Source of the DNA: a virus | Strand: one strand, 5' to 3' | Virus record (IMG/VR): IMGVR_UViG_3300012001_000009 | Span: 1-64,000 of that record | Length of the DNA stretch: 64,000 nt | In this document: positions 1 to 64,000 of the stretch, one piece after another | Layout: the number at the start of each line of letters is the position of its first letter | Position numbering within the stretch: position 1 is the stretch's first letter | Position numbers and translations under genes: made by a program | Notes under the pieces: model-generated | Seen by the model: only the letters and a program-made list of their open reading frames with translations | What the model was told of the DNA's origin: nothing | Database searches by the model: none

Positions 1-77
1 ATACGGGAAAAAGGATTACAACAGTTGTGCAAAAGAAGAACTTGCAAATTTGCTTTTAGCTATCGCGCCACAAGGAG
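1..77. repeat. 77-bp perfect direct repeat, copy 1 (may extend left of window)
   Basis: These 77 bases match positions 908-984 base for base, then the copies diverge. The repeat covers the end of a coding sequence plus the ribosome binding site of the next gene (AAGGAG). The left limit cannot be seen because it runs off the window. Perfect identity at the nucleotide level suggests a recent duplication or recombination between neighbouring small genes; an assembly artefact is the main alternative. Confidence 0.9.
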
Positions 78-91
78 CAAGCCATGAGTAG
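1..91 (+). CDS. 3' end of a small gene, duplicate of the gene at 723-992
   Basis: Only the C-terminal end lies in the window. Read from base 2 it gives the same residues as the end of the 723-992 protein (tail ...LLLAIAPQG), then differs (ASHE, stop at 89-91). It overlaps the start of the next gene at 84 by 8 bases, as neighbouring genes here do. Function is unknown. The identical coding tail shows that the phage carries at least two copies of this small acidic protein gene, or of its end. Confidence 0.6.
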   Translation, partial: YGKKDYNSCAKEELANLLLAIAPQGASHE

Positions 92-338
92 CCAACGAGC
101 AGCGTTTGAAGCGTGGTGGAGTAATCGCCTTACGAGTGTGTACGATCCTAAAGCTGCCGCTAATGAGGCATGGCAAGCCTGCTTGCGCCAACCAAGCGCA
201 AAGTGCGATGCCCTGCAAGCCAAGATCGACGCGCTGATGTGGGAATACTGCCCCGAGGAAATGACGGAAGCGCAGATTAGCGAGTGGGCAAGGCATCAGC
301 GGCTTGCCTTCGAGCCGCCACCGGGAGCGGGGAAATGA
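84..338 (+). CDS. hypothetical protein, 84 aa
   Basis: The start has an AAGGAG site six bases upstream. The protein has a short N-terminal segment with paired tryptophans (FEAWW), a likely helical middle, and a C-terminal Pro/Gly-rich tail. I do not recognise a family, though small proteins starting with an FEAWW-like motif are common among phage accessory genes. It overlaps the next gene by an ATGA junction at 335-338, suggesting coupled translation in an early operon of small genes. Confidence 0.7.
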   Translation: MSSQRAAFEAWWSNRLTSVYDPKAAANEAWQACLRQPSAKCDALQAKIDALMWEYCPEEMTEAQISEWARHQRLAFEPPPGAGK

Positions 339-733
339 GCGATCAACTATTACCATGCGCGCATTGCGGATCACCCGCTGCATTCATGCAGGTAGATCGC
401 CGGTTAAGCGTCAATCAAAGAGGAGAATATATCGACTGCACCAACAAAGCTTGCGGGGCAACCAGTGCGCTCATGTTCGCCATAGGCGAGGATGCGAAGC
501 CGTTACTTGCCGAGCGATGGAATCGACGTGCCCTCTCGCAGCAAGTGCTGGATGGCTGGCAACCGATTGAGACTGCGCCGAAAGATGGAACTTCTATCCT
601 ATTAGCCCGAAAGAAGAGTATTGCGGACGGGTTTTATTCTAGCACATGTTGGGCTTGGCCCTACATCAATAAAGAGCCTACGCATTGGATGCCACTACCA
701 GCAGCGCCACGAAGGGCAAATAATGGACGCTAA
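335..733 (+). CDS. Lar-like zinc finger plus DUF551 domain protein
   Basis: This 132-aa protein joins two familiar phage modules. Residues 1-60 resemble the Lar (restriction alleviation) zinc finger: LLPCAHCGSPA at the start, a second Cys pair (IDCTNKACG), and a closing WNRR. Residues 70-130 match DUF551: WQPIETAPKDGTSILLA and a C-terminal PTHWMPLP. Lar of Rac prophage relieves type I restriction, but many Lar-like proteins are uncharacterised, so anti-restriction activity is only a possibility. The ATG at 335 is chosen for the ATGA overlap with the upstream stop; the end overlaps the next gene by 11 bases. Confidence 0.8.
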   Translation: MSDQLLPCAHCGSPAAFMQVDRRLSVNQRGEYIDCTNKACGATSALMFAIGEDAKPLLAERWNRRALSQQVLDGWQPIETAPKDGTSILLARKKSIADGFYSSTCWAWPYINKEPTHWMPLPAAPRRANNGR

Positions 734-992
734 ACAATTAGCGCGAATTCGAGAAATAGTTAGGCGCGAAGGGTTAGAAGACCTCGGCATGGAACAGGTT
801 ATACAGAATAATAATAGGGAATTGCGCTGGATCGATGCAGAACTTGCCGACAGCCCACCAGGCAAGGTAGCTGCGCTAATAAGTAAGGCAATGTGGAACA
901 TGTTTGAATACGGGAAAAAGGATTACAACAGTTGTGCAAAAGAAGAACTTGCAAATTTGCTTTTAGCTATCGCGCCACAAGGAGGTAAGTGA
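723..992 (+). CDS. hypothetical protein, 89 aa, duplicated C-terminus
   Basis: A small charged protein predicted to be largely helical, with no domain I recognise. A weak GAAGGG site precedes ATG 723. Its last 26 codons are repeated exactly at the left edge of the window, so a paralogue lies upstream. The stop overlaps the next start (TGATG at 990-994). Confidence 0.7.
   Translation: MDAKQLARIREIVRREGLEDLGMEQVIQNNNRELRWIDAELADSPPGKVAALISKAMWNMFEYGKKDYNSCAKEELANLLLAIAPQGGK
908..984. repeat. 77-bp perfect direct repeat, copy 2
   Basis: Second copy of the sequence at 1-77, offset by 907 bases with no mismatch. It spans the 3' part of the 723-992 gene and most of the GGAGG ribosome binding site of the following gene. 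Homologous recombination between the copies would delete the 84-aa protein and the Lar/DUF551 gene. Confidence 0.9.
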
Positions 993-1231
993 TGTTCGCT
1001 GATATCAGAACCGAATGGCGAGTCAATGACATTGAACGAGCGTTACAACAAAAGGCGGACAGCGGTGACCTATCTTCGACGAATAGCGATGTAGGCCGTT
1101 TGGAACATTCCTTGCGGGAGGCTTGCTCCACACTTGCTGGCCTTTGCAATGAACTCCAAGCCGCAACGTATAAAATAGAATTGTTGGAGCAAGCTATTCT
1201 CGAACTTCAAACAGCGAACATACCAACATAG
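992..1231 (+). CDS. hypothetical protein, 79 aa, coiled-coil type
   Basis: ATG 992 is chosen over the GTG at 989 because GGAGG (981-985) sits six bases before it. The sequence is rich in Glu, Leu and Ala, with heptad-like spacing in the second half (LCNELQAATYKIELLEQAIL), suggesting a short coiled coil. No family is recognised. It is the last gene of the first small-gene cluster; an 80-base gap with a promoter-like element follows. Confidence 0.65.
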   Translation: MFADIRTEWRVNDIERALQQKADSGDLSSTNSDVGRLEHSLREACSTLAGLCNELQAATYKIELLEQAILELQTANIPT

Positions 1232-1244
1232 GTCGATAAAATTT

Positions 1245-1276
1245 TTGCAGCGCCAGGTAACTTGGTTCTGTATAAT
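1245..1276 (+). promoter_or_regulatory. possible sigma-70 type promoter for the 1312 gene cluster
   Basis: A perfect TATAAT at 1271-1276 lies in an 80-base gap ahead of the next gene. The best -35 candidate, TTGCAG at 1245-1250, is 20 bases upstream, longer than usual. The same CTGTATAAT context recurs at 6887-6894, so the element may be a phage-preferred promoter form. Confidence 0.4.
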
Positions 1277-1311
1277 ACGCAGCATGAGCGTTAATATAAC
1301 GAGGAACCGCC

Positions 1312-1515
1312 ATGGAACATGTAGTCGAAATATCGCCCAAATCAGTGTGGCGACACAAGAACGGCAATCTATACACCATCATGTTTCTAACTAACGTCGA
1401 TTCAGAACGGCAAGAGGAACACCCGATGACTGTCGTTTATTCTGGACCAAATGGCAAGCTGTGGAGTCGCCCAGTTTCCAGATGGCTTTCTAGCTTTACC
1501 CGAGTGAGGAGCTAA
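1312..1515 (+). CDS. DUF1653-like small protein, 67 aa
   Basis: The sequence follows the pattern of phage DUF1653-like proteins: VWRHKNGNLYTIMFLTN, then PMTVVYSGPNGKLWSRP, ending with a conserved-looking SRW. Such proteins are predicted to be small beta folds that act outside an enzyme role; function is unknown. A GAGG site lies before the ATG. The stop is three bases before the next start. Confidence 0.75.
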   Translation: MEHVVEISPKSVWRHKNGNLYTIMFLTNVDSERQEEHPMTVVYSGPNGKLWSRPVSRWLSSFTRVRS

Positions 1516-1517
1516 AA

Positions 1518-1919
1518 ATGGCTGACGTAACTGGGCCAATTTCATCATTGCCAGGTAGCTTGCATAAGGCACCAGACGGCGCAATGTGTGACGATCATCC
1601 TAAGGTTCGCGCTGTAATTCGACTGCAAGGCGAGACAGATTCGCTTGGGTCAGAAATGCATGATTTATGCCAACCTTGTTTAGATAAATGCAATGCTGAA
1701 CATGACAAATACGCAGCTATAGTAGCCAGCGGCGTTTGCGATTGGTGCGGTAGCCAAGCTACTGATTTACGCGACCATCGAGATTTTGAAGAAGGTTCTG
1801 CTGGTCGCATTTATGAAGTGTGCGGCGCTTGTGTGAAAAAAGAAAACGCGAAACTGCATGAGGAGCACGAGGCATCTTTTAGTCACTACCTCGACCAGTA
1901 CGATGACAGCGAACTATAA
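1518..1919 (+). CDS. cysteine-rich, zinc-ribbon-like protein, 133 aa
   Basis: The protein carries several Cys pairs compatible with metal binding: CQPCLDKC near residue 52, CDWCG near 73, and CGACVKK near 101. The spacing is that of two or three treble-clef or zinc-ribbon knuckles separated by acidic stretches. A GAGGAG site precedes the ATG. It may bind nucleic acid or another protein; no family is recognised. Confidence 0.7.
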   Translation: MADVTGPISSLPGSLHKAPDGAMCDDHPKVRAVIRLQGETDSLGSEMHDLCQPCLDKCNAEHDKYAAIVASGVCDWCGSQATDLRDHRDFEEGSAGRIYEVCGACVKKENAKLHEEHEASFSHYLDQYDDSEL

Positions 1920-1939
1920 CAATTCACTAAAGGTTAATT

Positions 1940-2170
1940 ATGTCCACACCCGCTCATGCTGTTGACGTTCCCGTGCAAATAGATTGGCGCCTGATTTGCA
2001 GCATGGCGTGCCGCTCGCTATGCACAGGCGTACCTATGGAAAATATTATCGGTATGTATATCGATGAAAAAATGCGAAACACTCGCATGATGCAAGACCA
2101 AGCGTATCGCATTTCCCTAATGAAGTTGCCACGAAAAGAAAGAAGGAGAATCAATCATGAAACGTCTTAG
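1940..2170 (+). CDS. hypothetical protein, 76 aa
   Basis: An AAAGG site precedes ATG 1940. The middle (WRLICSMACRSLCTGVPMENI) is hydrophobic with three Cys, and the C-terminus is strongly basic (KLPRKERRRI). No family is recognised. Its 3' end overlaps the next gene by 14 bases and contains that gene's ribosome binding site (AAGGAG), so the two are likely co-translated. Confidence 0.6.
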   Translation: MSTPAHAVDVPVQIDWRLICSMACRSLCTGVPMENIIGMYIDEKMRNTRMMQDQAYRISLMKLPRKERRRINHETS

Positions 2171-2519
2171 TTTTCTATTTTGGCTTGTGCTTTTGACGCT
2201 TACCGCATCTGTGCTGTTTGGGTATTTTACCCGCCCTGCGTATGGGAAGGATATCTCTGCGGATAAATGGCGGCAATGCGGAGATTTAGCGGCTGTATAT
2301 TTGAGCGCAGCCGCGCTAAGGGACAGCAACACAAGCCCTAAAATCGCCTATGCCTATTTAGCCAGGCAAATAAATAGCCATTCGTCATACAATAAAGAGT
2401 ATGTGAGGGGTGTGGTCAGCAATGTGTATTTAGACCTTCCTGATAAGTCGGGTCCCGACATGTCTTATGTTGCGTTAATGCTTTGTGTCCACGACGACAA
2501 CTGGAAGCCTGCTCAATAA
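2157..2519 (+). CDS. exported or membrane-anchored protein, 120 aa
   Basis: The N-terminus has basic residues followed by a hydrophobic stretch of about 18 residues (FLFWLVLLTLTASVLFGYF) and then a small-residue site, as in a signal peptide or signal anchor. The rest is soluble with two Cys (RQCGDL, MLCVHD) that could form a disulphide in the periplasm. An early-block secreted phage protein suggests an effect on the host envelope, for example superinfection exclusion, but no known family was recognised. Confidence 0.7.
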   Translation: MKRLSFLFWLVLLTLTASVLFGYFTRPAYGKDISADKWRQCGDLAAVYLSAAALRDSNTSPKIAYAYLARQINSHSSYNKEYVRGVVSNVYLDLPDKSGPDMSYVALMLCVHDDNWKPAQ

Positions 2520-2546
2520 CGTATCTCTCCAATAAAAGGAATTAAA

Positions 2547-2987
2547 ATGGATAGGGGTTCTCCTCCGATTGACCCGTTTTCGGGAAGGCAATGCACTGAA
2601 ACACAGTTGGCTTTGCGAAAGTCCATATTTTATTTTATCAGGGATAATCCCGGCGCTTCGCACGGAGAGATTCACTCGGCACACGATACTTACCTATCTT
2701 GCCAAATAACTACGGCAATCAATTGGTTGCGTAGAAACGAATACACATACATAAAAGGCCACAGTCAGTATTCTAAGTGGTACCTTACGGAAGGAATTAT
2801 GAGTAGGAATTTTTTAACTGAAGATCCTGTGGAGGTAAGTAACGATCATATCCCAGATCGCCCGTTGTTCCATGCTGAGTATTGGCTGTTCATTTTGAGC
2901 TACGCGACTAATAAAGAGAACATCCCCATACCCAAACCCCGGGTTAGATATGACCAAAAACAGTCAGACAAAAATACATTGCTTTGA
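2547..2987 (+). CDS. winged-helix-like protein, 146 aa
   Basis: Residues 15-75 look like a winged helix: a helix (LALRKSIFYFIRDNPG), a short turn, a recognition-type helix (CQITTAINWLRRNEYTYI), then a beta wing ending KWYLTEG. The C-terminal half is charged and low in structure. An AAAGGA site lies before ATG 2547. It may regulate transcription of the next operon, whose promoter-like element overlaps its 3' end; this is inferred from position only. Confidence 0.65.
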   Translation: MDRGSPPIDPFSGRQCTETQLALRKSIFYFIRDNPGASHGEIHSAHDTYLSCQITTAINWLRRNEYTYIKGHSQYSKWYLTEGIMSRNFLTEDPVEVSNDHIPDRPLFHAEYWLFILSYATNKENIPIPKPRVRYDQKQSDKNTLL

Positions 2988-3007
2988 GCAATTGACCCGC
3001 ATATACT
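2979..3007 (+). promoter_or_regulatory. sigma-70 type promoter before the primase gene
   Basis: TTGCTT (2979-2984) and TATACT (3002-3007) are separated by 17 bases, a near-consensus arrangement. It lies just before the primase start at 3040 and overlaps the last codons of the preceding gene. Confidence 0.5.
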
Positions 3008-3039
3008 AGTTCTCTCAAAAACTATAAGGTTTATCTAAC

Positions 3040-4026
3040 ATGGCAAAGCTTCCTGCTTCAGCCCTCTGGCACAATATACCAGAGGAACTAAAAGCCCTAC
3101 CCCAATGGCTACTAGGCCGTGCTGACAAAACAGGCGCATTAAAAATACCAACATCAATCACTGCAGGAGGCAAGTTTTGTGCAGGGAGTAGCACCGATCC
3201 AAAGACTTGGTTGACCTTTGAGGCGGCTGTAGAGGCTGCTAGAAAGCACAATTATTCCATCGGTTTCGTATTGTGCAAAGATGATCCGTTTTGCGTAATC
3301 GATCTGGACGTTAAAAATGTTTTCAATGAAGCAGATAAAGAAAAATGGACGGACCAGGAAACGCTAGATCGCTATGAACGCCTCGTAGGAGCCTTTAACA
3401 GCTACAGCGAGCGGTCGCTATCGGGTCATGGTACTCATATCTGGATCATAGCAAACATTGGACTAGGGGCGCGTAGGGACGGCGTAGAGGTATATTCGCA
3501 AGAACGGTTCATCGTATGCACAGGCCGCATTATCGAGCATCTTCCGATAGCTGACCAGCAAGACATGATAAACAGTTTTGTGGCTGAAATGCACCGGGAT
3601 CAAATATCTCCGCTTGCACTCGTTGACAATCTACAGACCGAAGAGGACGAGGTTATACTCGAACGCGCTGCCAACGCGAGCAACGGCGACAAATTCATGG
3701 GATTGTGGAATTCTACTTGCAGCGAGGAAATTCCAGGAACCAATACAAAGCAGCTTGGCACGTTCGCAGAATACGGCTATGAGTCGCAGAGTGAGGCTGA
3801 CTACGCGCTAATGTCGATGCTCACCTTCTACAGCAAATCCAATGACCAATGCAAACGACTGTTCCGAATGTCGGGGTTGGGCAAACGTGCGAAGGCAACT
3901 AAGAATGACCGATACCTCAAGACGACCCTCGAATGGATTCGATCCCGCGAGGCGATGGAAAGCACTGCCCAAGCGAATGTAAAAATAAACCTGAGTAACC
4001 AGGTAAAAAAAGCAATAGCGTTTTAG
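3040..4026 (+). CDS. primase-polymerase domain protein (zero-frame product)
   Basis: A 328-aa protein of the phage and plasmid primase-polymerase type. Residues 80-165 hold the core: the metal-binding pair IDLD (Asp88, Asp90), the SLSGHGTHIW segment (His130), and VYSQERFIVCTGR, as in NrS-1-like prim-pols. The C-terminal part (about 240-310) resembles the helical bundle that follows this domain. It is expected to make primers at the fork. The reading frame ends at TAG 4024-4026, shortly after an A-AAA-AAA heptamer. A -1 shift there would join it to the DUF3987 helicase that follows, giving 809 aa, the architecture usually seen as one protein. Confidence 0.85.
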   Translation: MAKLPASALWHNIPEELKALPQWLLGRADKTGALKIPTSITAGGKFCAGSSTDPKTWLTFEAAVEAARKHNYSIGFVLCKDDPFCVIDLDVKNVFNEADKEKWTDQETLDRYERLVGAFNSYSERSLSGHGTHIWIIANIGLGARRDGVEVYSQERFIVCTGRIIEHLPIADQQDMINSFVAEMHRDQISPLALVDNLQTEEDEVILERAANASNGDKFMGLWNSTCSEEIPGTNTKQLGTFAEYGYESQSEADYALMSMLTFYSKSNDQCKRLFRMSGLGKRAKATKNDRYLKTTLEWIRSREAMESTAQANVKINLSNQVKKAIAF

Positions 4027-4070
4027 CTGGCGGACAGCCACAGCCTCCGCTGTGGCTAGTTGCTAAAACG
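4005..4070 (+). promoter_or_regulatory. programmed -1 ribosomal frameshift signal: slippery heptamer plus stem-loop
   Basis: Seven A residues (4005-4011) sit in the zero frame as A-AAA-AAA, the classic -1 slippery form. After a 7-base spacer comes a two-part stem: CGTTTTAGC (4019-4027) pairs with GCTAAAACG (4062-4070), and inside it AGCCACAGC (4036-4044) pairs with GCTGTGGCT (4049-4057) around a CTCC loop. Both stems are perfect 9-bp helices. The zero-frame stop (4024-4026) lies in the outer stem. The new frame stays open to 5468. A single missing A in the sequenced homopolymer is the main alternative. Confidence 0.8.
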
Positions 4071-5468
4071 TCTAAAATTATTTTACCACCACCGCATAAG
4101 CAGTTAAAGCTGCCTCCGATTGATTGGCCACCTGGATTCACAGGAGAGATTGCGAAATTCATTTTTAATAGCTCGGTGCTGCCAGTTAAAGAGGTGTCCA
4201 TAGTCGCAGCTATCGGGTTCATTGCAGGCATATGTGGTAAGGCTTACAACATACCTCAATCAGGGCTAAACGTCTACATGATTCTGGTTGGACTTTCTGG
4301 CATAGGTAAGGAGGCAATGCATACAGGGACGAGGTTCCTTATAAACGCAGTATGCAAACATTTGCCAGAGGCGTCAGTGTTCTTGGATTCTAAAGTTTAT
4401 GTATCTGGTGCTGCACTCATGAAAGCTGTTTTAGCCAATCCTAGTTTTGTCAACGTGATAGGCGAGTTTGGCCACACTCTAAAACGCATCGCAGAAAATC
4501 GAAATAGTGATACCAACATCCAGCAGCTTCGGGCAGTGATAACAAACCTGTATCAGAAAAGCGGAGCAGCATCTGAAGCAGGCGGGCTAGGGTACTCAGA
4601 CACCACGCAGAACGTCGAATCAGTCTCCGGGGTAGCGTACTCTATGATCGGCGAAACGACGCCAGCAAAGTTCTATGAATCGTTGAATCCGTCAGTTATG
4701 GAGGACGGGTTCCTTAGCCGATTTACGATAATCGAGTGCCCGAAAGACAGACCTGAATTGGTAGAGGAGCCAGTTACCGATCCTGATGAAAGTATGCTTA
4801 GTTATCTATGCGGCATATGTTCGCAGTCTTTACAGCTGATCGCCAAGAATAATGTGGAAATGGTCGTTGAGGATTCAGCCGCCAAAACACTTTTTCAGAA
4901 TTTTAACAAAGAGTGCAGAACGAATATAAACGCGAGCGAAGAGGATTCGCAACGCCAAATGTGGAATCGGGCTCACTTGAAGGCGAAACGAATGGCCGCA
5001 TTGTTTGCAGTAGCTGATAACCCATTCAGCCCAACCATAACTTTTGAACATGCTCAATACGCCATCAATCTAGTCTATCGAGATATCTCTATTATGGGTC
5101 GCCACATCATCACGGGCGACGTAGGGACTGGCGACGATGCGCGGGAACGGAAAATCCTATCGGTAATGTCTAGTTATCTATCCAGGCCTTATGAAGGTAA
5201 CGACGACAAGGTTAAGGTGCTGCATGACGACGGGTTGGTTACAAGGGCATACATTCAGCAATGTACCAACAATATAAAATCCTTTAGAGACCATCCTATG
5301 CAATCGTCGGCCGCACTGACAATCGCCATCAAGAGTCTCGAGGAGAATGGCCATATAAAAGAATTCGACAAAATGAAGCTTAACGTTAAATATGGCTTCA
5401 CTGGTAAATGTTACCAGTTGATAAAATTACCAGAAGTGGTAAATAAAACCAAGTTGAAAATGGTTTAG
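4011..5468 (+). CDS. DUF3987-type helicase part of the frameshifted primase-helicase
   Basis: This frame encodes 485 aa if entered by a -1 shift at 4011. It is open from 3999, with no ATG before 4198 and no Shine-Dalgarno near GTG 4176, which would be the first plausible internal start. Coding clearly begins upstream of 4176: WPPGFTGEIAKFIF and PVKEVSIVAAIGFIAGICG fit the DUF3987 N-terminus. The Walker A motif is GLSGIGKEA (about residue 418 of the fusion), and VNVIGEFG follows. DUF3987 proteins are P-loop replicative helicase-like ATPases found next to or fused with prim-pol domains, so the joined product is predicted to act as a primase-helicase. Confidence 0.8.
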   Translation, partial: SNSVLAGGQPQPPLWLVAKTSKIILPPPHKQLKLPPIDWPPGFTGEIAKFIFNSSVLPVKEVSIVAAIGFIAGICGKAYNIPQSGLNVYMILVGLSGIGKEAMHTGTRFLINAVCKHLPEASVFLDSKVYVSGAALMKAVLANPSFVNVIGEFGHTLKRIAENRNSDTNIQQLRAVITNLYQKSGAASEAGGLGYSDTTQNVESVSGVAYSMIGETTPAKFYESLNPSVMEDGFLSRFTIIECPKDRPELVEEPVTDPDESMLSYLCGICSQSLQLIAKNNVEMVVEDSAAKTLFQNFNKECRTNINASEEDSQRQMWNRAHLKAKRMAALFAVADNPFSPTITFEHAQYAINLVYRDISIMGRHIITGDVGTGDDARERKILSVMSSYLSRPYEGNDDKVKVLHDDGLVTRAYIQQCTNNIKSFRDHPMQSSAALTIAIKSLEENGHIKEFDKMKLNVKYGFTGKCYQLIKLPEVVNKTKLKMV

Positions 5469-5510
5469 AAGTTGCAGTACACTTTAGCTGTAATCACATA
5501 GGAGATATAA

Positions 5511-5906
5511 ATGGAATTCATGCTAGTACCTGCCAGAGTACAAGCCAATGCAGAGATACTTACCCAGCAATGTCATGGACTCGCCAAGCACTGCGGTTGG
5601 TGGACTGATTTGAAAACTGGCGAAAGCAACGCCGGCAAAAAGAATATCCCGGAACTGCTATGCTTGATTCATAGCGAAATCAGCGAGGGGATGGAAGGGT
5701 ATCGCAAGAACCTGATGGACGACAAGCTGCCCCATCGACCCATGCTTGAAGTCGAATTGGCGGATGCAGTGATTCGCATTTTCGACATGGCGGGCGGTCT
5801 CAATCTTGACGTTGCAGGCGCCATCGCTGAAAAGCTGCAATACAATGCCAATCGCGAAGATCACAAGTTGGAAAACCGGCGAGGGGAACACGGCAAAAAG
5901 TTTTAA
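5511..5906 (+). CDS. MazG-like nucleotide pyrophosphohydrolase
   Basis: A 131-aa protein with all-alpha MazG features: EISEGMEGYR supplies the E-x-x-E type metal ligands, and ELADAVIRIFDMAG supplies the E-x-x-D motif. Members of this phage MazG-like group are expected to hydrolyse nucleoside triphosphates to monophosphates; roles in cleaning the nucleotide pool or lowering alarmone have been proposed. GGAG is well placed before ATG 5511. It ends the primase operon and is followed by the long gene-free region. Confidence 0.85.
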   Translation: MEFMLVPARVQANAEILTQQCHGLAKHCGWWTDLKTGESNAGKKNIPELLCLIHSEISEGMEGYRKNLMDDKLPHRPMLEVELADAVIRIFDMAGGLNLDVAGAIAEKLQYNANREDHKLENRRGEHGKKF

Positions 5907-6404
5907 CCGCTGTCCTGCTTCAGAGTTTTAGGCAGGGGATTGACCGGCCAAGCGGTCACCAGTTTTAAGTATTTTCCTCCTGGTAGCGTGCTGCATATTT
6001 AGACAGATAGCTATTTGGATATTTAGTAAGCATTCTGTGGATGCTGTCCCAATCCAGTAAGGGCCAGACCGAAGGTGGACAGGTAATTGCGGACTAGCAT
6101 ACAGTCCAGGAGCCACTTAAACATGCCGCCGCGCTATTAGTGGCGTAATTAACAATAGCAGCATACGCCGCGAAGTCTCCTTGACCTCAAAGCAAATAGC
6201 CATACTAAGTTTTGCGTGGGTGCAAAATGGAAGTCTTTTGACGAGTGGCGAAATAACTTTGAGTAGGCGCGGTGAGTATGCAACACGAGGAAGCCATACC
6301 TAGAATCGCTTTCTAACTATTTATCTAGGGCCTCGAATTGGGTATCAAGGCAGTGGCACATGAGTACCCCAATGACCTTAACCTGCGCCGGGTTAGTGCG
6401 CAGG

Positions 6405-6542
6405 ACCAACATTTGAACACCTTTTAGGTTCAGCAATAGGCAAATATGCTTGATCTCATTTTTCAATGACTAGAAAGCTGAGTTACTAGGCTAACATACA
6501 GGGATACAGGGGTAACCTGTAGTAAGGTGTTCAAATGTTGGT
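6405..6542. repeat. 19-bp perfect inverted repeat enclosing 100 bases
   Basis: The arm 6405-6423 (ACCAACATTTGAACACCTT) is the exact reverse complement of 6524-6542. The enclosed 100 bases hold at least one more hairpin (6505-6521). In RNA this makes a long closing helix; in DNA it could be a small inverted-repeat element or a protein-binding site near an origin. Confidence 0.9.
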
Positions 6543-6599
6543 AGTCCTAAAATCCTTGTCTGGAATCACGCGCCCGACGTTCATAGCGGGACTACCAAC
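6537..6599 (+). promoter_or_regulatory. 11-bp inverted repeat competing with the upstream helix, just before a gene
   Basis: GTTGGTAGTCC (6537-6547) pairs with GGACTACCAAC (6589-6599). Six bases of its left arm (6537-6542) also belong to the 19-bp helix with 6405-6423, so full versions of both helices cannot form together. The right arm ends eight bases before the AAAGGAG ribosome binding site of the 6620 gene. This is the arrangement of a folding switch, though no ligand or family is recognised. Confidence 0.45.
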
Positions 6600-6619
6600 A
6601 AACTATAAAGGAGCTAGTA

Positions 6620-6844
6620 ATGGTTAAGCCAGTAATACCTTACGTTCTTCAAAACGGAAAAGTAATATTTCCTATGGAGTATTGCTTAACTTGCTCCCCT
6701 CCTATCGACAGCGAAAAGGTTAAAATCCTGAGAGATAAAAATAAGATTATGGGCGATTGGGCATTCGCTAGATACTGCGCCAAACGCCATGTGCCCTTTG
6801 ACATGTGCTATGTAATTATTTTCAATCGCAAGCCGAGGATTTAG
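6620..6844 (+). CDS. hypothetical protein, 74 aa
   Basis: A strong AAAGGAG lies at 6607-6613 before ATG 6620. The protein contains four cysteines (YCLTCSPP, RYCAK, DMCYV) and several basic residues. No family is recognised. It is a single gene between the structured gene-free region and the next promoter, so its expression may depend on that region. Confidence 0.65.
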   Translation: MVKPVIPYVLQNGKVIFPMEYCLTCSPPIDSEKVKILRDKNKIMGDWAFARYCAKRHVPFDMCYVIIFNRKPRI

Positions 6845-6864
6845 CAGTTGGTTATAGCGATCTG

Positions 6865-6894
6865 TTAGAAAACTGAAAACAAGCGCTGTATAAT
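6865..6894 (+). promoter_or_regulatory. possible promoter for the recombination/replication operon
   Basis: TATAAT at 6889-6894 is preceded 18 bases upstream by a weak TTAGAA. The sequence GCTGTATAATTACATC resembles the element at 1267-1280. It lies 45 bases before the Sak4-like gene. Confidence 0.45.
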
Positions 6895-6938
6895 TACATC
6901 ACGGTAGCCCATGCTACTAGACAAACGGAAAGTTCTCT

Positions 6939-7775
6939 ATGAGTCTTTTAAACGAAATCTCGCATTCGTCGCAATCGAATAGCGGGATACGAGTTGTTAT
7001 CGGCGGCGTCGAAAAAGTAGGCAAAACTACGTTAGCGACAGGCGCGCCTCGAGCGCTGCTTATTCCAATGGAAACTGGCTATTCGGGTGTATCAGTAATG
7101 CGAACCCCTAAGCCAGAATCATTTGACGATGTTATGGAATTGTTAGGCGATGTTCGAGACCAAGCTATCGCCGGCACTTTCCAATATGAGTCTATTGTGT
7201 TCGACAGCGCGACAGCGCTGGAAACTCTCATTCATACGGCAACGCTTGAACGCGATCCTCTCTATTCTCCCGGCAATAAAAAGACTGTCACTATGGACAG
7301 TGCGCTGGGCGGATACGGCAAGGGTTACGCATTCGCCAACAGTCTGTTCAAAGACTTCCTGGATATTTGCGACGAACTGGCAGAACATGGCGGGATCAAC
7401 ATTATTTTAACTGCCCATGTATTCGCCGGCAAGGTCCTGGATCCTACAACCGGCGAATATGATACGTGGGACATTCTGCTGCACTCTCCCAAAAATCAAA
7501 AGACATATGGTAAGCGCGAAATGCTTACCCAGTGGGCCGATCTTGTTGGCTTTATGCATGAGCCTGTGTTTATCAGTGAAGGGAAAACTTTAGCCAAAGG
7601 CGTATCAGCTGGCAAGGGTCGGGTATTAGGTTTATCCCGAATGCCCGGATACGTTGCAGGAAATCGTTTCAATATGACCGGTGTAATACCTATCCCAAGG
7701 GACGAAAATTGGAATAGTTTGGCAAGGGCTATCCGCGATGCTTGCGGGATAGATGTTTATAATCGTGATGTTTAA
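6939..7775 (+). CDS. Sak4-like RecA-fold ATPase
   Basis: A 278-aa phage P-loop protein. Walker A is GGVEKVGKTT (residues 22-31); Walker B is YESIVFDSAT, with a hydrophobic strand ending in Asp. Later GINIILTAHVF gives a RecA-like strand and sensor residue. Short RecA-like proteins of this kind (Sak4/AAA_24) promote single-strand annealing together with a phage single-strand binding protein. That fits its place directly before the DUF669 gene and near a Cas4-like nuclease and a helicase. It has no separate DNA-binding extension. Confidence 0.8.
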   Translation: MSLLNEISHSSQSNSGIRVVIGGVEKVGKTTLATGAPRALLIPMETGYSGVSVMRTPKPESFDDVMELLGDVRDQAIAGTFQYESIVFDSATALETLIHTATLERDPLYSPGNKKTVTMDSALGGYGKGYAFANSLFKDFLDICDELAEHGGINIILTAHVFAGKVLDPTTGEYDTWDILLHSPKNQKTYGKREMLTQWADLVGFMHEPVFISEGKTLAKGVSAGKGRVLGLSRMPGYVAGNRFNMTGVIPIPRDENWNSLARAIRDACGIDVYNRDV

Positions 7776-7802
7776 CCACTTATGAAATAGAAGGATTTTA
7801 AC

Positions 7803-8639
7803 ATGGCACTCTTAAATTTTAACGCCGCTGAAGTCGAACCGTCGCAAGGGTTCCAAGCTGTTCCAACAGACTGGTACACCTGCACTATCGAACAGTCGGA
7901 AATGCGAGCCACGAACGATGAAAAAGGCGCGTATCTTTGGCTAATGTTCGGTATCGTTGACGGGGAATACGCTGGGCAAAAACTGTTCACCAACCTCAAC
8001 ATCGAAAACGCAAATCCGAAAACTGTCAAGATAGCATACGGTCAGCTTTCGGCAATCGCTCACGCGGTCGGCGTTCTCAACGTCGAAAACTCCGAACTGC
8101 TGCACGATATCCCGCTAAAGGTTCGTGCGAAGTATCAGCCAGCCAATCCGCCCTACGACGAACAAAACCAACTTACTGCATTCAAGAACGTCAACGAGGT
8201 GACACATAGCGCCGGCGCCGTAGCTGCGAAACCCGCGAAAGCTGCACCAGCCACCAAAGCACCGCCGGCAGCAAAAGCATCTGCTAAAGAAGCGTGGAAG
8301 CCAAAAACCCCGCCTCCTCCAGCTGAAGAAACAGGAGAAGAAACAGCCGGCGACCCGGACACCAGTTTTCCGTTCGGCGAAAATGCGCCCGAGTATATCA
8401 TGCTTGAAGCTGCCAACGGTATCAGTCGGGAGGAGTATCTGGAAAACGGATGGACTGACGAGGACCTGATCGAAAATGCCTACATGGAATTATTTGTGCC
8501 TCTTGCTGACCCCGAGCCTGTAGCCAAAAAAGCCCCGCCTCCTCCACCGAAGAAAACAATCGCCAAGCCGCCTGTGAAATCTGCGGCCGCAGCGCCAGCC
8601 GCCGGATCGCAGCCTTGGAAGAAAAAGCCCGCTGCGTAA
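7803..8639 (+). CDS. DUF669 protein, likely single-strand DNA binding or recombination partner
   Basis: Residues 1-125 match DUF669: the start MALLNFNAAEVEPSQGF, WYTCTIEQSEM, and a beta-rich segment with GQKLFTNLNIENANPKTV. These resemble OB-type proteins that occur beside Sak4-like ATPases. Residues 135-195 and 235-278 are Pro/Ala/Lys-rich linkers around an acidic middle (about 185-235), as in many SSB-like tails. The 278-aa length is above usual because of these linkers. Co-transcribed with the Sak4-like gene 27 bases upstream; a terminator follows. Confidence 0.75.
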   Translation: MALLNFNAAEVEPSQGFQAVPTDWYTCTIEQSEMRATNDEKGAYLWLMFGIVDGEYAGQKLFTNLNIENANPKTVKIAYGQLSAIAHAVGVLNVENSELLHDIPLKVRAKYQPANPPYDEQNQLTAFKNVNEVTHSAGAVAAKPAKAAPATKAPPAAKASAKEAWKPKTPPPPAEETGEETAGDPDTSFPFGENAPEYIMLEAANGISREEYLENGWTDEDLIENAYMELFVPLADPEPVAKKAPPPPPKKTIAKPPVKSAAAAPAAGSQPWKKKPAA

Positions 8640-8649
8640 TCAACCATAA

Positions 8650-8680
8650 GCCTGCGTCGATTTTTGGCGCAGGCATTTTT
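8650..8680 (+). terminator. rho-independent terminator after the DUF669 gene
   Basis: GCCTGCG (8650-8656) pairs with CGCAGGC (8668-8674), loop of 11 bases, followed by ATTTTT (8675-8680). It lies ten bases after the stop and just before the ribosome binding site of the 8690 gene, so it would limit expression of the downstream nuclease and helicase. Confidence 0.75.
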
Positions 8681-8689
8681 AGGAAAACA

Positions 8690-8893
8690 ATGGGCGATGT
8701 TATAGAAGGCGCTTTTCCTAAAAAAGAAAAGACTGAGCCGATAAAGCAACCTGAATTCCATACGATGTACGAAATGGCCGCGCCTGCTACAATTGCAGAA
8801 CTGGATATGCGGGTGCTTCTATCGCTACTTATGGATAAAGGCATTTTCACCAAGGACGAATTCGTTAAAAGGATGAACGAATTATGGTACTGA
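8690..8893 (+). CDS. hypothetical protein, 67 aa
   Basis: ATG 8690 follows an AGGA site; in-frame codons upstream run through the terminator and overlap the DUF669 gene, so the shorter start is preferred. The protein has a charged N-terminus and a helical C-terminus (MRVLLSLLMDKGIFTKDEFVKRM is the pattern, in part). This layout is seen in small phage proteins of unknown function. It overlaps the next gene by ten bases. Confidence 0.6.
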   Translation: MGDVIEGAFPKKEKTEPIKQPEFHTMYEMAAPATIAELDMRVLLSLLMDKGIFTKDEFVKRMNELWY

Positions 8894-9174
8894 TTAAACA
8901 ACTCTTCGCAGCCTACTGCGCATGGAAAGCTGATCGTCGCAAAAAGAAAGCAGCCCGAGATTATCGCCGTGGCTACGAATGGGCGATACATGAATTGGAC
9001 ACAGGAAGCCTATCCCCATTTGACGTTGAGGTATATTACGGTAGCGGCGTAAATCCTACTGTGTTCGACCGAGGCGCACAGGACGGCACGGACGCATGGT
9101 GCCTATCATACCCTGACCAAGATGATCGCATTTTCAAATTTAAGCCTTACATGCGCGCAGCAAGGTCCACATGA
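8884..9174 (+). CDS. hypothetical protein, 96 aa
   Basis: The N-terminal third is strongly basic (KADRRKKKAARDYRRG) and followed by YEWAIHELDTG, a pattern seen in many phage proteins of unknown role. The C-terminal part is acidic with FDRGAQDG and a closing aromatic segment. No enzyme motif is seen. It overlaps both neighbours by a few bases, so it belongs to the nuclease-helicase operon. Confidence 0.65.
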   Translation: MVLIKQLFAAYCAWKADRRKKKAARDYRRGYEWAIHELDTGSLSPFDVEVYYGSGVNPTVFDRGAQDGTDAWCLSYPDQDDRIFKFKPYMRAARST

Positions 9175-10160
9175 CCAACCAAGTATATCTAGCGTTGGAG
9201 ACATTGTTCGCCATAAACGATGCCATAAAGGTAGATCAAGGCGCAGAGTTCCGCAAGCTAGAGGGCGTATGTCTGCCTCAGCTAAAAGACGCCTACGACG
9301 ATGGCCCGCCTGAACATCGTTCACACATGGGCGCCAGCCTTATCGGCAATGATTGCGCCCGCCAAATCTGGTACGGCTTTCACTGGCTGACTAAACGCGA
9401 TTACGACGGGACTTTACTTCGGCTGTTCAATCGAGGCCACCTCGAAGAAGGCAGATTTACCGCCATGTTGCTGCTGATCGGCTGCGAAATATTCCAGCTT
9501 GATGAAAACGGCAAACAGTTTCGTATAAGCGTAGCGGATGGCCATGCGGGCGGATCAGGCGACGGTGTGGCTATCGGAGTACCTGACCTGCCTGACCCGC
9601 AAGAGCCTTGCTTAACTGAGTACAAGACACACGGTAAAAAATCGTTTAACGAACTAGCAGGGGAAAACTGGAAAGAGTACAGAGAGGACCAGGCGTTACC
9701 GATCGGAGAAAGACGAAATATCGTTTTCGAGGGGCTGGGTGTAAAAGCCGCTAAATTTACGCATTACGTACAGGTTCAGGTATATATGCGGAAGATGGAA
9801 TTGACATCATGCTTATACCTTGCAGTCAATAAGGACAATGACGAGATATATGCAGAGATAATTCCCTTGGACATAATCGTAGCTGACCAATATATAGATC
9901 GCATGGAACGGCTCGTGGCTTTGTCAGAACCTCCCAAGCGAATAAGCAATGATCCCAGCGTTTTTAATTGTCGGTATTGCGATCATAGGGACACTTGCCA
10001 TAAACTAGGAACTGTGCCAGACCAGAACTGTCGGACCTGCGTCTATAGCAGAATCGACGGACCCGATTGGCTATGCACATGGCGTGGCAAGTTTATAAAA
10101 ATCGATAAGGCTAGACAGCTTATTGGTTGCACCGAATATCAAGTAAATCCATCGTTATAA
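9171..10160 (+). CDS. Cas4/RecB-like PD-(D/E)XK nuclease
   Basis: A 329-aa protein with the layout of phage RecB-family exonucleases. The N-terminal part has SHMGASLIGNDCARQIWYGF, in which the Cys would be the first cluster ligand. The core has GSGDGVAIG (motif II Asp), then LTEYKTHGKKSF (E-x-K, motif III), and THYVQVQVYM (QxxxY-type motif). The C-terminus adds CRYCDHRDTCH and a further Cys set (CRTC, LC), as in iron-sulphur Cas4-type proteins. It would degrade DNA ends for recombination with the Sak4-like and DUF669 proteins. The stop overlaps the helicase start (TAATG). Confidence 0.8.
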   Translation: MTNQVYLALETLFAINDAIKVDQGAEFRKLEGVCLPQLKDAYDDGPPEHRSHMGASLIGNDCARQIWYGFHWLTKRDYDGTLLRLFNRGHLEEGRFTAMLLLIGCEIFQLDENGKQFRISVADGHAGGSGDGVAIGVPDLPDPQEPCLTEYKTHGKKSFNELAGENWKEYREDQALPIGERRNIVFEGLGVKAAKFTHYVQVQVYMRKMELTSCLYLAVNKDNDEIYAEIIPLDIIVADQYIDRMERLVALSEPPKRISNDPSVFNCRYCDHRDTCHKLGTVPDQNCRTCVYSRIDGPDWLCTWRGKFIKIDKARQLIGCTEYQVNPSL

Positions 10161-11866
10161 TGCGCCTCACCCCTCGCCCATACCAAATTGAGTGCGTAGA
10201 CTCAATATACGATTACTTCGAGGAGTTCGATGGCAATCCTGTTTGCGCCCTGCCCACTGGTACTGGGAAATCAGTCATTATCGCTATGTTCCTCGAACGG
10301 GTATTCAAAGAATATCCTCGAGAAAAAATCCTGATCGTAACCCACGTAAAAGAACTGGTTGCTAACAACCATGCAGAACTTATAGACCTGTGGCCTAACG
10401 CACCAGCAGGCATTTATAGCGCGGGGTTGAACAAACGAGATACGCGAAGTTCCATCATATTTGCAGGCATTGCGAGTGTAGCAAAACGGTTTGAGGAGTT
10501 TGGACATTTTGATATAATGATCGTGGACGAGGCACACATGCTATCGCCTAGCGATAAGTCGATGTATCGAAAGTTCATATCTGGATTAAAGAAAATAAAC
10601 CCGCTGCTAAAAGTTATAGGATTTACTGCAACGCCTTGGCGCACAGGTGTTGGCCACATTACTGACGACGGTGGAGTATTTACCGATGTGTGTTTCGACA
10701 TAACAGATATGGAGTCCTTTAATCGACTTATCGAAGAAGGTTATCTGTGCCAGCTAATCCCAAAGAAAACATCCACACTGCTGGATACGGACGGAGTTCA
10801 TAAACGCGGAGGCGAGTTCATTCCAGCGGAGTTGCAGGCGGCTGTTGATATTGATTCAGTTACTAAAGCTGCCCTTGAGGAAACGATTGAACTTGCCTCC
10901 GATCGTAAGCATTGGCTTATTTTCGCATCAGGCATCGAACACGCTACGCACATTTCCGAAATACTAAACGTTATGGGTGTATCGTGCGGCGTCGTTCATT
11001 CAAAAATGACTGGCGCAGAACGCGACCAGATAATTTTAGATTTTAAATCTGGAAAAATAACTGCTTTAGCGAATTACGGGATACTTACCACTGGTTTCAA
11101 CTTTCCTGCCTTAGACCTTATCGTTATGTTGAGGCCTACTGGCTCGGTAATACTTTGGATCCAGATGCTCGGTCGATTGACTCGCGTTTTTCTAGGTAAA
11201 GAAAATGGATTAGTTTTAGACTTCGCAGGCAATACAAAAAACCTCGGCCCGATCAACGATCCTCTTATTCCGCAAAAGAAGGGCAAGGGCGGAGGGACTG
11301 CGCCTGTTAAAGAATGCCCTGTTTGCGACCCCGCAGTATGGAACCACGCTAAGGCCAAAAACTGTATTTTGTGCGGATATGAATTTTCCTTCCAAGTCAA
11401 GCTGAAAGAAGGCGCCAGCACTGACGAGATAATAAAAAAAGAATTACCAATAACTGCAATTTTGAAGATCGACCGTATTACGTATCAGCTATTCAAGCCC
11501 GCTGGCTTCAGCACCACCCCATGTATCCGCGTTTCGTATATCTGCGGCAAAAAGACAATCACGCAACTCCTCGGGATCGAATATGACGGCTATTATGGAC
11601 GACAAGCCCGCGCATGGTGGAACCGACGGGACACTGGATACAGTATGCCGGCCACGAACGTCGCCGCGCTTGAGGTCATTGCGCGCCTCAAGACGCCAAC
11701 GCATATAAAAGTGATAATAAACAAGAAATACCCAGATATCCTGGAAGAATGTTTCGACGGGTCAGCTTTTGGGATGCAAGAACCCGACGAAACGCCCGTA
11801 GAAGCGAATGTGGTCAACTTTGTTCCCATGATAAATCTTGACGCGCAATTGAAAAACTTGGCATAA
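10160..11866 (+). CDS. superfamily 2 DEAH-box helicase with zinc ribbon
   Basis: A 568-aa helicase. Q-like N-terminus RPYQIECVDSI, Walker A LPTGTGKS (31-38), DEAH box IVDEAHML (Asp123-His126), motif III GFTATPWRTG, and in the second domain VVHSKMTG, ALANYGILTTGFNFP and a motif VI QMLGRLTR. After the core, CPVCDP and CILCGYEF form a zinc ribbon, then a C-terminal domain of about 130 aa. This layout is common in phage replication or recombination helicases. ATG 10160 overlaps the nuclease stop; an in-frame ATG at 10127 would overlap it by 34 bases and lacks a binding site. Confidence 0.85.
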   Translation: MRLTPRPYQIECVDSIYDYFEEFDGNPVCALPTGTGKSVIIAMFLERVFKEYPREKILIVTHVKELVANNHAELIDLWPNAPAGIYSAGLNKRDTRSSIIFAGIASVAKRFEEFGHFDIMIVDEAHMLSPSDKSMYRKFISGLKKINPLLKVIGFTATPWRTGVGHITDDGGVFTDVCFDITDMESFNRLIEEGYLCQLIPKKTSTLLDTDGVHKRGGEFIPAELQAAVDIDSVTKAALEETIELASDRKHWLIFASGIEHATHISEILNVMGVSCGVVHSKMTGAERDQIILDFKSGKITALANYGILTTGFNFPALDLIVMLRPTGSVILWIQMLGRLTRVFLGKENGLVLDFAGNTKNLGPINDPLIPQKKGKGGGTAPVKECPVCDPAVWNHAKAKNCILCGYEFSFQVKLKEGASTDEIIKKELPITAILKIDRITYQLFKPAGFSTTPCIRVSYICGKKTITQLLGIEYDGYYGRQARAWWNRRDTGYSMPATNVAALEVIARLKTPTHIKVIINKKYPDILEECFDGSAFGMQEPDETPVEANVVNFVPMINLDAQLKNLA

Positions 11867-11871
11867 ACCGC

Positions 11872-11901
11872 TTGACAGTGAAAAAGATGCCATGTTATCG
11901 T
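11872..11901 (+). promoter_or_regulatory. promoter after the helicase gene
   Basis: A consensus TTGACA (11872-11877) is followed 18 bases later by TATCGT (11896-11901), or 17 bases later by TTATCG. It lies six bases after the helicase stop and 25 bases before the next start. Confidence 0.55.
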
Positions 11902-11925
11902 TTGTACTCGGATCAGGAGATTGCA

Positions 11926-12234
11926 ATGAAAACATTTTACTGCATGGAAAACAAAGCTACAGGTGAGCAATTCGGATTTGCCCAAAAGCGCGCTTTTGCC
12001 CAATCCATTGCGAACGAATTGCACAATTTGCCAGATGCAATCAAAACGATAAATTTCCTGTTTCTCAATAGCAAAGGCGAAAAATCCACCGTTTGCCCTT
12101 ATGAACTTGCAGAATGGTATCAGGAAACACAGGCAGCAATCGATGAAAAATTTATTAACACGCATCATAAAATTTATGTAAAAATGGGTATTACTCCGTG
12201 GGCGGCCCCTCGCTCGTTCTGGGTTAAGAACTAA
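11926..12234 (+). CDS. hypothetical protein, 102 aa
   Basis: ATG 11926 has AGGAG upstream; an in-frame TTG at 11872 lies inside the promoter and is rejected. The protein looks like a small alpha/beta fold with a conserved-looking Trp-rich end (ITPWAAPRSFWVKN). No family is recognised. It stands between a strong -35 element and a hairpin, so it may be a single-gene unit. Confidence 0.65.
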   Translation: MKTFYCMENKATGEQFGFAQKRAFAQSIANELHNLPDAIKTINFLFLNSKGEKSTVCPYELAEWYQETQAAIDEKFINTHHKIYVKMGITPWAAPRSFWVKN

Positions 12235-12256
12235 TCTAGCGCAATTCCGCGCTAGA
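12235..12256 (+). terminator. 8-bp hairpin after the 102-aa gene, possible weak terminator
   Basis: TCTAGCGC (12235-12242) pairs exactly with GCGCTAGA (12249-12256) around AATTCC. The tail CTTTCTAAGG is not a clean T run, so it may be an attenuating or RNA-stabilising hairpin rather than a full terminator. Confidence 0.35.
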
Positions 12257-12275
12257 CTTTCTAAGGAGCATCAAA

Positions 12276-12500
12276 ATGTCCAAACGTGTTTATCCTGCTG
12301 TCAAGCCACTCCGCACAGTGTGCCCGTCCGGCAGAATTTATTCCAACGGCGTCAAAGGCGGGTATCGGGTGAAGTTCTATTGTGTTATGCGTATAGACAT
12401 TCCTGCGCTTGTCGCAAAAGCAAGAGAACTTGGCGCCACTAAAATCCTTTATCCTAATCGTAGCGTTACCTTTTACTTCCCCGCTGACGAGTCGCACTGA
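12276..12500 (+). CDS. hypothetical protein, 74 aa
   Basis: AAGGAG precedes the ATG. The protein is basic, with a beta-rich middle (YRVKFYCVMRIDIPALVAKAREL) and ends acidic. No family is recognised. It lies between two hairpins (12235-12256 and 12512-12527), as do the next genes, so each may be separately controlled at the RNA level. Confidence 0.65.
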   Translation: MSKRVYPAVKPLRTVCPSGRIYSNGVKGGYRVKFYCVMRIDIPALVAKARELGATKILYPNRSVTFYFPADESH

Positions 12501-12511
12501 TACGCGACGAA

Positions 12512-12527
12512 ATTGCCGAAAGGCAAT
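12512..12527 (+). other. GNRA-capped RNA hairpin
   Basis: ATTGCC and GGCAAT enclose the stable GAAA tetraloop (12518-12521). It has no T tail. It probably acts as an mRNA processing or stability element in the 63-base gap before the next gene. Confidence 0.4.
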
Positions 12528-12563
12528 ACGGGAAATCATTCTCGAAATCACTAGGAGCATATC

Positions 12564-13106
12564 ATGTCCGAACTTCATTTCTACAGCAACAAGTCCAAAG
12601 CCCAGCGCGCTGTCTCTTCGCAACTCGGGAAGGATGCTGTCGAAGGCAAAGATTTCCACTTTGTCGTCAACGATGAACGCAAGGTAGCATATGAACGCCT
12701 CAAAGCGCCTAAACAGCCTGCTACGAAAGTCGCCGATCCGTTTGCCGCAGTTATCGCGAACGCTGTTCACGCGACTGCTGGCGAAGTCGCCGCGAAAATC
12801 AAGGCGCCTGAATACACCGGATCTGCCACGAAAGTCGTTGACGGCAAAAAGGTCGCTGTCGATGTTTCCAACGTCGTAATAAAGAAAGCTGACAAGAAGC
12901 TGTCAGCTAAAGACCACATTCGCAAGTGTTTTGCAAAACGCGGCACCTGGTCAACCGAAGAATTGATGGAGGGCGGCTACACCGAAATAAACATCAAGAC
13001 AGCCCTATCCGATTTGAAGAACCTGCAATACTGCGGCGTGGATGGCCCCGTAGTAACCAAGTCGGAAATGAGGGGTGACGTTCGGGTGTACAAACTGGTT
13101 AAATAA
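12564..13106 (+). CDS. DNA-binding-type protein with C-terminal winged-helix-like domain, 180 aa
   Basis: Three parts are visible: an N-terminal segment (1-60), a Lys/Ala-rich linker (60-110), and a C-terminal domain (115-180). In the last, KDHIRKCFAKRGTWSTEELM and INIKTALSDLKNLQYCG have the helix-turn-helix-wing pattern. The same domain ends the 13194 protein (KDELRELFAK, NLKTAMADLKNPKYS), so the two genes are part-homologous. They may bind DNA as accessory replication or transcription factors. AGGAG precedes the ATG. Confidence 0.7.
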   Translation: MSELHFYSNKSKAQRAVSSQLGKDAVEGKDFHFVVNDERKVAYERLKAPKQPATKVADPFAAVIANAVHATAGEVAAKIKAPEYTGSATKVVDGKKVAVDVSNVVIKKADKKLSAKDHIRKCFAKRGTWSTEELMEGGYTEINIKTALSDLKNLQYCGVDGPVVTKSEMRGDVRVYKLVK

Positions 13107-13145
13107 TCCGCGCTGCATCGTTTTTGATAACCACGTATGATCCCT

Positions 13146-13174
13146 ATACCAACTGCAAACCTTGCAGTTGGTAT
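13146..13174 (+). other. 13-bp perfect hairpin with 3-base loop between the two winged-helix genes
   Basis: ATACCAACTGCAA (13146-13158) and TTGCAGTTGGTAT (13162-13174) are exact reverse complements around ACC, flanked on both sides by TCCCTAT. No run of T follows, so a terminator is only partly supported. A dimeric operator for one of the flanking winged-helix proteins is equally possible. Confidence 0.5.
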
Positions 13175-13193
13175 CCCTATTTAAAGGTGCTAT

Positions 13194-13958
13194 ATGTACG
13201 TTCTAATTGACATGGACAAATGGCGATTCCTGCGAAAACATGAAAACATGACTGCTTTAAGCAACATCGCGTGGATTGAATTCCCGACTACCACAATACG
13301 AATATCACCTATCGATACGCTGATATTTATTAGCGGTATGAACAGCCGGGACAAACAGGTGTTGTATCGAAATACAGTTGGCGCCGACGGACCTAAGCTG
13401 ACGCAGGCGTCAATTTCACATATTGACGAGATTCTTTTTGATATCGCCAACCAGCTGCCTGTTGCCAATATCGATGTTGAGGACGTTGCGCGACAAGCTG
13501 ACAAAATTGGCGAAGGTGACGGCGGGGATTATCGATATTCTCCGAACAAGAAAAGTGCCAGATTGTTGGCGCTGGAAGCTGAGGGAAAGGGCCCTGACTG
13601 GCTCACAATCGATTGGGCGATAGATAAAGAATCGAGTGCTGAGGCTGTTGCAGCAATCGCCGCCGACGCTGATATGGACAAGCTCGAAAAAACGCCGCTG
13701 AAGCCCGTTTTGCCCGCAAAGCAGCGAGAATCTAAGCCCGCGGTCGCCGGCAGATCGTCGCTCAAGGACGAGTTGCGAGAATTATTTGCCAAGTCTGACA
13801 GATATACAATGGATAAACTAATGTATTTGACGGGCAAGGGCGAGTCTAACTTAAAGACTGCTATGGCTGATTTAAAAAATCCCAAATACAGTGCAGGGGA
13901 TGTACTGACAACTAAAACAGAAGGTCAGGGGTTAGAAAAAGTTTATATTAGGGTTTGA
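13194..13958 (+). CDS. protein with C-terminal winged-helix-like domain, 254 aa
   Basis: The first 110 residues form a mixed alpha/beta region with no recognised family. An acidic Ala-rich linker (about 135-190) follows, and residues 195-254 repeat the domain found at the end of the 12564 protein: a first helix LKDELRELFAK, then SNLKTAMADLKNPKYS and a wing with LTTKTEGQGLEKVYI. The likely role is DNA binding with a separate partner-binding N-terminus. An AAAGG site precedes ATG 13194. Confidence 0.65.
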   Translation: MYVLIDMDKWRFLRKHENMTALSNIAWIEFPTTTIRISPIDTLIFISGMNSRDKQVLYRNTVGADGPKLTQASISHIDEILFDIANQLPVANIDVEDVARQADKIGEGDGGDYRYSPNKKSARLLALEAEGKGPDWLTIDWAIDKESSAEAVAAIAADADMDKLEKTPLKPVLPAKQRESKPAVAGRSSLKDELRELFAKSDRYTMDKLMYLTGKGESNLKTAMADLKNPKYSAGDVLTTKTEGQGLEKVYIRV

Positions 13959-13982
13959 ATTTCAGAATCCCTATGCTATAGT
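13955..13982 (+). promoter_or_regulatory. extended -10 promoter for the histone-like gene
   Basis: TTGAAT (13955-13960), 16 bases, then TATAGT (13977-13982), preceded by TGC, which makes an extended -10 element. It is the best-formed promoter of the + block and drives the Lys/Ala-rich gene, closed by its own terminator at 14851, implying high single-gene expression. Confidence 0.55.
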
Positions 13983-14039
13983 TCGTTTTGTAGTTTCGAT
14001 TTAACAAAGAATTTATAACCTACTTTATGGAGAATCACA

Positions 14040-14834
14040 ATGTCAACCGCCGCAAAAATCCCTACCCCTGCCGAAGCCAAAGCCGCTGCTGTCGCCAAGA
14101 AAGCTGAAGAAGCCAAGTTGGCCGCCAAGGCAAAAGCCGATGCCGCTGCTGCCGTCGTTGCTGCCAAAGCCAAGAAAGATGCTGAAGCTAAAGCCGCTGC
14201 TGACGCCAAAGCAAAAGTCGCCGCTGCCGAAAAAGCAGCCAAGGAAAAAGCTGAAGCTGACGCCAAGGCAGTTGCAGCTAAAGAAGCTGCCAAGAAAGCC
14301 ACCGCTGACGCGAAGGCCGCTGCCGATAAGGTGAAAGCTGAAGCCAAGGTCGCATCGGAAAAAGCCAAAGCTGAAGCCAAGGTCGCATCGGAAAAAGCCA
14401 AAGCTGAAGCCGATAAGGTGAAAGCTGAAGCCAAGGCCGCATCGGAAAAAGCCAAGGCTGAAGCTGATAAGGTGAAAGCTGAAGCCAAGGTCGCTGCCGA
14501 GAAGGTGAAGTCGGACGCCAAAGCAGAACGCGAAGCAAAAGCAAAAGCCAAAGCTGAAGCTGCCGCCGAAAAAGCGGCCAAGAAAACTGATCCAGTTATC
14601 GAGAACGGCATCCGGCATCCGCAGCTTGAAAGCAAATGCGGAATTATCTGGGCTATCGCTGACAAGCTGACCGCCGACATGGGTAGCACTGTGCCCTGGT
14701 CTGTCCTGATCGCCGAAACCAGCAAGGACCCTGATATTGCTCCCGGCACCGTGTTCACTGAATACGGCCGCTGGAGGAAATTCCACGGCGTCACCGGCCG
14801 CATCGTTGTCGCAAAAGAAGCTGCTGCCGCGTAA
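14040..14834 (+). CDS. Lys/Ala-rich histone H1-like protein with C-terminal globular domain, 264 aa
   Basis: Residues 1-190 consist almost wholly of Ala, Lys, Glu and Asp in imperfect tandem repeats (AKAEADKVKAEAKVASEK type), predicted as a long charged helix or coiled coil. The DNA shows repeat units near 33 bases between 14330 and 14500. Residues 195-264 are a separate domain (NGIRHPQLESKCGIIWAIAD, TVFTEYGRWRKFHG), which I have seen as a pattern in phage proteins of unknown role. The composition suggests DNA or RNA coating, like H1 tails or TolA-like stalks. It has its own promoter and terminator. Confidence 0.7.
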   Translation: MSTAAKIPTPAEAKAAAVAKKAEEAKLAAKAKADAAAAVVAAKAKKDAEAKAAADAKAKVAAAEKAAKEKAEADAKAVAAKEAAKKATADAKAAADKVKAEAKVASEKAKAEAKVASEKAKAEADKVKAEAKAASEKAKAEADKVKAEAKVAAEKVKSDAKAEREAKAKAKAEAAAEKAAKKTDPVIENGIRHPQLESKCGIIWAIADKLTADMGSTVPWSVLIAETSKDPDIAPGTVFTEYGRWRKFHGVTGRIVVAKEAAAA

Positions 14835-14850
14835 TTTTCGCCTGCCTCAC

Positions 14851-14880
14851 AAACTGCCGCGCAATGCGGCAGTTTTCTTT
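14851..14880 (+). terminator. strong rho-independent terminator
   Basis: AAACTGCCGC (14851-14860) and GCGGCAGTTT (14866-14875) pair around GCAAT, and the descending arm runs into TTTTCTTTT (14872-14880). It separates the histone-like gene from the queuosine-type operon. Confidence 0.9.
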
Positions 14881-14906
14881 TATTGGGTCTAAAACAAGGA
14901 TACCCC

Positions 14907-15653
14907 ATGCTAAATCCATTTCCGAGTTATCTAAATAAGCAACCCATCGAAAAGCGAACCAACCTTTACGAGGGAACGTTTTTGGATGTACATTCGATTT
15001 TTTATACCATCCAGGGTGAAGGTCCTTTTGTGGGACGACCAGCCATTTTCATTCGACTGGCTGGATGCAATCTGCAATGCCCTGGATGCGATACTGATTA
15101 CACTAGCGGGCGGCATATTTATTCAGTCGATATGGTTGTGGACCGGGTTCGTCTTGTAACACCCAGCCATAGGGATGCTAGAGGTAGAATGCTTGTGGTG
15201 ATTACAGGTGGCGAGCCGTTCCGACAGAACTTGACACCGTTAATAAAGGATTTGCGTCTATGTTTGTATGATGTGCAAATCGAGACAAACGGCACGCTTG
15301 CTCCGTATAATCCAGAGATATATGAAAACAGCCGTATCACCACCATCGTATGCAGCCCTAAAGCCGGCAAGATTCATCCGAAGCTGGAGCCGCTTATCGA
15401 TGCATACAAATACGTATTGAGCGCCGACAGCGTGGATTCTGAGGACGGCTTGCCGGTGTTAGCGCTTGGCCACACTGCCTCGCCTCGAGTCGCAAGACCT
15501 CGCGCAGGATTTATAGGCCCCGTCTATCTTCAACCGATGGACTCTGGTGACGAGGACACCAATCGGCGAAATCTAAAAGCTGTAATTGATAGCGCAATGC
15601 GATACAATTTTATTGTATGTCTACAATTACACAAAATCATTGGAATGGAGTAA
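14907..15653 (+). CDS. queE: 7-carboxy-7-deazaguanine synthase (QueE)
   Basis: Radical SAM enzyme that converts 6-carboxytetrahydropterin to 7-carboxy-7-deazaguanine, the third step towards preQ0. The 248-aa protein has the family start SIFYTIQGEGPFVGRPAIFI and the cluster motif CNLQCPGC (Cys54, Cys58, Cys61), in the C-x3-C-x2-C form. VITGGEPFRQ (SAM-binding GGE) and VQIETNGT follow, as in QueE. ATG 14907 has AAGGA upstream; an in-frame TTG at 14883 falls in the terminator tail. It opens an operon with queC four bases downstream. Confidence 0.95.
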   Translation: MLNPFPSYLNKQPIEKRTNLYEGTFLDVHSIFYTIQGEGPFVGRPAIFIRLAGCNLQCPGCDTDYTSGRHIYSVDMVVDRVRLVTPSHRDARGRMLVVITGGEPFRQNLTPLIKDLRLCLYDVQIETNGTLAPYNPEIYENSRITTIVCSPKAGKIHPKLEPLIDAYKYVLSADSVDSEDGLPVLALGHTASPRVARPRAGFIGPVYLQPMDSGDEDTNRRNLKAVIDSAMRYNFIVCLQLHKIIGME

Positions 15654-15656
15654 TCT

Positions 15657-16421
15657 ATGCGTAAAGCCTTAGTGGTATTAAGTGGTGGTCAGGACAGCAC
15701 CACCGCTTTGTTCTGGGCCAAAGAACATTTTGAGGAAGTGCATGCCATAACGTTTAATTATGGCCAGCTGCATATTATCGAAGTCAACGCGGCTATGAAA
15801 GTAGCCAAGATGGCTGGGGTGGCCTCGCATGAAATCATTCATGTGCCGCATTGTCTGGTTAGCACTAGCCCTCTGATTACCCACACTGATTTGGAACGAT
15901 ATGCGGATCATCGGGAAATGGAACGCATCATTGGTGGACGGGTTGAAAAGACATTTGTGCCAATGCGTAATGCGTTTTTCTTTGTTATCGCCATGAATCA
16001 CGCTGTGGCGCTCGGCAGCTATGATCTGGTTACAGGGGTTTGCCAAGAGGACAATGCGAACTATCCCGATTGCACCGAAACATTCGTTAATCGATTCATT
16101 TCCATGACAAATGCATCCATGGGAGCAGCGACTAACGAGTTCTATATCCATGCGCCGCTAATGCACCTAACGAAAGCGGAAACTGTTCGCATGTCCGCAG
16201 GTATGCCAGAATGCTGGAAGGCGCTTGCATACACACATACAAGCTACGATGGCATATATCCGCCGAATGACCACAACCACGCGAACATACTACGCGCTCA
16301 GGGCTTTCTTGAGGCGGGTTTTCCTGACCCCCTCGTTGTTCGCGCATGGAAAGAAGGGCTGATGGAGCTTCCGATTAGTGACAACTATGCCATCCTTTTA
16401 AATCAATCGCCAAAAGGGTGA
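15657..16421 (+). CDS. queC: 7-cyano-7-deazaguanine synthase (QueC), zinc-site variant
   Basis: ATP-dependent enzyme turning 7-carboxy-7-deazaguanine and ammonia into preQ0. The PP-loop SGGQDSTT (9-16), NYGQLH, FVPMRNAFF and TGVCQEDNANYPDC are all present, at normal length (254 aa). The zinc site is not: the usual TCYNG plus CGxCxxC is here TSYDG (Ser196) and NDHNHAN (Asn204, Asn207, Asn210), so all four ligand cysteines are replaced while the flanking LRAQGF is kept. His206, His208 and Asp205 might bind a metal instead. The rest of the protein shows no decay. Confidence 0.93.
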   Translation: MRKALVVLSGGQDSTTALFWAKEHFEEVHAITFNYGQLHIIEVNAAMKVAKMAGVASHEIIHVPHCLVSTSPLITHTDLERYADHREMERIIGGRVEKTFVPMRNAFFFVIAMNHAVALGSYDLVTGVCQEDNANYPDCTETFVNRFISMTNASMGAATNEFYIHAPLMHLTKAETVRMSAGMPECWKALAYTHTSYDGIYPPNDHNHANILRAQGFLEAGFPDPLVVRAWKEGLMELPISDNYAILLNQSPKG

Positions 16422-16428
16422 TGACAGA

Positions 16429-16899
16429 ATGACCTACCTATCTACAAAGACATACGGGCACGAAATCGGCCTAAGCTGCGCATTCCGACAATGGAAGGCG
16501 CATTCGCACTGTAACAAGCTGCACGGATACGCGCTGGGTGTGAAGTTCGTATTTGCTACTGCCGAGCCAGACCGATGCGGGTGGGTCGTTGATTTTGGCA
16601 GCTTGAAGTCGCTAAAACAAATGCTCCAGGACACTTTCGACCATACGGTGCTTGTTGCCAATGATGACCCTGAGTTAGAGGCATTCCATATGATGAATAA
16701 CATCGGCATCGCCAAAGTAGTCGTTTTGGAAGCCACTGGGTGCGAGGCGTTCGCAGAACTGATTTATAACTGCACGGAAGTGTGGTTACAAGATAACGGC
16801 TATGCGCCTCGAGTCGTTCTGCACAGTGTTGAGGTTTCTGAGCATGGGGCAAACTCGGCTATTTACTGTCCACAAGGAGGCAATAGTGCGCCTAATTGA
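16429..16899 (+). CDS. queD: 6-carboxy-5,6,7,8-tetrahydropterin synthase (QueD)
   Basis: Converts dihydroneopterin triphosphate to 6-carboxytetrahydropterin. The 156-aa protein has SCAFRQWKAHSHCNKLHGYAL, which carries zinc histidines and the catalytic Cys28, then WVVDFGSLKSLK, FDHTVLVANDDP and GCEAFAEL (the pterin-anchoring Glu). The HGY in place of HGH is typical of one phage/proteobacterial QueD subgroup as far as I recall. It starts eight bases after queC and overlaps folE by 14 bases. Confidence 0.92.
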   Translation: MTYLSTKTYGHEIGLSCAFRQWKAHSHCNKLHGYALGVKFVFATAEPDRCGWVVDFGSLKSLKQMLQDTFDHTVLVANDDPELEAFHMMNNIGIAKVVVLEATGCEAFAELIYNCTEVWLQDNGYAPRVVLHSVEVSEHGANSAIYCPQGGNSAPN

Positions 16900-17491
16900 A
16901 ATGGTTACACTTAAGGCCTTCGATGATAAGGTGTGTGTTGTTCACGAAGAAGAGTTGGTCCGAGGACTGCTAAAAGTGGCTGGAGAGAACTTCGACCGTG
17001 AAGGTTTGTTAGAGACTCCAGCCCGCGTTATCAAAGCTTGGAAAGAATGGACCTCTGGCTATGCTGTTGATGTTCCAGGTCTTTTGAAAGTATTTGAGGA
17101 CGGCGCAGATGGCTATGACGAAATGGTTATAGTTAAGGATATCCCCGTCTATAGCAAGTGCGAGCACCACCTTGCTGACATTTTCGGCACCTGCACCATT
17201 GCGTATATCCCGAATGGGAAAATTGTTGGACTGTCGAAGTTATCGCGTGTTGTAGATGCTTTCGCAAGACGTTTGCAAGTCCAGGAACGGCTTACGGGTC
17301 AGATTGCAGATGCGATTAACGATAACCTTAATCCGAAAGGTGTCGGTGTGATTATCAAAGCCCGGCACATGTGCATGGAATCTCGTGGCGTTCGACAACA
17401 AGGACACTATACGATAACAAGCGCCCTGCGCGGAGACATGCTTGATGATCCAGGTACCCGTGCAGAATTTATAATGTTGGCGAGGGATTGA
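16886..17491 (+). CDS. folE: GTP cyclohydrolase I (FolE)
   Basis: Zinc enzyme making dihydroneopterin triphosphate from GTP, the first step of 7-deazaguanine synthesis. The 201-aa protein has ETPARVIKAW, SKCEHHL (Cys92, His95), GLSKLSRVVDAFARRLQVQERLT and ARHMCMESRGV (Cys163), that is, the zinc ligands and substrate-binding segments. GTG 16886 is chosen because AAGGAGG ends five bases before it; an in-frame ATG lies at 16901. Carrying its own FolE means the phage can raise the precursor supply rather than depend on host folate enzymes. Confidence 0.95.
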   Translation: MRLIEMVTLKAFDDKVCVVHEEELVRGLLKVAGENFDREGLLETPARVIKAWKEWTSGYAVDVPGLLKVFEDGADGYDEMVIVKDIPVYSKCEHHLADIFGTCTIAYIPNGKIVGLSKLSRVVDAFARRLQVQERLTGQIADAINDNLNPKGVGVIIKARHMCMESRGVRQQGHYTITSALRGDMLDDPGTRAEFIMLARD

Positions 17492-17494
17492 GCC

Positions 17495-17899
17495 ATGAAA
17501 TTTTACATTGCGGCAAGATTTAGCAAACGACCAGAGGCCCATGCATTGGCTAGAAATCTTATGGCACTGGGGCATGAGATAACATCCAGATGGGTACAAC
17601 CAGATAGTGACCATGTAATTCCGACAGGGTTGTCTGAGCAGGCGGAGGATCATGAAAGGGTGCGGTTTGCACTCGAGGATTGCGCGGATGTGGCTGATTG
17701 CGATTGCTGCATATCGCTAATGGAGGAGCCTCGCAATAACGGGCGTGGCGGCAGGCATGTAGAATTCGGCTATGCGATGGGATTGGGAAAAGTCCTAGTG
17801 GTTATTGGGCCAAAGGAAACTGTTTTCCATCATTTGCCTAGGGTTAGGCATTTTAAAAATACGTCAGAATTTATTGAATTTCTTATGGAGCGGGCTTGA
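17495..17899 (+). CDS. nucleoside deoxyribosyltransferase-like protein
   Basis: A 134-aa Rossmann-like protein starting MKFYIAARFSKRPEAHALA, with ITSRWV, a central DCADVADCDCCISLMEEP and GRGGRHVEFGYAMGLGK. The last is the pattern of the nucleoside 2-deoxyribosyltransferase/DUF4406 group, where the Glu of xxVEFGYA is the catalytic position. It sits inside the 7-deazaguanine operon between folE and queF, with three-base spacing on one side and one base on the other. It may process nucleosides or bases linked to the modification, but no substrate can be read from the sequence. Confidence 0.75.
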   Translation: MKFYIAARFSKRPEAHALARNLMALGHEITSRWVQPDSDHVIPTGLSEQAEDHERVRFALEDCADVADCDCCISLMEEPRNNGRGGRHVEFGYAMGLGKVLVVIGPKETVFHHLPRVRHFKNTSEFIEFLMERA

Positions 17900-17900
17900 T

Positions 17901-18326
17901 ATGTCTGAAAATTTAAAATCGTTGGGTTCATCGACCAGGTACGTCTACGACAAACCTGATCCGAGTTTGCTGGAGAAGTTCCCCAGCCCTACATTCACCT
18001 TGGAAAAAAATCCAGTCGGCGCGGAACAGGTTATCGATATCGTTTGCCCTGAGTTCACGTCCCTATGCCCAAAGACAGGGCAACCTGATTTTGCGACAAT
18101 TCGCATTAAATACGCACCCGAGGAATGGTGTGTGGAATCCAAATCGCTAAAGCTGTATTTGGGTTCGTTCAGGATGCACGGCGAATTCCATGAGGCTTGC
18201 GTTAATCGAATGTGCAACGATCTTGTGGCACTCTTGAAGCCACGATACCTCGAGATTTGCGGCGAGTTCACACCTCGGGGCGGAATTCCATTTTGGCCAA
18301 CGAGTGTGTACTATGCTGATATCTGA
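17901..18326 (+). CDS. queF: preQ0 reductase, unimodular QueF type
   Basis: NADPH-dependent nitrile reductase converting preQ0 to preQ1. The 141-aa protein has the short (B. subtilis-type) layout: FTSLCPKTGQPDFATI with nucleophile Cys56 and Asp63, ESKSLKLYLGSFR (the NADPH-binding signature), FHEACVNRM with Glu98, and FTPRGGIP. All catalytic residues are intact. Archaeal QueF-like amidinotransferases share part of the signature, so archaeosine-type chemistry cannot be fully excluded. ATG 17901 starts one base after the previous stop; the 3' end overlaps the next gene. Confidence 0.92.
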   Translation: MSENLKSLGSSTRYVYDKPDPSLLEKFPSPTFTLEKNPVGAEQVIDIVCPEFTSLCPKTGQPDFATIRIKYAPEEWCVESKSLKLYLGSFRMHGEFHEACVNRMCNDLVALLKPRYLEICGEFTPRGGIPFWPTSVYYADI

Positions 18327-18507
18327 CTTGGAGCCAGGAATGGCGATTCAGTATAAGCAGGATGTCCGTGGCTGGATTGAGGTTCGCGTTCAAGAGATTG
18401 ACTACGAAAGGCAAAACGTAAAGGTTAGAACGCCCGCCCAGTTAGGTATCTATCGGAGTAAAGTCATAACCGACTTAAACCGGCTTAAAGTAAAGCATAA
18501 GCCGTGA
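18313..18507 (+). CDS. hypothetical protein, 64 aa, between queF and dpdA
   Basis: A small beta-rich, basic protein (GMAIQYKQDVRGWIEVRVQEI, then VKVRTPAQLG) with an SH3- or KOW-like pattern. It overlaps queF by 14 bases and the dpdA start by 4 (GTGA), so it is translated with both. It could be an accessory factor of the transglycosylase, but no family is recognised. Confidence 0.65.
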   Translation: MLISDLEPGMAIQYKQDVRGWIEVRVQEIDYERQNVKVRTPAQLGIYRSKVITDLNRLKVKHKP

Positions 18508-19433
18508 ATTTATATTTTTCTGGATTCGGGGCTAGAGATCTTGATCTTGATCCCAGAATCCCTCGCGGGCATCGGTATCGGCTGCTATCTTGCCATGAGG
18601 AATATATCGAAGTAGCTCGTAGATTCTCAAACGATCTAAAAGACGGTATGGAGGATCCTTATAGCTTAATGTTCGATTCTGGGGCTTTTACCGCATGGAA
18701 TAAAGGCAGGGAGGTTGTATTAAAAGATTTGATTGAGGTTTATGATGAAATGATGAACCTTAGTTATGATCGCGCTAAAGACATATGGTTAATTTCACTC
18801 GATAAGATCCCCGGGTCCCCGGGTCGAACTGCTGGGCCAGAGGAGCTTATCGAGTGCTGTCGAATATCTGACGAGAATTTTACCATTCTATCGGAACGAT
18901 ACGGGGAGCGTGTTTTGCCCGTGTTCCATCAAAACGAACCGACCTCACGTTTGCGCGAAGTGGCAGACATGGCGCCGTATATCTGCGTATCTCCTCGGAA
19001 TGATCTACATGAAAGCCAGCGCGTTAGATGGTCTGCCGAAGTTCATAGCCTGATCCCTGGGAAGATGACACATGGCCTGGCGACAACGGGCTATGGAATG
19101 ATGACCACAATACCTTGGGGTAGTGTCGATTCGGCGTCATGGGTCTTTTGCGCGACAAACGGCGGCATCATTAGGGACCATCGCCTTCGTGTTCTGCAAA
19201 TGTCAGATCAATCAACCTCCCAGAAAGTAAAGGACCAGCACTTCAAAACTTTGCCGGCTATCATACAGGACAAGTTTAGGGAATTTGTGGAGGTTCGGGG
19301 GTTCACTGTAGAAGGGCTAATAACTGAGTTCAGAGAACGATTGGTCTGGAATCGCGTGATCCTTAGTGAACTGGCACAATCAATCTCTGATAAAATAGAG
19401 AATCCATTTTCTGTTGGGTTATTTGATCTTTGA
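18504..19433 (+). CDS. dpdA: DpdA-type DNA guanine transglycosylase
   Basis: A 309-aa TGT-fold protein of the phage DpdA kind, which exchanges guanine in DNA for a 7-deazaguanine. Visible signatures: MFDSGAFTAW (Asp58, matching the DSGGF base-binding Asp of tRNA transglycosylases), ISLDKIPG (Asp100), LPVFHQNE, YICVSPRND, THGLATTG and WGSVDSASW (Asp209, the expected nucleophile). The zinc Cys cluster of tRNA-TGT is absent, as expected for DpdA. The start is a GTG overlapping the previous stop. Position after queE-queC-queD-folE-queF strongly supports a DNA rather than tRNA target. Confidence 0.88.
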   Translation: MNLYFSGFGARDLDLDPRIPRGHRYRLLSCHEEYIEVARRFSNDLKDGMEDPYSLMFDSGAFTAWNKGREVVLKDLIEVYDEMMNLSYDRAKDIWLISLDKIPGSPGRTAGPEELIECCRISDENFTILSERYGERVLPVFHQNEPTSRLREVADMAPYICVSPRNDLHESQRVRWSAEVHSLIPGKMTHGLATTGYGMMTTIPWGSVDSASWVFCATNGGIIRDHRLRVLQMSDQSTSQKVKDQHFKTLPAIIQDKFREFVEVRGFTVEGLITEFRERLVWNRVILSELAQSISDKIENPFSVGLFDL

Positions 19434-19443
19434 GGAGGGCAGT

Positions 19444-19731
19444 ATGAAATACGTTGTTATGCAAATGCGTTTAAAAACCATGCTCGTAGAAATCCCGTTC
19501 GTATTTCCAGACCTGATTGTTCACTCTGAGTTTGTAAAATTTTCAGCGTCTAGGATACTTAAATACCAGTTCCCTGGAGCTATATCTATCGAATGCATTT
19601 CGGCAGGTTTTGTAAATTCCATGGATTTGGAGGTTTGCTGTACAGGTGAATCTGAATCACTTAGGTTAAAAAGCAGACCAGAGGATTCCAATTTAATTAG
19701 AATGTGCGATTACGGGTCTATGAATGCTTAA
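19444..19731 (+). CDS. hypothetical protein, 95 aa
   Basis: GAGGAGG precedes ATG 19444. The protein is beta-rich with a hydrophobic core and three Cys late in the chain (IECISAG, LEVCCTG). No family is recognised. It overlaps the sliding clamp gene by eight bases and may be co-translated with it. Confidence 0.6.
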   Translation: MKYVVMQMRLKTMLVEIPFVFPDLIVHSEFVKFSASRILKYQFPGAISIECISAGFVNSMDLEVCCTGESESLRLKSRPEDSNLIRMCDYGSMNA

Positions 19732-20695
19732 AACACTAAACCTGGTCCGAGGGGCTGTATCCACCCAGACACTTATTCCTGCCATGACGCATTTCTATAT
19801 CAATGGCGAACAGATACAAAGTACAAATGGCAGAATAACAATTGATGCGTGGGGACCTGGCACTGGGATTCAGGCGTTGGTCCCGGCGGAACGTTTTTTA
19901 AAAGCCATAGGGGACGGGGAATCCAAATTAGTGTTTGTTCTCGATGGTGACAAACTGGTAATTAAAAAGGGACGCCTGCGCGTAACAATCCACACGCTAC
20001 CGCTAAAAGATTTTCCTATAGTTGCCGACTTTGATGGCGAGCCTGTAGCGTTCGATGAAGGTTTGATAAAAGCTCTGCGCCGACTCGTTCCCTTTATCTC
20101 CAACGATGCTTCGCGTCCGTGGTCCAATTCTGTCATGATACGCGATGGCTACGCCTACGCCACAAACAACGTACTGTTGGCGCGTGTTCCATTCGACACA
20201 GATCGGCAATTGATCCTACCAACCCACCTGATTACTGAAATACTAAGAATCGGGGAAACCCCTGTAGAAATACTCGTCACTGACGGCACTGTAGCCCTCA
20301 TATACGACACGTTCAGGATTCGCGCCCAACAAGTGATGGGAGAATGGCCTACGCAGCTTACAGCCCTCGTAGATCGCCTGCAAAGTGTATGCTTAAGTGA
20401 AGTCCCCGCGGGATTGTTTGAAGCTGTCGAAGAACTGAAGCCCTTTTTCCCAGATCCCAAGATCCCTATTGTGGAGTTTGGGCCCGAAGGTGTATCTACC
20501 AAAGAAGGCATACACAGTGCGATGGTTGAACAGTGCGGATTGCCCTTATCTACGTATCGTTACGAATCGCTTATAACCATGTTATCTGTCGCTACACACG
20601 CCGATTTCACCTCGTATCCTGATCCCGTACCTTTTAGCGGAGAGGACGGCATAGAAGGGTTTATTTGCGGTCTGCGACAAACCACAAATGTCTAA
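19724..20695 (+). CDS. DNA polymerase III beta-type sliding clamp
   Basis: A 323-aa clamp. The N-terminus LKTLNLVRGAVSTQTLIPAMTHFYI is the family opening; VPAERFLKAIG and HTLPLKDFPI follow in domain 1. Domain 2 includes RLVPFISNDASRPWSNSVMI and GYAYATNNVLLARVPF, the most conserved block of phage DnaN-like clamps. It is shorter than bacterial DnaN (about 366 aa), with a reduced third domain. It should tether the family B polymerase encoded two genes downstream. Confidence 0.85.
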   Translation: MLKTLNLVRGAVSTQTLIPAMTHFYINGEQIQSTNGRITIDAWGPGTGIQALVPAERFLKAIGDGESKLVFVLDGDKLVIKKGRLRVTIHTLPLKDFPIVADFDGEPVAFDEGLIKALRRLVPFISNDASRPWSNSVMIRDGYAYATNNVLLARVPFDTDRQLILPTHLITEILRIGETPVEILVTDGTVALIYDTFRIRAQQVMGEWPTQLTALVDRLQSVCLSEVPAGLFEAVEELKPFFPDPKIPIVEFGPEGVSTKEGIHSAMVEQCGLPLSTYRYESLITMLSVATHADFTSYPDPVPFSGEDGIEGFICGLRQTTNV

Positions 20696-21470
20696 TAGTG
20701 GCATTTATATAATTGAAAATCTTTCCAATGGAAAGAGGTATGTTGGTTCTGCGGTTAATTTAAACAGTAGGAAAAGCTGCCATTTTACAAGCCTAGTCAA
20801 AAATAAACATGCCAACGTAAAACTTCAGAGCGCTTGGAATAAATACGGTGAATGTTGTTTTATTTTTTATGTAATTGAATATGTTGACGACAAAACCAAA
20901 TTGATTGAACGGGAACAGTATTGGATTGACGCCTTAAACGTTGTTGAGGACGGGTATAATATTAGCCCTAGTGCGGGTAGTTTGCTAGGGTTTAAGCATT
21001 CGGCTGAGTTTCGAGCCAGATGCAAAGTGCTTGGAAAAACACCAGCTAATTTAGAAAATTTAGCAAAACTGGCTTTGATGAATATTGATAGACCTTGCGA
21101 AAAATCTACCCGTATTAAAATTTCATCTGCAAATAAAAATAAAGTTAGAACAACGGCGCAACGAAAAAACATTTCAACAGCATTGTTAGAATTACCAATA
21201 GAAGTAAAAAAGAAAAAGGTAAAAAAGTTTTTAGAAACAATGCAAAACAAAACACCTGAAGAAAAAGCTGAAATATCAAATAAACTATCTAATAGAAGCA
21301 AAGGTGTCCCTAAGCCACCTAGAACAGCCGCACATTGTAAAAACATTTCTATATCTGCGTCGGCCGCACACGCTAGAATGTCTGAGGAGGCAAAAGCTGC
21401 AAAAGCAGCAAAAATAAGTGCCACTAAGCTTCGTAAAAATGCTGAAAAGCTTGGAATATCTAATGAGTAG
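20688..21470 (+). CDS. GIY-YIG homing endonuclease, free-standing
   Basis: A 260-aa protein: GIYIIENLSNGKRYVGSA gives the GIY-YIG motif (residues 5-18), with a catalytic-type Arg (NSRKSCH) and Glu (LIEREQYWID). Repeated DNA-binding motifs follow, of the NUMOD3 kind (GFKHSAEFRARC, GVPKPPRTAAHCKN). The gene is visibly more AT-rich than its neighbours, suggesting separate origin. It overlaps the clamp stop by eight bases and the polymerase start by eight bases. Such genes usually spread by cutting an allele that lacks them. Confidence 0.88.
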   Translation: MSNSGIYIIENLSNGKRYVGSAVNLNSRKSCHFTSLVKNKHANVKLQSAWNKYGECCFIFYVIEYVDDKTKLIEREQYWIDALNVVEDGYNISPSAGSLLGFKHSAEFRARCKVLGKTPANLENLAKLALMNIDRPCEKSTRIKISSANKNKVRTTAQRKNISTALLELPIEVKKKKVKKFLETMQNKTPEEKAEISNKLSNRSKGVPKPPRTAAHCKNISISASAAHARMSEEAKAAKAAKISATKLRKNAEKLGISNE

Positions 21471-23496
21471 GTACGATGACATTGGATTTTTTTGGGCCGA
21501 TATAAAAGCTATTAAAGAATCTAAACCAGCACCTGTCAAGCGTGTGCCACCGGATCGTGTTTGGGAGCGTGAAGACTACCTCCCTGGTTTAGACAAAGCC
21601 CGCGCCTTCAAAATACCAGAATTTACTGATTTGGAATTACTAGCGGCTTGCAAGAACGAGGAGCCGCTAAGTTTCGATATCGAGATATATCGGAATTACT
21701 CGCTATTCATGTTCACTTCCCAAGTTAGCGGTAAGGTTGTCTATTTTGATATGGACGACGAACCTTGTGGGCTGGTTCTGGACAAGGACAAGCTGTACTG
21801 GGTTTTGAAAAACTTTTGCATAGTAACTTTCAACGGTTGGAAATACGATATACCGGTAACCACACTCGCGTTGGCTGGTGCTGATTGCGACATTTTGAAA
21901 AATGTTAGCGACGAGATTATCCAGCAAAAGATTCCGGGCTATCATGTTCTGAAACGATTTAAGGTAGGTCAGCTAAAAGGGCTTAACCATATCGACTTGA
22001 TGGAAGTTGCGCCATCTGCATGTTCTCTGAAGCAGTACGCGGCCCGAATGGGTGCACCTCGATTGCAAGGGTTGCCATTCCACCCTCGAACTATTTTATC
22101 TGAAGATCAAAAATGCATTTTGCGTTGGTATTGCTGCATCGATCTTGAGGACACCACGCTTCTAACTGTACAGCTAAACAAACAGCTGGATTTGCGGGCG
22201 GTTCTTAGTGCCGAACAGAAAACGGACGTCCGATCGAAATCGGATCCACAGATTGCCGAGGTGGTAATCGGCAATGAGCTAAAGAAGCTTGGGTACAAGC
22301 GTATAAAAATTCCTGTAATCGATCCAGGTACTAAATATAAATTCAAAGTACCTGGCAGCATCAAATTTCAAACGCCGATTTTAAAAGAAATGCTGGAAGT
22401 TATACGTGGCGCAGATTTTTATGTGAACGACGGGGGCAAAATCAGTATGCCGAAAGTCATTAAAGAATTCAAGGTAGATATAGCAGGCACGATGTACAAA
22501 ATAGGCATCGGCGGTCTGCATAGCAAGGAAAAAGCCGCGGCGTATGTGGCCACCAAAGATTTAATGATTATCGACAGGGACGCAGATTCGTTTTATCCAA
22601 ACATAAAAATTCTAACGAATCTATATCCCGCGCATATTGGTCCGGACTACATTCGTGTATATGCACCGATAATCAAACGCCGTATAAAAGCTAAAAAAGA
22701 AAAACGAAAGATTGAAGCTGATACATTGAAGATTACTGGCAATGGCGCTTTCGGTAAACATGGCAATGTATATTCAATTTTGTATGCACCTATGAACGTA
22801 GTGCAGATTACCGTGTCTGGGCAATTGTTTCTGTTAATGCTTATCGAGCGATTCGAGTTGGCAGGATTCAAGGTAGTGTCAGCGAACACTGACGGCGTGG
22901 CGTTTTTGTGTCCTACAGCGCGTTACGATGAGGCTAACGCCATCGTAACGCAATGGGAGCATGACACTGGGTTCACTACTGAGGAAACGCGCTACAAGGC
23001 TCTATACAGCCGTGACGTTAATAATTATTTGGCGCTTAAGGATAAAGGTGGGTATAAAGGGAAAGGTGTTTTTGCCAATCCTTGGGATGCTAATAACCCA
23101 GATCCAAACGAACTGCTGAAGCATAACCCGACAAATTTGGTATGCCTGGAAGCAGTTATTGCGTACTTGGACAAGCAAACGCCAATTGCAGAAACGATAG
23201 AAAAGTGTCAAGATACTACTAAATTCGTATCAGTGCGGGATGTGAAAGGCGGGGCGGTCAAAGATGGGGTGTATCTTGGTAAGGCTATCCGTTGGTACTA
23301 CGCGATCGGCGAAACAGGCGAAATTATTTATGCCAGCAATGGTCACAAAGTAGCCAGAACTGACAACGCTAAACCACTAATGGATCTACCTGATAGATTG
23401 CCAGACGATATTGATTATGGTTGGTATATAGCTGAATCAGAAAATTTGCTGTCCCAGATAAATCCAGACAATTTGTTATATCAGGAGTCAGAATGA
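21463..23496 (+). CDS. family B DNA polymerase with 3'-5' exonuclease
   Basis: A 677-aa replicative polymerase. Exonuclease motifs: SFDIEIYRN (Asp72, Glu74), VTFNGWKYDIP (Asn124, Asp129), and YCCIDLEDT (Tyr223, Asp227). Polymerase motifs: A, DADSFYPN (Asp373); B, KITGNGAFGKHGN (Lys423 region); C, ANTDGVAF (Asp477). Motif C reads NTDG rather than the common DTDS. ATG 21463 overlaps the GIY-YIG stop; longer in-frame starts lie inside that gene. With the clamp and the primase-helicase this gives the phage most of a replisome. Confidence 0.92.
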   Translation: MSRYDDIGFFWADIKAIKESKPAPVKRVPPDRVWEREDYLPGLDKARAFKIPEFTDLELLAACKNEEPLSFDIEIYRNYSLFMFTSQVSGKVVYFDMDDEPCGLVLDKDKLYWVLKNFCIVTFNGWKYDIPVTTLALAGADCDILKNVSDEIIQQKIPGYHVLKRFKVGQLKGLNHIDLMEVAPSACSLKQYAARMGAPRLQGLPFHPRTILSEDQKCILRWYCCIDLEDTTLLTVQLNKQLDLRAVLSAEQKTDVRSKSDPQIAEVVIGNELKKLGYKRIKIPVIDPGTKYKFKVPGSIKFQTPILKEMLEVIRGADFYVNDGGKISMPKVIKEFKVDIAGTMYKIGIGGLHSKEKAAAYVATKDLMIIDRDADSFYPNIKILTNLYPAHIGPDYIRVYAPIIKRRIKAKKEKRKIEADTLKITGNGAFGKHGNVYSILYAPMNVVQITVSGQLFLLMLIERFELAGFKVVSANTDGVAFLCPTARYDEANAIVTQWEHDTGFTTEETRYKALYSRDVNNYLALKDKGGYKGKGVFANPWDANNPDPNELLKHNPTNLVCLEAVIAYLDKQTPIAETIEKCQDTTKFVSVRDVKGGAVKDGVYLGKAIRWYYAIGETGEIIYASNGHKVARTDNAKPLMDLPDRLPDDIDYGWYIAESENLLSQINPDNLLYQESE

Positions 23497-23738
23497 AATT
23501 TTCATTTGAAATGGAATACGATTTAAGCGAAAAGGGCCAGCAGTTACTGGAGGAATTCATTAAAGAAAATCATGCCGAACAGGATGAAATAACGGAAACC
23601 TGCATAGTTCCCATATATCTAAAAATAAAGCTTATCAAGTTGTCGGAGATATACATTCCATCAAGAATGTCAAAAGACGGGATAGAAAAAACGCTAAAAG
23701 TATCGGAGGATTTTTTTAAAACAGAGTGCAGGGTATGA
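23493..23738 (+). CDS. hypothetical protein, 81 aa
   Basis: An acidic, helix-rich small protein (EKGQQLLEEFIKENHAEQDE) with a basic middle (YLKIKLIKLSEIY). It overlaps the polymerase stop by an ATGA junction and the next gene by ATGA as well, so it belongs to the polymerase operon. No family is recognised; a polymerase accessory role is possible from position only. Confidence 0.65.
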   Translation: MKFSFEMEYDLSEKGQQLLEEFIKENHAEQDEITETCIVPIYLKIKLIKLSEIYIPSRMSKDGIEKTLKVSEDFFKTECRV

Positions 23739-24106
23739 AATCCAGAATTCTAGTTTGCGGGGGACGAGACTTCAAAAACCAGGTTTTGTTCGATGCAGTT
23801 ATGGAATACATGCGCCAGTTCAGATCGACTTATTTTTGTATTATCCATGGGCATTGCAGAGGCGCAGATACGATGGCAAATGACTGGGCTATAGCTAAAG
23901 GTCAACCGGTGTTTGCTATGCCAGCTAACTGGGAAATTTATTCAGATAGTGCTGGGCGTATCAGAAACAAATGGCTATTGGATTTTGGGTTACCTGATTT
24001 GGTTATCGCTTTCCCTGGCGGACACGGTACTGCCAATATGATCGAACAGGCGATGGATAGGGACGTGGATGTGTATGACGTTTCGGAGCATCTGGATGAA
24101 TTCTGA
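23735..24106 (+). CDS. DUF2493 (YspA-like SLOG) protein
   Basis: A 123-aa Rossmann-like protein: ILVCGGRDF at the N-terminus, HGHCRGADTMANDWA, and DLVIAFPGGHGTANMIEQA, the three nucleotide-binding blocks of the DUF2493/YspA group in the SLOG superfamily. SLOG proteins bind or sense nucleotides, and several act in DNA uptake or defence; the role of phage members is not known. ATG 23735 is used because of the ATGA overlap with the previous gene. Confidence 0.85.
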   Translation: MKSRILVCGGRDFKNQVLFDAVMEYMRQFRSTYFCIIHGHCRGADTMANDWAIAKGQPVFAMPANWEIYSDSAGRIRNKWLLDFGLPDLVIAFPGGHGTANMIEQAMDRDVDVYDVSEHLDEF

Positions 24107-24437
24107 AGAACAAATATCCAACTACCAGAAATACCGTGGAAAGTGTAAAGAGTTCTGCGAAGCAGCATTGGCGGAAGATCCAACACTAACGCTAGTTAGA
24201 GGGCATTATTTTTGCATATGGGGGATGCAGCCACATTGGTGGCTTACTAAGCCAGACGGAACTATTGTAGATCCGACTGTTAAACAGTTCCCGCAAGGTG
24301 GCGGCGAATATATTCCATTTAACGGGATAGTCGAATGCTCAGACTGTGGTAAAGAATTGAAAGAAGATGAGGCTGATTTTGAAGGTAATTACGCCTTTTG
24401 TTCAACTAGATGCCATATGCGTTTTGTGGGATTGTAA
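24096..24437 (+). CDS. zinc-knuckle protein, 113 aa
   Basis: ATG 24096 overlaps the previous stop. The middle GHYFCIWGMQPHWWLTKPDG and DPTVKQFP suggest a small catalytic-like or papain-like phage fold; this HWWL pattern recurs in phage proteins of unknown role. The C-terminus has CSDCGKEL and CSTRCHMRF, a four-Cys zinc site. No defined family is recognised. Confidence 0.65.
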   Translation: MNSEEQISNYQKYRGKCKEFCEAALAEDPTLTLVRGHYFCIWGMQPHWWLTKPDGTIVDPTVKQFPQGGGEYIPFNGIVECSDCGKELKEDEADFEGNYAFCSTRCHMRFVGL

Positions 24438-24438
24438 A

Positions 24439-24714
24439 GTGGATATAACCGAAATTTGCAGGAGGAATTTGAGGGGCCACGCTTATGTAAAGGCACGTGG
24501 CCTTGGCGCTATGACCTTACTTAAAGATAGGGTTTGCGATTGTTGGCGCTGTAGGGAGGTTGAACTTATGCCTTTAATTAACTTTGTTAATAATTGGAAA
24601 GAACAAAATGTACCCGACCCGAAAGATAGAACGCCAAGAAAATATCCAGCCCCCTATGATCGGGATGCCGGACCCTCGTTTGATTCAGCGAATGGCAGAG
24701 GCGCAGGAGGCTGA
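24439..24714 (+). CDS. hypothetical protein, 91 aa (GTG start)
   Basis: Start at GTG 24439, just after the previous stop; longer in-frame starts overlap that gene heavily. CRRNLRGHAYVKARGLG and CDCWRCREVELMP give a Cys-rich basic protein. The last third (Pro/Arg/Gly-rich) overlaps the next gene by 107 bases, so one of the two ends may be wrong. No family is recognised. Confidence 0.45.
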   Translation: MDITEICRRNLRGHAYVKARGLGAMTLLKDRVCDCWRCREVELMPLINFVNNWKEQNVPDPKDRTPRKYPAPYDRDAGPSFDSANGRGAGG

Positions 24715-24913
24715 TATATTGGCTGAAATTGAACGAAAAGAAAATGCAAAACTAGCCTTATTCATAAAACGGCTAGTCGGCGGTTTGCCTTTACGTCGTG
24801 CCTCCGATGACCGTTGTAAAAAACTGCTATTGGACAGCAGCACGGAGGAGGGACGATTGTTTTTGCGAGCCCTGTTGCACAAAGGTGCTCAGGCGTCAGG
24901 AGAACCTTTATAA
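24608..24913 (+). CDS. hypothetical protein, 101 aa, last gene of the + block
   Basis: A helical, charged protein (RLIQRMAEAQEADILAEIERKENAKL) with a basic middle and an acidic end. A GGAAAG site is near ATG 24608. It overlaps the previous gene by 107 bases in another frame and ends 25 bases inside the convergent lipase gene, so the two transcription blocks meet here without a gap. Confidence 0.5.
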   Translation: MYPTRKIERQENIQPPMIGMPDPRLIQRMAEAQEADILAEIERKENAKLALFIKRLVGGLPLRRASDDRCKKLLLDSSTEEGRLFLRALLHKGAQASGEPL

Positions 24914-25512
24914 TACAGATCCATTGAATGATCCCGTAAAGGTTCCAGATTGTCGTCAGCAGGCGCGGCGCTGATAGCGTACCAATCTTCAGTATGCACA
25001 AAATCAAGGAACGGCAATATAGTCAACGGGACCATTGGTACAGCATCGTTTCTGTTCCTGAAAGAGATATGCTTTACACCAGATTTTTCTAAAATCCTTC
25101 TAAGGTTTGGAAACCCTGGTTTTGGCGATCCGAACACGCAAACGATATCAAACGGAAGTTTGTTGTAAGCGAATAGGCCTGCTAAAATTCTAGCTCTAGC
25201 GCCTCCAAGAGAATGCCCCGTTATAACCACATGCTCGCCTACGATTGTTCGGGCTTTCGCAAACACCTCGTCCATATCGTGCAAGAAGCCTGCGTGGCAG
25301 AATCCTAGCTGCGGATGCCATTGGGGAATCGCGGTAAAGTCATGCATCCAATCGTCAAGGTCCGCTGACCCCCTTAGAGCTATAACATCGATCCCGCCAA
25401 CGTTAGCATGTCCGAACACTACGCAGCCGACTTCGTAGGTGTTCACAAACATTCCAGCTGGAACAGGGTCATAGATCCCTCTGGCAAATGCGCAAATTGC
25501 GTGTGGTGTCAT
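24889..25512 (-). CDS. class 3 lipase-like hydrolase in the lysis cassette
   Basis: A 207-aa alpha/beta hydrolase. ALRGSADLDDWMHDF is the oxyanion-region motif of class 3 lipases, ITGHSLGGARA holds nucleophile Ser101, and Asp156 (RNDAVPMVP) and His195 (RDHSMDLY) complete a plausible triad. There is no signal peptide, so it would reach the envelope after holin action or inside the virion. It is the last gene of the - strand block, overlapping the previous gene by ATGA. It may attack host phospholipids during lysis, helping to open the outer membrane where no spanin pair was recognised. Confidence 0.8.
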   Translation of the reverse strand: MTPHAICAFARGIYDPVPAGMFVNTYEVGCVVFGHANVGGIDVIALRGSADLDDWMHDFTAIPQWHPQLGFCHAGFLHDMDEVFAKARTIVGEHVVITGHSLGGARARILAGLFAYNKLPFDIVCVFGSPKPGFPNLRRILEKSGVKHISFRNRNDAVPMVPLTILPFLDFVHTEDWYAISAAPADDNLEPLRDHSMDLYYKGSPDA

Positions 25513-25742
25513 GGCTTGATAATCTCGCTTTCAGGCTTGGGGGTATCGAGTTTAACTACCTGCGGGGCAGTATCTATCGACGTTTTACCGTAATTGTTCA
25601 AGTGATAGGCTCCGAGACCCAATAGAGCAAGTTTTATAGCGGAGATTATATCCTCCGCTCCTTGCGTTTTATCGATAACAAAAAACATCCATGCTGCGAA
25701 CAGCACTAAGCCGATAAACAGTTTTATATATTCGTCTTTCAT
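25509..25742 (-). CDS. small membrane protein, 77 aa
   Basis: Hydrophobic segments at residues 7-23 (LFIGLVLFAAWMFFVI) and about 33-48 (ISAIKLALLGLGAYHL) predict two membrane spans, with a soluble C-terminal tail rich in Pro and Lys. It lies between the endolysin and the lipase with ATGA overlaps at both ends. A holin or holin-like role is plausible from topology and position. Confidence 0.65.
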   Translation of the reverse strand: MKDEYIKLFIGLVLFAAWMFFVIDKTQGAEDIISAIKLALLGLGAYHLNNYGKTSIDTAPQVVKLDTPKPESEIIKP

Positions 25743-25846
25743 TTTTTTCTTTCGACAGGGTATGCTAAAAGTGATCCAATTAACACAAACAAAATACCAA
25801 CAAACATTAGCAGCCCTCCAATAAGCTGCCTAACAAACGTAATCAC
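25739..25846 (-). CDS. very small membrane protein, 35 aa
   Basis: GTG 25846 follows GGAGAC. The peptide MITFVRQLIGGLLMFVGILF and a short basic tail (YPVERKK) make one long hydrophobic helix. Its stop overlaps the next start by ATGA, and it begins ten bases after the endolysin stop. The coupled layout supports a real gene, perhaps an antiholin or a small lysis regulator. Confidence 0.55.
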   Translation of the reverse strand: MITFVRQLIGGLLMFVGILFVLIGSLLAYPVERKK

Positions 25847-25855
25847 CGCAGTCTC

Positions 25856-26392
25856 CTATACAATGATTTTTTGCGCTATCTCCCACAAGGCTATTCGCTG
25901 AGTCTCACCGTTAAGCCCACCGTTTATGCGTCGGGTAATCTTTTCAAAATTACCGATATCAGCTAACTCGTTCAGCCCGTGAGCCTTCCAAAACCACGCA
26001 GATACCCGGCAAGCGTTTTCCGGTTCCTCTATGAGTTCAGGGTGCTCCACGCAATCAATCCCTAAGGCCATCATCGCTGCTATGTAGTTAGCTAACCCAG
26101 TTAGTTCGATCAAGCCTCGGCCTTTGTACTTTACCCCATCGCCAGGGTGAACGTTGCCCAAGTCTGTTCGCCCTTCGTATGCCTCACCTGATGCGAGTTC
26201 TTTTACATATCGAAGCTGACCGCTTTCCCATCCAATCTGGGCTAGAAATACCTCTATTCTTTTCTCGTTATTTATTTCAAACTCTGCCATGGCATCGTTC
26301 AAAGGTTTAACGAACAGCGAAATTCTATCCTTCGCAAAGGGCATTATCTTCAGTAGTTGGTCTGCGGTAACTGTTGTCACTTTTTGCCCCAA
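25856..26392 (-). CDS. GH19 chitinase-type endolysin
   Basis: Peptidoglycan hydrolase of 178 aa. IGWESGQLRYVKELASGEAYEGR holds the two family 19 glutamates (Glu56 and Glu65) in part, and GVKYKGRGLIELTGLANY is the second conserved block. No signal peptide or cell-wall binding domain is present, so it is a globular endolysin that needs a holin for release. It overlaps the collagen-like gene by 16 bases. Confidence 0.92.
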   Translation of the reverse strand: MGQKVTTVTADQLLKIMPFAKDRISLFVKPLNDAMAEFEINNEKRIEVFLAQIGWESGQLRYVKELASGEAYEGRTDLGNVHPGDGVKYKGRGLIELTGLANYIAAMMALGIDCVEHPELIEEPENACRVSAWFWKAHGLNELADIGNFEKITRRINGGLNGETQRIALWEIAQKIIV

Positions 26393-26628
26393 AAGTTATT
26401 GCCCGTATCGCCTTTAGCCCCAGTATCGCCTTTAGCGCCCTTGGCTCCTTTTTCGCCCTTATGACCGGAAGGTCCCTTATCTCCAGCTATGCCAATTAGC
26501 ACAATTGTTTTAGGAACAGTGGGTCGGCTGCCTTCGTATTTTACCGCAAGCCAGGCTGTAGCGGCTGAAGTTAAAATAAATACGGTTAACATCATCTTAA
26601 AAACTGTTGGCAATTTGTTTTTCTTCAT
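26377..26628 (-). CDS. membrane-anchored collagen-like protein, 83 aa
   Basis: A basic N-terminus and one hydrophobic stretch (FKMMLTVFILTSAATAWLAV) anchor the protein. Residues 49-77 are collagen-like Gly-x-y triplets (GDKGPSGHKGEKGAKGAKG onward), nine or so repeats, then NNFWGKK. Triplets like these form a trimeric rod. In a lysis cassette this could be a periplasmic rod on the inner membrane, spanning towards the cell wall. No known spanin family is matched. Confidence 0.7.
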   Translation of the reverse strand: MKKNKLPTVFKMMLTVFILTSAATAWLAVKYEGSRPTVPKTIVLIGIAGDKGPSGHKGEKGAKGAKGDTGAKGDTGNNFWGKK

Positions 26629-26885
26629 TCAGGGCTCCCGTGCGAGAATAAGGTAATAAATATTTTTATCATCCATCCGCCCATACCGATGACCATCGTC
26701 CCAAGCGTGATGATGCCCCATATCAAGGCTTTGTTTCGCTCGTCCTGCAAAGCCTTGATAGCAGCTGCATTTTCTCCGCACTCCTTTATCAAAGCCTCGT
26801 CTGTAGCTTTGATATGCTCCTCCATTTGCGCCTGTTTTTGAACTAGGAGCGCGATATCTGTCTCCACTGATTGCTCATGTGCCAT
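26625..26885 (-). CDS. holin candidate, 86 aa
   Basis: Residues 1-55 are a charged amphipathic helix (VETDIALLVQKQAQMEEHIK), and residues 55-80 form one membrane span (IWGIITLGTMVIGMGGWMIKIFITLF). This N-out coiled-coil plus C-terminal span layout fits haemolysin XhlA-like or class III type holins. It is the first clearly membrane gene of the lysis cassette, upstream of the endolysin. Confidence 0.65.
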   Translation of the reverse strand: MAHEQSVETDIALLVQKQAQMEEHIKATDEALIKECGENAAAIKALQDERNKALIWGIITLGTMVIGMGGWMIKIFITLFSHGSPE

Positions 26886-26910
26886 TTTAAGCCTCTTTTG
26901 TTGGTTGTTG

Positions 26911-27222
26911 TTAATTGCCTATTTTTGGAACGTTATTCAAGTGTGCAGCAACGGCTAAAACTTCAAGGCTGGCTTTTTGAGCGTCAACCATTTCATTCCT
27001 GAACGATTCAACAGCGGCGGATGTACTTCTTTGTTGCATAGAGTTTTCAACCATGAGGATAGGCATCCACTCTATAGCGCAACCCCATTCGTCAATTTGC
27101 TTTTCGGAGGTGGGGTCTTTTCCCGCCAGTTGTATATACCATCTGCATCGATGTATCTCGTCTCCAACTACTTTCTCACAATCAGAGCCTAACGGGCAAG
27201 TTTTTACAATCTTGATAGCCAT
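26911..27222 (-). CDS. hypothetical protein, 103 aa
   Basis: ATG 27222 is chosen because GGAGG lies seven bases upstream; it overlaps the previous stop (TAATG). The protein starts MAIKIVKTCPLGSDCEKV and has RCRWYIQL and GCAIEWMPILM: a four-Cys pattern seen in phage proteins located near tail fibre and lysis genes. Function is not known. Confidence 0.65.
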   Translation of the reverse strand: MAIKIVKTCPLGSDCEKVVGDEIHRCRWYIQLAGKDPTSEKQIDEWGCAIEWMPILMVENSMQQRSTSAAVESFRNEMVDAQKASLEVLAVAAHLNNVPKIGN

Positions 27223-27500
27223 TATAATGCCTCCCATTCTGAACCATTCCAAAAAAGCCGTTTGTGTTCAGGGGTATTTTCCAACGGGGGCACTAGCGTG
27301 GTGTTAGGCGGCATATGAATTTCCTCAACGTTAAGGTTTTTATGAAACTCATAACTGCCAATATACTGCATGTTGTCCCCGTACTGATAGGCAGTAATCA
27401 GTCTGGGCTCTATCTCCAGGACGACTGCTGCAAAGGGTTCCACAGGTTCTTGCGCGGGCTCAGGATCCAGTTCTTCAACAGTATCAATTTGGTTTTCCAT
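27222..27500 (-). CDS. tail fibre assembly-like protein, 92 aa
   Basis: After an acidic Pro/Glu-rich start, residues 35-92 (YQYGDNMQYIGSYEF, IHMPPNTTLVPPLE, HKRLFWNGSEWE) follow the pattern of short tail fibre assembly proteins, which end with an aromatic FxxxxW block. It lies ten bases after the fibre gene in transcription order, the usual place for such a chaperone. Confidence 0.6.
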   Translation of the reverse strand: MENQIDTVEELDPEPAQEPVEPFAAVVLEIEPRLITAYQYGDNMQYIGSYEFHKNLNVEEIHMPPNTTLVPPLENTPEHKRLFWNGSEWEAL

Positions 27501-27509
27501 GGCGGTCCT

Positions 27510-28997
27510 TTAGTTCTTGGTACAGATAATCATGTTGATATAGCGGGGAACCCAATTCACCTGAGAGGATCCGTTATCAGTGCTGCCGCTATGAGTGTGG
27601 TTAGCACTAACGCCACCTGTAGATATGCCGGTGGCTGCATAGCTAAGATACGTACCCGAATATGAGCCACCTAGATAAATGCCAGTAGCGGTGCCATAGA
27701 GGCTAATCCCAGTGTACGCTCCATATATTCCAATGCCGGTGGTTGCTCCATTCGTTGCCCCGGTATACGTTTGTACGTCACCACTATCAGAAATACCATT
27801 TCCTGTGTTGTTCCTAGCCCTTACTATGATAGGGTGACTGTGCCCTGGATCGTTGACACTGTGCGAATGTGCTGGATCGTTGACACTGTGCGAATGTGTT
27901 GGATCGTTGACCACATGGTTGTGCCCTGGGTCATTCATCCCGTGAGTGTGCCCCGGATCAGATATTCCGTGGCTATGATCGTTGCTCATGTAGCCGGTCG
28001 TGAAACCGTGCGTATGGCTAGGGACCACGTTGTTGATAGTAGGGTCGGAGCTACCTCCAACACCGCCCCCTGAGGTGGTTATAACGCGAAGCATCCGGTT
28101 ATTCGCAGAGTCACTAACATCCTGCGTCCAGCCAGTCGGAGCCGCTGCTTGTGCAAACGGCATACGTGTGCCCGCCGCAAAGAACACGATGGAATTTATT
28201 TGATTCTGAACGAAATGGTCGGTGGCTAATCTGTCACTAGCATCATTTAGCGCCTGGGTGACACCGGTTGATCCGCCAGGTATGTATAGGTTGCCGTTAC
28301 TGGCCCATATCAAAATCCAATAATTTTGTGCAGCATCAAATACTAGTTCTCCTGTAAGTCCCCCGTAAATTTGTCCAGCTGTAAGCAAACCTTGCCCAGC
28401 ATTGATAATCACCCTCGGGGTCAATCCATCGGGTGAGAACGTCGAACTTCCAGTATTGGTATGCGCAAACCTAATGCGCTGCACTGTTCCGTCAACCAGT
28501 GTAGACGCAGTTAGTGGAACATGGTTTGTGGCGCTATACGCATTTGCAGAACCCGTATCAGGCAAGGTCTGATACATATCATTTTGCTTTACTGCGACCC
28601 ACCCGATACCGCCACCTGTTTCTGGGGTATTGGTATTATTTTCAAGCGTATTTAGCCAGGTTACGCCCAAATAGTTCGGTGAGGCGACACTTGCTCCTTT
28701 AGGATAACCACCGATGGCAGTTGCAAATGCGGAATCCCACGGGATTGAACCACCTGCATTTTGCCAACGGTTCCACGCGCTAATCTGATTAAGGATCCCG
28801 TTAAAATCAGCGCCTGACGGCGGGATGCCGCCCGATGCCACAGGTACATCGTTCAAGGGTGGGAAACCGTCTGTGAGCGATGCTGCGCCCGGCGTAATCG
28901 GGATTTGCGAAGCGACAGGGATGCTTCTAATGTATCCTGCCCCGGCACTATTTGCAAACGGGATGGAAAACTTTGTAGGTATGTTACTGGATTGCAT
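27510..28997 (-). CDS. tail fibre / collar protein with histidine repeats
   Basis: A 495-aa receptor-side protein. The N-terminal part has GFPPLNDVPVASGGIPPSGADF and NGILNQISAWNRWQNAGG, typical for one class of phage tail fibres. A phage collar-like block (GTRMPFAQAAAPTGWTQD) starts the C-terminal third. Then come repeated Asn-Asp-Pro-x-His-x-His units (nucleotides about 27828-27980), at least six copies, and a Tyr/Thr/Gly-rich beta region. The end WVPRYINMIICTKN is the usual fibre tip strand. His-x-His repeats in T4 gp37 hold iron in the needle, and the same is likely here. Confidence 0.85.
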   Translation of the reverse strand: MQSSNIPTKFSIPFANSAGAGYIRSIPVASQIPITPGAASLTDGFPPLNDVPVASGGIPPSGADFNGILNQISAWNRWQNAGGSIPWDSAFATAIGGYPKGASVASPNYLGVTWLNTLENNTNTPETGGGIGWVAVKQNDMYQTLPDTGSANAYSATNHVPLTASTLVDGTVQRIRFAHTNTGSSTFSPDGLTPRVIINAGQGLLTAGQIYGGLTGELVFDAAQNYWILIWASNGNLYIPGGSTGVTQALNDASDRLATDHFVQNQINSIVFFAAGTRMPFAQAAAPTGWTQDVSDSANNRMLRVITTSGGGVGGSSDPTINNVVPSHTHGFTTGYMSNDHSHGISDPGHTHGMNDPGHNHVVNDPTHSHSVNDPAHSHSVNDPGHSHPIIVRARNNTGNGISDSGDVQTYTGATNGATTGIGIYGAYTGISLYGTATGIYLGGSYSGTYLSYAATGISTGGVSANHTHSGSTDNGSSQVNWVPRYINMIICTKN

Positions 28998-29009
28998 TTG
29001 AGTGCCCTA

Positions 29010-29633
29010 TTAAAGTTGAACGTAGGTTAAAGACACACCTGATGGACGAGGCAAAACATTTGAATTTAATACTATCGAACCTTCCAAGGGAGACAATATC
29101 CAACCGAATACATACTCCATAGTCATGTTTTCCCCGTCGGTTACGTAAGCAATCTTTCCCGGAAATAAAAGCTGCAATATCGCGTTAAGGCCGGGTATCG
29201 AACCATCCCATATGTTCGCAGCCGCTTTTGCGTATATCAGCAACCTAAACCCGTCGTCAGACAATGCAAAGTTACTGGTTAGATGCTGGCCTAGATAAAA
29301 GGGTGATTGCCCGAAAGGGTCGGCACTGATTGTCGTGGCTTCAGAAAAGCCAAAATACTTGGTGGTGCTAATTGCAAGAATACGATTGACTCCGACAATC
29401 CTGCCCCATACGTCTAACCCGTATCCTACAGCGGAGCCTACATCCCACACAAAATCTTGGAAATTTTCTATTTTACCTGTTGGGTCGATACATTGGGAAA
29501 AATTATCGATCAACCCCATTAAAATTGGGCTATTGGCATATTGGCTTAATATTGTTTTAGTGTAGTCAAACTGCATAGTCCCTATGGAACTATCGCCAAT
29601 AGCGAATTCTCCGATGCTGCGCACAGGTAACAT
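29010..29633 (-). CDS. DUF2612-type baseplate protein
   Basis: A 207-aa protein. FDYTKTILSQYANSPILMGLIDNFSQCIDP and the following DFVWDVGSAVGYGLDVWGRIVG are the conserved opening of DUF2612 phage proteins. These are encoded right after baseplate J in many myoviruses and resemble the P2 gpI wedge role. The C-terminal half is beta-rich. The gene is between an unusual exported-looking fibre-like protein and the tail fibre. Confidence 0.75.
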   Translation of the reverse strand: MLPVRSIGEFAIGDSSIGTMQFDYTKTILSQYANSPILMGLIDNFSQCIDPTGKIENFQDFVWDVGSAVGYGLDVWGRIVGVNRILAISTTKYFGFSEATTISADPFGQSPFYLGQHLTSNFALSDDGFRLLIYAKAAANIWDGSIPGLNAILQLLFPGKIAYVTDGENMTMEYVFGWILSPLEGSIVLNSNVLPRPSGVSLTYVQL

Positions 29634-29635
29634 GA

Positions 29636-30442
29636 TTACCGAATCCTTCTAGCACGAATATTCCCAAAGCTAGTTAATGTGCTGGCACTGAATACCGCTT
29701 TATCAACTAGATAAATAGTGGTCGATACTGCTAAACTGATTCTTACTACAGGGCATGGAAACGTTTCGTATTGCGCGCCCGGAACGTTTGGAGCAGTAGC
29801 CCATTGCCCGAATGTCCCGGCGGCACCTAGCGTGGACGATACAGTAGATATACCGTACCCTAATAGGGTAATACTGGTTGTGGCAGTTGGAACAAAGGTA
29901 ACCACCCCAGTTACATCCCAATCACCAGGTGTTAGCGCCACGGAGGTTATGTTGCTTGTGACGCCAGTGGCTAAGGTGTTTGATGAACTTAGCGTAACGT
30001 ATTCCCCGACACCGCCCACTTGCACACTGTCATTCGTGGTTGTTCCCGTAATACCGACTGTTTGATTTGGAACAATAGCGCCAGGGATAAGTAAGGGATT
30101 TGACGCGGTTGCAATAGACAGCGCATGAGTGCCCGTGAAATAGGGAATAGCATTTGCGGATCCAGTTAGTGCAGATATAGAATCTAACGCTGTACTCCAG
30201 GCTTGTACATTTGACCCTATTTGAATCCCTAGATTAGACTGTGCTCCAGGAACAGTGGTCGCGCCAGTGCCCCCTGACGATACAGGTATTCCACCTGGCG
30301 CGTAATCCATTTTTGAGCCAAAATACCCGTTCCACTGCGCTGTAGAAGGGACTTGCCCAAATACAAAACCTGGAGTGGATTGCGCAGATACAAAAATAGG
30401 TATTAGCAAAAACACCAGAGCGAGCTTGATTTTGTTAAACAT
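29636..30442 (-). CDS. virion-associated protein with signal peptide, 268 aa
   Basis: The N-terminus is a clear signal peptide: MFNKIKLALVFLLIPIFVSA followed by QSTPGF. After it comes a fibre-like motif (VFGQVPSTAQWNGYFGSK, PVSSGGTGATT), the sequence that introduces many tail fibre shafts. The rest is beta-rich Ser/Thr/Gly/Val sequence ending with basic residues (NIRARRIR). Virion proteins do not normally carry signal peptides. Either the product is exported to the periplasm or outside, or the segment is used as a membrane anchor during assembly. Confidence 0.65.
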   Translation of the reverse strand: MFNKIKLALVFLLIPIFVSAQSTPGFVFGQVPSTAQWNGYFGSKMDYAPGGIPVSSGGTGATTVPGAQSNLGIQIGSNVQAWSTALDSISALTGSANAIPYFTGTHALSIATASNPLLIPGAIVPNQTVGITGTTTNDSVQVGGVGEYVTLSSSNTLATGVTSNITSVALTPGDWDVTGVVTFVPTATTSITLLGYGISTVSSTLGAAGTFGQWATAPNVPGAQYETFPCPVVRISLAVSTTIYLVDKAVFSASTLTSFGNIRARRIR

Positions 30443-30451
30443 GAAAATTCC

Positions 30452-32107
30452 TTAAGTAATGATTACGTTTATGTATGCGGCTGCCGTTGTTGGCATTTGG
30501 TTTATCAGTGCCTGCACAGAGGTGGCTAACACTGAAAAAGAATTCATAGATTCACTGCTAACTGTTTGAGGTACTGACACCATATACGTGCCAGCACCTC
30601 CTGCGGAACCTGTTAGCTGACTTAAAATCGTAGTTCCGGCGGCAACACCAGTGCCAGAGATAACCTCATTTGTAACCAACGAACCAGAGGATATACCTGT
30701 TACTGTCAAAACACCTGTAGGTGCAATTGATCCAGTAAATACGCATGACGGTATTTGCGAGGATGCACCCATTGTTAGATTCAACAAGCCCGAGACTGCC
30801 CATGGACCTAAATTCGTTACACCTCCGTAGAAACGACTAGCCAATATGTTTCCGCCGATCTGTGCAGAAGGCCCTCCGTCGTCTCCTATAAAAGAATTCA
30901 ATATCGCCGCTTGAATTAGTGCAGGCGCATTGGACGGAACTGCTGGACTGTTTTTAATCGATACTGCGAAGAATATAGAAATGTTATTGGGTATTTGAAA
31001 CGTAACACTATAGGGAATTCCCGGCGATACGTATGGAAAACTTGCATCATACACAGTGATGGTGGTGTTGCCTGTGTAACCGCATCCCAAATTCTTTTTG
31101 GACCATATCGCTGTCGCGATAGCAGTAGGGTCACCGCCAACCGCTGCGACATAAAGAGAATTGGGCGCTATCGATACACCACCCAAGCTTATCGTCTCGC
31201 TCGCGATAGAAAGGGAGCTAGAAATGTTGTAGGTGCCTGTCCCACCGCTTCCGCTGCCTAAGCTGGTTATATGAACCCCGAAAGGTATGTTTGGTCCCAC
31301 TACTGCTGCGCCTACTTGAATCGCAGAGGCCCCAGCAACAAGACTAGCAACTGTTAAAACTGTTCCAGCAATCGATCCGGTGCATGTTGCTTGTGCGCCA
31401 ACAGCAATAGGGCTTGATGTAGAATTGTCCTGCACATACGCGCATAAGACATTAGGAACTTGATACACGGCAGCGCAAATAGCTGCATTGGTGCTTTTTG
31501 AATTCAAAGCCACTGACGCTGCGCGGCGAGCCTCGAATGCTGCTCGCGTCTCCACATTATCGCCAAGTGCGCCAGCTGTTGGGTTATTTACACTATCCCA
31601 TCCAGGTATCGCTTTGTATATCGCGTTCAACGAGTTTGCAGAACAGCTAATAGGGCCAGTCACGGCTCCTTGGAATTCTAACGATATACTGCCTGATACG
31701 GGAATCGTGCCGCCCGTTACAGCATTGTACAAATTACCTGCCGTATCTATTGCTACTGTTCCAGCAGGGATTACAGTTCCAGCAAGTCCAGTGCATACTG
31801 CTACCACGCTAGTAGCTTGCGCGGGCTTTCTCGTCATAAAATAGATTCTGCCGATAGCATCTTGCATTCGCCCAGTGGCATACGCAGGATCCACCCCATT
31901 AGCCAATGCTAAATATTGGTCGTTGCAATTCCCTATGATCGCGGTAAGACTTTGCGCCAGTTGACCCTGCGGCGTAGTCAAAGATGGATTTAAATTGCCT
32001 CCAAACGCTGCGTTATTGTCGGCTATAGCACCGGTTAATATGTCTGCCTCGCTTGGGGCGACAAAGCCATTTGGCCCGAAGGTAGGCATTGGAACGTTAG
32101 TAGTCAT
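30452..32107 (-). CDS. baseplate wedge protein, gpJ-like, with two inserted beta modules
   Basis: A 551-aa protein. The start FVAPSEADILTGAIADNNAAFGG and TTPQGQLAQSLTAIIG belong to the Mu gp47/baseplate J family, as do AVYQVPNVLCAYVQDNST and VSIKNSPA. Two extra modules of about 70 aa each interrupt it (residues 241-310 and 455-524), each with the pattern TGSIAGT...GTGTY... of a small beta domain also found in the sheath and in a capsid-associated protein. These explain its greater length. Its product should form the baseplate periphery joined to the DUF2612 protein. Confidence 0.85.
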   Translation of the reverse strand: MTTNVPMPTFGPNGFVAPSEADILTGAIADNNAAFGGNLNPSLTTPQGQLAQSLTAIIGNCNDQYLALANGVDPAYATGRMQDAIGRIYFMTRKPAQATSVVAVCTGLAGTVIPAGTVAIDTAGNLYNAVTGGTIPVSGSISLEFQGAVTGPISCSANSLNAIYKAIPGWDSVNNPTAGALGDNVETRAAFEARRAASVALNSKSTNAAICAAVYQVPNVLCAYVQDNSTSSPIAVGAQATCTGSIAGTVLTVASLVAGASAIQVGAAVVGPNIPFGVHITSLGSGSGGTGTYNISSSLSIASETISLGGVSIAPNSLYVAAVGGDPTAIATAIWSKKNLGCGYTGNTTITVYDASFPYVSPGIPYSVTFQIPNNISIFFAVSIKNSPAVPSNAPALIQAAILNSFIGDDGGPSAQIGGNILASRFYGGVTNLGPWAVSGLLNLTMGASSQIPSCVFTGSIAPTGVLTVTGISSGSLVTNEVISGTGVAAGTTILSQLTGSAGGAGTYMVSVPQTVSSESMNSFSVLATSVQALINQMPTTAAAYINVIIT

Positions 32108-32118
32108 AATATAGTGTT

Positions 32119-32484
32119 CTATGGTTTATTGGTGAAAAAACCTGCCACTGAGGACAACCCTGCATTGTTGGTAACTTGAACCTGCCCTGTCAAAATACGA
32201 TCTTTGAAGGACGTAAAAAATACTTGTGCCGCTACTATTTCTGGCACCGTTAATGCAGCGTTAGCAAACTTGGTCCGCATTAACGCAATCGGAGGAAGTT
32301 TGCCAAGGATATTAGCCCAGTAGGGAACTCCTTGGGCAGTATCGTAGTAACACTCCCCGCTAAACGTTTTGATGGCACTAGCAGCGTCCTGAGCCAGCGC
32401 GTAACCGTCTGTAGCCATCGCGATGTTCCCCGAACTGTCGATGGCAAAATCCCAAGTCTTTGGGACTAAAAACAAAGTGTTCAA
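32119..32484 (-). CDS. gp25-like baseplate wedge protein, 121 aa
   Basis: The sequence (TWDFAIDSSGNIAMATDGYALAQD near the start, TFSGECYYDTAQGVPYW, then LTVPEIVAAQVF) follows the W/gp25-like baseplate family: a short beta strand pair, then an amphipathic helix. It occurs between spike and baseplate J, as gp25-type genes do. It overlaps the spike gene's stop by four bases. Confidence 0.75.
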   Translation of the reverse strand: MNTLFLVPKTWDFAIDSSGNIAMATDGYALAQDAASAIKTFSGECYYDTAQGVPYWANILGKLPPIALMRTKFANAALTVPEIVAAQVFFTSFKDRILTGQVQVTNNAGLSSVAGFFTNKP

Positions 32485-33251
32485 TTAGGTCCTCCTGTAG
32501 TGCCACCTTGTGGGTCATTGTGCGTATGTGTGGCCACACTCTTGCCTTCTGCTGTAACGTCGTTAGTTACGACAACAGGGCCTTTCATAGAGGCTGCTCC
32601 GCCACCTGCGCCAAGACCTTGCGATAGCGAGCCGTTCAAGAACGTGGCACCATTTACAGTGAATGTCGGTGTTGTTATTGTCGCTGCGGTAGTGGCATTT
32701 AATTCAAACGTCTTGCAATTGATATTTACATCAGGCGCGTTCAGAGAAATAGCTGTTGGAGAAGTTATATTTATTCCAGCTTCACTGAATTCTATCCATT
32801 GCACGGGTACGCCATTCAACACGCCACCTATATACAAGCCATCCGCCATATCAAATTTTCTACGGCTACCTGGAGTGGCTTGTTTTTTTGTGGCAGTTAC
32901 TGTAGATATGTCCCTATCTGCGAACAACGCTATACCTATATCTCCAACCTTAGGGTCCAATATGATTGCATCGGTTCCCCCTTGAAGTCTAAAATACGGA
33001 CATTTGTAAATAGTCGCATGAGGTTCAGAATTCCAGTTTCCGTCGATTTGATTAACTAGCGGCAGAATGTCTACAAAACCCACGGGAGACACGGAACCTG
33101 CGTTAGTTACTTTCACCACCTTTACTAACGTGGCAGTGTGAATTTTAGATAAAATCGCCCATATTAAAAAGCTCTGGGCATTGAAGTCAGTGGAGGTATC
33201 TTCAGGTTGTAGAAACCCTGCGTACCCGTCGCCATTATTTTGAATTCCCAT
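32481..33251 (-). CDS. baseplate spike protein, Gp138/gpV-like
   Basis: ATG 33251 is chosen over an upstream in-frame start because it lies at the end of the hub gene with a GGAG site; the product is 256 aa. An OB-fold-like region (HTATLVKVVKVTNAGSVSPVGFVDI, PHATIYKCPYFRLQGGTDAI) is followed by DPKVGDIGIALFADRD, typical of the gp138/gpV spikes. A beta-helix of repeated ITSPTAISLNAPDVNI type follows, ending in HTHNDPQGGTTGG, where His-x-His may bind iron at the tip. Confidence 0.85.
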   Translation of the reverse strand: MGIQNNGDGYAGFLQPEDTSTDFNAQSFLIWAILSKIHTATLVKVVKVTNAGSVSPVGFVDILPLVNQIDGNWNSEPHATIYKCPYFRLQGGTDAIILDPKVGDIGIALFADRDISTVTATKKQATPGSRRKFDMADGLYIGGVLNGVPVQWIEFSEAGINITSPTAISLNAPDVNINCKTFELNATTAATITTPTFTVNGATFLNGSLSQGLGAGGGAASMKGPVVVTNDVTAEGKSVATHTHNDPQGGTTGGPN

Positions 33252-34116
33252 AGGGGACCACTCCGTTAAACTGTGTGAACCATTGCCCGTTGGGTGTTTC
33301 ACTCTCCAGATTATGTTCGATCTGTAAAGCGGTCCATGTTCTATTGGCTACCTCGAGGTCGCTAACTACCTTCACCAAATTGCCGATTCTAAGTAGCGGA
33401 TTAAATCGTGTTTTAAAAGTCAAACCACCTGTTCCTGATGAGAACGACGGATACCCGATTAACCCGCTACCTGCGGAAATTTCAACAACCTCACCTTTTC
33501 GGGACGCGCCGATAGGCCATATGGCTAAAGTCGTCTCGTTTTCTATATACGCGTTTATGTGAGCAGCGCGACGGCAGGCTTCTATTTGATCTTTAATCGT
33601 TCCTGGAAAATAAGGAGTAGACAGAATTACCGATACCCCGTTATTCTCAAACGTATATCCTGCTTGTGCCGCCAAGTTCTGCATTATAACTGCGGCATCT
33701 GCTGTATCTGGATATGTCGATGGAGGGATTGGCTTAACTCCGATAAACGATCCCGCCACTGCCACAACATTCAAAGCGGCAAAAGGAGGATTGCTCAAAT
33801 CGATTTGCCCTAGGTTTATCTGACCTTTAAAAACAATAGCTAAGGCTGAATCCATATCCCCAGCTTCAATCAATATGGTGTTATTGCGTTGGATAATAGG
33901 ATTCGGGTCTACATTTAGCGCCGAGAGTTGATTCATTACAGATTTGGTCAATCCATAGACTTTTACTTGCGCCGTTCCACCCTGAAGTCCGTGGGTTTGA
34001 ATTATGGCAGCGTCAACTCGGCAATTGCTAACTTTTACTGTATTGGATCCCCCTTCGCCAAAACTACCCGTGCCCAGTCGGAAAGTAAGATCGATCCTTT
34101 TTCTTATAAAGGCCAT
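33235..34116 (-). CDS. baseplate hub protein, 293 aa
   Basis: A protein with the gp27/gpD-type hub pattern: an N-terminal beta domain (FIRKRIDLTFRLG, AQVKVYGLTKSVMNQL), an AVIMQNLAAQAGYTFENNG helix block, and a C-terminal domain with GYPSFSSGTGGLTFKTRFNP and NGQWFTQFNG. It lies between the small plug protein and the spike, which is the usual order, and overlaps both. Confidence 0.8.
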   Translation of the reverse strand: MAFIRKRIDLTFRLGTGSFGEGGSNTVKVSNCRVDAAIIQTHGLQGGTAQVKVYGLTKSVMNQLSALNVDPNPIIQRNNTILIEAGDMDSALAIVFKGQINLGQIDLSNPPFAALNVVAVAGSFIGVKPIPPSTYPDTADAAVIMQNLAAQAGYTFENNGVSVILSTPYFPGTIKDQIEACRRAAHINAYIENETTLAIWPIGASRKGEVVEISAGSGLIGYPSFSSGTGGLTFKTRFNPLLRIGNLVKVVSDLEVANRTWTALQIEHNLESETPNGQWFTQFNGVVPYGNSK

Positions 34117-34427
34117 TACGCAAGGTTAGCAATATCTGCTAACTCCAGATAGTAAAACAAGAATCGGCTACCTAGCCCAGGGCTAGACGGGTCGTCAGAA
34201 CCTTGCATATCTTGGAACATGAAATCTCCCAGAAAGCCTAAATATCTATCCCTAACTAATCGATTCAAATTTTCGCAGATAACACCAGCGTTCAATAGAA
34301 CATCGTTTAGGTAAAGATCAAAGTACAAGCCTGTTGCTTTTTGATATAGGTTTATTCGGCAATATTGCCCGCCCGCTGTGGTGGTTAGCGTTTGAGAATA
34401 AACGTCATTGATTGGGATCAATCTCAT
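34116..34427 (-). CDS. small baseplate plug-type protein, 103 aa
   Basis: A beta-rich protein (YCRINLYQKATGLYFDLYLNDV, LVRDRYLGFLGDFMFQDMQG) of the kind found between the Dit-like protein and the hub in myophages; DUF6983-type plugs have this size and the same FxxDMQG-like core. It overlaps the next gene by one base and the previous by four. Confidence 0.65.
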   Translation of the reverse strand: MRLIPINDVYSQTLTTTAGGQYCRINLYQKATGLYFDLYLNDVLLNAGVICENLNRLVRDRYLGFLGDFMFQDMQGSDDPSSPGLGSRFLFYYLELADIANLA

Positions 34428-35008
34428 TGGATTATCTCCTCACCTGGAGACAGAGAATCACCTGGTTGCACCGTTCCACCGTTTATGATAGAGGCACCAC
34501 TAGGCGCGATAGTTTTTGAAAAGCTTTGCGTGGCAGTTAGCATAACCTCGTTTAAAACAATGTCAGCGGTAATCATACCCGCGCCATTTTGCGAAGTGCG
34601 CTTATATTCGTATGTGGTCACATTCGCGTTCTCATATACCTTTTCCGGTGTGACCACATCGTAGAGGTCTAATGATTGCGCAATCGTCTCCAAATTATCT
34701 AAAAACATTTGACGATCTGACGCCGAGCCCCCTTTAGCCATGCGAACATGCGCGATGTACGGAGTTTTAACCTTGTTGTAACTCTCAAATGCGCCTTGTT
34801 CCACAGGGTAATCAGCCAACCTCCACTCCCCTCTAAAGGAAACTTCGACAACCGAATCCGCTAAGAGTATCGGACTATCGCCAGAATAGATGCCCCATTG
34901 TGGCGCGCTTATCATGGACAAAATCTGCGGAGCATCGGCTAACAATAAGGTAATGGTGTTATTTACCTGTAGCGCATGATTTAGCAGTGATGGGATGCCG
35001 AAGGCCAT
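34424..35008 (-). CDS. Dit-like tail/baseplate protein, 194 aa
   Basis: The protein follows the tape measure and precedes the plug and hub, the place of tail initiator (Dit-like) proteins in this module type. It has a beta-rich middle (ADSVVEVSFRGEWRLADYPVEQG) and a helix (DRQMFLDNLETIAQSLDLYDVVTPEK), as seen in myophage Dit-like proteins. The C-terminal tail (PGDSLSPGEEIIQ) is flexible. Confidence 0.65.
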   Translation of the reverse strand: MAFGIPSLLNHALQVNNTITLLLADAPQILSMISAPQWGIYSGDSPILLADSVVEVSFRGEWRLADYPVEQGAFESYNKVKTPYIAHVRMAKGGSASDRQMFLDNLETIAQSLDLYDVVTPEKVYENANVTTYEYKRTSQNGAGMITADIVLNEVMLTATQSFSKTIAPSGASIINGGTVQPGDSLSPGEEIIQ

Positions 35009-36810
35009 TATTGAAGTCCATTGTTGGCGTTAGAAGCGAAGGCGAATTTTTGCACCGACGGACCGATAGTGCCTGCTATTTCTTTTGCATTTGTAGCAGC
35101 GGTATTTATTTGTATCGTGTTTATCTTTACATCTGTTTTCGAGTTATTGCCACCCATGATTCTTGCTCGGGTAGATTGCAATGCGCGTATTTCCTCATCC
35201 AATGTCATCGAGGCGTGGTTGTTCGCAATACCTGCGTACCTGCTTTTACCTGTTTTAGGATCGACCGCACTTGCCCATTCTTTGGACCATGCGCTTAACG
35301 CGGCTATCATGTTGTTACTTTTGCCACTGATATAATTCCAAATGTCTTTCTGCTTACCCATTACAAGGTATTGCTCGAAAATTTTGTCTTGGGTGGTTTT
35401 GTTGAACTTTTCATTACCCGACATACCTAACGCCTTAACAGCGTCGGCGAGGGTTTCTTTAATCACTTGATAGCGTCCTGCTGCATTGAATTGCCCCGCT
35501 TTCTGAGCGCTCATAACCTGCGCTACGGTCATTGCATCAAGATTAGCAGTTGACGCCTTGTAGCCGCCTTTCTGACCCGTGTTGACGCTATTGTAGCCGC
35601 CCTCTCCCCTAGATAACAGCTTTGCGAATGCAGAATCGGCCAGTACGCTGCTTCGAGGCATTAGGTGAATGCGATCGGCGTCTCCGGGGGGTTTCAAGCC
35701 AAGTTTTTCTCGTTCTTGCCTGAGGTATTCTTTTGCAGCCGGGTTTCCCCACCAAGCCATGGCGTGAATAGTTGCAGTCTTTAAAGGATTGTCATCTTTT
35801 ATACCTTTTTTCTCTTTTGTCTTGGCAACTTCGTTGTATTCCTTAATTTCAGTAGACGCGCTATGTATCCAACCGAAAATGTTTTTCCAGCCCTCCGCGA
35901 CAAGTTTTAAAATCGGACCTGCGATAGTACCTAAATCAGAAATAGCTGTGGCGACGCCGTCCACGGTAGAATCAATATTCTGATCCATGAATGTTTGGTT
36001 GGAATCTGACCATGCGCCCATGTCCTCCACGATTTTCATTACCGCAGGGCTCAACCTGTTCAAAATGCGACGACCTAACGCTTCACCGCGGTCCTTCAGT
36101 TCCTCCCATGCAACAGTGCGTTCCTTAGCCAGCCTAAGGTCCTCGTCATTTACGGAATTTAACTTCCTCTGACGATCGAGGAGGACCTCGATTTGACCAG
36201 CGGTTTCCCGCAGCATGTTAATGGTGTTTTCGCTGTAGCCCGCCTGCTGCCCTAGAAACTGCGCATCCCCAGGTGTAGCGCGTGCCAACGCCTGCTGAAT
36301 CATTTTTAATTTTTCAGGCAGTGGTGTAGCGGCATTTAAAAACTTGCCCATGTCTACGCCTGCCTGGGGTAGCCAACGAGTCAAAGCCTCAGGAGCAACA
36401 CCAAATTTCAATTGTTCGACAAGCTTTTGAGTGGTTCTAAATGCATTGTCGATATCTTCATTACTGCTACCAAATTTTCTAGCAACCCCCTCCCATGAGG
36501 ACAGTGTTTCAATACTTATGCCCAGCGCGGCAGACAGGCGCCCTACTGCTGCGTCGGATCGAGTTACGTCCCCGATAAATGAAGTTATGCCTTTAGCTGC
36601 CATAAAGGCAGTTGCGACACCCAACACCTCATTACGAATTTTTGAGAAACCTTCAGCAACACGTTTCCCAGACAGTTCCATGTCCTTGGTGGTCTTGCCT
36701 GATTGGTGTTTCAGCTTCTTTAGCGAGGCTTCAGATTCTTTATTCCCTTTGGTAAAATTCGTGGGATCAAGACCTAGCGTAACTACCAATGCGTCGATAA
36801 CTGTGGCCAC
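35008..36810 (-). CDS. tail tape measure protein with muramidase-like domain
   Basis: GTG 36810 has AAGGAG before it; the product is 600 aa. Residues 1-130 are helical with the tape measure opening (LGLDPTNFTKG, ASLKKLKHQ). A hydrophobic patch near 60-80 and helices follow up to 330. Residues 393-530 look like a lysozyme-type domain: FAKLLSRGEGGYNSVNTG (candidate catalytic Glu403), AAGRYQVI, and WNYISGKSNNMIAALSAWS. Such a domain would let the tail tip cut peptidoglycan at entry. The length predicts a short to medium tail (about 90 nm by the usual 1.5 angstrom per residue, if all residues count). Confidence 0.85.
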   Translation of the reverse strand: MATVIDALVVTLGLDPTNFTKGNKESEASLKKLKHQSGKTTKDMELSGKRVAEGFSKIRNEVLGVATAFMAAKGITSFIGDVTRSDAAVGRLSAALGISIETLSSWEGVARKFGSSNEDIDNAFRTTQKLVEQLKFGVAPEALTRWLPQAGVDMGKFLNAATPLPEKLKMIQQALARATPGDAQFLGQQAGYSENTINMLRETAGQIEVLLDRQRKLNSVNDEDLRLAKERTVAWEELKDRGEALGRRILNRLSPAVMKIVEDMGAWSDSNQTFMDQNIDSTVDGVATAISDLGTIAGPILKLVAEGWKNIFGWIHSASTEIKEYNEVAKTKEKKGIKDDNPLKTATIHAMAWWGNPAAKEYLRQEREKLGLKPPGDADRIHLMPRSSVLADSAFAKLLSRGEGGYNSVNTGQKGGYKASTANLDAMTVAQVMSAQKAGQFNAAGRYQVIKETLADAVKALGMSGNEKFNKTTQDKIFEQYLVMGKQKDIWNYISGKSNNMIAALSAWSKEWASAVDPKTGKSRYAGIANNHASMTLDEEIRALQSTRARIMGGNNSKTDVKINTIQINTAATNAKEIAGTIGPSVQKFAFASNANNGLQ

Positions 36811-36813
36811 ACT

Positions 36814-37424
36814 TCACTCCTTGATATTTTCCTGCGCCGCTATTCTTTGATTGTGAGAATCCACCGACACTATTTCCAGAAGGGCGTATAAGTCCTCCGT
36901 TCCGTAGACTGTATCTAATTCATGTAAGGTGGCTAATCGGCTGGATATTACTGCGCCTAGGGCTCTTGGAACATTAACGTATTCCATATATATGCCGCTA
37001 GGCGTTTTATTATCCAGGTTTAGCTCGCGGCGTCGGTAAAAAAATCGGTGTGCAGTGCGAACACCTCCTTACGAAGTTTAAGCCGGGTAACAACCTCCTC
37101 AACGTCGTCCTCTATCAAGTAACGAACGACCTGCGGTTTAGCTGGGTCTGGTACGATCTGTATGCAAGAGAACATTTCATCCAGTAGGGGCTTGGCGTCC
37201 TCGAAGCGCATACCGCCAAGCATTTTTAAACCCATAGCTGCAACACCCGCTAGACCAGCTTGCGCGATATCGTCTGGAATTTCTACCCCGCCCCTCGCGG
37301 CGGCCAGTATCACTCGAACAGCCCAATCCTCAGCTTGTGAGGCGGACATTTCTCGCAGGAGGAACGTCTTACCTTGATCCCGTCCCTCCGCGTCGATTGT
37401 TACCAGTGCAGTTTTGCGAGCCAT
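36814..37424 (-). CDS. extended tail assembly chaperone, made by -1 frameshift
   Basis: The -1 frame is open from the slippery site to TGA 36816-36814, four bases before the tape measure start. It adds 74 aa to the first 129 codons, for 203 aa in all. The added part begins YRRRELNLDNKTPSG and ends AAQENIKE. Two overlapping products of one start, with a frameshift just before the tape measure, are the hallmark of phage tail chaperones (lambda G/GT, P2 E/E'). The added domain would recruit the tape measure while tail tube subunits polymerise. Confidence 0.8.
37020..37424 (-). CDS. tail assembly chaperone, short form
   Basis: ATG 37424 overlaps the tail tube stop (TAATG); the product is 134 aa. 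Features: LVTIDAEGRDQGKTFLLREM, then helices SQAEDWAVRVILAAARGG and DDVEEVVTRLKLRKEVFALH near the end, as in this class of phage chaperones. Termination at 37020-37022 gives the short form, and a -1 shift a few codons earlier gives the long form. Confidence 0.8.
   Translation of the reverse strand: MARKTALVTIDAEGRDQGKTFLLREMSASQAEDWAVRVILAAARGGVEIPDDIAQAGLAGVAAMGLKMLGGMRFEDAKPLLDEMFSCIQIVPDPAKPQVVRYLIEDDVEEVVTRLKLRKEVFALHTDFFTDAAS
37038..37044 (-). promoter_or_regulatory. slippery heptamer T-TTT-TTT for the tail chaperone frameshift
   Basis: On the - strand the codons read GAT TTT TTT ACC, so the heptamer is T-TTT-TTT in the zero frame, six codons before the stop. Only weak pairing is seen downstream (GCCGC with GCGGC, about 30 bases apart). 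The open -1 frame and its exact position before the tape measure support a programmed event. Confidence 0.75.
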
Positions 37425-37855
37425 TAGATAGGAGCTCCGAGTGCCGATTCCCATTTGATCTGGAATTTGCGAGGTTGCAGAAGTTTTTTGGCTTCCGATA
37501 ACGGCGTGTAGTTTGTCAGAATACCGTTAGACAGAATATACGCCTTCCCGATGCTTGGCTGGACCGCTGTACCAAACGCGCTGTAGACTTCCCTGGCTGC
37601 TTCTTGTGCAGAATACCAGGCCTCAAAAAAGTCATTAGACTTGCTGTTAGCCTGTAGGGTAACATTCATGTTTTTGATCTGAGGGATCCAGCCTGCTGCC
37701 ATTCTTCCGTCAGCACCCATTTGGACCTCCGCTGATTCGATCATGTCCATGGAGAACATGTCATCGGTGGCGAACCCTTGAAGCTGCTGAGGTATTGCAA
37801 ACAGGCTTGTAACACCAATTAGCAGTACGCTATTGGCTGAGGTGATAGAGGACAT
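37424..37855 (-). CDS. tail tube protein, 143 aa
   Basis: A small beta-rich protein next to the sheath: VLLIGVTSLFAIPQQLQGFATDD, VQMGADGRMAAGWIPQIK, and TLQANSKSNDFFEAWYSAQEA. This is the pattern of tube proteins paired with DUF3383 sheaths, including a conserved ADGRMAxGW core. It overlaps the chaperone by one base. Confidence 0.8.
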   Translation of the reverse strand: MSSITSANSVLLIGVTSLFAIPQQLQGFATDDMFSMDMIESAEVQMGADGRMAAGWIPQIKNMNVTLQANSKSNDFFEAWYSAQEAAREVYSAFGTAVQPSIGKAYILSNGILTNYTPLSEAKKLLQPRKFQIKWESALGAPI

Positions 37856-37877
37856 TACTATTTCCTTTCAAGTGGAA

Positions 37878-39608
37878 TTATTGTACTTCGACCGAGGCGA
37901 GGTTAAGTTGCTGTACGCTTCCGCCGTCCATATACCAGAACGTCATTGGCGGAGACTGACGATTGGCGCGAGTCTGAGGAGAGGCAGGCAGAACTTGCAA
38001 ATACCAACCTTGCGCGAAAAGCGTCTGGTCGATTGGGAGACCTGCTGCGGTATTTACTTCCGCAGCTTGCGAGGATGATAGAACGACACCTGGCTGGAAA
38101 GCCCCGAAGTTCAAACCTTGCAAAATAACATTCATGCAAGCGGCACGAATCAGACTGTATCCTACCGTATTGTACGGGATGCTTTTCACGCTGGTCAAAA
38201 GAACCATTAGCGAAAGCTGGAACTGATTGTTTAGCCAAATCTGATCCACGTAGCTATCAGCCCATTCAAACGCGCCGCTAATGCTGCCCGGATAGAAAAA
38301 TACAAACCCGTCGTTTGCTGTGGCATACGAACCATAAAAATTGTAACCGTTGGCGATTAAATTGTCACCGGTGGTTTGGTCCGTTACAGTAGGGTTCATA
38401 CCTGATTGCGATTTAAACGCAAACGTGGCACGCCCTTGCAACTCGGTAAAATCAATCGATGCAGCCATACCGCAAACAAACGGCGCCAGAGTACGATCTG
38501 GATCGTAGATAACAATCGACCCGTCCGTTTTATTCGTTTTAAGAAGGTAGCCAAGGCTGGTTGTAGCTGCGGTGGATTCTGTTGGAGTGATATCACCATC
38601 CGACACCGCATAAACGTACCGCTTATTTTGCAAACCATTCCAGTTGGCAAAGGCTTGTTTAAGCGTATTGCCAGATCCGCCGTCAGGGTCCACTAACGTC
38701 ATAAAGGACGCAAAGTTGGTGGTCTTGTTAATGATCGCGTTCATCAAGACACTAGGGGTAGTGGCACCAGCCCCTTGCGATAGCGTGGCACCTGTCGCGG
38801 AGGTTAGTTTAAGACCTGTGGACAGCGTTCCTGTTGCGAAAGCCGCTGAAGAATTCGCGCCAGTGAAACCCGAGGTAATAACAAATGCACCCGATACGCT
38901 GTCATAACTAACAGCAACGTTAGTGCCAGATGCAGTCATAGGTTGACCGACGCCGATCGTGGACGATTGGCTCAAAATGTAAGTCCCGAGGCCGCCAGTG
39001 CCCGTGCCCAGTGCAGTGATAATGCTATTCGCCGTTACGCCAGAACCTGTGACAGTCTGACCGACTGCAAATGAGCCCGTAAAGGTGCCTGCGACCGTCA
39101 TAGTGGTGCCAGAAATCGTCCCGAGTGAGCAAGTAGCGGCCTGAGGCGGCGAGGCGTTTAAGCCCGATTGAATCAGAGTTGCGGCAGCGGAGAAGCTTGC
39201 AGCGCCCGACAGATCGACAGAGGCGGCGGTGCGGGTGTACCCGTCGATAGCCGCAATCACTGAACCTGTGCCGAGTGCATTGATATCTGCCACAGCCATT
39301 GCAGAAACGTTGCCGCCACGAAGGTAGCCCGCAACAGCCGATTGGTTGTATTGCGCAAACAACATTGCGCCCGGTTTGATATTTGAATTTTCAAACCCTG
39401 CGAAATAGATATCCGCATTGGTGCCCTCGGATGACGAGGCTCCGAAAAAAGCTTTAACGCCAGTAGGTGACGGGAACGACAGCACAGATCCGATAGGTAC
39501 TCGGGTGCTATCAGTTAGAATCAGTCCGGAAAGATTAAGACCGGAACCGCCTGCGCTCAAAACGCTAGGGTTCACCGTTACAATAGCGCTTGCTGGAATT
39601 GTGGACAT
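37878..39608 (-). CDS. tail sheath protein, DUF3383 family, with inserted beta module
   Basis: A 576-aa protein. Family features include SGLILTDSTRVPIGSVLSF, the VKAFFGASSSEGTNADIYFAGF block, LLKTNKTDGSIVIYDPDRTLAPF, and a C-terminal QVLPASPQTRANRQSPPMTF. Residues 160-229 (nucleotides 39131-38922) are a Gly/Thr-rich module, GTISGTTMTVAGTFTG through GTGTGGLGTY, related to modules in baseplate J and the 43803 protein. Without it the length matches common DUF3383 sheaths. An exposed insertion would decorate the outside of the tail. Confidence 0.88.
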   Translation of the reverse strand: MSTIPASAIVTVNPSVLSAGGSGLNLSGLILTDSTRVPIGSVLSFPSPTGVKAFFGASSSEGTNADIYFAGFENSNIKPGAMLFAQYNQSAVAGYLRGGNVSAMAVADINALGTGSVIAAIDGYTRTAASVDLSGAASFSAAATLIQSGLNASPPQAATCSLGTISGTTMTVAGTFTGSFAVGQTVTGSGVTANSIITALGTGTGGLGTYILSQSSTIGVGQPMTASGTNVAVSYDSVSGAFVITSGFTGANSSAAFATGTLSTGLKLTSATGATLSQGAGATTPSVLMNAIINKTTNFASFMTLVDPDGGSGNTLKQAFANWNGLQNKRYVYAVSDGDITPTESTAATTSLGYLLKTNKTDGSIVIYDPDRTLAPFVCGMAASIDFTELQGRATFAFKSQSGMNPTVTDQTTGDNLIANGYNFYGSYATANDGFVFFYPGSISGAFEWADSYVDQIWLNNQFQLSLMVLLTSVKSIPYNTVGYSLIRAACMNVILQGLNFGAFQPGVVLSSSQAAEVNTAAGLPIDQTLFAQGWYLQVLPASPQTRANRQSPPMTFWYMDGGSVQQLNLASVEVQ

Positions 39609-39642
39609 TTGTTACTCCAAAAAATATGAATCAAAACTATCG

Positions 39643-40191
39643 TTAGGTAGGTGGATAAACTGCGTCCACATCGATCAGGTTAATCGCCAATTGTGCTGCA
39701 AAATCTTGTGCGTTGGTAAGGACTGGATTGCATTGCATGACTAAATCGATAGACCATCTTAGCTCTATCTGCTGTTCGCCATTTGTAAAAGGCATGTGGC
39801 GTGGCTCGCTCGCGTATAGCGGCCTAACGTCGTATATCGATTCCGCAAACTTATCGAAACCGAAGTCAGATTGAAAGAGTGTGGTTATAATTTGCGTATA
39901 GTCCGCACTCAAAGGACCGTGTACGTCAACCTGCATCGTAACCTTAGTAGGCTCCGTGTCTTTTCGTATCTGCGGGTCGTCGGGGTATCCATCTGAGTAT
40001 TCAGTAAAATTAGTGGATAATCGTTCTCGTAGACCTAGAGGACTCATTAAAATATAATCGGGTGCAACAGGTTCTGATACCCTGTTGTCCTCGCCTCTGA
40101 CAATTTCCATGCCTATCGGCATGATAGCTAATAGAAATTGTCGAAGAGCTATGAACGTTTGCGCCTCTGTCAAACTTAGCGTTATTGCCAT
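39643..40191 (-). CDS. neck / tail-completion protein, 182 aa
   Basis: Features: EAQTFIALRQFLLAIMP, PDYILMSPLGLRERLSTN, VTMQVDVHGPLSADYTQI and DVRPLYASEPRHMPFTNGEQQ. This is the set found in LIC_12616-type neck proteins of phages with DUF3383 sheaths. The ATG at 40191 is preferred to GTG 40194, as AAGGA lies upstream. Confidence 0.75.
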   Translation of the reverse strand: MAITLSLTEAQTFIALRQFLLAIMPIGMEIVRGEDNRVSEPVAPDYILMSPLGLRERLSTNFTEYSDGYPDDPQIRKDTEPTKVTMQVDVHGPLSADYTQIITTLFQSDFGFDKFAESIYDVRPLYASEPRHMPFTNGEQQIELRWSIDLVMQCNPVLTNAQDFAAQLAINLIDVDAVYPPT

Positions 40192-40199
40192 CACATTCC

Positions 40200-40580
40200 T
40201 TAACTGGTTTGCTGGGTAACTGCAACTTTAACCCAACCGTCCGCTGTAACCCAGTTTTCTAATATCTGCACAACCATCCAAATAGTACCATCTTTAAGCG
40301 TTACTAAATCTCCGCCCTTAGAGTCGGGTCGCGACACACCTTCCCAATCACCGCTTATATACATGGCATGTTTTTCACCATTCATATTCACGCCTTCAAG
40401 CTGAATCAAATCCTTATACGTCAAGGACTGCATTTGAATTTGGACAGTGACAGGGTTGGTAAAACTTGGTGTGCGGGATCCGTCGGGGTTTGTAATGGAC
40501 CCTGCTGATTGCCGGTATTGCCCTAGAACATAAGGATTAACTGCGCCGACAATCGGGCCCACTATGTTATGCAGATTCAT
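40200..40580 (-). CDS. head-tail neck protein, 126 aa
   Basis: An OB-like small protein (VTVQIQMQSLTYKDLIQLEGVNMNG, RPDSKGGDLVTLKDGTIWMVV, WVTADGWVKVAVTQQ). The conserved theme, a beta barrel with an LxxG-xW motif, is that of phage head-tail adaptors. It lies in the neck gene group between decoration protein and tail-completion protein. Confidence 0.65.
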   Translation of the reverse strand: MNLHNIVGPIVGAVNPYVLGQYRQSAGSITNPDGSRTPSFTNPVTVQIQMQSLTYKDLIQLEGVNMNGEKHAMYISGDWEGVSRPDSKGGDLVTLKDGTIWMVVQILENWVTADGWVKVAVTQQTS

Positions 40581-40582
40581 GG

Positions 40583-41242
40583 TTATGCGGCATACGAAAC
40601 GCTGTTAATGGCGCCGGTATTTGCACCCGCGGAACTGGTGACTAGCAGCGAGCATTCAATGGCGATATGCTGACCTGGAACAAGGCCAGGGCTGGTTATA
40701 GTGAACGACAAATCAGCCGCAATGGTAGCAGGCAATGTCACGGCCGGAGTTACGATAAGCGCAGCCTCGACGCCCTTTGTTTCCGTGTATGCTGCCACTG
40801 TAAGGTTTGTGCTGGCCGCAGTAAGTGTGCCTGCACCGGTAACCACAGCATTCACTGTAATCTGGATGGATGCGCCGGGAATGTATGTGTCAGGCAGATC
40901 GAATTCAAAAAAAGCTTTATCGGTTGTGGCGCTGGCTGACGTTGTCTCACCAACCAATTGCATACTCGTTCCAGCGGTGCGAGCGATTCCGCAGGCGCCG
41001 CCAGTAGCTGTTGCACTTAGCCCAACACCCGTATCCGCCTTGGCATCTGTCAATCGCAGGTATCGCTGTGGCAAAGTTGCACCGATTGGAACAAACGTCA
41101 CGGACGGGTCAGACAACACTTGACCGTTTTGAACGCTGGCAATGTAAAGTATTCCGCCGGGTACGACTACTGAATCCACCTTCAATAAATTTCCGCTTCC
41201 AGCGGACGTTTGCGAGGACAGAATATTTGTTTTCGAGGGCAT
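40583..41242 (-). CDS. virion surface / decoration-like protein, 219 aa
   Basis: A Ser/Thr/Ala/Val-rich protein with VVVPGGILYIASVQNGQ, FFEFDLPDTYIPGASIQITV and ISFTITSPGLVPG-like beta strands, suggesting a jelly-roll or Ig-type fold. No signal sequence. It lies among neck genes, so it could be a collar or head decoration protein; the family is not recognised. Confidence 0.6.
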   Translation of the reverse strand: MPSKTNILSSQTSAGSGNLLKVDSVVVPGGILYIASVQNGQVLSDPSVTFVPIGATLPQRYLRLTDAKADTGVGLSATATGGACGIARTAGTSMQLVGETTSASATTDKAFFEFDLPDTYIPGASIQITVNAVVTGAGTLTAASTNLTVAAYTETKGVEAALIVTPAVTLPATIAADLSFTITSPGLVPGQHIAIECSLLVTSSAGANTGAINSVSYAA

Positions 41243-41243
41243 G

Positions 41244-41354
41244 CTAACTCCTTAATGTACGGCGTTCAAATTTCAAAATTGTGGCAGACTTGCGAGTGGT
41301 TGGATAAAAGAATTCAATCCAAAACGTTAAATACAGCGGCCATAAAATCAACAT
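41244..41354 (-). CDS. very small membrane peptide, 36 aa
   Basis: ATG 41354 lies just past the previous stop with GGAG upstream. The peptide MLILWPLYLTFWIEFFYP is hydrophobic and aromatic, followed by a basic tail (TTRKSATILKFERRTLRS). The stop is next to the ribosome binding site of the decoration-like gene. Layout and codon pattern suggest a real small gene inside the neck operon; its role is not known. Confidence 0.45.
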   Translation of the reverse strand: MLILWPLYLTFWIEFFYPTTRKSATILKFERRTLRS

Positions 41355-41359
41355 GATAG

Positions 41360-41848
41360 CTACTCCAGTTTAACTTCATAATCTACGCTGTTAAGCATGT
41401 GTGAGGTATCGATCAAAGGTTTATCAATCGTGGTTGTTCGCTCTTGGTTTTTGTACTTTGCCAGCCGTGCCCTAACTGTCGATTCCGCCAGTTTAGGAGA
41501 ATTGGTATCTATAATCGATTGCTGCATTTCACCTTTTATTTGGAGGCCCATCAGGTTTAGCGTTTTCTCGGCATCGTAATCTGTCGCCTTAAGTAATGCG
41601 GCAGTATCTTCGCCCCAGTGGTCTTGTTCCTTCGCGATCATGTTTCGGATAAATGGGCGAGGAGGCTGATTATGCGAAGGCACGCCAAACTCATTTAATG
41701 CTGCGACCAGCGGCACCGAAGTGCCGTCCGGATAGGTCGCTCCTGCCAGAAAGCCAACGTTGACTACAGCTGGAGATTTTATCTTCCTTACATAGTCTTT
41801 TAGGCGTTCTTGAAGCCGATCACCTCCTTTAAAAGTCGAGGCTACCAT
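41360..41848 (-). CDS. HK97 gp10-like / virion morphogenesis neck protein, 162 aa
   Basis: Conserved items: KSPAVVNVGFLAGATYPDGTS, ALNEFGVPSHNQPPRPFIRNMI, and a C-terminal RARLAKYK...PLIDTSHMLNSVDYEV. The PPRPFI plus TxxMLNS pattern identifies the head-tail joining protein family (gp10/gpG-like, DUF of phage virion morphogenesis). It forms part of the tail terminator or neck ring. Confidence 0.82.
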   Translation of the reverse strand: MVASTFKGGDRLQERLKDYVRKIKSPAVVNVGFLAGATYPDGTSVPLVAALNEFGVPSHNQPPRPFIRNMIAKEQDHWGEDTAALLKATDYDAEKTLNLMGLQIKGEMQQSIIDTNSPKLAESTVRARLAKYKNQERTTTIDKPLIDTSHMLNSVDYEVKLE

Positions 41849-42279
41849 CGCGGTGTCCTCTCAAAAATTCTACGTGGACCAGGCGTGTATTTCATGCACC
41901 TGTATCCTGCTGAAGCTTCCCAGAACGCGGCACCGTACTTCGTTTGAACAAACCACGCCATAGTTCCTGGGGTTTGGTCTGCGTACTGGGTTTGTACTGA
42001 AACACTTCCTTCTGTCGCGCTATTGATGCGCCCTACTAGAGGAGAGGCGGGCTGTCCTCCAATAGGAGCGTTCAATGCTGCGATATGGGCGGTTATCATA
42101 TTCAATAGCATGGATCTTACACCATTAACGCTATCATCCTTTACAGGGCTGGTATCTGTGTTATCGCAATACAACTGCGCCTCATTGAAATATGCCTGAG
42201 CTAATGGCTGAGGCACGTATGAGGACAATTCGGGATACCGAATAGCCCATGAACCGTAATTGAATGCGACCGCAGCCAT
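41842..42279 (-). CDS. DUF4054 head-tail connector, 145 aa
   Basis: The start MAAVAFNYGSWAIRYPELSS, then QAYFNEAQLYCDNTDTSPV, RSMLLNMITAHIAALNAP, and SVSVQTQYADQTPGTMAWF with QTKYGAAFW. These are the hallmark blocks of DUF4054 connectors. ATG 42279 is chosen because upstream in-frame codons overlap the previous gene heavily. Confidence 0.85.
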   Translation of the reverse strand: MAAVAFNYGSWAIRYPELSSYVPQPLAQAYFNEAQLYCDNTDTSPVKDDSVNGVRSMLLNMITAHIAALNAPIGGQPASPLVGRINSATEGSVSVQTQYADQTPGTMAWFVQTKYGAAFWEASAGYRCMKYTPGPRRIFERTPRW

Positions 42280-42280
42280 G

Positions 42281-42664
42281 TTAATCGTCCTTGTCGGAAA
42301 GCTTTTTGATACCCACAGTTTTGTCTTCCTGCAGCATAGGTTCCAGGCCATTTTTCAGACCAGCGTATTCCTTGGACTTAGCTACCGTTGATTCGCTTTT
42401 TTCCATAGCGAAAATCAGACCGTTTGCAACTGCGGGAAGTTCTTGATGCTTTGCCATCCAGTCCTCGAAATACTCGGACGGAACGCCTTCGGTAATTCCA
42501 AAGCCGCCAATAACACGGGACGAATTCGAGCCTCGAATGCTGACGCGACGTAGAGGCTTGCCCGGCTCGGCAAAATCCAAATGCAGGCCATTAGGTAGTT
42601 TGCAACCAACAGTTACGATATTGTTGGATTTTTGCACAGGGATTGGGTTTTGAACTGCTGCCAT
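42281..42664 (-). CDS. head-proximal structural or regulatory protein, 127 aa
   Basis: ATG 42664 lies just after the terminator with GGAG upstream. Residues 20-60 (VGCKLPNGLHLDF, PLRRVSIRGSNSSRVIG, GGFGITEGVPSEYFEDWM) match small phage proteins encoded directly after a DUF2184 capsid gene, of unknown function. The C-terminal third is charged (KNGLEPMLQEDKTVGIKKL). Confidence 0.65.
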   Translation of the reverse strand: MAAVQNPIPVQKSNNIVTVGCKLPNGLHLDFAEPGKPLRRVSIRGSNSSRVIGGFGITEGVPSEYFEDWMAKHQELPAVANGLIFAMEKSESTVAKSKEYAGLKNGLEPMLQEDKTVGIKKLSDKDD

Positions 42665-42675
42665 TTTAATTCTCC

Positions 42676-42711
42676 AAAAAGAAAACCACCTAGAGTTACT
42701 AGGCAGTTTTC
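42676..42711 (-). terminator. rho-independent terminator after the major capsid gene
   Basis: On the - strand, GAAAAC-TG-CCTAG and CTAGG-TG-GTTTTC pair around TAACT (arms 42711-42699 and 42693-42681) and run into TTTTT (42680-42676). It follows the major capsid stop by 15 bases. It should raise capsid messenger level relative to the neck genes beyond. Confidence 0.85.
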
Positions 42712-42726
42712 TAGGGTTGTAAAGCG

Positions 42727-43773
42727 TTAGATGCCGAGCATGGACGCGACGGCGTAAGGTTGCAGAACGACCGCGCCCCAGGTGCCTTGCGATTTTTTCT
42801 GTTTGAAGGACGAAGTGTCCCGCACGATTGCATGTGCCCGCATTTTTTCGGTGAAGGAACAATAGCCGGTCTTTTGACCTTCGATTGTTTCTGCGATCAT
42901 TTGCATAAGGTTCCCGGTAGTCGAATTGGCGTACTGGGTAGCCGTTTCAAAACGAATGTTAGGGAAATTCTTTTTCAACAGATCGTACACATTCACGTTG
43001 TATTGATTGGTGGTCGTCAACGCAACACTGGACGCCGGCGACGTTGCAAGGACCAAAGATGCGTCCATTTCAACGAGGCCGCCCGACTGATTGACCAGCT
43101 GGGTGAACAGCGCTTGAATATCCGTGTAAATCTCATTCGCCGTTGCAGTCACCGAGTTATTGGTGATCCAAGGCCCTGAGGCGTTACTGTTGAAAACCTT
43201 GATGCCTGGAGCGATCGGAGGCAGCAACGCCGGGTCATTCAATAGACCATAGTTTTGCAGACCTGCCACGCCGTAGAAATACGTGTTGTTCTGGAATTTG
43301 TCCAGCACGATTGCCGAGGCGATGTTCAACTGGGAAGCCCAGTCGATCTTGGCGAGGGACGACACTTCCAGCTGACGTTCGCCCCATTGGGTCATGGTTT
43401 GATAGTGATACGATTGCCGCTGCGGGAAGGTGGCATTCGCATTGACCGAACCGCCTTCGTTATAGTCACCGTATGTGGTGACCTCGCCGGTGTTTTCAAT
43501 CGTTGGGAATGTCGCTGTCAACGTTGTCCAGTCACCCTTCTTGGCTTCGCCAAGAATTTTTGCAGCTTTGTTTTTGGTGACAAGCACCTTGACAAATTCC
43601 GGGTCCAGGTAATTAGCCAGATACGCAGGAATGCCTGCATTGCTGACTGTTACCATTGCTGGCTGGGCATCCATCGCCATGCGGTCGGCCAGATAGTAGT
43701 CGAACGCTTCCTTGACAACAATGCCAAAAGTCTGTTCGAGAACATCTAGTTCTTTATTGCGGATAAGTTTCAT
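42727..43773 (-). CDS. major capsid protein, DUF2184 family
   Basis: A 348-aa protein with HK97-like capsid features: an N-terminal helix, TVSNAGIPAYLANYLDPEFVKV, KGDWTTLTATFPTIENTGEVTTYGDY, then QWGERQLEVSSLAKIDWASQ and LVLATSPASSVALTTT. All are typical of DUF2184 capsids. A terminator follows, consistent with high expression. The scaffolding/protease gene lies one gene upstream. Confidence 0.9.
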   Translation of the reverse strand: MKLIRNKELDVLEQTFGIVVKEAFDYYLADRMAMDAQPAMVTVSNAGIPAYLANYLDPEFVKVLVTKNKAAKILGEAKKGDWTTLTATFPTIENTGEVTTYGDYNEGGSVNANATFPQRQSYHYQTMTQWGERQLEVSSLAKIDWASQLNIASAIVLDKFQNNTYFYGVAGLQNYGLLNDPALLPPIAPGIKVFNSNASGPWITNNSVTATANEIYTDIQALFTQLVNQSGGLVEMDASLVLATSPASSVALTTTNQYNVNVYDLLKKNFPNIRFETATQYANSTTGNLMQMIAETIEGQKTGYCSFTEKMRAHAIVRDTSSFKQKKSQGTWGAVVLQPYAVASMLGI

Positions 43774-43802
43774 TTCATTTCCTTGTAATTAGATCGAACA
43801 GA

Positions 43803-45023
43803 TTAACCCAGGGCCCAGGAACTGATTTTCACCAGTTCGCCGGCACCACCGTTGCTCATGCAAACCCATTTGGTTTCAACGTTGGAATACACGCCGAACG
43901 TTTGCGCAGTGATGGCCGTTTGATAAGTGTCGGTCAAATATGTACCCGCGCCACCCAAGCCAGTCAGATTTGGATTTTGTGCACCCGTTGCAGTGATGGT
44001 GGTTCCGGCGCCGACTGTGGCGCCAGTGACCACATCGTCAAGTCCCCATGTGCCTGTGGACGTTGCGTCCACCGTCAAGAACATAGCGTTGGCTGCTGTC
44101 ATGGTACCCGCAGTCACTGCGGTTGCCGCCACCTGATTGGTCAGATAGATGCCCGCGCCGCCTGTCCCAGTGAGGACGGATGTGATTTTCGTTCCAGCTG
44201 TGAGCGAACCGCTAGAGGCAACCGCCAACGTTTGACCGACAGCGAACACGCCGGACGTATTAGCGCCCGTCAAGATCATCGTACCGCCCGACATAGTGAC
44301 TGTGGTACTGGCAACCGTTTGCGAGATATTGACCGAATAGGTGCCCGTACTGCCAGTGGTGCCTGTCAACTGCGCCACAACAGTCGTTCCGGCAGCAACA
44401 CCCGTGCCCGTCAGAACTTGCCCAGGACCAACTGCCATCGTAGCTGCACCCAGGGCGCTAACTGTCATGGTTGTACCTGCGATAGACGCGGTGCAGGTAT
44501 TGGTAGTTGGCAGAGTTGCGCCGGTCGTTGCGGATACGATCTTAGCCAACGTTGCTGCTGTTGCACTTGCGCCGGCAGTAGGCGTACCAGTAGCTGCAAA
44601 CGACACCTTGCCGTTTGAGTTATTGGCATATGCTTTCATGCCCGCAGTTGCAGCGGCCGTGCCGTCGTTTAGCACCCAGAAATCACCAGCGCTATGCAGC
44701 GTTAGCGGATACCCTTGCGGCACCAAATACGAATTGGACGACAAGAAGGCAGTAATCAGCGCTTGCTGTTCACGGTGCACGAAACCGGAAGGCAGACCAG
44801 CGCCGAAGCTGTTAACCGAGTTGTACGCATCGACCTCACCCGTATTGATGTTGCTGAGGCCGTTGGACGCAGCCCACGCAAAGCGGCCAACGAAAACGCC
44901 GGCAGCACCTGCGACCAGTGAGCCCGGTCCAGCGAGAACCGAAGCGCGGGGATTCGCGGATGCGAAATCGCCGGCTTGGGCTGGTGCTGGTTGGACATTT
45001 ACTTGTGTTTGAAACTGAGACAT
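43803..45023 (-). CDS. capsid-associated protein with three beta modules, 406 aa
   Basis: Residues 1-140 match phage proteins encoded just before DUF2184 capsids: VQPAPAQAGDFASANPRASVLAGPG, VFVGRFAWA, PSGFVHREQQALITAFL, and SAGDFWVLNDG. Residues 177-247, 248-310 and 313-378 are three copies of a Gly/Thr-rich beta module (GTGVAAGTTVVAQLTG and GTGTYS-type motifs), shared with the sheath and baseplate J. The end YSNVETKWVCMSNGGAGELVKIS resumes the base fold. It is likely a head surface protein whose modules extend outwards. Confidence 0.75.
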   Translation of the reverse strand: MSQFQTQVNVQPAPAQAGDFASANPRASVLAGPGSLVAGAAGVFVGRFAWAASNGLSNINTGEVDAYNSVNSFGAGLPSGFVHREQQALITAFLSSNSYLVPQGYPLTLHSAGDFWVLNDGTAAATAGMKAYANNSNGKVSFAATGTPTAGASATAATLAKIVSATTGATLPTTNTCTASIAGTTMTVSALGAATMAVGPGQVLTGTGVAAGTTVVAQLTGTTGSTGTYSVNISQTVASTTVTMSGGTMILTGANTSGVFAVGQTLAVASSGSLTAGTKITSVLTGTGGAGIYLTNQVAATAVTAGTMTAANAMFLTVDATSTGTWGLDDVVTGATVGAGTTITATGAQNPNLTGLGGAGTYLTDTYQTAITAQTFGVYSNVETKWVCMSNGGAGELVKISSWALG

Positions 45024-45051
45024 TTGTTTCTCCTATTAACCTGAATGTTGA

Positions 45052-46692
45052 TTAGCCGAGTTGGATGATTCCGCCTGCTTCAGGGAAGCGGGTTTTGAAA
45101 TCGGTGAAAACCTTGCCATCGACCGCAAGACGTTTTGCGGGCATTGCCTGCTCGCCTTGTTTTTGAAGCATTGCCACCATTGCCTTGTAGGCAGCTGGAG
45201 GAACGCCAGTGAGGTCAACGTTGTTGGCATCAAGCGCCAAACGATAAACTGCTTCGGCGCTGTCTTGTGCCATCACTTCACCGATAAATGGGCGAACGAT
45301 GTTTTGGGCTTCCACGATCGAACGCATACGCGCCATCGTGTTTTGTTCAGCTTGGCTTACGGCTTTTTGGATTGCCGCATCCATAGCCGCTTTAGACACT
45401 TCAGGTTTCACAGGAGACTCCTTATTGGAAGTTGGAATGGCTGGGGTTCCAGGTGTAGCAGGAGGTCCTGCTTTCGCTGGTGCTTCGGGTTCATCGTCAA
45501 GCCCTGGTGTAGGCGCTTCGGGTGTTGCGCCGCCTTCGAGTTGCGCCACTAATGCTTTGATTTGCGCGACGATTGAGGCAACGTCATCATCATTGCCAGG
45601 TTCTGCCGCTGCGGCAGCTGGCGCCGCTGCGGCAGCTGGCGCTGGTTTTGCTTCAGGCGCTGCCGCTGGTGCAACACCTAGAAGCTGTTGAACCATTGCC
45701 ATATCTTCGTCGCTCAGTTTGCCCGTCAGGAACGCAACGATCTTGTCCATCGGATCGCCTTCTTCATCGTTTCCAACAGTGGCGCTTGCAGCTTCAGCGA
45801 CTTGTGGCGATACCGGCTTTTTCTCTGCGGGAGGAAAATCGTCCTGACCGAAATTGTCATCGTCAGGGCTTCCCGCATCGTCCAGCTTGTTGAGAGTATC
45901 TGGCGCATCGTTCAGGTCCTCGTCTTTGGCAAGTTTGCCGCGAGTCATGACCTTTAGACTTTCGAGAATCGCTGGTTTTTTAGTTACCCAGTTAGCGTGG
46001 GTAACGCCAGTCAGCAATCCATCGAGACCAGGCATTTTTGCATCGGCAGCAAGTTTGGGCTTGAGGTAGACCGCTAGGGCCCCTTTTGCCATCGCTGCCA
46101 TCCGCGACAAACCAATTTTCTTTGACATAAAGAACTCCATGTTGTCTCCGACAAGGACGTCCTTGCCGGCTCTACCTTGCTCCACTAACGCTACGTGGTT
46201 TCCTACAATGTTTCGCATGACGCCATCATACTTAACGCCATCCGCCTCGCCAGGTGTCATGTCAGCCTTATAAAGGTAGCCACATGACAATTCCTTTTGA
46301 TCGTCGCTTTCAACTCGCTTGATATACTCCTCGTCCCATATCACTAGACTATTTTTCAGATAAGGGGCCTCGAACACTGCATCGGTGCCTGTGCTACCTA
46401 CCACAATACTTTTCTGCGGGTCAGTTGGCGATACTGCTTTATGCACGGATAGGAGTTGAACGTTATTAAATGTCGATGCTGCTTTTGCCAGTTCCTCAGG
46501 GTCTCGATACATTTGATAAATCTTATCGGGATCGAGGCCTAGCTCCTCGCAGTTCGGAATCTCTTGCCCATAGTACGGACATACATTCGCCTTGCTGATA
46601 TTCGTAAGGCTCACATGCAAGCGTCCATATGTGTCATAGGACCGTACACTGCCTTTGTCGAACGTTAGGGTTTGTTTGGTTCTAGTTTTCAT
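45052..46692 (-). CDS. DUF2213 prohead protease and scaffold fusion
   Basis: A 546-aa protein. The first 200 residues hold the DUF2213 domain: SYDTYGRLHVSLTNISKANVCPYYG, LLSVHKAVSP (the His expected for a protease), KELSCGYLYKADMTPGEADG and NHVALVEQGRAG. Residues 250-420 are an acidic and Ala/Pro-rich flexible stretch, typical of scaffold. The C-terminal helix (AAMDAAIQKAVSQAEQNTM) supports capsid assembly. The single product seems to act as both the maturation protease and scaffold. Confidence 0.82.
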   Translation of the reverse strand: MKTRTKQTLTFDKGSVRSYDTYGRLHVSLTNISKANVCPYYGQEIPNCEELGLDPDKIYQMYRDPEELAKAASTFNNVQLLSVHKAVSPTDPQKSIVVGSTGTDAVFEAPYLKNSLVIWDEEYIKRVESDDQKELSCGYLYKADMTPGEADGVKYDGVMRNIVGNHVALVEQGRAGKDVLVGDNMEFFMSKKIGLSRMAAMAKGALAVYLKPKLAADAKMPGLDGLLTGVTHANWVTKKPAILESLKVMTRGKLAKDEDLNDAPDTLNKLDDAGSPDDDNFGQDDFPPAEKKPVSPQVAEAASATVGNDEEGDPMDKIVAFLTGKLSDEDMAMVQQLLGVAPAAAPEAKPAPAAAAAPAAAAAEPGNDDDVASIVAQIKALVAQLEGGATPEAPTPGLDDEPEAPAKAGPPATPGTPAIPTSNKESPVKPEVSKAAMDAAIQKAVSQAEQNTMARMRSIVEAQNIVRPFIGEVMAQDSAEAVYRLALDANNVDLTGVPPAAYKAMVAMLQKQGEQAMPAKRLAVDGKVFTDFKTRFPEAGGIIQLG

Positions 46693-47484
46693 TTAAAATC
46701 TCCTTGGCAAACCAGGTATGATCGGACGCCCGATGCACCTGCAACGAATCGCAGTGCCAGGCCATACATAGCAGTTGTCTTCCTCAGACCATTTGCCTTT
46801 TTCAATATCGTATTCCTCATGGTCCCATTTTTGATGCTCAGGACGAGGATCCTTGCCTGCGTGAGAGTGCATCCAGACACCTTTGGTTATGCCCAGTTCT
46901 AACTCCCTGGCGCGCTTAATCGTCGCTGTCGCCTTGTTGTTCTGGTCTAGCGCTATGAATGCAGCGCGACGTTTGGTAACACCAAACGCATGTGTCAAGT
47001 CATCGACAAGCTGCTTCAAGTCGCGCCCTGTTTGTACTGAGCGCATGACCATCCCTTCAACGCTGCCCAAATACTGTTGCGGTATAGACTTTATCAATCC
47101 GACCTGTTCGCCGATCGTCGCTTGGAGTACATCGTTGACCTCTGCGGTCAGTTTGAACGAAACAGCGATTCCCGAGGCCTTTAACATCGATGCTAGGGTC
47201 CCAGAAACCCGCTCAGAGGCGTTTTGTGCAAAATATGCTGCTAGTGCTGGCGCGAGGTTTGCAAATCGCTTGTTCCAGTATCTGCCCAGCCGTTGCATGA
47301 TTTTCCGCAACTCTACCGCGGGGCTCGCGTCCAATGCCATTTCAGGAGGATTTGCGCGATACCCTGCGCTAACCCAATAAACTATCGATCTGTGCATTTC
47401 ATCGATGGTATCCTGTAGCTTTTTGCGATATGCAATTTCCAACCCCGCATTCGGATGCAATGGCGTTAATACAGTTTGTGCCAT
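46693..47484 (-). CDS. Mu gpF-like minor head protein
   Basis: A 263-aa protein with a helical N-terminal half and the head morphogenesis domain at the C-terminus: AALIALDQNNKATATIKRAREL-type block (here AAFIALDQNNKATATIKRA), GITKGVWMHSHAGKDPRPEH, and YVWPGTAIRCRCIGRPIIPG. The WxHSxxxxPRPxH and GxxxxCRC motifs define the SPP1 gp7/Mu gpF family, which acts in portal and genome packaging. It abuts the DUF2213 gene. Confidence 0.9.
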   Translation of the reverse strand: MAQTVLTPLHPNAGLEIAYRKKLQDTIDEMHRSIVYWVSAGYRANPPEMALDASPAVELRKIMQRLGRYWNKRFANLAPALAAYFAQNASERVSGTLASMLKASGIAVSFKLTAEVNDVLQATIGEQVGLIKSIPQQYLGSVEGMVMRSVQTGRDLKQLVDDLTHAFGVTKRRAAFIALDQNNKATATIKRARELELGITKGVWMHSHAGKDPRPEHQKWDHEEYDIEKGKWSEEDNCYVWPGTAIRCRCIGRPIIPGLPRRF

Positions 47485-47766
47485 TTAAATAGCCTTGTAC
47501 TTTTTTGCAAAGCATTGTTTGGCAATCTCCACAAGCCTAGCCATATCTTTGGTATCTTGTTGAACCCTGCTGACAGTTACCAAAATACACCCGCCTTCTT
47601 CGCGACAAGCTTTGGCAGCTACTTCACTTATCGTTACCGTCATAGTAGTACCGGTAATTATTCCGTTTTGAGGTTCGGGAGGTGCATCTGCGTACACTGC
47701 AATAGAGCCTGACAATATCAAAAACAGCGCGGTCAAAATAAACATTGCGGTCCATTTAAATTTCAC
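47485..47766 (-). CDS. exported small protein, 93 aa, inside the head cluster
   Basis: A basic start and hydrophobic stretch (FKWTAMFILTALFLILSGSIAVYA) followed by DAPPEP make a signal peptide with an Ala-x-Ala-like end. The mature part has Cys residues (KACREEGGC) that could pair in the periplasm. It abuts the gpF-like gene and lies 13 bases after the portal gene. An exported product between portal and minor head gene is unusual and suggests envelope function. Confidence 0.65.
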   Translation of the reverse strand: MKFKWTAMFILTALFLILSGSIAVYADAPPEPQNGIITGTTMTVTISEVAAKACREEGGCILVTVSRVQQDTKDMARLVEIAKQCFAKKYKAI

Positions 47767-47778
47767 GATAAGCCCCAG

Positions 47779-49398
47779 TTAGGCAGGTTTAACAGCGGGA
47801 ACAGTTTTAGCAATAGGGCTGGCAGCTACCGGAGCCACTGTAGCTACCACAGCTGGTGCAGCCGCTTTAGCTGGCGCTGGATTCTGCATTGCAGGATCTT
47901 GTACTGAGCCACCTTCACTCCCGGGATCGTCTTCCGGACCGCCGGGCGGGACTTCGCTCCCGGGAGGAGGTGGCAACACTGCGTCCAAATCCAAAGAGGC
48001 ATATGGACTATCTTCCTCTGCTGCAATTCTTTTGCGAGATTCAATAGGCATAATTACACCTGCGTTAATCGCCGCAATGTCGGTATCCATTTCTGTCTTG
48101 CGAACATTGGCAATGCCCAATTCGTCAAGTGTCCAGAGTGGTTCCCATTTAAAACCTATGTCTTTGTCCACTTCCCCGAACAAAGACAACTGGATGAAGT
48201 TGATAATGATCGTAAGTGGTTCGGTGCATGTGGCTTCCTGTTCTGCCTCGATACCATCATAGAAGCAGCGCATTTCACCATCACTCGAAGCATTCAATCC
48301 GCTAGGCGTTATGCCTAACAGCTTAACGAGAGGAATCCCGCTAACCGCCGACATGTGTTCCTGCGACTGCGCCTGCAAATGATCTAGCCCGCTTATAGGA
48401 GCCGCTACGTTAACAAAGTCCTCAGACGCCATATCAAGAGCCAGCACACCCGAATTGCTTTGATACTGCGTGAACAGTTCAATCCGATTAAATAAATCTG
48501 CGCCTGCCCCGCCTTTCAGAACATCCGCCATATTTGTTTTCAACACTGAGGTGGAAAACTTGAATAGCAAATCGGATACACTTTGCCGAGTGCGTAGCCA
48601 GTTATCGATATAAGGCTTTGCCATCTGAGACAGCGACAACCCTCCGAACGAATACGCTGGTTTAAGCAAATCTGGAACCTTACGGCTAACGATTGTCAAG
48701 AGCCTACTGGAATGCAGCAACCTGCCCTGAACGAACCAGTTTTGCGGTGCAAAATAATCCTCGCGCAAAGGGTCTGAGGCGTTATACGCGTTCGGGTATG
48801 TCCACACTGGCTCGATTACTGCAAGCCGCTTTAATCGCTTAACGGGCGTTATTTTGGCGCCAGACAGATCGCCCGTGCCGCTACCGATAGGAGTTTTAAG
48901 TTCCTCGGGGTTCTCACTATCGCCTGTGTCCAGATAAATGTGCGAGCGCCCGAAGAATCCATCTAATTCAAGCGCCTCACGGAAAACGTCCTGTACTTTG
49001 AGGCGTTTCATTTCGGCTTCAATAAATGCGATCTTTTCTGTTACGTCGCTGTCGCCTGTGGCTTGCAGCTTTATCCACTTTCTCGTCATTTCTTTGGCGA
49101 TGGTTTCAGAAATGCGACGATATTCTGGACGCTGGGACAATTCAGCAAGATAGGGATACCCTAGAAACCCAATGCCTTCGTCAAACAATGCGTTACGGCT
49201 TGCCCATTGATAAGGCCCGTCGACCCCGTCGTCCATAGCCATCTTAGCCCCTGCAGGAACTACGCCAGGTGGTGGGACAGCGGGTTTAAACGAATCAACA
49301 ACCATGTCATTCGCCAGCAGCTTGCTTCTAGCTCGGGCCTCATTGCTTATCTTCATTGGCGCCTTTATAGGCTTTGCCCTAAGTCGAAAATTTTGCAT
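47779..49398 (-). CDS. portal protein, DUF1073 family
   Basis: A 539-aa portal. WASRNALFDEGIGFLGYPYLAELSQRPEYRRISETIAKEMTRKW in parts is the family opening; SGIPLVKLLGITPSGLNASSDGEMRCFYDGIEAEQE in parts is the conserved central block, and FGEVDKDIGFKWEPLWTLDEL follows. The last 80 residues are Pro/Ala-rich. It is encoded downstream of the adhesion cassette rather than directly after the terminase. Confidence 0.9.
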   Translation of the reverse strand: MQNFRLRAKPIKAPMKISNEARARSKLLANDMVVDSFKPAVPPPGVVPAGAKMAMDDGVDGPYQWASRNALFDEGIGFLGYPYLAELSQRPEYRRISETIAKEMTRKWIKLQATGDSDVTEKIAFIEAEMKRLKVQDVFREALELDGFFGRSHIYLDTGDSENPEELKTPIGSGTGDLSGAKITPVKRLKRLAVIEPVWTYPNAYNASDPLREDYFAPQNWFVQGRLLHSSRLLTIVSRKVPDLLKPAYSFGGLSLSQMAKPYIDNWLRTRQSVSDLLFKFSTSVLKTNMADVLKGGAGADLFNRIELFTQYQSNSGVLALDMASEDFVNVAAPISGLDHLQAQSQEHMSAVSGIPLVKLLGITPSGLNASSDGEMRCFYDGIEAEQEATCTEPLTIIINFIQLSLFGEVDKDIGFKWEPLWTLDELGIANVRKTEMDTDIAAINAGVIMPIESRKRIAAEEDSPYASLDLDAVLPPPPGSEVPPGGPEDDPGSEGGSVQDPAMQNPAPAKAAAPAVVATVAPVAASPIAKTVPAVKPA

Positions 49399-49676
49399 TA
49401 AAAGAGCCCTTGATATACGATAAATTGAGTCACTTGGGAAACCTGAGCATTACCAGCCGCTTGGAACAGATATTGATGCAACCCTACTTGTGCAGTCAGG
49501 TAGTCAACGTGATAATTTCCCACGCTGTCGTGGACCACATCGGCAGTAACATCCAGAATCGTGTTGTCAGGCTGCTTAATGCGAGCAGTCAAGATAGTGG
49601 TATCAGCAAGGTCACCTGTGACTGTGGTTATCTGCGCTGTTAATCGTAAAAGTGTTCCCGCGGTGTACTGGTTCAT
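49398..49676 (-). CDS. small beta-rich virion protein, 92 aa
   Basis: Regular beta strands (TLLRLTAQITTVTGDLADTT, ILTARIKQPDNTILDV, GNYHVDYLTAQVGLHQYLF) make an Ig-like fold, common in phage surface proteins. It overlaps the portal start by one base and the giant repeat protein by four bases. It could be a cap or adaptor of the adhesins; this is inferred. Confidence 0.6.
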   Translation of the reverse strand: MNQYTAGTLLRLTAQITTVTGDLADTTILTARIKQPDNTILDVTADVVHDSVGNYHVDYLTAQVGLHQYLFQAAGNAQVSQVTQFIVYQGLF

Positions 49677-52654
49677 GCTGCATCCTGTATCGTGATTTTG
49701 TATAAGGCAAAGTCACCAATTATTATAAAAGCAGGTGCTGAAGCTTCAATGTACGGAGTAAATGGACCGCTACCTGCAAAGCCTGTAGCAAAAACCCCGC
49801 TCAATGGAGATGGAACAACTAACGCCGCAGATTCTAACGAACTTACGAAAGAGTTACCTGCTACGCCGCCTAGTTGCGAGTTAGTGGTTATCTCTAAGTG
49901 TTCTGACAGATCGCCTACAAACCCGTCGCCTTCAACTCCGATTGACACCACACTGTTTAATAAACCAATGTCGCTTGTTAAGCATTCGGCAAATACGCCC
50001 GCAATCGTCAATGGCGTTTCTTTATATACGCTTAAAGGTTGCGCGTAACCTGCGCCGCTTATCCCAGACAGCAAATACGGATTATAGATACCTAGTGCGC
50101 CGATCGCAAAAGTAGCGAACACCCCGTCCATTGAGGGAGAGGCATCTACTTTTGCACCGATATCTCCACTGACGCCTGCGCACCCAACACCTAAAACAAA
50201 ACCAGAAGTGGCATTTTTAAGATCGCCAACCAGTCCGATGCCATTAACACCCAGAGGATGATATTCTGCCCCGATTAGAGCAGCCAGGGAACCAACGCTA
50301 CTTAGCGCAGAGGACCCTACTATACCAAACGCCTCTGACAGACTTTCGGATAAAACTCCTGTGCCGCTTGTTGCAAATACACCTAACACAGAGGTTGTGG
50401 AAGCGGAGCCTACTGCGATTGTAGCGCTCGCAATGCCTGATGCAGATACTCCGAAAATGTTCTTGGCGCTAGGCACAAACCCTACGGCACCTATTGCGCT
50501 AACACCTGATGTATTAGCGCCAACAGCGTGAGATATATTACCTGTTACCGCATTTCCTGAAACACCACTAACGAATGACGTCCTGGCGGCTGAAATAGTT
50601 CCCGCGCTGCCGATCCCTGCAACACCTGATATAACAAAGCTAGTCAATACGGCAGTAGAAATATTGCCCGGGAGTGCTGAAGCAGTAACGCTAAATATTA
50701 CCCCGCCTACAGAAACTCCATCCAATGCACCTGCTGACGAAATACCAGAAGCGCCACTAAGCGAACTTGTGGAAAGACTGTCTGACAATTCGCCAACTGA
50801 TATTGACGCACCTACTCCGCTAATCAACGTGGACGAGGTTTCAGAAAAAGTAAATACACCAACTTGCCCAGAACCCGTAACGCCGTCCAGTTGTTCCAGG
50901 TTCATAAAAGAGCCAGCATCTCCGGCGCCAGTAACACCTGCCACAGAACCCGCTGCAACGCTTAGACCTGGCGCACCTACGCTGCTAACGCCTGCGACAC
51001 CCGTTATGGATGGTGTAGCATTTATACTGGACCCAGTGTTAGGAGCAAACGCGATCAGCTGCGAGGACCACGTATCTCCGCTAGATCCGCCTGACGTTGT
51101 GGTTACAAAGTTACCTGTAACTACCTTGTCATACAGTGATGCAGTGTTGCCTATCGTTTGAATATTCGATGACGGGCCTACACCGTTACGCTGGGTCCAA
51201 AAAGTATTCGGATTCCATGCTGTTGCAGCAGAGTGATTAACCGCTGCGTACACCAGCAACGTATTATTTAAACTTGTCGTTGCGCTGTTTGCGGTAATCG
51301 TTGTTCCACTACCGCTGTTTGTGCTAACCACATGCACTGGAGAATTTGGATCAACGTCTTTTAGATCCCAGATAAATCCGTTGATATCTGCGGATACGTC
51401 TGTAGTCCAGGTGTAGCTCGCGGGCTCACCTGCTGCCATCTTCCTATACGTGTTCTGTTTGGTCGTTGTCCCTGAGGCGCTAATCAACTGCCATCCCGAC
51501 GGTGGCGTAAGAGTTGCAGTGCCTGTGTACCCTATGTTAGCGAACAATAGATCGCCATCCGCATGGGCTGGCACATTGATAACTAAGGACGTTACCCCAT
51601 TAGCAAAATTATGCGCCTCTGCTGAAAACGTGCCCGATAGAGGATCTACTAAAGCTTGCCGAGGTGTTCCACCGCCACCGACATTGTTTTGGGCATTATT
51701 ATTTACAACCTGTAGCGCCGCCATCAACTTGCCGAAATCGTTCGACCAGGCTGTTCCACTACTCGCTACGCCGCCCCATTGTATGGGACCGTATCCCCAG
51801 TCATTGGTAAATTGAGTTTCCCATGACTCGTTTGTTACGGCATTGTTTTCTGCGCAAATCTGATAAACATTTTGGTTGGCATTAAAACTGTCAACTACAT
51901 ACGCACCATAGTTCTGCAACGTCCAAGCTAACAGCTTTGCAGGCGCAGTGCTAAGACCTAACTGGTTTGCGGCTAAATTTACAGAAGGTGGTATGGCTAA
52001 TAGGGCGCCTATTTTTAGTGCAGAGTTCGTTCCGTTGTAACTATACGAATCTTTCTTAGTAGCAGGCCAACGATATCCACCTGATCCATTCGCTCCGTTG
52101 TATAGGACCGATTCGTCCAGATTAAGCTTTAGCGCATGAGTAGGCCCTATCGTTTGGCCTGGGCGCAACTCACCAAGCCTTAGGGAACCACCTATCGCAG
52201 AAAGATCCGACCCACCGTGACTGCCGGCTTCCCCAGTGCTGTACAGATCAACATCTGGAAATGCCTCAAAGCATGTAGCGATACCGCTAGAGGTGCAACG
52301 AGAAAACGCTACCGCTTGTTTCAACGTGCGGTAGTCTGACATTAACGCTGCGCTGCACTCGTTTTTATTGTCACTAGGTACAACAAAGTTATTCGGAATC
52401 GGGATTGTCTGTTGAACCCCGCCGCTTGTTGCGCATCGATCTCCGCCCCAGCCGCCGCTGCTAAGATAGACTGGCGTCAATGGCGATGTTGGCGAAAGAA
52501 TGATGGGTTCTCTATCGACACTAGGACACCCTGCTCCGCTGCTAGGAGTCGCAGGAAGATTAGCCGCCACATACGCTGCGCCCGAACCGATCGGCGTATT
52601 CCAAAGACTATTAACAGAAAACGGAGTGACATAGGGGTTTCTGAAATTAGCCAT
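49673..52654 (-). CDS. giant adhesin-like repeat protein, 993 aa
   Basis: Residues 1-330 form a globular domain (FSVNSLWNTPIGSGAAY, GAGCPSVDREPI, GGVQQTIPIPNNFVVPSD, SHGGSDLSAIGGSLRLGEL), as in proteins binding or cutting polysaccharide. Residues 340-550 resemble a lectin or concanavalin-type domain (SLVINVPAHADGDLLFANIG, WDLKDVDPN, SGDTWSSQLIAFAP). Residues 555-975 are degenerate repeats of about 20-30 aa with a Gly-Val-x-Gly-x-Gly-x-Val-Gly core. The end (FIIIGDFALYKITIQDAA) resembles the end of the next protein. It is likely a receptor-binding fibre. Confidence 0.7.
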   Translation of the reverse strand: MANFRNPYVTPFSVNSLWNTPIGSGAAYVAANLPATPSSGAGCPSVDREPIILSPTSPLTPVYLSSGGWGGDRCATSGGVQQTIPIPNNFVVPSDNKNECSAALMSDYRTLKQAVAFSRCTSSGIATCFEAFPDVDLYSTGEAGSHGGSDLSAIGGSLRLGELRPGQTIGPTHALKLNLDESVLYNGANGSGGYRWPATKKDSYSYNGTNSALKIGALLAIPPSVNLAANQLGLSTAPAKLLAWTLQNYGAYVVDSFNANQNVYQICAENNAVTNESWETQFTNDWGYGPIQWGGVASSGTAWSNDFGKLMAALQVVNNNAQNNVGGGGTPRQALVDPLSGTFSAEAHNFANGVTSLVINVPAHADGDLLFANIGYTGTATLTPPSGWQLISASGTTTKQNTYRKMAAGEPASYTWTTDVSADINGFIWDLKDVDPNSPVHVVSTNSGSGTTITANSATTSLNNTLLVYAAVNHSAATAWNPNTFWTQRNGVGPSSNIQTIGNTASLYDKVVTGNFVTTTSGGSSGDTWSSQLIAFAPNTGSSINATPSITGVAGVSSVGAPGLSVAAGSVAGVTGAGDAGSFMNLEQLDGVTGSGQVGVFTFSETSSTLISGVGASISVGELSDSLSTSSLSGASGISSAGALDGVSVGGVIFSVTASALPGNISTAVLTSFVISGVAGIGSAGTISAARTSFVSGVSGNAVTGNISHAVGANTSGVSAIGAVGFVPSAKNIFGVSASGIASATIAVGSASTTSVLGVFATSGTGVLSESLSEAFGIVGSSALSSVGSLAALIGAEYHPLGVNGIGLVGDLKNATSGFVLGVGCAGVSGDIGAKVDASPSMDGVFATFAIGALGIYNPYLLSGISGAGYAQPLSVYKETPLTIAGVFAECLTSDIGLLNSVVSIGVEGDGFVGDLSEHLEITTNSQLGGVAGNSFVSSLESAALVVPSPLSGVFATGFAGSGPFTPYIEASAPAFIIIGDFALYKITIQDAA

Positions 52655-55017
52655 TACGCCGCCTTCCAGAGCCAGTCTGGAACAATCTCACCAACCTTGA
52701 TCGCATATAGTGCAAAGTCATCCAGTTCAATAGAGGCAGGGATTTTCAAAATCGGCAGCCCTGCGATACTCTCAACAATGCCATACATTGGGTCTGCATA
52801 TAAAAATGGGTTTATATAAACACCCACCGACCCAACAAACGAATTACCTGCCACACCGCTGATGCCAAGATTTATAACTGAAATATTGCCGGCGTTACCA
52901 TTTGCGAACACGCCTGCAAAGGGTAGTTTTAAAGAATACGCGAATGCGCCAACAGATCCAGTGGCCTCGATACCGTCAACGTATAAGGTAGTGCCTCGTA
53001 CAGCTTGCGATACACTGCCTGTAGCAAATACTCCCAACGTGGCGTTATCGATAGGAGTTGATACCGTTTCAACGTCACCTGTGGCAGTTACGCCTAAACT
53101 ATCGATCAAAAGTATGCCAGCAACTACGCCTGGAACTATGCTACTGAAAACACCTAAGATAGAGGGCTGGTTGTCCTCGCCTAACCCTAAGTCGCCTGCA
53201 ACCCCTACACCTTCAACCCCATTAGCACTCGCATTGCTGCTGAATACCGAAACAACTGCTCCCGCAACGCCTGTGCCTTCAATCCCTGCCATAGGGTTGA
53301 TCGTTTGAGCGAAACCTACTTGACCAACAACACCTGTGCCAGATACGCTGCCGAGTTTCGCTATAACATCGGCGATAATCGATTGGACAGCGCTAGTTCC
53401 TTCGACACCCGCGAGACCAGACGCAAACGACCCGATCAAGGTGGCTACAGAGCCCGTAGCGGCTACGCCTGACGCAGTACGATCAACACTACCCGCAATC
53501 GATCCGACAGCGCTAGACGCGGCTACGCCTGCGATAGACACAGGCAAAACAAATTCATCGATATGCGGAGTTATTACCCCTGCGATACCGATAGACGTAA
53601 CGCCAATAGCAGTTATGGCGGCAGTATAAATTGCTCCGATAGAACTTGTGGCCTCAACACCGCCAACTGCGCTAATTACATCGAGGACTATATCGGAAAT
53701 GCCTGTAGTCCCTTCAACACCATCTATTGATGGAGAGGAACCTATAATGTCTTGTACAAAACCTGTAGCGCTCACTCCGTCTGGCACTACTTGCAATTCC
53801 GTTCCGCTTACTACAATGTCGCCAGGTAAACAACTGCCTTCAACACCGTCAGGTAAGCTGGAAGTATCTGTAACTAGATCGCCAGGAAATCCTATTCCAG
53901 ACGAATCAGATAACGATAACGCGATAGCGGCATAGATATCACCACACTGCCCTGCTGCCTCGATACCCGCTGCGTCGTTGCCCGATTCTGCGGAAACGCT
54001 TTCTACTGCGGCGGTGCTCTCAACTCCGTCTAAAAAATAACCTGCGACGATTAAACCAACTGCACCAGTTCCTTCAGTGCCTCCTATTTGAGGCGATGCT
54101 ACAATAATACCTACAGAACCTGTAGCTAAAACGCTAGGCAAACTAACGTCAACTTCAGTTAAGGCAGATATATCTCCTACTGAACTTGTAGCCTCAACGC
54201 CATTTTGCAGGTCTCCGCCAGCGTTACTAAAAACCTCGCCTGCTAATCCGGCAACCTCAACACCGAACTGGACAAAAGTAATGCTGCTGGTTTCTGCGTA
54301 AGCTTCAACACCGAGCAATGCATTATCGATTGCGTAATCGAACGAACCGACTTGCCCTGTTCCATAAATGCCAGGAGCAATAGAAATTTGTGTTTCCAAC
54401 AAGGACGATTCGTTCAAATAACTGCCTAGAACAAATATGTCCTTCGTGCTGTCATCATTTACATAAACAAAGCTGCTACCAGTCCATATTGAATATTGAC
54501 GACCAGCGCCTACATTGGTTACGACGGCGATAGACGAATCCCAAACTAAACCTGACGCAGATACGCCTACGAGGCTAACGCTGCTTGAAAACGATGTGGT
54601 CAATAGACCTACATCACTTGCGGCAGATACTCCTAGCGCGCCTACGTCAAGTTCAGAAACGATATCTGCCGCGTTACCTGCTGCCTCAACACCAACAAGC
54701 GATAGATTGGAATCTATTTGATATCCGATATCGCCGATACTGCTTGTGGCTTCGATACCTGACAAGGCAGAATCAACCTCTGCGCCTGCTGTCCCAACTG
54801 AGCAAGTTCCCGCAACGCCCGATAGCGCCACGCTAGAACTCGCCTGGTCTGTTATTGCTCCAACTGACCCTGTGCCTTCAACACCCGTGATAGATACGCT
54901 GGTTAATGCTGGCGAACTTGCATCAAGATAAATACCAGCAAGACTAAATTCCGCAACGCGGCTGTCATTAGCGAATAATGTCCCGCTTGACCCAGCTACG
55001 AAATATTGGCGAGACAT
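52654..55017 (-). CDS. giant repeat protein, 787 aa
   Basis: Almost the whole chain consists of degenerate repeats, GVEGTGSVG, GIEATSSIGD, GVAATGSV and related, each about 20-30 residues. That spacing suits a beta-solenoid or a triple beta fibre. The N-terminus (QYFVAGSSGTLFAND) and a similar block near residue 175 (QYSIWTGSSFVYVNDDSTKD) are a second repeat type, perhaps caps. The C-terminus (ELDDFALYAIKVGE) matches the neighbour at 49673, so the two genes likely derive from one ancestor. Overlap TAATG. Confidence 0.7.
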   Translation of the reverse strand: MSRQYFVAGSSGTLFANDSRVAEFSLAGIYLDASSPALTSVSITGVEGTGSVGAITDQASSSVALSGVAGTCSVGTAGAEVDSALSGIEATSSIGDIGYQIDSNLSLVGVEAAGNAADIVSELDVGALGVSAASDVGLLTTSFSSSVSLVGVSASGLVWDSSIAVVTNVGAGRQYSIWTGSSFVYVNDDSTKDIFVLGSYLNESSLLETQISIAPGIYGTGQVGSFDYAIDNALLGVEAYAETSSITFVQFGVEVAGLAGEVFSNAGGDLQNGVEATSSVGDISALTEVDVSLPSVLATGSVGIIVASPQIGGTEGTGAVGLIVAGYFLDGVESTAAVESVSAESGNDAAGIEAAGQCGDIYAAIALSLSDSSGIGFPGDLVTDTSSLPDGVEGSCLPGDIVVSGTELQVVPDGVSATGFVQDIIGSSPSIDGVEGTTGISDIVLDVISAVGGVEATSSIGAIYTAAITAIGVTSIGIAGVITPHIDEFVLPVSIAGVAASSAVGSIAGSVDRTASGVAATGSVATLIGSFASGLAGVEGTSAVQSIIADVIAKLGSVSGTGVVGQVGFAQTINPMAGIEGTGVAGAVVSVFSSNASANGVEGVGVAGDLGLGEDNQPSILGVFSSIVPGVVAGILLIDSLGVTATGDVETVSTPIDNATLGVFATGSVSQAVRGTTLYVDGIEATGSVGAFAYSLKLPFAGVFANGNAGNISVINLGISGVAGNSFVGSVGVYINPFLYADPMYGIVESIAGLPILKIPASIELDDFALYAIKVGEIVPDWLWKAA

Positions 55018-55020
55018 AGA

Positions 55021-56523
55021 TTAACTCAAGGTAATCAACGGGTCCACATAGAACGTCGAGGAAGCCTTAGCCGCCTTGACGTAAGCATAAACAACACCTA
55101 CCTGCCCAGGTTGTGGTGATGATGCTGTGGCAGTCAAGGTAAACCGGCAACCTGCTCTAAACACTGCGCCACTATCTGTAACGCTGCCGCCGTCGATTGC
55201 AGTAGCGTATACGCCTGGTTCAGAACCTGCTGAAGTGCCCGCCGTGGTGCAAAAGAACACGCGGCCAGGATTACTAGCCACCTTCACCATGTCGCCCAAG
55301 CTGTAGGCACTAATGTTCGCACGGGCTGTTATCTTGCTGTCCCACGCTGCGGTGCTGGCTGTCAACGCTGCATTAGCAGTAAGGATGGTAGCGATAGTCC
55401 CTGAGGCGAACGAACCTAGAGGCGTGCTGGAGCTCCCTAGATATTCAAAGTCCACCCAGATATCATCGTTATTTGGCACTGCTGCCGCATTCCAGATACC
55501 TTGTATGGTGCAAACACGATTGGTCGATATTGTGTCATTCCAAACAGCAATAGGCATAGCTCCGAATGGACTAGCCCATTTTGAATTCGCAGTGGTTGTT
55601 ATAGCCCACGATATTGGTGTGGTGTTGTCAGAGGCTCCGCCCGTATTCACCAGCGAAATGTTCACCTTCTGATTACCGCAATAATTGTACCTCTCGTTAC
55701 GGTAATTCGTAGCGCCCGAGTCGCAACGGGACAAGGTGATATCACCTCTTGGCAGGCTTACGAAACTATAGGTGATCGAAGCACTGGCGTTCAACTTGCA
55801 ATCTTTAAGTATTATTTTGGAAGTGTTCTGCGCACCATTCAATAACTGAGAGGGGGCAGCGGATAAATCAACTCCTTCGATGTTAATTAAATGTCCGCCG
55901 TTAGAAATAAGCAAAGAGGACGGCGCACTACCTAGTAAAGCTGAAGCAGTATTGTTCCAATAAAAATCGCCACCTGCCACGTATATCGCGTCACCGGTGG
56001 ACGCAAAGGACATAGTGGTGTTATTTAAATCGACCCTGCCTGATTTTCCGTCTTGAGGACCTATATTAACACTGCCTCCTGTAGTGCCGCCTTTTTGAAC
56101 CGAGCAGCTATCGAGACGCCATCCGCATCCGTTTGTACTTCCGACGGATCCTACTGAACAACTATTATTGACTGCGCCAGACCCACCTTTGAACGTAATG
56201 CCGTACACATAGGCATAGCCGCCCGCTAGAACGCAATCGAACGCGCCAGTGGTCGTAACGGTAGCAGTCGTTCTCATGTCCGCTGCAACAGGCGGAACAG
56301 ACCCTGTATGCAACGCACAAATAATATTGCACGGATTAGCAGCCGTGCCTGGGCTAGTGTGTGTTGTTGTTGCAGCCGCGGTTTCAGCATGGTCCTCAGA
56401 GACCCATAGCGAGTCACCAGCAGCGCTGGCAGTAAGGGCTGCACTCAACCTGGTATAAGCGTTGGTCCAATCTGCCCCTGTGCCAGCGCCACTAGCGCCT
56501 GACCTAACATAAACGTTAGCCAT
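55021..56523 (-). CDS. right-handed beta-helix protein, tailspike candidate
   Basis: A 500-aa protein with a start typical of pectate-lyase-like phage proteins: MANVYVRSGASGAGTGADWTN is the 'array of parallel strands' opening in part, then SLWVSEDHAETAA, and turns with GGSGAVNNSCSVGSV, GCGWRLDSCSVQKGG, VDLNNTTMSFASTGDAIYV, LKDCKLNASASI. The C-terminal 120 residues form another domain (GDMVKVASNPGRVFFCTTAG). These proteins bind or cut host surface polysaccharide. No catalytic pair can be fixed from the sequence. Confidence 0.75.
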   Translation of the reverse strand: MANVYVRSGASGAGTGADWTNAYTRLSAALTASAAGDSLWVSEDHAETAAATTTHTSPGTAANPCNIICALHTGSVPPVAADMRTTATVTTTGAFDCVLAGGYAYVYGITFKGGSGAVNNSCSVGSVGSTNGCGWRLDSCSVQKGGTTGGSVNIGPQDGKSGRVDLNNTTMSFASTGDAIYVAGGDFYWNNTASALLGSAPSSLLISNGGHLINIEGVDLSAAPSQLLNGAQNTSKIILKDCKLNASASITYSFVSLPRGDITLSRCDSGATNYRNERYNYCGNQKVNISLVNTGGASDNTTPISWAITTTANSKWASPFGAMPIAVWNDTISTNRVCTIQGIWNAAAVPNNDDIWVDFEYLGSSSTPLGSFASGTIATILTANAALTASTAAWDSKITARANISAYSLGDMVKVASNPGRVFFCTTAGTSAGSEPGVYATAIDGGSVTDSGAVFRAGCRFTLTATASSPQPGQVGVVYAYVKAAKASSTFYVDPLITLS

Positions 56524-56528
56524 TTAGA

Positions 56529-57017
56529 TTACGCGATCCGGATCAACGCGGTCGAGGAATTGTTGGTTGGCATCAGGATCGTCAGAGTGCCCGCCGAAAC
56601 TGTTTGCGTACCGCCGAAGCCAGAGACATACACTGCCCGAGTGCCGTTCGTAAAGTTATACATGATGCAACCGGATGTTGAGAACGTCGCCGAGGTCCAG
56701 CTTGGATTGACGTTCGGTGTGGTGAACGCAGTGGTTCCCGAAATCTGCGGCGTGATGTTGTTTGCCACCGCGATATCGTAACCGCCTTGCGTATAGCCAG
56801 ATCCCGTAGCCAATTCGTCCGTGCCCATGTTCGAGACAGTAGGAGTGCCTACGCCCGTACCATAGTTCGTTGTCGAGGCATTGTAAGTGCCAGTCGGCGA
56901 TGCGATGCCCAGAACAACTCGGAAGTCATTGCCGCTCGTAATCGTGAAATTATGCAAAGCTTGCAGGATTTCCTGCTTGAAGCTTGTTGGCATGAATGCT
57001 GTGGAGAAGCCGGCCAT
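56529..57017 (-). CDS. beta-rich virion protein, 162 aa
   Basis: The sequence (MAGFSTAFMPTSFKQEILQALHNF, then TYNASTTNYGTGVG, GYDIAVANNITPQI, GCIMYNFTNGTRAVYV) belongs to a common phage type with an N-terminal helix and a jelly-roll-like C-terminal part. Its role is not known. It stands in the cassette between terminase and portal, suggesting a base for the fibres. Confidence 0.6.
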   Translation of the reverse strand: MAGFSTAFMPTSFKQEILQALHNFTITSGNDFRVVLGIASPTGTYNASTTNYGTGVGTPTVSNMGTDELATGSGYTQGGYDIAVANNITPQISGTTAFTTPNVNPSWTSATFSTSGCIMYNFTNGTRAVYVSGFGGTQTVSAGTLTILMPTNNSSTALIRIA

Positions 57018-57019
57018 GG

Positions 57020-57499
57020 TTAATTGCTCCCTTCGTTACCAGGATGAAACGCTGCCTTGAACGCCTGTGCTTGCGGCGCGTTAGGATTGCGATCGGCGTG
57101 CCAGCTGCGTTCAATCAGCATACTGGTATGGAAATGACTTTCCAGCAGATTGCGAAGATGCTCGCGGGTTTCGTCTTTGGCGAAATCGTCAGCCCATGCT
57201 GTATTGGCGGCAGCATTGATAATCTCGGTAACCACATCGTCCACAGCTACATGGTCGCTGCAATCGAGGTTATGACCCAGGCGGTCATGCCCGGTTTGTG
57301 CGATAGATGCGCGCTCACCGTGTTTGACGGTGCGATGGTGCCCTTCCAGGATATCGATGATCGCCGCTTGCAGCTTGACCGCTGCGCCGCGCTTTTCGCC
57401 AGCTACATGGTCTGCAATTTCCACGATCAGTTCGGCAGTCTTTTCTGCCCAAAAAGCAGACTTATGCGGCCCACCATTCGTAATCATAATATTGTTCAC
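57020..57499 (-). CDS. hypothetical protein, 159 aa, histidine-rich
   Basis: A helical protein with many His and acidic residues (GHHRTVKHGERASIAQTGHD, LGHNLDCSDHVAVDD), which may bind metal. No catalytic HD signature can be fixed. It starts just after the 57542 gene and ends two bases before the next gene in the same operon. Confidence 0.55.
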   Translation of the reverse strand: MNNIMITNGGPHKSAFWAEKTAELIVEIADHVAGEKRGAAVKLQAAIIDILEGHHRTVKHGERASIAQTGHDRLGHNLDCSDHVAVDDVVTEIINAAANTAWADDFAKDETREHLRNLLESHFHTSMLIERSWHADRNPNAPQAQAFKAAFHPGNEGSN

Positions 57500-57541
57500 A
57501 TTAACTCCATATAAGGTTAAAACGTTTTAAAACAGTGGCGG

Positions 57542-57784
57542 TTACTTCCCCGCTGGCCGCGTATCCAACCCTGCTGCTGCCAAGACTTCTGCTAGGTCAT
57601 CAACATGGATGCAGTCACACATGCAAGCATAGTCATTTGCCGGTTGGACCACAGCAATGTTGCCATTGCAGTAATCATTACCCGGAGTTGCACTATGCAG
57701 CACGCCATAGGCAACGACTTTGCCGCCTTCCAGCCTCACCATCTTGTCACCATTCTTTGCTTCTCGTCCGTTGCGGTAGTGCAT
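57542..57784 (-). CDS. small phage protein, 80 aa
   Basis: The start MHYRNGREAKNGDKMVRLEGGKV and the core DYCNGNIAVVQPANDYACMCDCIHVDDL follow a pattern often found in phage genomes, a small SH3-like fold with Cys residues. Function is not known. Confidence 0.65.
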   Translation of the reverse strand: MHYRNGREAKNGDKMVRLEGGKVVAYGVLHSATPGNDYCNGNIAVVQPANDYACMCDCIHVDDLAEVLAAAGLDTRPAGK

Positions 57785-57799
57785 GTGGATCTCCTATTT

Positions 57800-59011
57800 T
57801 CAAACAAACATTGAAGTATTGATGGCATTAGCAATCGCTTGATGCCCGTTCCGATTCGGATGAACTCCATCATCCGTAAAGGATGCTGTACCCGGCGAGA
57901 TAGTCCCGCTAATGACTTGCCACTTGCCGCTAAGGTATGAACTTTCGCAGGCGCGCTCAATATCAAACACTGCGAACGCTGGCCCGAGCGTACTGCCAAC
58001 CGATAGACCATTCCGACGTTGCGCATTAACCACTAGCCGTACAGCCTCGGACGCTAGGACAGTTTGGTTAGCTACAGTCACATAGGAATCGGTAGACGTT
58101 ACGCGAGGCGTAAGGGTACAAACTGCAACAGGCTTGCCTGTATAGTACCCAATGATAGTCAACGTATCCGCTAGGATCTGCGCAGCGGTTCTACTGTTGA
58201 CTACATCATTTGACCCGTATTCGATAACGACATTGGAGGCATAAGCGATAAGGGCATTCCGCTTTGTGTGAGATGCCACAAAATTCTGCAACGTGTCGGT
58301 GTACACGGCAACATTAAGGCAAGCATACTTACCGCCAAATGCCCTGCACAAATAGCCTTGACGGCTGGACGAGTCAGCTATATCACCTGTGCCTACTGCA
58401 ATGCTGTCGCCTACAATGGCGATAGAGGCACGCGAGGTTTGCGCAATGATCGCGGCAGGCGCAACGATGCCGCCAGCTTGCGGCGTACATACCGAACCAT
58501 TGCCGCCCATTGTGTAATCAGGGCAGCCAACAGCAGTGGTCCCAACCGATAGTTGCGCAGTGCCGTCGCCATCATATTGGTTGTTCCATAACATGTGGCC
58601 TGTGGCGTACTGATAGAGGCGCGTCCAGAACTTTGCACCTCGTGGGATTGACACTGAAACGGCATCTGATATCAGGTTGGATCCAGCCAAGACTGTGCCT
58701 GTTGTATTTCCACTGAACAGCACTTGTGTGAATACACCAACAGGGTATTCAATGGATGCAGTCCAACTTGCGCTGCTTGCCCCATTCGTTTCAACCATTG
58801 ATGCATTTACGTACCAGTTTGGCAGTACGATCTGCAATGACACAATATCGTCCCGCGCATAATGCGGGCAGCGACTATAGCTGTATGTGTTGCTAGCATG
58901 AAGCTGGTTTGGCACAAACGTACCAGTGGCCACCTGACCAAGGTACGTTGGCGCAGCCTTCTTCAACCCTAGTATGCTCGCCTTAATTGCAAAACTTGCC
59001 AAGCCTATCAT
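57800..59011 (-). CDS. SGNH/GDSL hydrolase (virion esterase candidate)
   Basis: ATG 59011 overlaps the previous stop (ATGA); the product is 403 aa. Residues 1-190 form a beta-rich domain (SLQIVLPNWYVNASMVETN, FTQVLFSGNTTG, WTRLYQYATG). Residues 195-403 are an SGNH hydrolase: AIVGDSIAVGTGD with Ser203, VIEYGSNDV with Asn268, and DDGVHPNRNGH with Asp381 and His384. The catalytic set is intact. Phage SGNH enzymes remove acetyl or other ester groups from surface polysaccharides, which suits a place beside the beta-helix protein and the giant adhesins. Confidence 0.85.
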   Translation of the reverse strand: MIGLASFAIKASILGLKKAAPTYLGQVATGTFVPNQLHASNTYSYSRCPHYARDDIVSLQIVLPNWYVNASMVETNGASSASWTASIEYPVGVFTQVLFSGNTTGTVLAGSNLISDAVSVSIPRGAKFWTRLYQYATGHMLWNNQYDGDGTAQLSVGTTAVGCPDYTMGGNGSVCTPQAGGIVAPAAIIAQTSRASIAIVGDSIAVGTGDIADSSSRQGYLCRAFGGKYACLNVAVYTDTLQNFVASHTKRNALIAYASNVVIEYGSNDVVNSRTAAQILADTLTIIGYYTGKPVAVCTLTPRVTSTDSYVTVANQTVLASEAVRLVVNAQRRNGLSVGSTLGPAFAVFDIERACESSYLSGKWQVISGTISPGTASFTDDGVHPNRNGHQAIANAINTSMFV

Positions 59012-59187
59012 TGTTTCACCCACGCGCTAACGCTTGTCACGGTTGATCCTGTATAGGTCAACGTTTGTTTGTAATAAAACCCAAGCGCATCCGGCCCGGC
59101 AGTAATAGTATCGACTGCACCAGCAGGACCACCGTATGTTAGGGTTTGATGAAACATGTCGGGGTTCATAACGTCAAAGAAATTCAT
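59008..59187 (-). CDS. small protein, 59 aa
   Basis: ATG 59187 has a GAGGA site upstream. The protein (MNFFDVMNPDMFHQTLTYGG, then VDTITAGPDALGFYYKQTLTY) is beta-rich with many Thr and Tyr. Both ends are coupled: it follows the terminase gene closely and its stop overlaps the SGNH start by ATGA. It may be a base domain for the SGNH protein; no family is recognised. Confidence 0.6.
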   Translation of the reverse strand: MNFFDVMNPDMFHQTLTYGGPAGAVDTITAGPDALGFYYKQTLTYTGSTVTSVSAWVKQ

Positions 59188-59203
59188 TTCAGTCCTCGCT
59201 ACA

Positions 59204-60805
59204 TTACCTGCCTGCCCTTGCCAATGCTTGCTTGCTGATTCGCATTGGCGACCTTGTTACCACACTGAACTGCATCATGACTGCATCCGCCAAGTTCGGC
59301 GATTTGACACCCTCGGGCGCTTTATCAATCAGCACCTTGCCCACACCGTTCGTTGACCAAGTTGGCTGGGATAACTCTGCCACCAGCTTCAATAGATCGT
59401 TACCGCACGAGGACGAGATAGAAATCAACTCGTCAGGATCGTATATGAGCCCTTCCGTAACAGCGCGGAAGGTCTTTTGGAAACGAGTTCTAAGGGCCCA
59501 CCACGCTTGTGCCTTGCAGTTCGCAAAGTAGTCCTCATTCTTGCGCCCCTTGATATCCTCGCCCTCTGGATTAAAAACCCCCGCCGAGCCTCTAAAAGCC
59601 TCAACTTCAATCTGAGTGGATTGATTCGTAGCTCGATTCTCATTGATGATCCTTGCGTCCCCTCGGACACCTGCACCAAGTCCATCCGAATCAAACTTGA
59701 ATTGGCTATACCCTTTAAGGTCGCAAACATTGAACGCTTTCTGTGTGGTTGCAAAAATGTCGCTGTTCTTGCCTGTCCACTCCTCGATATGCTCGATTAC
59801 GATCCCGTGAGCGCCGCAGAAGGCGTTTTTATCCTTGCCCTCGTCCGCAACGTCCAGCGACCCTGAGCGAAGCCCTGTAGGCTTTAATTCCAGCTTTAGA
59901 TGCGCGTCTATCGAAGCCCTGACCCAAGCGTTAGGAATCACTACACCTTCAACTGAGGCATTGTAATCCCTGTTCACTTCCTGGTTTAGCGTGATGGGAT
60001 CTAACTCTAATTCTTGCTTGGCATACCAAGCATCATCCTTGCGCGGATCATCGCGCCAATCAAAAATGAATACGTCAATCTTGCCGCCGTGTCGTTTCTG
60101 GGCAAAGACGTTCGCCATCCCTGCGACTGACGATAGATCAATGCGGCAGTTCGTAGTCTGGGACAGCGATGCCTCTACCAACTGAGCGCGTTCAATGTGT
60201 GCCGCCTCGTCAACGAAGTAGATACCTGTTCTATCGCCGCGCCCTATATTGTCGCCTGCCTCGCCGCTGATATTTGATCCGCTGTCTGGGAAGTTCAACC
60301 TTAGATGCGGCGCGTCCTTGTTGATATCCCATGACCCTCTGAATTCCTCTGGCAGGTTCTGAACAAACACCCGAGCCTTATAGAACAAGGATTTTGGTGC
60401 GCCAATCTTATCAACGTACTCTTCCTTGCGCGACCCGAACCCAATCGCCATCCCGGGATAGAACAGGCAGAGAGTGCAAGCTGTAGCTACAGTCAACCAC
60501 GATATGCCCATGTCGCGAGACTTTTCTATCAACCCTGGCTTACGGCCTTTCCAGTGAGCCACGATCCAATCAACCAGTTCTATCTGTTTTGGAAACAGAA
60601 TAAACGGGATGACACTAGGTAAGCCTAGTTCCACATTACGGGGATCGACGGTCATTCCCCAGTCTGAGATAAACTGGGCTGGATGTTCCTTATAGAAAGC
60701 TTTTAGCTTTCGCACATCCGCTGGATGTTTTCTAAGGTAGGCTAGTCTTTCGATTCGCCTTGTAAAGATGGCAGTGTAATCAGGGTTCTTGTAATCAATG
60801 TCCAT
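59204..60805 (-). CDS. terL: terminase large subunit
   Basis: A 533-aa DNA packaging motor. Walker A-like EKSRDMGIS (residues 94-102, the form with an Arg/Lys-rich loop found in one terminase class), Walker B IYFVDEAAH (Asp199, Glu200), then a C-terminal RNase H-like nuclease with SLDVADEGKDKNAF (Asp318) and KFDSDGLGAG. The end KSPNLADAVMM is typical. It overlaps the 85-aa gene by 11 bases. Small terminase lies three genes upstream. Confidence 0.92.
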   Translation of the reverse strand: MDIDYKNPDYTAIFTRRIERLAYLRKHPADVRKLKAFYKEHPAQFISDWGMTVDPRNVELGLPSVIPFILFPKQIELVDWIVAHWKGRKPGLIEKSRDMGISWLTVATACTLCLFYPGMAIGFGSRKEEYVDKIGAPKSLFYKARVFVQNLPEEFRGSWDINKDAPHLRLNFPDSGSNISGEAGDNIGRGDRTGIYFVDEAAHIERAQLVEASLSQTTNCRIDLSSVAGMANVFAQKRHGGKIDVFIFDWRDDPRKDDAWYAKQELELDPITLNQEVNRDYNASVEGVVIPNAWVRASIDAHLKLELKPTGLRSGSLDVADEGKDKNAFCGAHGIVIEHIEEWTGKNSDIFATTQKAFNVCDLKGYSQFKFDSDGLGAGVRGDARIINENRATNQSTQIEVEAFRGSAGVFNPEGEDIKGRKNEDYFANCKAQAWWALRTRFQKTFRAVTEGLIYDPDELISISSSCGNDLLKLVAELSQPTWSTNGVGKVLIDKAPEGVKSPNLADAVMMQFSVVTRSPMRISKQALARAGR

Positions 60806-61052
60806 CTGCCTTTTTAAAGCTGTTCATCATGCTTTTAAGGTCGTCTAGAATCTCTTTGCAATCCTTGTCAGTCACGGTGGACTTATCAGGTTGCCCTTGC
60901 TTTGCCACGATCGCACCTTTCGCGCCAACCATGCGCCGATACTGTTTAGTACCTGGCGCATAGAACACGCGATCACCCGAAGGTTTAGCGATTGGCGCAT
61001 AGAACACGCGATCACCCGAAGGTTTAGCGATTGGCGGAAAGATGATAGCCAT
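60795..61052 (-). CDS. small protein with tandem duplication, 85 aa
   Basis: The N-terminus has two perfect copies of IAKPSGDRVFYAP, encoded by a 39-bp tandem repeat. The C-terminal half is charged and helical (DKDCKEILDDLKSMMNSFKKAD). It overlaps the large terminase start by 11 bases. Function is not known; a packaging accessory role is suggested by place only. Confidence 0.6.
   Translation of the reverse strand: MAIIFPPIAKPSGDRVFYAPIAKPSGDRVFYAPGTKQYRRMVGAKGAIVAKQGQPDKSTVTDKDCKEILDDLKSMMNSFKKADGH
60954..61036. repeat. 39-bp tandem repeat, two perfect copies
   Basis: Unit TGGCGCATAGAACACGCGAT plus 19 more bases runs 60954-60992 and again 60993-61031, with five bases of a third copy. It keeps the reading frame of the 60795 gene and adds 13 residues. 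Confidence 0.95.
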
Positions 61053-61054
61053 GA

Positions 61055-61327
61055 TTAAGGCCGGAACGTTGCGTATGCACCACAGCCGAAGTTGGCAGAG
61101 AATACAGCGCCTTCAAACGTCGTGGCAATAGAGCCGTTGGCAGTGATGACAAAATCCTTCGTTTTGTCCTCGGCGACAAGCGCCACGAACGACTCAATAC
61201 CTGCTTTAGCTTGTTTAACATCGATTGCATGGATCGGCTGTTGAACGGCAACTTCATCCAGCTTAGCTTCAGCTTGCTTCAATGCTTCGGCTTTCGTAGC
61301 TGCGCGGACAGTAAAAGAATAGGACAT
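61055..61327 (-). CDS. hypothetical protein, 90 aa
   Basis: A small alpha/beta protein: YSFTVRAATKAEALKQAEAKLDEV, then AIDVKQAKAGIESFVALV, DFVITANGSI. The pattern (strand, helix, strand, long helix, strand) recalls small phage proteins encoded beside terminases. No known function. GGGAGA lies before the ATG. Confidence 0.65.
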   Translation of the reverse strand: MSYSFTVRAATKAEALKQAEAKLDEVAVQQPIHAIDVKQAKAGIESFVALVAEDKTKDFVITANGSIATTFEGAVFSANFGCGAYATFRP

Positions 61328-61343
61328 TTTATTCTCCCGGTGG

Positions 61344-61559
61344 TTAAATAATGGGTGTTACTGGGACTTGGTCTATCTCGTTGCATAGAGTGCATACAGG
61401 GCACTTTACGACAACTCTATCGGTATCTCTATTGATAGCGCTGTCTTTAGGTAAAAGCGCCTGCGCTTCGCACCTATGAAACTGGAATTCAGTTTTGCAT
61501 AAATTACATATGCATTGATAAACCGGGCCTGGCGCGGTCCCCTTAGAAATGATTTTCAC
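61344..61559 (-). CDS. zinc-ribbon protein, 71 aa
   Basis: Two Cys pairs at spacing for a zinc ribbon: CICNLC near residue 16 and CPVCTLC near residue 53, with a further Cys (HRCEAQA). It overlaps the small terminase gene by four bases. It may bind nucleic acid; no family is recognised. Confidence 0.65.
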   Translation of the reverse strand: MKIISKGTAPGPVYQCICNLCKTEFQFHRCEAQALLPKDSAINRDTDRVVVKCPVCTLCNEIDQVPVTPII

Positions 61560-62134
61560 TTGCCGCCGATCATTTTTTGGTAGGCTATCGATGCCTCTAT
61601 TGGATCAACAGGCATAGCTTGGTTTGCGCGTTCTTCTTTTTCTCGCTCGTCATCAAACGCCGCGGTAGCCATTTCTTTGTTGGCGGCTAACAAGTTCAGG
61701 CCGATCTTAGCGGCATCGTTGGCCACACTCGTTAGCATGTTGATTGACTTCAGAATCGGCACGTTCGTTTCGCCAGTAGTGTCTGTGTCGTCAAGGAACT
61801 CGGTTTGCGCATGTGCCATCGCTGAGATTCGATGCGCTGTGGCAGCACCTTTGACACCAGCGCCGGCTAAATGTCTTGAAATTGCGCGCAGGTCGTTGGC
61901 CAGCGAAATTGTGATTAACTGTTGCGCAACAGGCAAATCATATAAAGCCTCCTCAGCGCTAACTATTTGTTTTGCAACGCTTTTTACCGTGTTTAACTGT
62001 TGCGAAAAGCGCCTTGTGATTGCCGCACGATCAATCTTAAATTCCCTTGCGAGGTCTGCCGGTAACTCACCCGCCAACAATCGTTTTTGTATCTGGTCCC
62101 ATTGAGCGTCTGTTAGTTTTGATTTTCGACCCAT
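61556..62134 (-). CDS. small terminase-like protein with helix-turn-helix
   Basis: A 192-aa protein. Residues 5-40 (KLTDAQWDQIQKRLLAGELPADLAREFKIDR, in parts) make a helix-turn-helix of the kind in phage small terminases: a first helix, then AGE-xxxLAREFxIDRAAITRRF. The rest is helical, with DLRAISRHLAGAGVKGAATAHRIS, as in oligomerising TerS domains. It stands three genes before terL, downstream of a promoter and a terminator. Confidence 0.75.
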   Translation of the reverse strand: MGRKSKLTDAQWDQIQKRLLAGELPADLAREFKIDRAAITRRFSQQLNTVKSVAKQIVSAEEALYDLPVAQQLITISLANDLRAISRHLAGAGVKGAATAHRISAMAHAQTEFLDDTDTTGETNVPILKSINMLTSVANDAAKIGLNLLAANKEMATAAFDDEREKEERANQAMPVDPIEASIAYQKMIGGK

Positions 62135-62151
62135 GACGATACCTTAGAAAT

Positions 62152-62192
62152 AAAAAAGCTGGTCTGCAACTTCTCAAGGATTGCAAACCAGC
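62152..62192 (-). terminator. terminator or attenuator before the terminase operon
   Basis: On the - strand GCTGGT-T-TGCAA (62192-62181) and TTGCA-G-ACCAGC (62170-62158) pair around about eight bases, followed by TTTTTT (62157-62152). It lies between the 52-aa gene and the small terminase gene, so late transcription must pass it, perhaps by antitermination. Confidence 0.75.
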
Positions 62193-62223
62193 CAACCTAT
62201 GATTACGCCCATAGGCGCTAGGT

Positions 62224-62382
62224 TTAATCGGTGTATAAGTATTTGTGGTTGGTGGGTAAAAGATCCCACCCGAGTTGCCGACGAATATCGGCTGGTGATG
62301 GCGGAGGCTTATGCTCCTGCACTTGTTGAGCGAGCCATTTACGGACAGACTCTTTAGTCGGTGTACCTTGCTTGGTGTTCAT
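62224..62382 (-). CDS. small protein, 52 aa
   Basis: ATG 62382 opens a reading frame with helical residues (KESVRKWLAQQVQEHK) and PSPADIRRQLGWDLLPT, which looks like a small phage regulator or DNA-binding type. Located right after the late promoter and before a terminator-like hairpin, a place where leader genes are often found. Function is not known. Confidence 0.55.
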   Translation of the reverse strand: MNTKQGTPTKESVRKWLAQQVQEHKPPPSPADIRRQLGWDLLPTNHKYLYTD

Positions 62383-62409
62383 AGAGAACCTCACATGATA
62401 ACAACTCCT

Positions 62410-62469
62410 CCAAAATTACTGTAAATTGGCTGACACTGATTAAGCCTACACAAATCATAGTAATTTTGG
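62410..62469. repeat. 11-bp inverted repeat flanking the late promoter's start region
   Basis: CCAAAATTACT (62410-62420) and AGTAATTTTGG (62459-62469) are exact reverse complements. The right arm lies in the promoter spacer and touches the -10 element; the left arm is in the expected 5' leader. The centres are 49 bases apart (about five helix turns), suitable for two repressor or activator dimers. Confidence 0.75.
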
Positions 62470-62482
62470 TGCAATGTGTAAA
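62454..62482 (-). promoter_or_regulatory. promoter for the terminase and structural (late) operon
   Basis: On the - strand TTTACA (62482-62477) and TATGAT (62459-62454) are spaced by 17 bases, near consensus. It lies in the 131-base gap between the 62514 gene and the 52-aa gene and points into the late block. The inverted repeat 62410-62469 overlaps it. Confidence 0.6.
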
Positions 62483-62513
62483 CTTTTTTATTGTAAACCG
62501 CCAAGTTGACACT

Positions 62514-63080
62514 TTACGTTAGCGCGATATCCATGGCCTGATCGATCATTTCAACCGTAATCTTGTCCGCTTTATTGTTCAGTGCCTCGAGCGCGTCCCC
62601 CGCCTTGGCGATACTTTCTGGCATTGCGCCTTCTTCGTCGTTCAATACCGCAAGCAGGATTGCCCGAACAGTATCGTACCGACGCGCATCGCGTGCCAAG
62701 TTCACCATGTCCATTTCTCGAACAGACACCTCTGCTGGATTTCCGACAGTATCGCCAACTGTGTCGCCAGCAACCTGCGCTGCATCGTTCGCAGCTACCG
62801 ATGGTTTGCTTTCTACCTTCGACGGATCGTAATCCATCAAGAATTGCGCCAGGTCTTGATGAAATTGACTTGCGTTATCTTGCAAATGATTTGCCAGACC
62901 CATGATGTTGATGCAGTTGAGAATGGGCATGGGTACTTGTTCTTTCGGGACCACGTGATTGATGCGCAGCCGAGGACCCGCGAGCGCATCGCTATCGTCC
63001 TCGTGGATGGTGATACTGCAAAGATTTGCCGCAAAAGCTTCCTTGGCGAATTCTTCAGACAATTCCAATAGCTTACTCAT
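62514..63080 (-). CDS. hypothetical protein, 188 aa
   Basis: A helical, acidic protein: LLELSEEFAKEAFAANLCSITIHEDD, then PRLRINHVVPKEQVPMP, and a long helical C-terminal half with SVREMDMVNLARDARRYD. A spacer with VAGDTVGDTVGNPAE sits in the middle. No family is recognised. It is the last gene before the late promoter, with AAGGAG upstream. Confidence 0.65.
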   Translation of the reverse strand: MSKLLELSEEFAKEAFAANLCSITIHEDDSDALAGPRLRINHVVPKEQVPMPILNCINIMGLANHLQDNASQFHQDLAQFLMDYDPSKVESKPSVAANDAAQVAGDTVGDTVGNPAEVSVREMDMVNLARDARRYDTVRAILLAVLNDEEGAMPESIAKAGDALEALNNKADKITVEMIDQAMDIALT

Positions 63081-63094
63081 TTGTTTCTCCTTGG

Positions 63095-63256
63095 TTAATT
63101 AAAAACCCCGCACATCGATAAAAAAACCACACCTATTATTGCCAAACCTCCTATCACTACGTAAATAAACGTATTCGCCCATGCTAGTCTCTGGGCACGT
63201 TCAATTTCAAACTTAACCAGATGTTCGTGGTACTCTTTGATAAGATTGTGCTTCAT
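63095..63256 (-). CDS. small membrane protein, 53 aa
   Basis: A charged N-terminal helix (KHNLIKEYHEHLVKFEIERA) is followed by one hydrophobic span (TFIYVVIGGLAIIGVVFLSM). Its start overlaps the previous stop by ATGA. It is too short to classify; superinfection or regulatory roles are possible. Confidence 0.55.
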   Translation of the reverse strand: MKHNLIKEYHEHLVKFEIERAQRLAWANTFIYVVIGGLAIIGVVFLSMCGVFN

Positions 63257-63432
63257 GGTTTAGGGTTCCTTGTCTTTACTTTCACATACCAATTGACAAA
63301 ATGACTTGGACCCATGATTTGGGACAATCTTGTAATTCGTTTGGCATGAGTCATTCTTAATATAGCACCCAATAAGACCAAGTCGTCAAATTCCTCTCTG
63401 CCAATTCTCCTAGGTTTTTCTTCGTCGCACAT
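63253..63432 (-). CDS. hypothetical basic protein, 59 aa
   Basis: The protein (MCDEEKPRRIGREEFDDLVL, then ILRMTHAKRITRLSQIMGP) is basic, with helices that could form a small helix-turn-helix. It is translationally coupled to the 53-aa membrane protein by ATGA. The family is not recognised. Confidence 0.5.
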   Translation of the reverse strand: MCDEEKPRRIGREEFDDLVLLGAILRMTHAKRITRLSQIMGPSHFVNWYVKVKTRNPKP

Positions 63433-63449
63433 AGCTACCAGCCTCCTTA

Positions 63450-63944
63450 TCAGTCAACCATGAATTTATCGTCAAGCTTTATACCCGCTTGTTGACTTTG
63501 ATTTGCCTCGTGGACCCGCTGCAAGAACTTGGCCCGCATGTAAGCAGCTTTCCTAAACCGCTTGACGTTCTTGTAGAATGTCTGCCGGCTGACATTCGTT
63601 ATTCCCGCATACCGTTTGATATTCTTTATTCGGTATTTGTAGAATGCCAAAAACGCAGCTTTGTCCTTAGTGTCTTCCATCCCGAGTATCGCCATGTTCA
63701 AGAAAGACAGTTCTGCCGACAGCGCAGCGTCAGGTATGGCCACATTCTTCGATGGTTGCAATCTCGCGAGAACGCCTTCCAGCTTTGTACTCATGGTGTA
63801 TAATCTGCGACTCATAAGCCAGTTGCGCCATTCAACGCATAGGAGGTGAATCGCTTGATCGTCGCGATCCATCCTCGAAGCTGACTGCGGGACTGCTTCC
63901 GATCCCGATTCCAACCCCGATCCCGACTCCGATGCCTTATTCAT
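63450..63944 (-). CDS. helix-turn-helix protein, possible regulator, 164 aa
   Basis: The N-terminus has Ser/Gly/Glu repeats (ASESGSGLESGSEAVP). A helical body follows (IHLLCVEWRNWLMSRRL), and near residues 115-140 ITNVSRQTFYKNVKRFRKAA has the helix-turn-helix pattern of ArpU- or Q-like phage regulators (conserved VSRQTFYKxVKR). It lies upstream of the late promoter, fitting a late-gene activator or antiterminator. AAGG precedes the ATG. Confidence 0.6.
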   Translation of the reverse strand: MNKASESGSGLESGSEAVPQSASRMDRDDQAIHLLCVEWRNWLMSRRLYTMSTKLEGVLARLQPSKNVAIPDAALSAELSFLNMAILGMEDTKDKAAFLAFYKYRIKNIKRYAGITNVSRQTFYKNVKRFRKAAYMRAKFLQRVHEANQSQQAGIKLDDKFMVD

Positions 63945-64000
63945 TTTTCGGCAAACCTTCGTCAGTCTGATTACCCAAGAATAGACTTTGCGTGGTCGAT
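63937..64000 (-). CDS. 3' end of a further - strand gene (partial)
   Basis: One frame stays open from the window edge to TAA 63939-63937, with an ordinary protein end (FLGNQTDEGLPKNE). It overlaps the next start by eight bases, the same coupling seen across this phage. The rest of the gene is beyond the window. Confidence 0.4.
   Translation of the reverse strand, partial: STTQSLFLGNQTDEGLPKNE

Follow-up and report, generated by a model that had tools for sequence, protein, structure and literature searches.

How does a phage express a primase-helicase whose two halves lie in different reading frames? The question is posed by IMGVR_UViG_3300012001_000009, an IMG/VR virus record of 71,988 bp, of which we analyzed the first 64 kb, hereafter termed the window. 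Here, a primase-polymerase open reading frame (ORF) stops shortly behind a run of seven A's (A7), and a DUF3987 helicase is encoded in the -1 frame. An earlier note on this DNA had proposed that a programmed -1 frameshift joins the two. The features on which the argument turns are the following:

3040-4026, plus strand: 0-frame ORF of 328 aa encoding a primase-polymerase and a helix-bundle domain, the product if no frameshift occurs
3999-5468, plus strand: open -1 frame encoding a short linker and then the DUF3987 helicase, identified by phrog_3022 and DUF3987 matches
4005-4011, plus strand: candidate slippery heptamer A-AAA-AAA (third base of GTA, then AAA AAA; G follows), from sequence and codon register
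4012-4018, plus strand: 7-nt spacer between heptamer and stem
4019-4070, plus strand: two stacked 9-bp stems, 4019-4027/4062-4070 and 4036-4044/4049-4057, from the predicted fold and its pair probabilities

The 0-frame ORF terminates at a TAG codon (4024-4026), and the -1 frame is bounded upstream by a TAA codon (3996-3998). The two overlap by only 28 nt, and A7 falls inside this overlap. A -1 slip at A7 would join NQVKK to SNSVLAGG and yield a chain of 809 aa; a check of sequence and frames reproduced to the base the coordinates, frames and joined length given earlier. The claim that the helicase N-terminus lacks a start of its own also held: scanning the -1 frame, we found no ATG, GTG or TTG upstream of GTG 4176, which lies downstream of the conserved helicase motif WPPG at 4125. 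Before that GTG, the only codons of interest are CTG and ATT, the first of them within the hairpin.

Domain assignments for both parts, likewise proposed from the letters, are supported by family, domain and structure matches. The primase family phrog_3022 (788 columns) matches the first part with its positions 6-313 (E 6.9e-70) and the -1-frame part with positions 355-784 (E 2.3e-127). Pfam places an NrS-1 helix-bundle domain (HBD) at residues 250-298 of the 328-aa product and DUF3987 in the -1 frame (E 1.9e-11), where the helicase Walker A motif reads GLSGIGKE, with GIGKE common to the relatives. An AlphaFold model of the 328-aa product is confident over nearly its full length (mean pLDDT 91.5, pTM 0.62). 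Compared by Foldseek with NrS-1 N300, it aligns over 288 columns (E 6e-14) at a low overall TM-score of 0.42, which we attribute to a flexible join between the two domains. N300 polymerizes and primes alone, and the C-terminal part of the NrS-1 protein raises DNA binding and yield (PMC7102993). By analogy with this relative of about 23% identity, from which the comparison is drawn, it is plausible that the 328-aa product is a complete, N300-like PrimPol-HBD unit, an enzyme rather than a fragment.

To place the junction in context, we collected relatives from named phages (many of them Queuovirinae), IMG/VR contigs and genome contigs, obtaining 83 distinct loci with both domains. In all 83 the linker is read through in one frame, as expected from the claim that the two domains usually form one chain, and among the sequences examined the frame break at the linker is unique to the window's record. 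Since its two halves belong to one family, phrog_3022, and every one of these relatives is continuous, a fused product is to be expected in the window virus as well. Identity over the whole joined chain is 39-46% in the ten relatives compared in full, no closer relative than about 50% emerged from protein scans specific to the window, and the exact junction sequence has no match elsewhere in IMG/VR. The linker itself is poorly conserved. Linker folds with z <= -4.5 occur in 2/83 relatives, against 9/83 control stretches in the helicase, and we therefore rejected the hairpin as a family trait. The comparison with related phages suggested in the earlier note upheld the uninterrupted chain as the norm. 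Taken literally, these 83 relatives are the outcome that the note had named as refuting, an intact gene lacking the stem; at an identity of at most about 50%, however, they say little about the window's own lineage.

Away from the linker, the related genes show further peculiarities. Frame breaks occur in the helicase of Quinobequin-P09 (L003:3200-3300) and in the primase of another relative (L078:1800-1880); both are probably sequence errors or mutations, and they give a rough base rate of such events of about 2/83 related records. The primase-helicase of IMGVR_UViG_3300018083_000218 (L057:1400-3841) carries in its frame two TGA codons spaced 11 codons apart, each aligned with serine in nine of nine compared relatives; no other gene in its stretch clearly requires TGA to be read as an amino acid, and a search for tRNA genes came back empty. 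Most relatives from bacterial genomes (L096-L114) carry the DUF3987 helicase as a standalone ORF without PrimPol. Their hosts include sphingomonads, Stutzerimonas, Denitromonas and Dechloromonas, among others.

At the junction itself, A7 is decoded in the 0-frame as GTA AAA AAA GCA, which puts the run in X-XXY-YYZ register (GTA AAA AAA G, 4003-4012). Both the in-register heptamer and the seven-base spacer noted before were found to be correct. Heptamers of the type A-AAA-AAR make up 72% of those in IS1/IS3-family sites, where stimulators usually follow at 5-8 nt, a range that includes the 7 nt seen here (PMC4066793). The two stems also proved exact as described, with a pair probability of at least 0.91 for every pair of both; weaker predicted pairs lengthen the hairpin to 4016/4074, and the 0-frame stop sits within the lower stem. 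The 64 nt 3' of the heptamer (4012-4075) have a minimum free energy of -30.9 kcal/mol, compared with a mean of -17.7 (sd 2.9) for dinucleotide shuffles (z -4.54; 0/200 equally stable). When 21,312 overlapping segments of 64 nt were sampled from both strands of the window at all G+C contents, 0.11% equaled or exceeded this stability, most of them G+C-rich; among the segments with 40-56% G+C, none reached it apart from the site itself, at the limit. The two strands of the window hold 98 homopolymer runs of 6 or more bases, and the strongest downstream fold among them is the one at 4005 (by base shuffling, z -6.6 with 100 shuffles and -5.4 with 400; next site -4.3), and no other run is followed by a comparable hairpin.

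These observations have to be weighed against the reading that an uninterrupted A8 is the true or ancestral state, the gene being one continuous frame, and that A7 arose by an assembly or sequencing deletion or by a recent inactivating mutation, with the hairpin a coincidence. The continuity of every relative at the junction fits this reading, as do the breaks elsewhere in two related records, and A7, one of the window's longest homopolymers, is where an indel might readily arise. Heptamer register alone is no evidence against it, since loss of one A from A8 produces that register automatically. What separates recoding from error is the hairpin: a fold as unusual as this one, so close behind the run, is expected at roughly one in a thousand positions, and the relatives' linkers show no tendency toward such folds, so that a deletion leaves the structure right behind the run unexplained. 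A rough error prior of a few percent, multiplied by this one in a thousand, is far smaller than even a low prior for recoding. The record's other 7-base homopolymers, moreover, sit in apparently intact genes, and no other gene looks broken. We also rejected the idea of a record full of broken genes, as the one suspicious pair (33235-34116/32481-33302) consists of neighbors annotated separately in relatives too. On balance, a lost A is an unlikely account of the locus.

Other explanations accept A7 as genuine. If RNA polymerase slipped on the run and added an A to some transcripts, the frame would be restored and the fusion made from edited mRNA, a programmed transcriptional realignment. Homopolymers of A are slippery for RNA polymerase, and 11 A's restore frame in this manner in Citrobacter tssM (PMC4256274). 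Runs longer than 7 A are usual at such sites (PMC3711429), however, whereas the run at 4005 has exactly 7, and transcriptional slippage requires no downstream stem, yet an exceptional one is present; we judge this mechanism very improbable. A true gene split, in which reinitiation or an unusual start codon yields a separate helicase, finds a parallel in the standalone helicases of the chromosomal relatives. One of these (L099), which adjoins an integrase, begins with its own ATG, whereas the window helicase has no usual start codon until past WPPG, and we give a split scarcely any credence. It is hardly conceivable, finally, that A7 and the hairpin act at the level of DNA or transcription rather than in decoding, for instance as an antisense terminator or as an origin hairpin, with an incidental frame break. 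A T tract visible in the sequence, TTGCTTTTTTT, does follow the stem on the minus strand, but the adjoining predicted genes lie on the plus strand, a terminator scan did not pick up the stem, a search of Rfam gave no match and hence no known RNA family, and the frame break would be left without explanation.

The best explanation, and in our assessment a probable one, is that a programmed -1 ribosomal frameshift expresses the primase-helicase in two forms. The majority of ribosomes would decode V-K-K at GTA AAA AAA and terminate at the TAG, releasing the 328-aa primase-polymerase with its HBD. A minority would stall at the hairpin, move back one base on A-AAA-AAA and read on through QVKK-SNSVLAGG up to 5468, giving the 809-aa primase-helicase, the form that all relatives make from a single frame. 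Here, we infer the slippage itself, the ribosome's part in it, the efficiency of the event and any gain from surplus free primase; the ratio of the 328-aa to the 809-aa form would presumably be fixed. That E. coli has stronger heptamers than A-AAA-AAA was counted against frameshifting, and that the record's other genes appear intact in a gene survey was counted for it, as was an apparent second -1 site of the genome at its tail-chaperone position. We discounted our confidence because a single record stands behind the claim. The wider proposition, that this lineage places its replicative primase-helicase under frameshift control and keeps free primase-polymerase in constant surplus over the form tethered to the helicase, we regard as evenly balanced.

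Known recoding systems provide several parallels. E. coli dnaX (tau/gamma) and the IS1/IS3 sites likewise combine an A-AAA-AAR heptamer with a stem a few bases downstream and make two products with a common N-terminus, and dnaX, too, encodes a replication protein. In dnaX, however, the shift produces the shorter protein, whereas in the window it would produce the longer. In contrast to these systems, the candidate site in the window has no clear Shine-Dalgarno-like stimulator upstream of the heptamer. The tail assembly chaperones (G/GT) of tailed phages are likewise a phage gene pair in which -1 slippage makes the fusion the long product; they serve virion assembly, whereas the window pair belongs to replication. 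The primase-helicases of NrS-1 and of Queuovirinae (phrog_3022) have the same order of PrimPol, HBD, linker and helicase and a length of about 800 aa, but are encoded in one uninterrupted frame, where the window linker has a frame break, a heptamer and a hairpin. Bacteriophage T7 gene 4, whose primase fold is unrelated to that of the window primase, is likewise one phage gene that yields a primase-helicase and a single-activity form (63 and 56 kDa). In T7, the short form arises from an internal start and retains the helicase (PMC12593628), whereas in the window the primase would be the short form and the long one would be the product of recoding.

Elsewhere in the window, an in-register T-TTT-TTT (37044-37038) links two small ORFs (36814-37454, minus strand) immediately ahead of the tape-measure gene, and a -1 shift from it leads into the second ORF; lying where tail chaperones are usually encoded, this appears to be a tail-chaperone frameshift and would be the second -1 site of the genome. 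The stretches 14883-19433 and 27510-60805 bring together a queuosine-type set (QueE, QueC, QueD, two GTP-cyclohydrolase-like proteins and a queuine transferase), a contractile-tail structural module with tail sheath and baseplate, and a terminase that shares about 60% identity with that of Burkholderia phage Magia. A GIY-YIG-type homing endonuclease gene (20688-21470) is flanked by the genes for the DNA polymerase and its processivity factor. Judged by its gene content, the genome is a mosaic of queuosine-type genes, a Queuovirinae-like replication gene and a contractile-tail module.

A literature search, which covered few subscription journals, returned no report of a frameshifted phage primase or primase-helicase. 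The mechanism is known from dnaX, IS elements and tail chaperones; a primase-helicase gene would be a place for it without a precedent that we found. Annotated phage frameshifting lies nearly all in tail chaperones, which account for 2397 of the 2476 frameshifted genes annotated by SEA-PHAGES, the other 79 being hypothetical (PMC10885494); in a replication enzyme, such a site would be a case of recoding that governs how much primase is made relative to helicase. Gene callers would annotate such a locus as a primase followed by an N-terminally clipped helicase. The site would also offer a compact natural test of how a PrimPol behaves once free of the helicase ring. If the proposed frameshift is real and fixes the ratio of the two forms, it would constitute a switch of replisome stoichiometry resembling tau/gamma, located in the priming enzyme of a phage.

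Follow-up and report, generated by a model that had tools for sequence, protein, structure and literature searches.

A conserved three-strand element, very probably a structured RNA, at the 3' end of the largest gene-free gap in a 64-kb viral sequence

Introduction

A long perfect helix in the leader is a feature of phage leaders processed by RNase III. The putative leader considered here also contains a long perfect helix, and its processing is hypothetical. Leaders of the riboswitch type, which act by strand exchange (PMC10907184), share with the element described below a position in the 5' leader and two mutually exclusive helices near the start codon. However, the present element has no known aptamer or ligand and is absent from Rfam, and its exchange would use a perfect 19-bp long-range helix. 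GOLLD and ROOL are large, hairpin-rich noncoding regions of phages (PMC12286853). The region studied here is likewise large, hairpin-rich, and noncoding, but it has no sequence or structure match to them, and its conserved part of about 220 nt adjoins a gene start.

We analysed a stretch of 64,000 nt (the window), which comprises positions 1 to 64,000 of a virus record of 71,988 bases (IMGVR_UViG_3300012001_000009). If our reading is right, a structured RNA with built-in strand exchange would be added to the replication genes of phages. It would also point to a second RNA module, carried by at least 145 deposited phage genomes and missing from Rfam 15.

Results and Discussion

The gene-free gap and its neighbours

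At 713 nt, the gap at 5907-6619 exceeds every other gene-free gap of the window, the runner-up being 379 nt, and its coding strand has no ORF of 60 aa or longer. A preliminary description, made from the letters alone, had singled the gap out as an exception in a densely coding genome, and these figures bear it out. The sole ATG/GTG/TTG ORF of at least 60 aa within the gap encodes 62 aa and runs on the minus strand. Neither a strong promoter nor a strong terminator was found in the gap, and when the region was compared with 50,697 phages by blastn, one 40-nt match was obtained, which was judged to be due to chance. The features of the gap and its neighbours are listed in Table 1. A search for relatives of the downstream 74-aa ORF found none.

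Since several stop-to-stop frames of 46-62 aa are open within the gap, the gap could be read as the leftover of a decayed protein gene, an outcome that the preliminary description had itself named as contrary to its proposal. However, four of the longer frames had no match in Pfam or PHROGs, and covariation of the RNA type was found instead (see below). We consider this reading extremely improbable.

The preliminary description had proposed a large RNA or an origin. The gap lies among primase, Sak4-like, and helicase genes, the order past the 74-aa ORF being Sak4-like, single-strand binding protein, Cas4-type exonuclease, and helicase, and this setting would suit an origin of replication or some other element acting as DNA. 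Nevertheless, the cumulative GC skew has no extremum at the gap (it peaks at 25,177 and is lowest where the window ends), neither DnaA-like boxes nor iterons were found in the region, the AT content is ordinary (53% vs 52%), and the G.U pairs described below are biased by strand. An origin is therefore very unlikely. Known large RNAs fared no better, since the Rfam covariance models gave no match with the window at the gathering score or with the region at E values up to 10. The candidates set aside in this way were GOLLD, ROOL, group I and group II introns, the T-box, and known riboswitches. tmRNA and tRNA were likewise unmatched by ARAGORN and Rfam, and a tag frame was not seen in the region. 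What stood of the proposal was a structured RNA, which is supported by a module recurring in a relative, by covariation, and by the G.U bias.

Some other features of the window were observed. The primase is split into two frames (3040-4026 and 4176-5468), which match two parts of phrog_3022, and a run of A (GTA AAA AAA GCA) lies near 4010, where a -1 shift would join both frames; the split reflects a programmed frameshift or else a mistake in assembly. Two genes at 14883-15653 and 15657-16421 were judged by eye to be QueE-like and QueC-like, suggesting 7-deazaguanine DNA modification. Phage MiCath has an annotated QueE and a Sak4-like gene related to that of the window. A 264-aa protein encoded at 14040-14834 consists mostly of Ala/Lys/Glu repeats.

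Table 1. Features of the gene-free gap and of the adjoining genes (window coordinates)
Feature	Position	Strand	Remark
Upstream gene, MazG-like pyrophosphatase (phrog_5658)	5511..5906	+	
Gene-free region separating the MazG-like gene from the 74-aa ORF, probably a 3'-structured leader	5907..6619	+	largest gap of the window
H0, 7-bp hairpin CCTGCGC/GCGCAGG	6382..6404	+	adjoins strand a
Strand a, ACCAACATTTGAACACCTT	6405..6423	+	
a-b loop, 100 nt	6424..6523	+	smaller hairpins; conserved sequence not found
Strand b, AAGGTGTTCAAATGTTGGT	6524..6542	+	partner is a (19 bp) or, through its 3' end, a'
5' strand of helix P1, TGTTGGTAGTCC	6536..6547	+	7 nt in common with strand b
Conserved core of module A, TTGTCTGGAATCACGCGCCCGA	6556..6577	+	between the P1 strands; one substitution in 22 bases in L007
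P2, possible small hairpin within P1, CCCG (6573-6576)/CGGG (6587-6590)	6573..6590	+	from sequence
Strand a', GGACTACCAACA	6589..6600	+	3' strand of P1
Shine-Dalgarno-like AAAGGAG of the 74-aa ORF	6607..6613	+	from sequence
Downstream 74-aa ORF without assigned function	6620..6844	+	located where relatives have the DUF7173 gene

Helices of the gap and anatomy of the element

Perfect helices with a stem of at least 5 bp inside 25 nt numbered 23 in the gap, a number that none of 150 dinucleotide shuffles (11.9 +/- 3.4) reached, so that small perfect hairpins are about twice as frequent as in the shuffles. Two helices with a stem of at least 10 bp inside 160 nt were present (19 bp and 12 bp), whereas 0.06 were expected in shuffles. 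The 19-bp dyad (6405-6423/6524-6542) is perfect; the maximum over 300 shuffles was 13 bp. Both the dense dyads and the long-range helix of the preliminary description thus held up. Beyond those listed there, we found a second partner for the 3' arm of the 19-bp helix, which makes a perfect 12-bp helix with 6589-6600 as well. The z-scores of the fold against shuffled sequence were -2.85 for the + strand and -3.55 for the - strand, and fold energy by itself therefore leaves the strand undecided.

The first 475 nt or so of the gap (5907-6381, the 5' two thirds) are hairpin-rich, and comparison gave neither a relative nor support for this part. As judged from the sequence comparisons below, the conserved portion is the last 220 nt or so, not all 713 nt.

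The core element (6382-6600) consists of hairpin H0 followed by the strands a, b, and a' in this order. P1 has 12 bp, since 6536-6547 is fully complementary to a' (6589-6600); in this longest form it includes the final two bases of P2. The same heptamer, ACCAACA, opens strand a and closes strand a'. The end of a' lies about 6-10 nt upstream of the AAAGGAG and 19 nt upstream of the ATG of the 74-aa ORF.

Relatives of the element

Relatives were gathered through proteins resembling the Sak4-like one, which yielded 42 viral loci. Among the fetched loci, L007 matched 93 nt at the 3' end of the region (blastn, E = 4e-7). It has the 65-nt module too, likewise placed after a pyrophosphohydrolase gene, and its long helix is unrelated in sequence to that of the window, yet again complementary. 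A model of the 65-nt module (R1), built from two sequences and searched against 50 whole virus records, found L007 only. The core 15-mer occurs in 106 other viral stretches; the enclosing helix is missing from all of those listed, the best score being 8.8 compared with 12.4 and 11.8. Core A is carried by two sequences only. Four matches to the core pattern (L085, L086, L087, and L139) were rejected because they lie inside coding sequence or lack the helix, and the one match in a genome contig, within a SURF1-like gene, was attributed to chance.

The a-b-a' layout recurs in seven more copies in six contigs, namely L010, L015, L027, L032, L045, and L007, the last with two in tandem. L010 and L015 were found by a layout scan, and L027, L031/L032, and L045 were added by inspection; L031 is near-identical to L032, one of the pair was used, and some loci are related. 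The gene downstream in the loci of the relatives is the DUF7173 gene (phrog_2480), and in six leaders a' lies 11-32 nt upstream of the ATG. An equivalent gene of phage MiCath carries the annotation of Gam host-nuclease inhibitor. The upstream gene is a pyrophosphohydrolase gene where checked (window, L007, and L010). Each of the seven leader loci examined has a hairpin adjoining strand a, and three unrelated stems occur among them; that of the relatives is GCACCC-GNAA-GGGTGC, and H0 of the window differs from it in sequence. L027 has a poor P1, and in L032 none is evident. Against mononucleotide shuffles, leaders with the element gave fold z-scores of -3.4 to -6.4, and most of those without it were weaker; the exception was L030 (z of -6.2), which has a long hairpin of its own.

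Two minor observations concern these leaders. In L030, the DUF7173 leader has an 18-bp hairpin of different sequence at 1918-1966. The sequence CCAGTGGGTnTTTGCCGAATAnATTGG is common to the a-b loops of L010, L027, L031, and L032 and absent from the window; it is possibly another interchangeable core.

Covariation and strand

For the covariation analysis, the excised arms of each locus were linked through GAAA. Over the first 16 pairs of a:b in eight elements, 96% of the cells were paired, and both sides had changed in 8 of the 16 pairs. The preliminary description had called for an alignment of relatives for compensating changes, and such changes are present in a:b. The covariation score was 0.571, compared with 0.201 for shuffles (0 of 500 as high), a comparison somewhat inflated by related rows, and with at most 0.118 when the arms were slid. 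In P1, both-side changes were found over seven elements at pair 6 (G-C, A-U, U-A), pair 7 (U-A, C-G), and pair 8 (A-U, G-C), each being supported by single sequences, one or two in number. Both of the mutually exclusive helices therefore carry both-side changes, more weakly in P1, where few sequences contribute.

RNA pairing tolerates G.U, and the image of a G.U pair on the opposite strand is an A.C mismatch. In the a:b helices, G.U outnumbered A.C by 5 to 1 in the leader set and by 38 to 7 in 26 loci of module B, a second phage RNA described below. Since G.U exceeds A.C, the sequences argue for pairing in the + strand RNA and not for a double-strand DNA element. These data establish the three-part a-b-a' anatomy, the strand, and that a:b covaries.

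The same helices could have arisen as a functionless cassette of inverted-duplication hairpins, in which strand a was newly copied from b in inverted orientation, so that phages differ from one another without compensating evolution. The perfect pairing of a:b over 19-20 bp in several loci, the unrelated inserts in the loops, and the short gap of the close relatives L005, L009, and L041, from which the element is missing at the same junction, would all fit such a cassette. However, the excess of G.U over A.C (38 to 7) is expected under selection on RNA pairing, and both the a' helix and the abutting hairpin have been kept. We regard the cassette as improbable. The element of the region is very likely a conserved structured RNA.

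Proposed mechanism

We propose that the region is transcribed as + strand RNA along with the replication genes, and that its last 220 nt or so act as a cis-acting three-strand element adjoining the start of the next gene. The 19-bp helix a:b would form first during transcription. Strand a' would emerge later and may capture the 3' end of b, through the 5-8 shared bases, to form P1 around the conserved core. The exchange from a to a' would then set the translation or the processing of the next gene. As in RNase III-processed phage leaders, a likely trigger would be RNase III cleaving the perfect 19-20 bp a:b helix; after such a cut just 5-8 bp would hold b to a, and b could pass to a'.

In the window, the full a:b helix and P1 with the inner part of a:b differ by a predicted 0.3 kcal/mol, and the two states are predicted to lie within 1 kcal/mol of each other in L007A, L015, and L188. 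However, a:b is predicted to be favoured by 5-26 kcal/mol in 6 of the 10 elements tested. Equal stability is thus not general, and this argues against a simple equilibrium switch.

Our overall explanation, a + strand three-strand leader by the start of the next gene with b changing its partner, has in our view about an even chance of being correct. The same balance applies to the cis-acting leader taken by itself, against which it counts that the next gene of the window differs from that of the relatives. The model of a switch, or of processing, through strand exchange is a more tentative part. It makes testable predictions as to which helix forms, whether RNase III cleaves, and whether the next gene depends on it.

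A second phage RNA with the same layout

The second element of L007 (1155-1402) has a core of its own, module B (L007:1275-1406), which matches at least 145 deposited phage records and more than 120 viral contigs. Its loci are L007, L088, L090-L095, and L096-L214; the carriers include phages of Klebsiella, E. coli, and Pseudomonas, and most loci are near tRNA, Q, or lysis genes. It is built of a closing helix, a GCGC hairpin, a variable arm, and a GCCGG hairpin, the loops of the two hairpins being complementary. The closing helix covaries strongly. Both-side changes were counted in 8 of 24 pairs. The putative loop-loop pairing is mostly invariant; in Cronobacter phage ENT47670 (L095), GTCGAT/ATCGAC replaces GCTGAT/ATCAGC. 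Rfam 15 has no family for module B, and no paper on its sequence or on the tag peptides given below was found in the open-licence literature. Since module-B phages are in culture (Bas77-80, D3), the question can be tested at the bench.

The 5' strand of the closing helix also pairs upstream, at 14 or more of 20 positions, in 26 of 110 module-B loci, and in 23% of the loci the best score observed lay above the 99th percentile of mismatched controls. The window element shares this layout with its shared strand b, and modules A and B stand in tandem in L007. The core of module B, by contrast, is formed by two hairpins with pairable loops and not by TTGTCTGGARTCACGCGCCCGA. A search of the window against 109 module-B flanks gave no sequence match, and no hairpin pair with complementary loops was found in the window region. 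The assignment of the window element to module B was rejected, since neither the GTGAATGCGCAGGCTGATGYGC hairpin nor a partner with a complementary loop is present. Because the window lacks module B, it is linked to that RNA by the layout and by L007, which has both modules, and not by sequence.

Module B also bears on another reading, in which the region is a free-standing structured noncoding RNA, similar in kind to GOLLD or ROOL, that acts in trans or in an RNA assembly and lies near a gene incidentally. The length of 713 nt and the dense hairpins would suit it. So would the a-b-a' layout of module B, the intrinsic terminator found within 90 nt past module B in 22 of 112 loci (4 in the control), and the consensus-like promoter at module B of Klebsiella phage KP591P1 (L090). 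In the window and its relatives, however, the element adjoins the ribosome-binding site of a gene and lacks the terminator that often ends module B. Moreover, the remainder of the 713 nt is not conserved, and Rfam gave no match. We consider a free-standing RNA unlikely and prefer the cis-acting leader, because the element lies directly upstream of the start codon. As a tentative proposal, somewhat short of an even chance, a single undescribed superfamily of modular phage RNAs may include, as variants, the element of the window, the related leaders, and module B of lambdoid and other phages. Its members would be built on the shared-strand (a-b-a') joint with cores that can be interchanged, and some phages would add pieces resembling tRNA and a tag frame like that of tmRNA.

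Frames resembling the tag frame of tmRNA were observed upstream of module B, after a conserved AAACTGACCACAAAGATAAAT, in L090 (1268), L092 (1308), L094 (1307), L099, L109, L118, L128, L147, L150, and L151, and read ANEEMYLAVA*, ANDNTFLAVA*, ANDDVVLMAA*, ANDEQFLAVA*, and ANDDLMLMAA*. At these loci the Rfam tmRNA models scored below threshold only, and ARAGORN called no tmRNA. The tag-bearing stretch in a prophage of E. coli O26 RM8426 (L336:2126-3197) is unannotated and is flanked by antitermination protein Q and a holin, and query pieces of L094 matched 171 of 5,426 complete E. coli genomes. Pieces of tRNA resembling the T arm (e.g., GGGTTCGAGTCCC) were present in the variable arms by module B in L090, L099, L121, L131, L138, L160, and L206.
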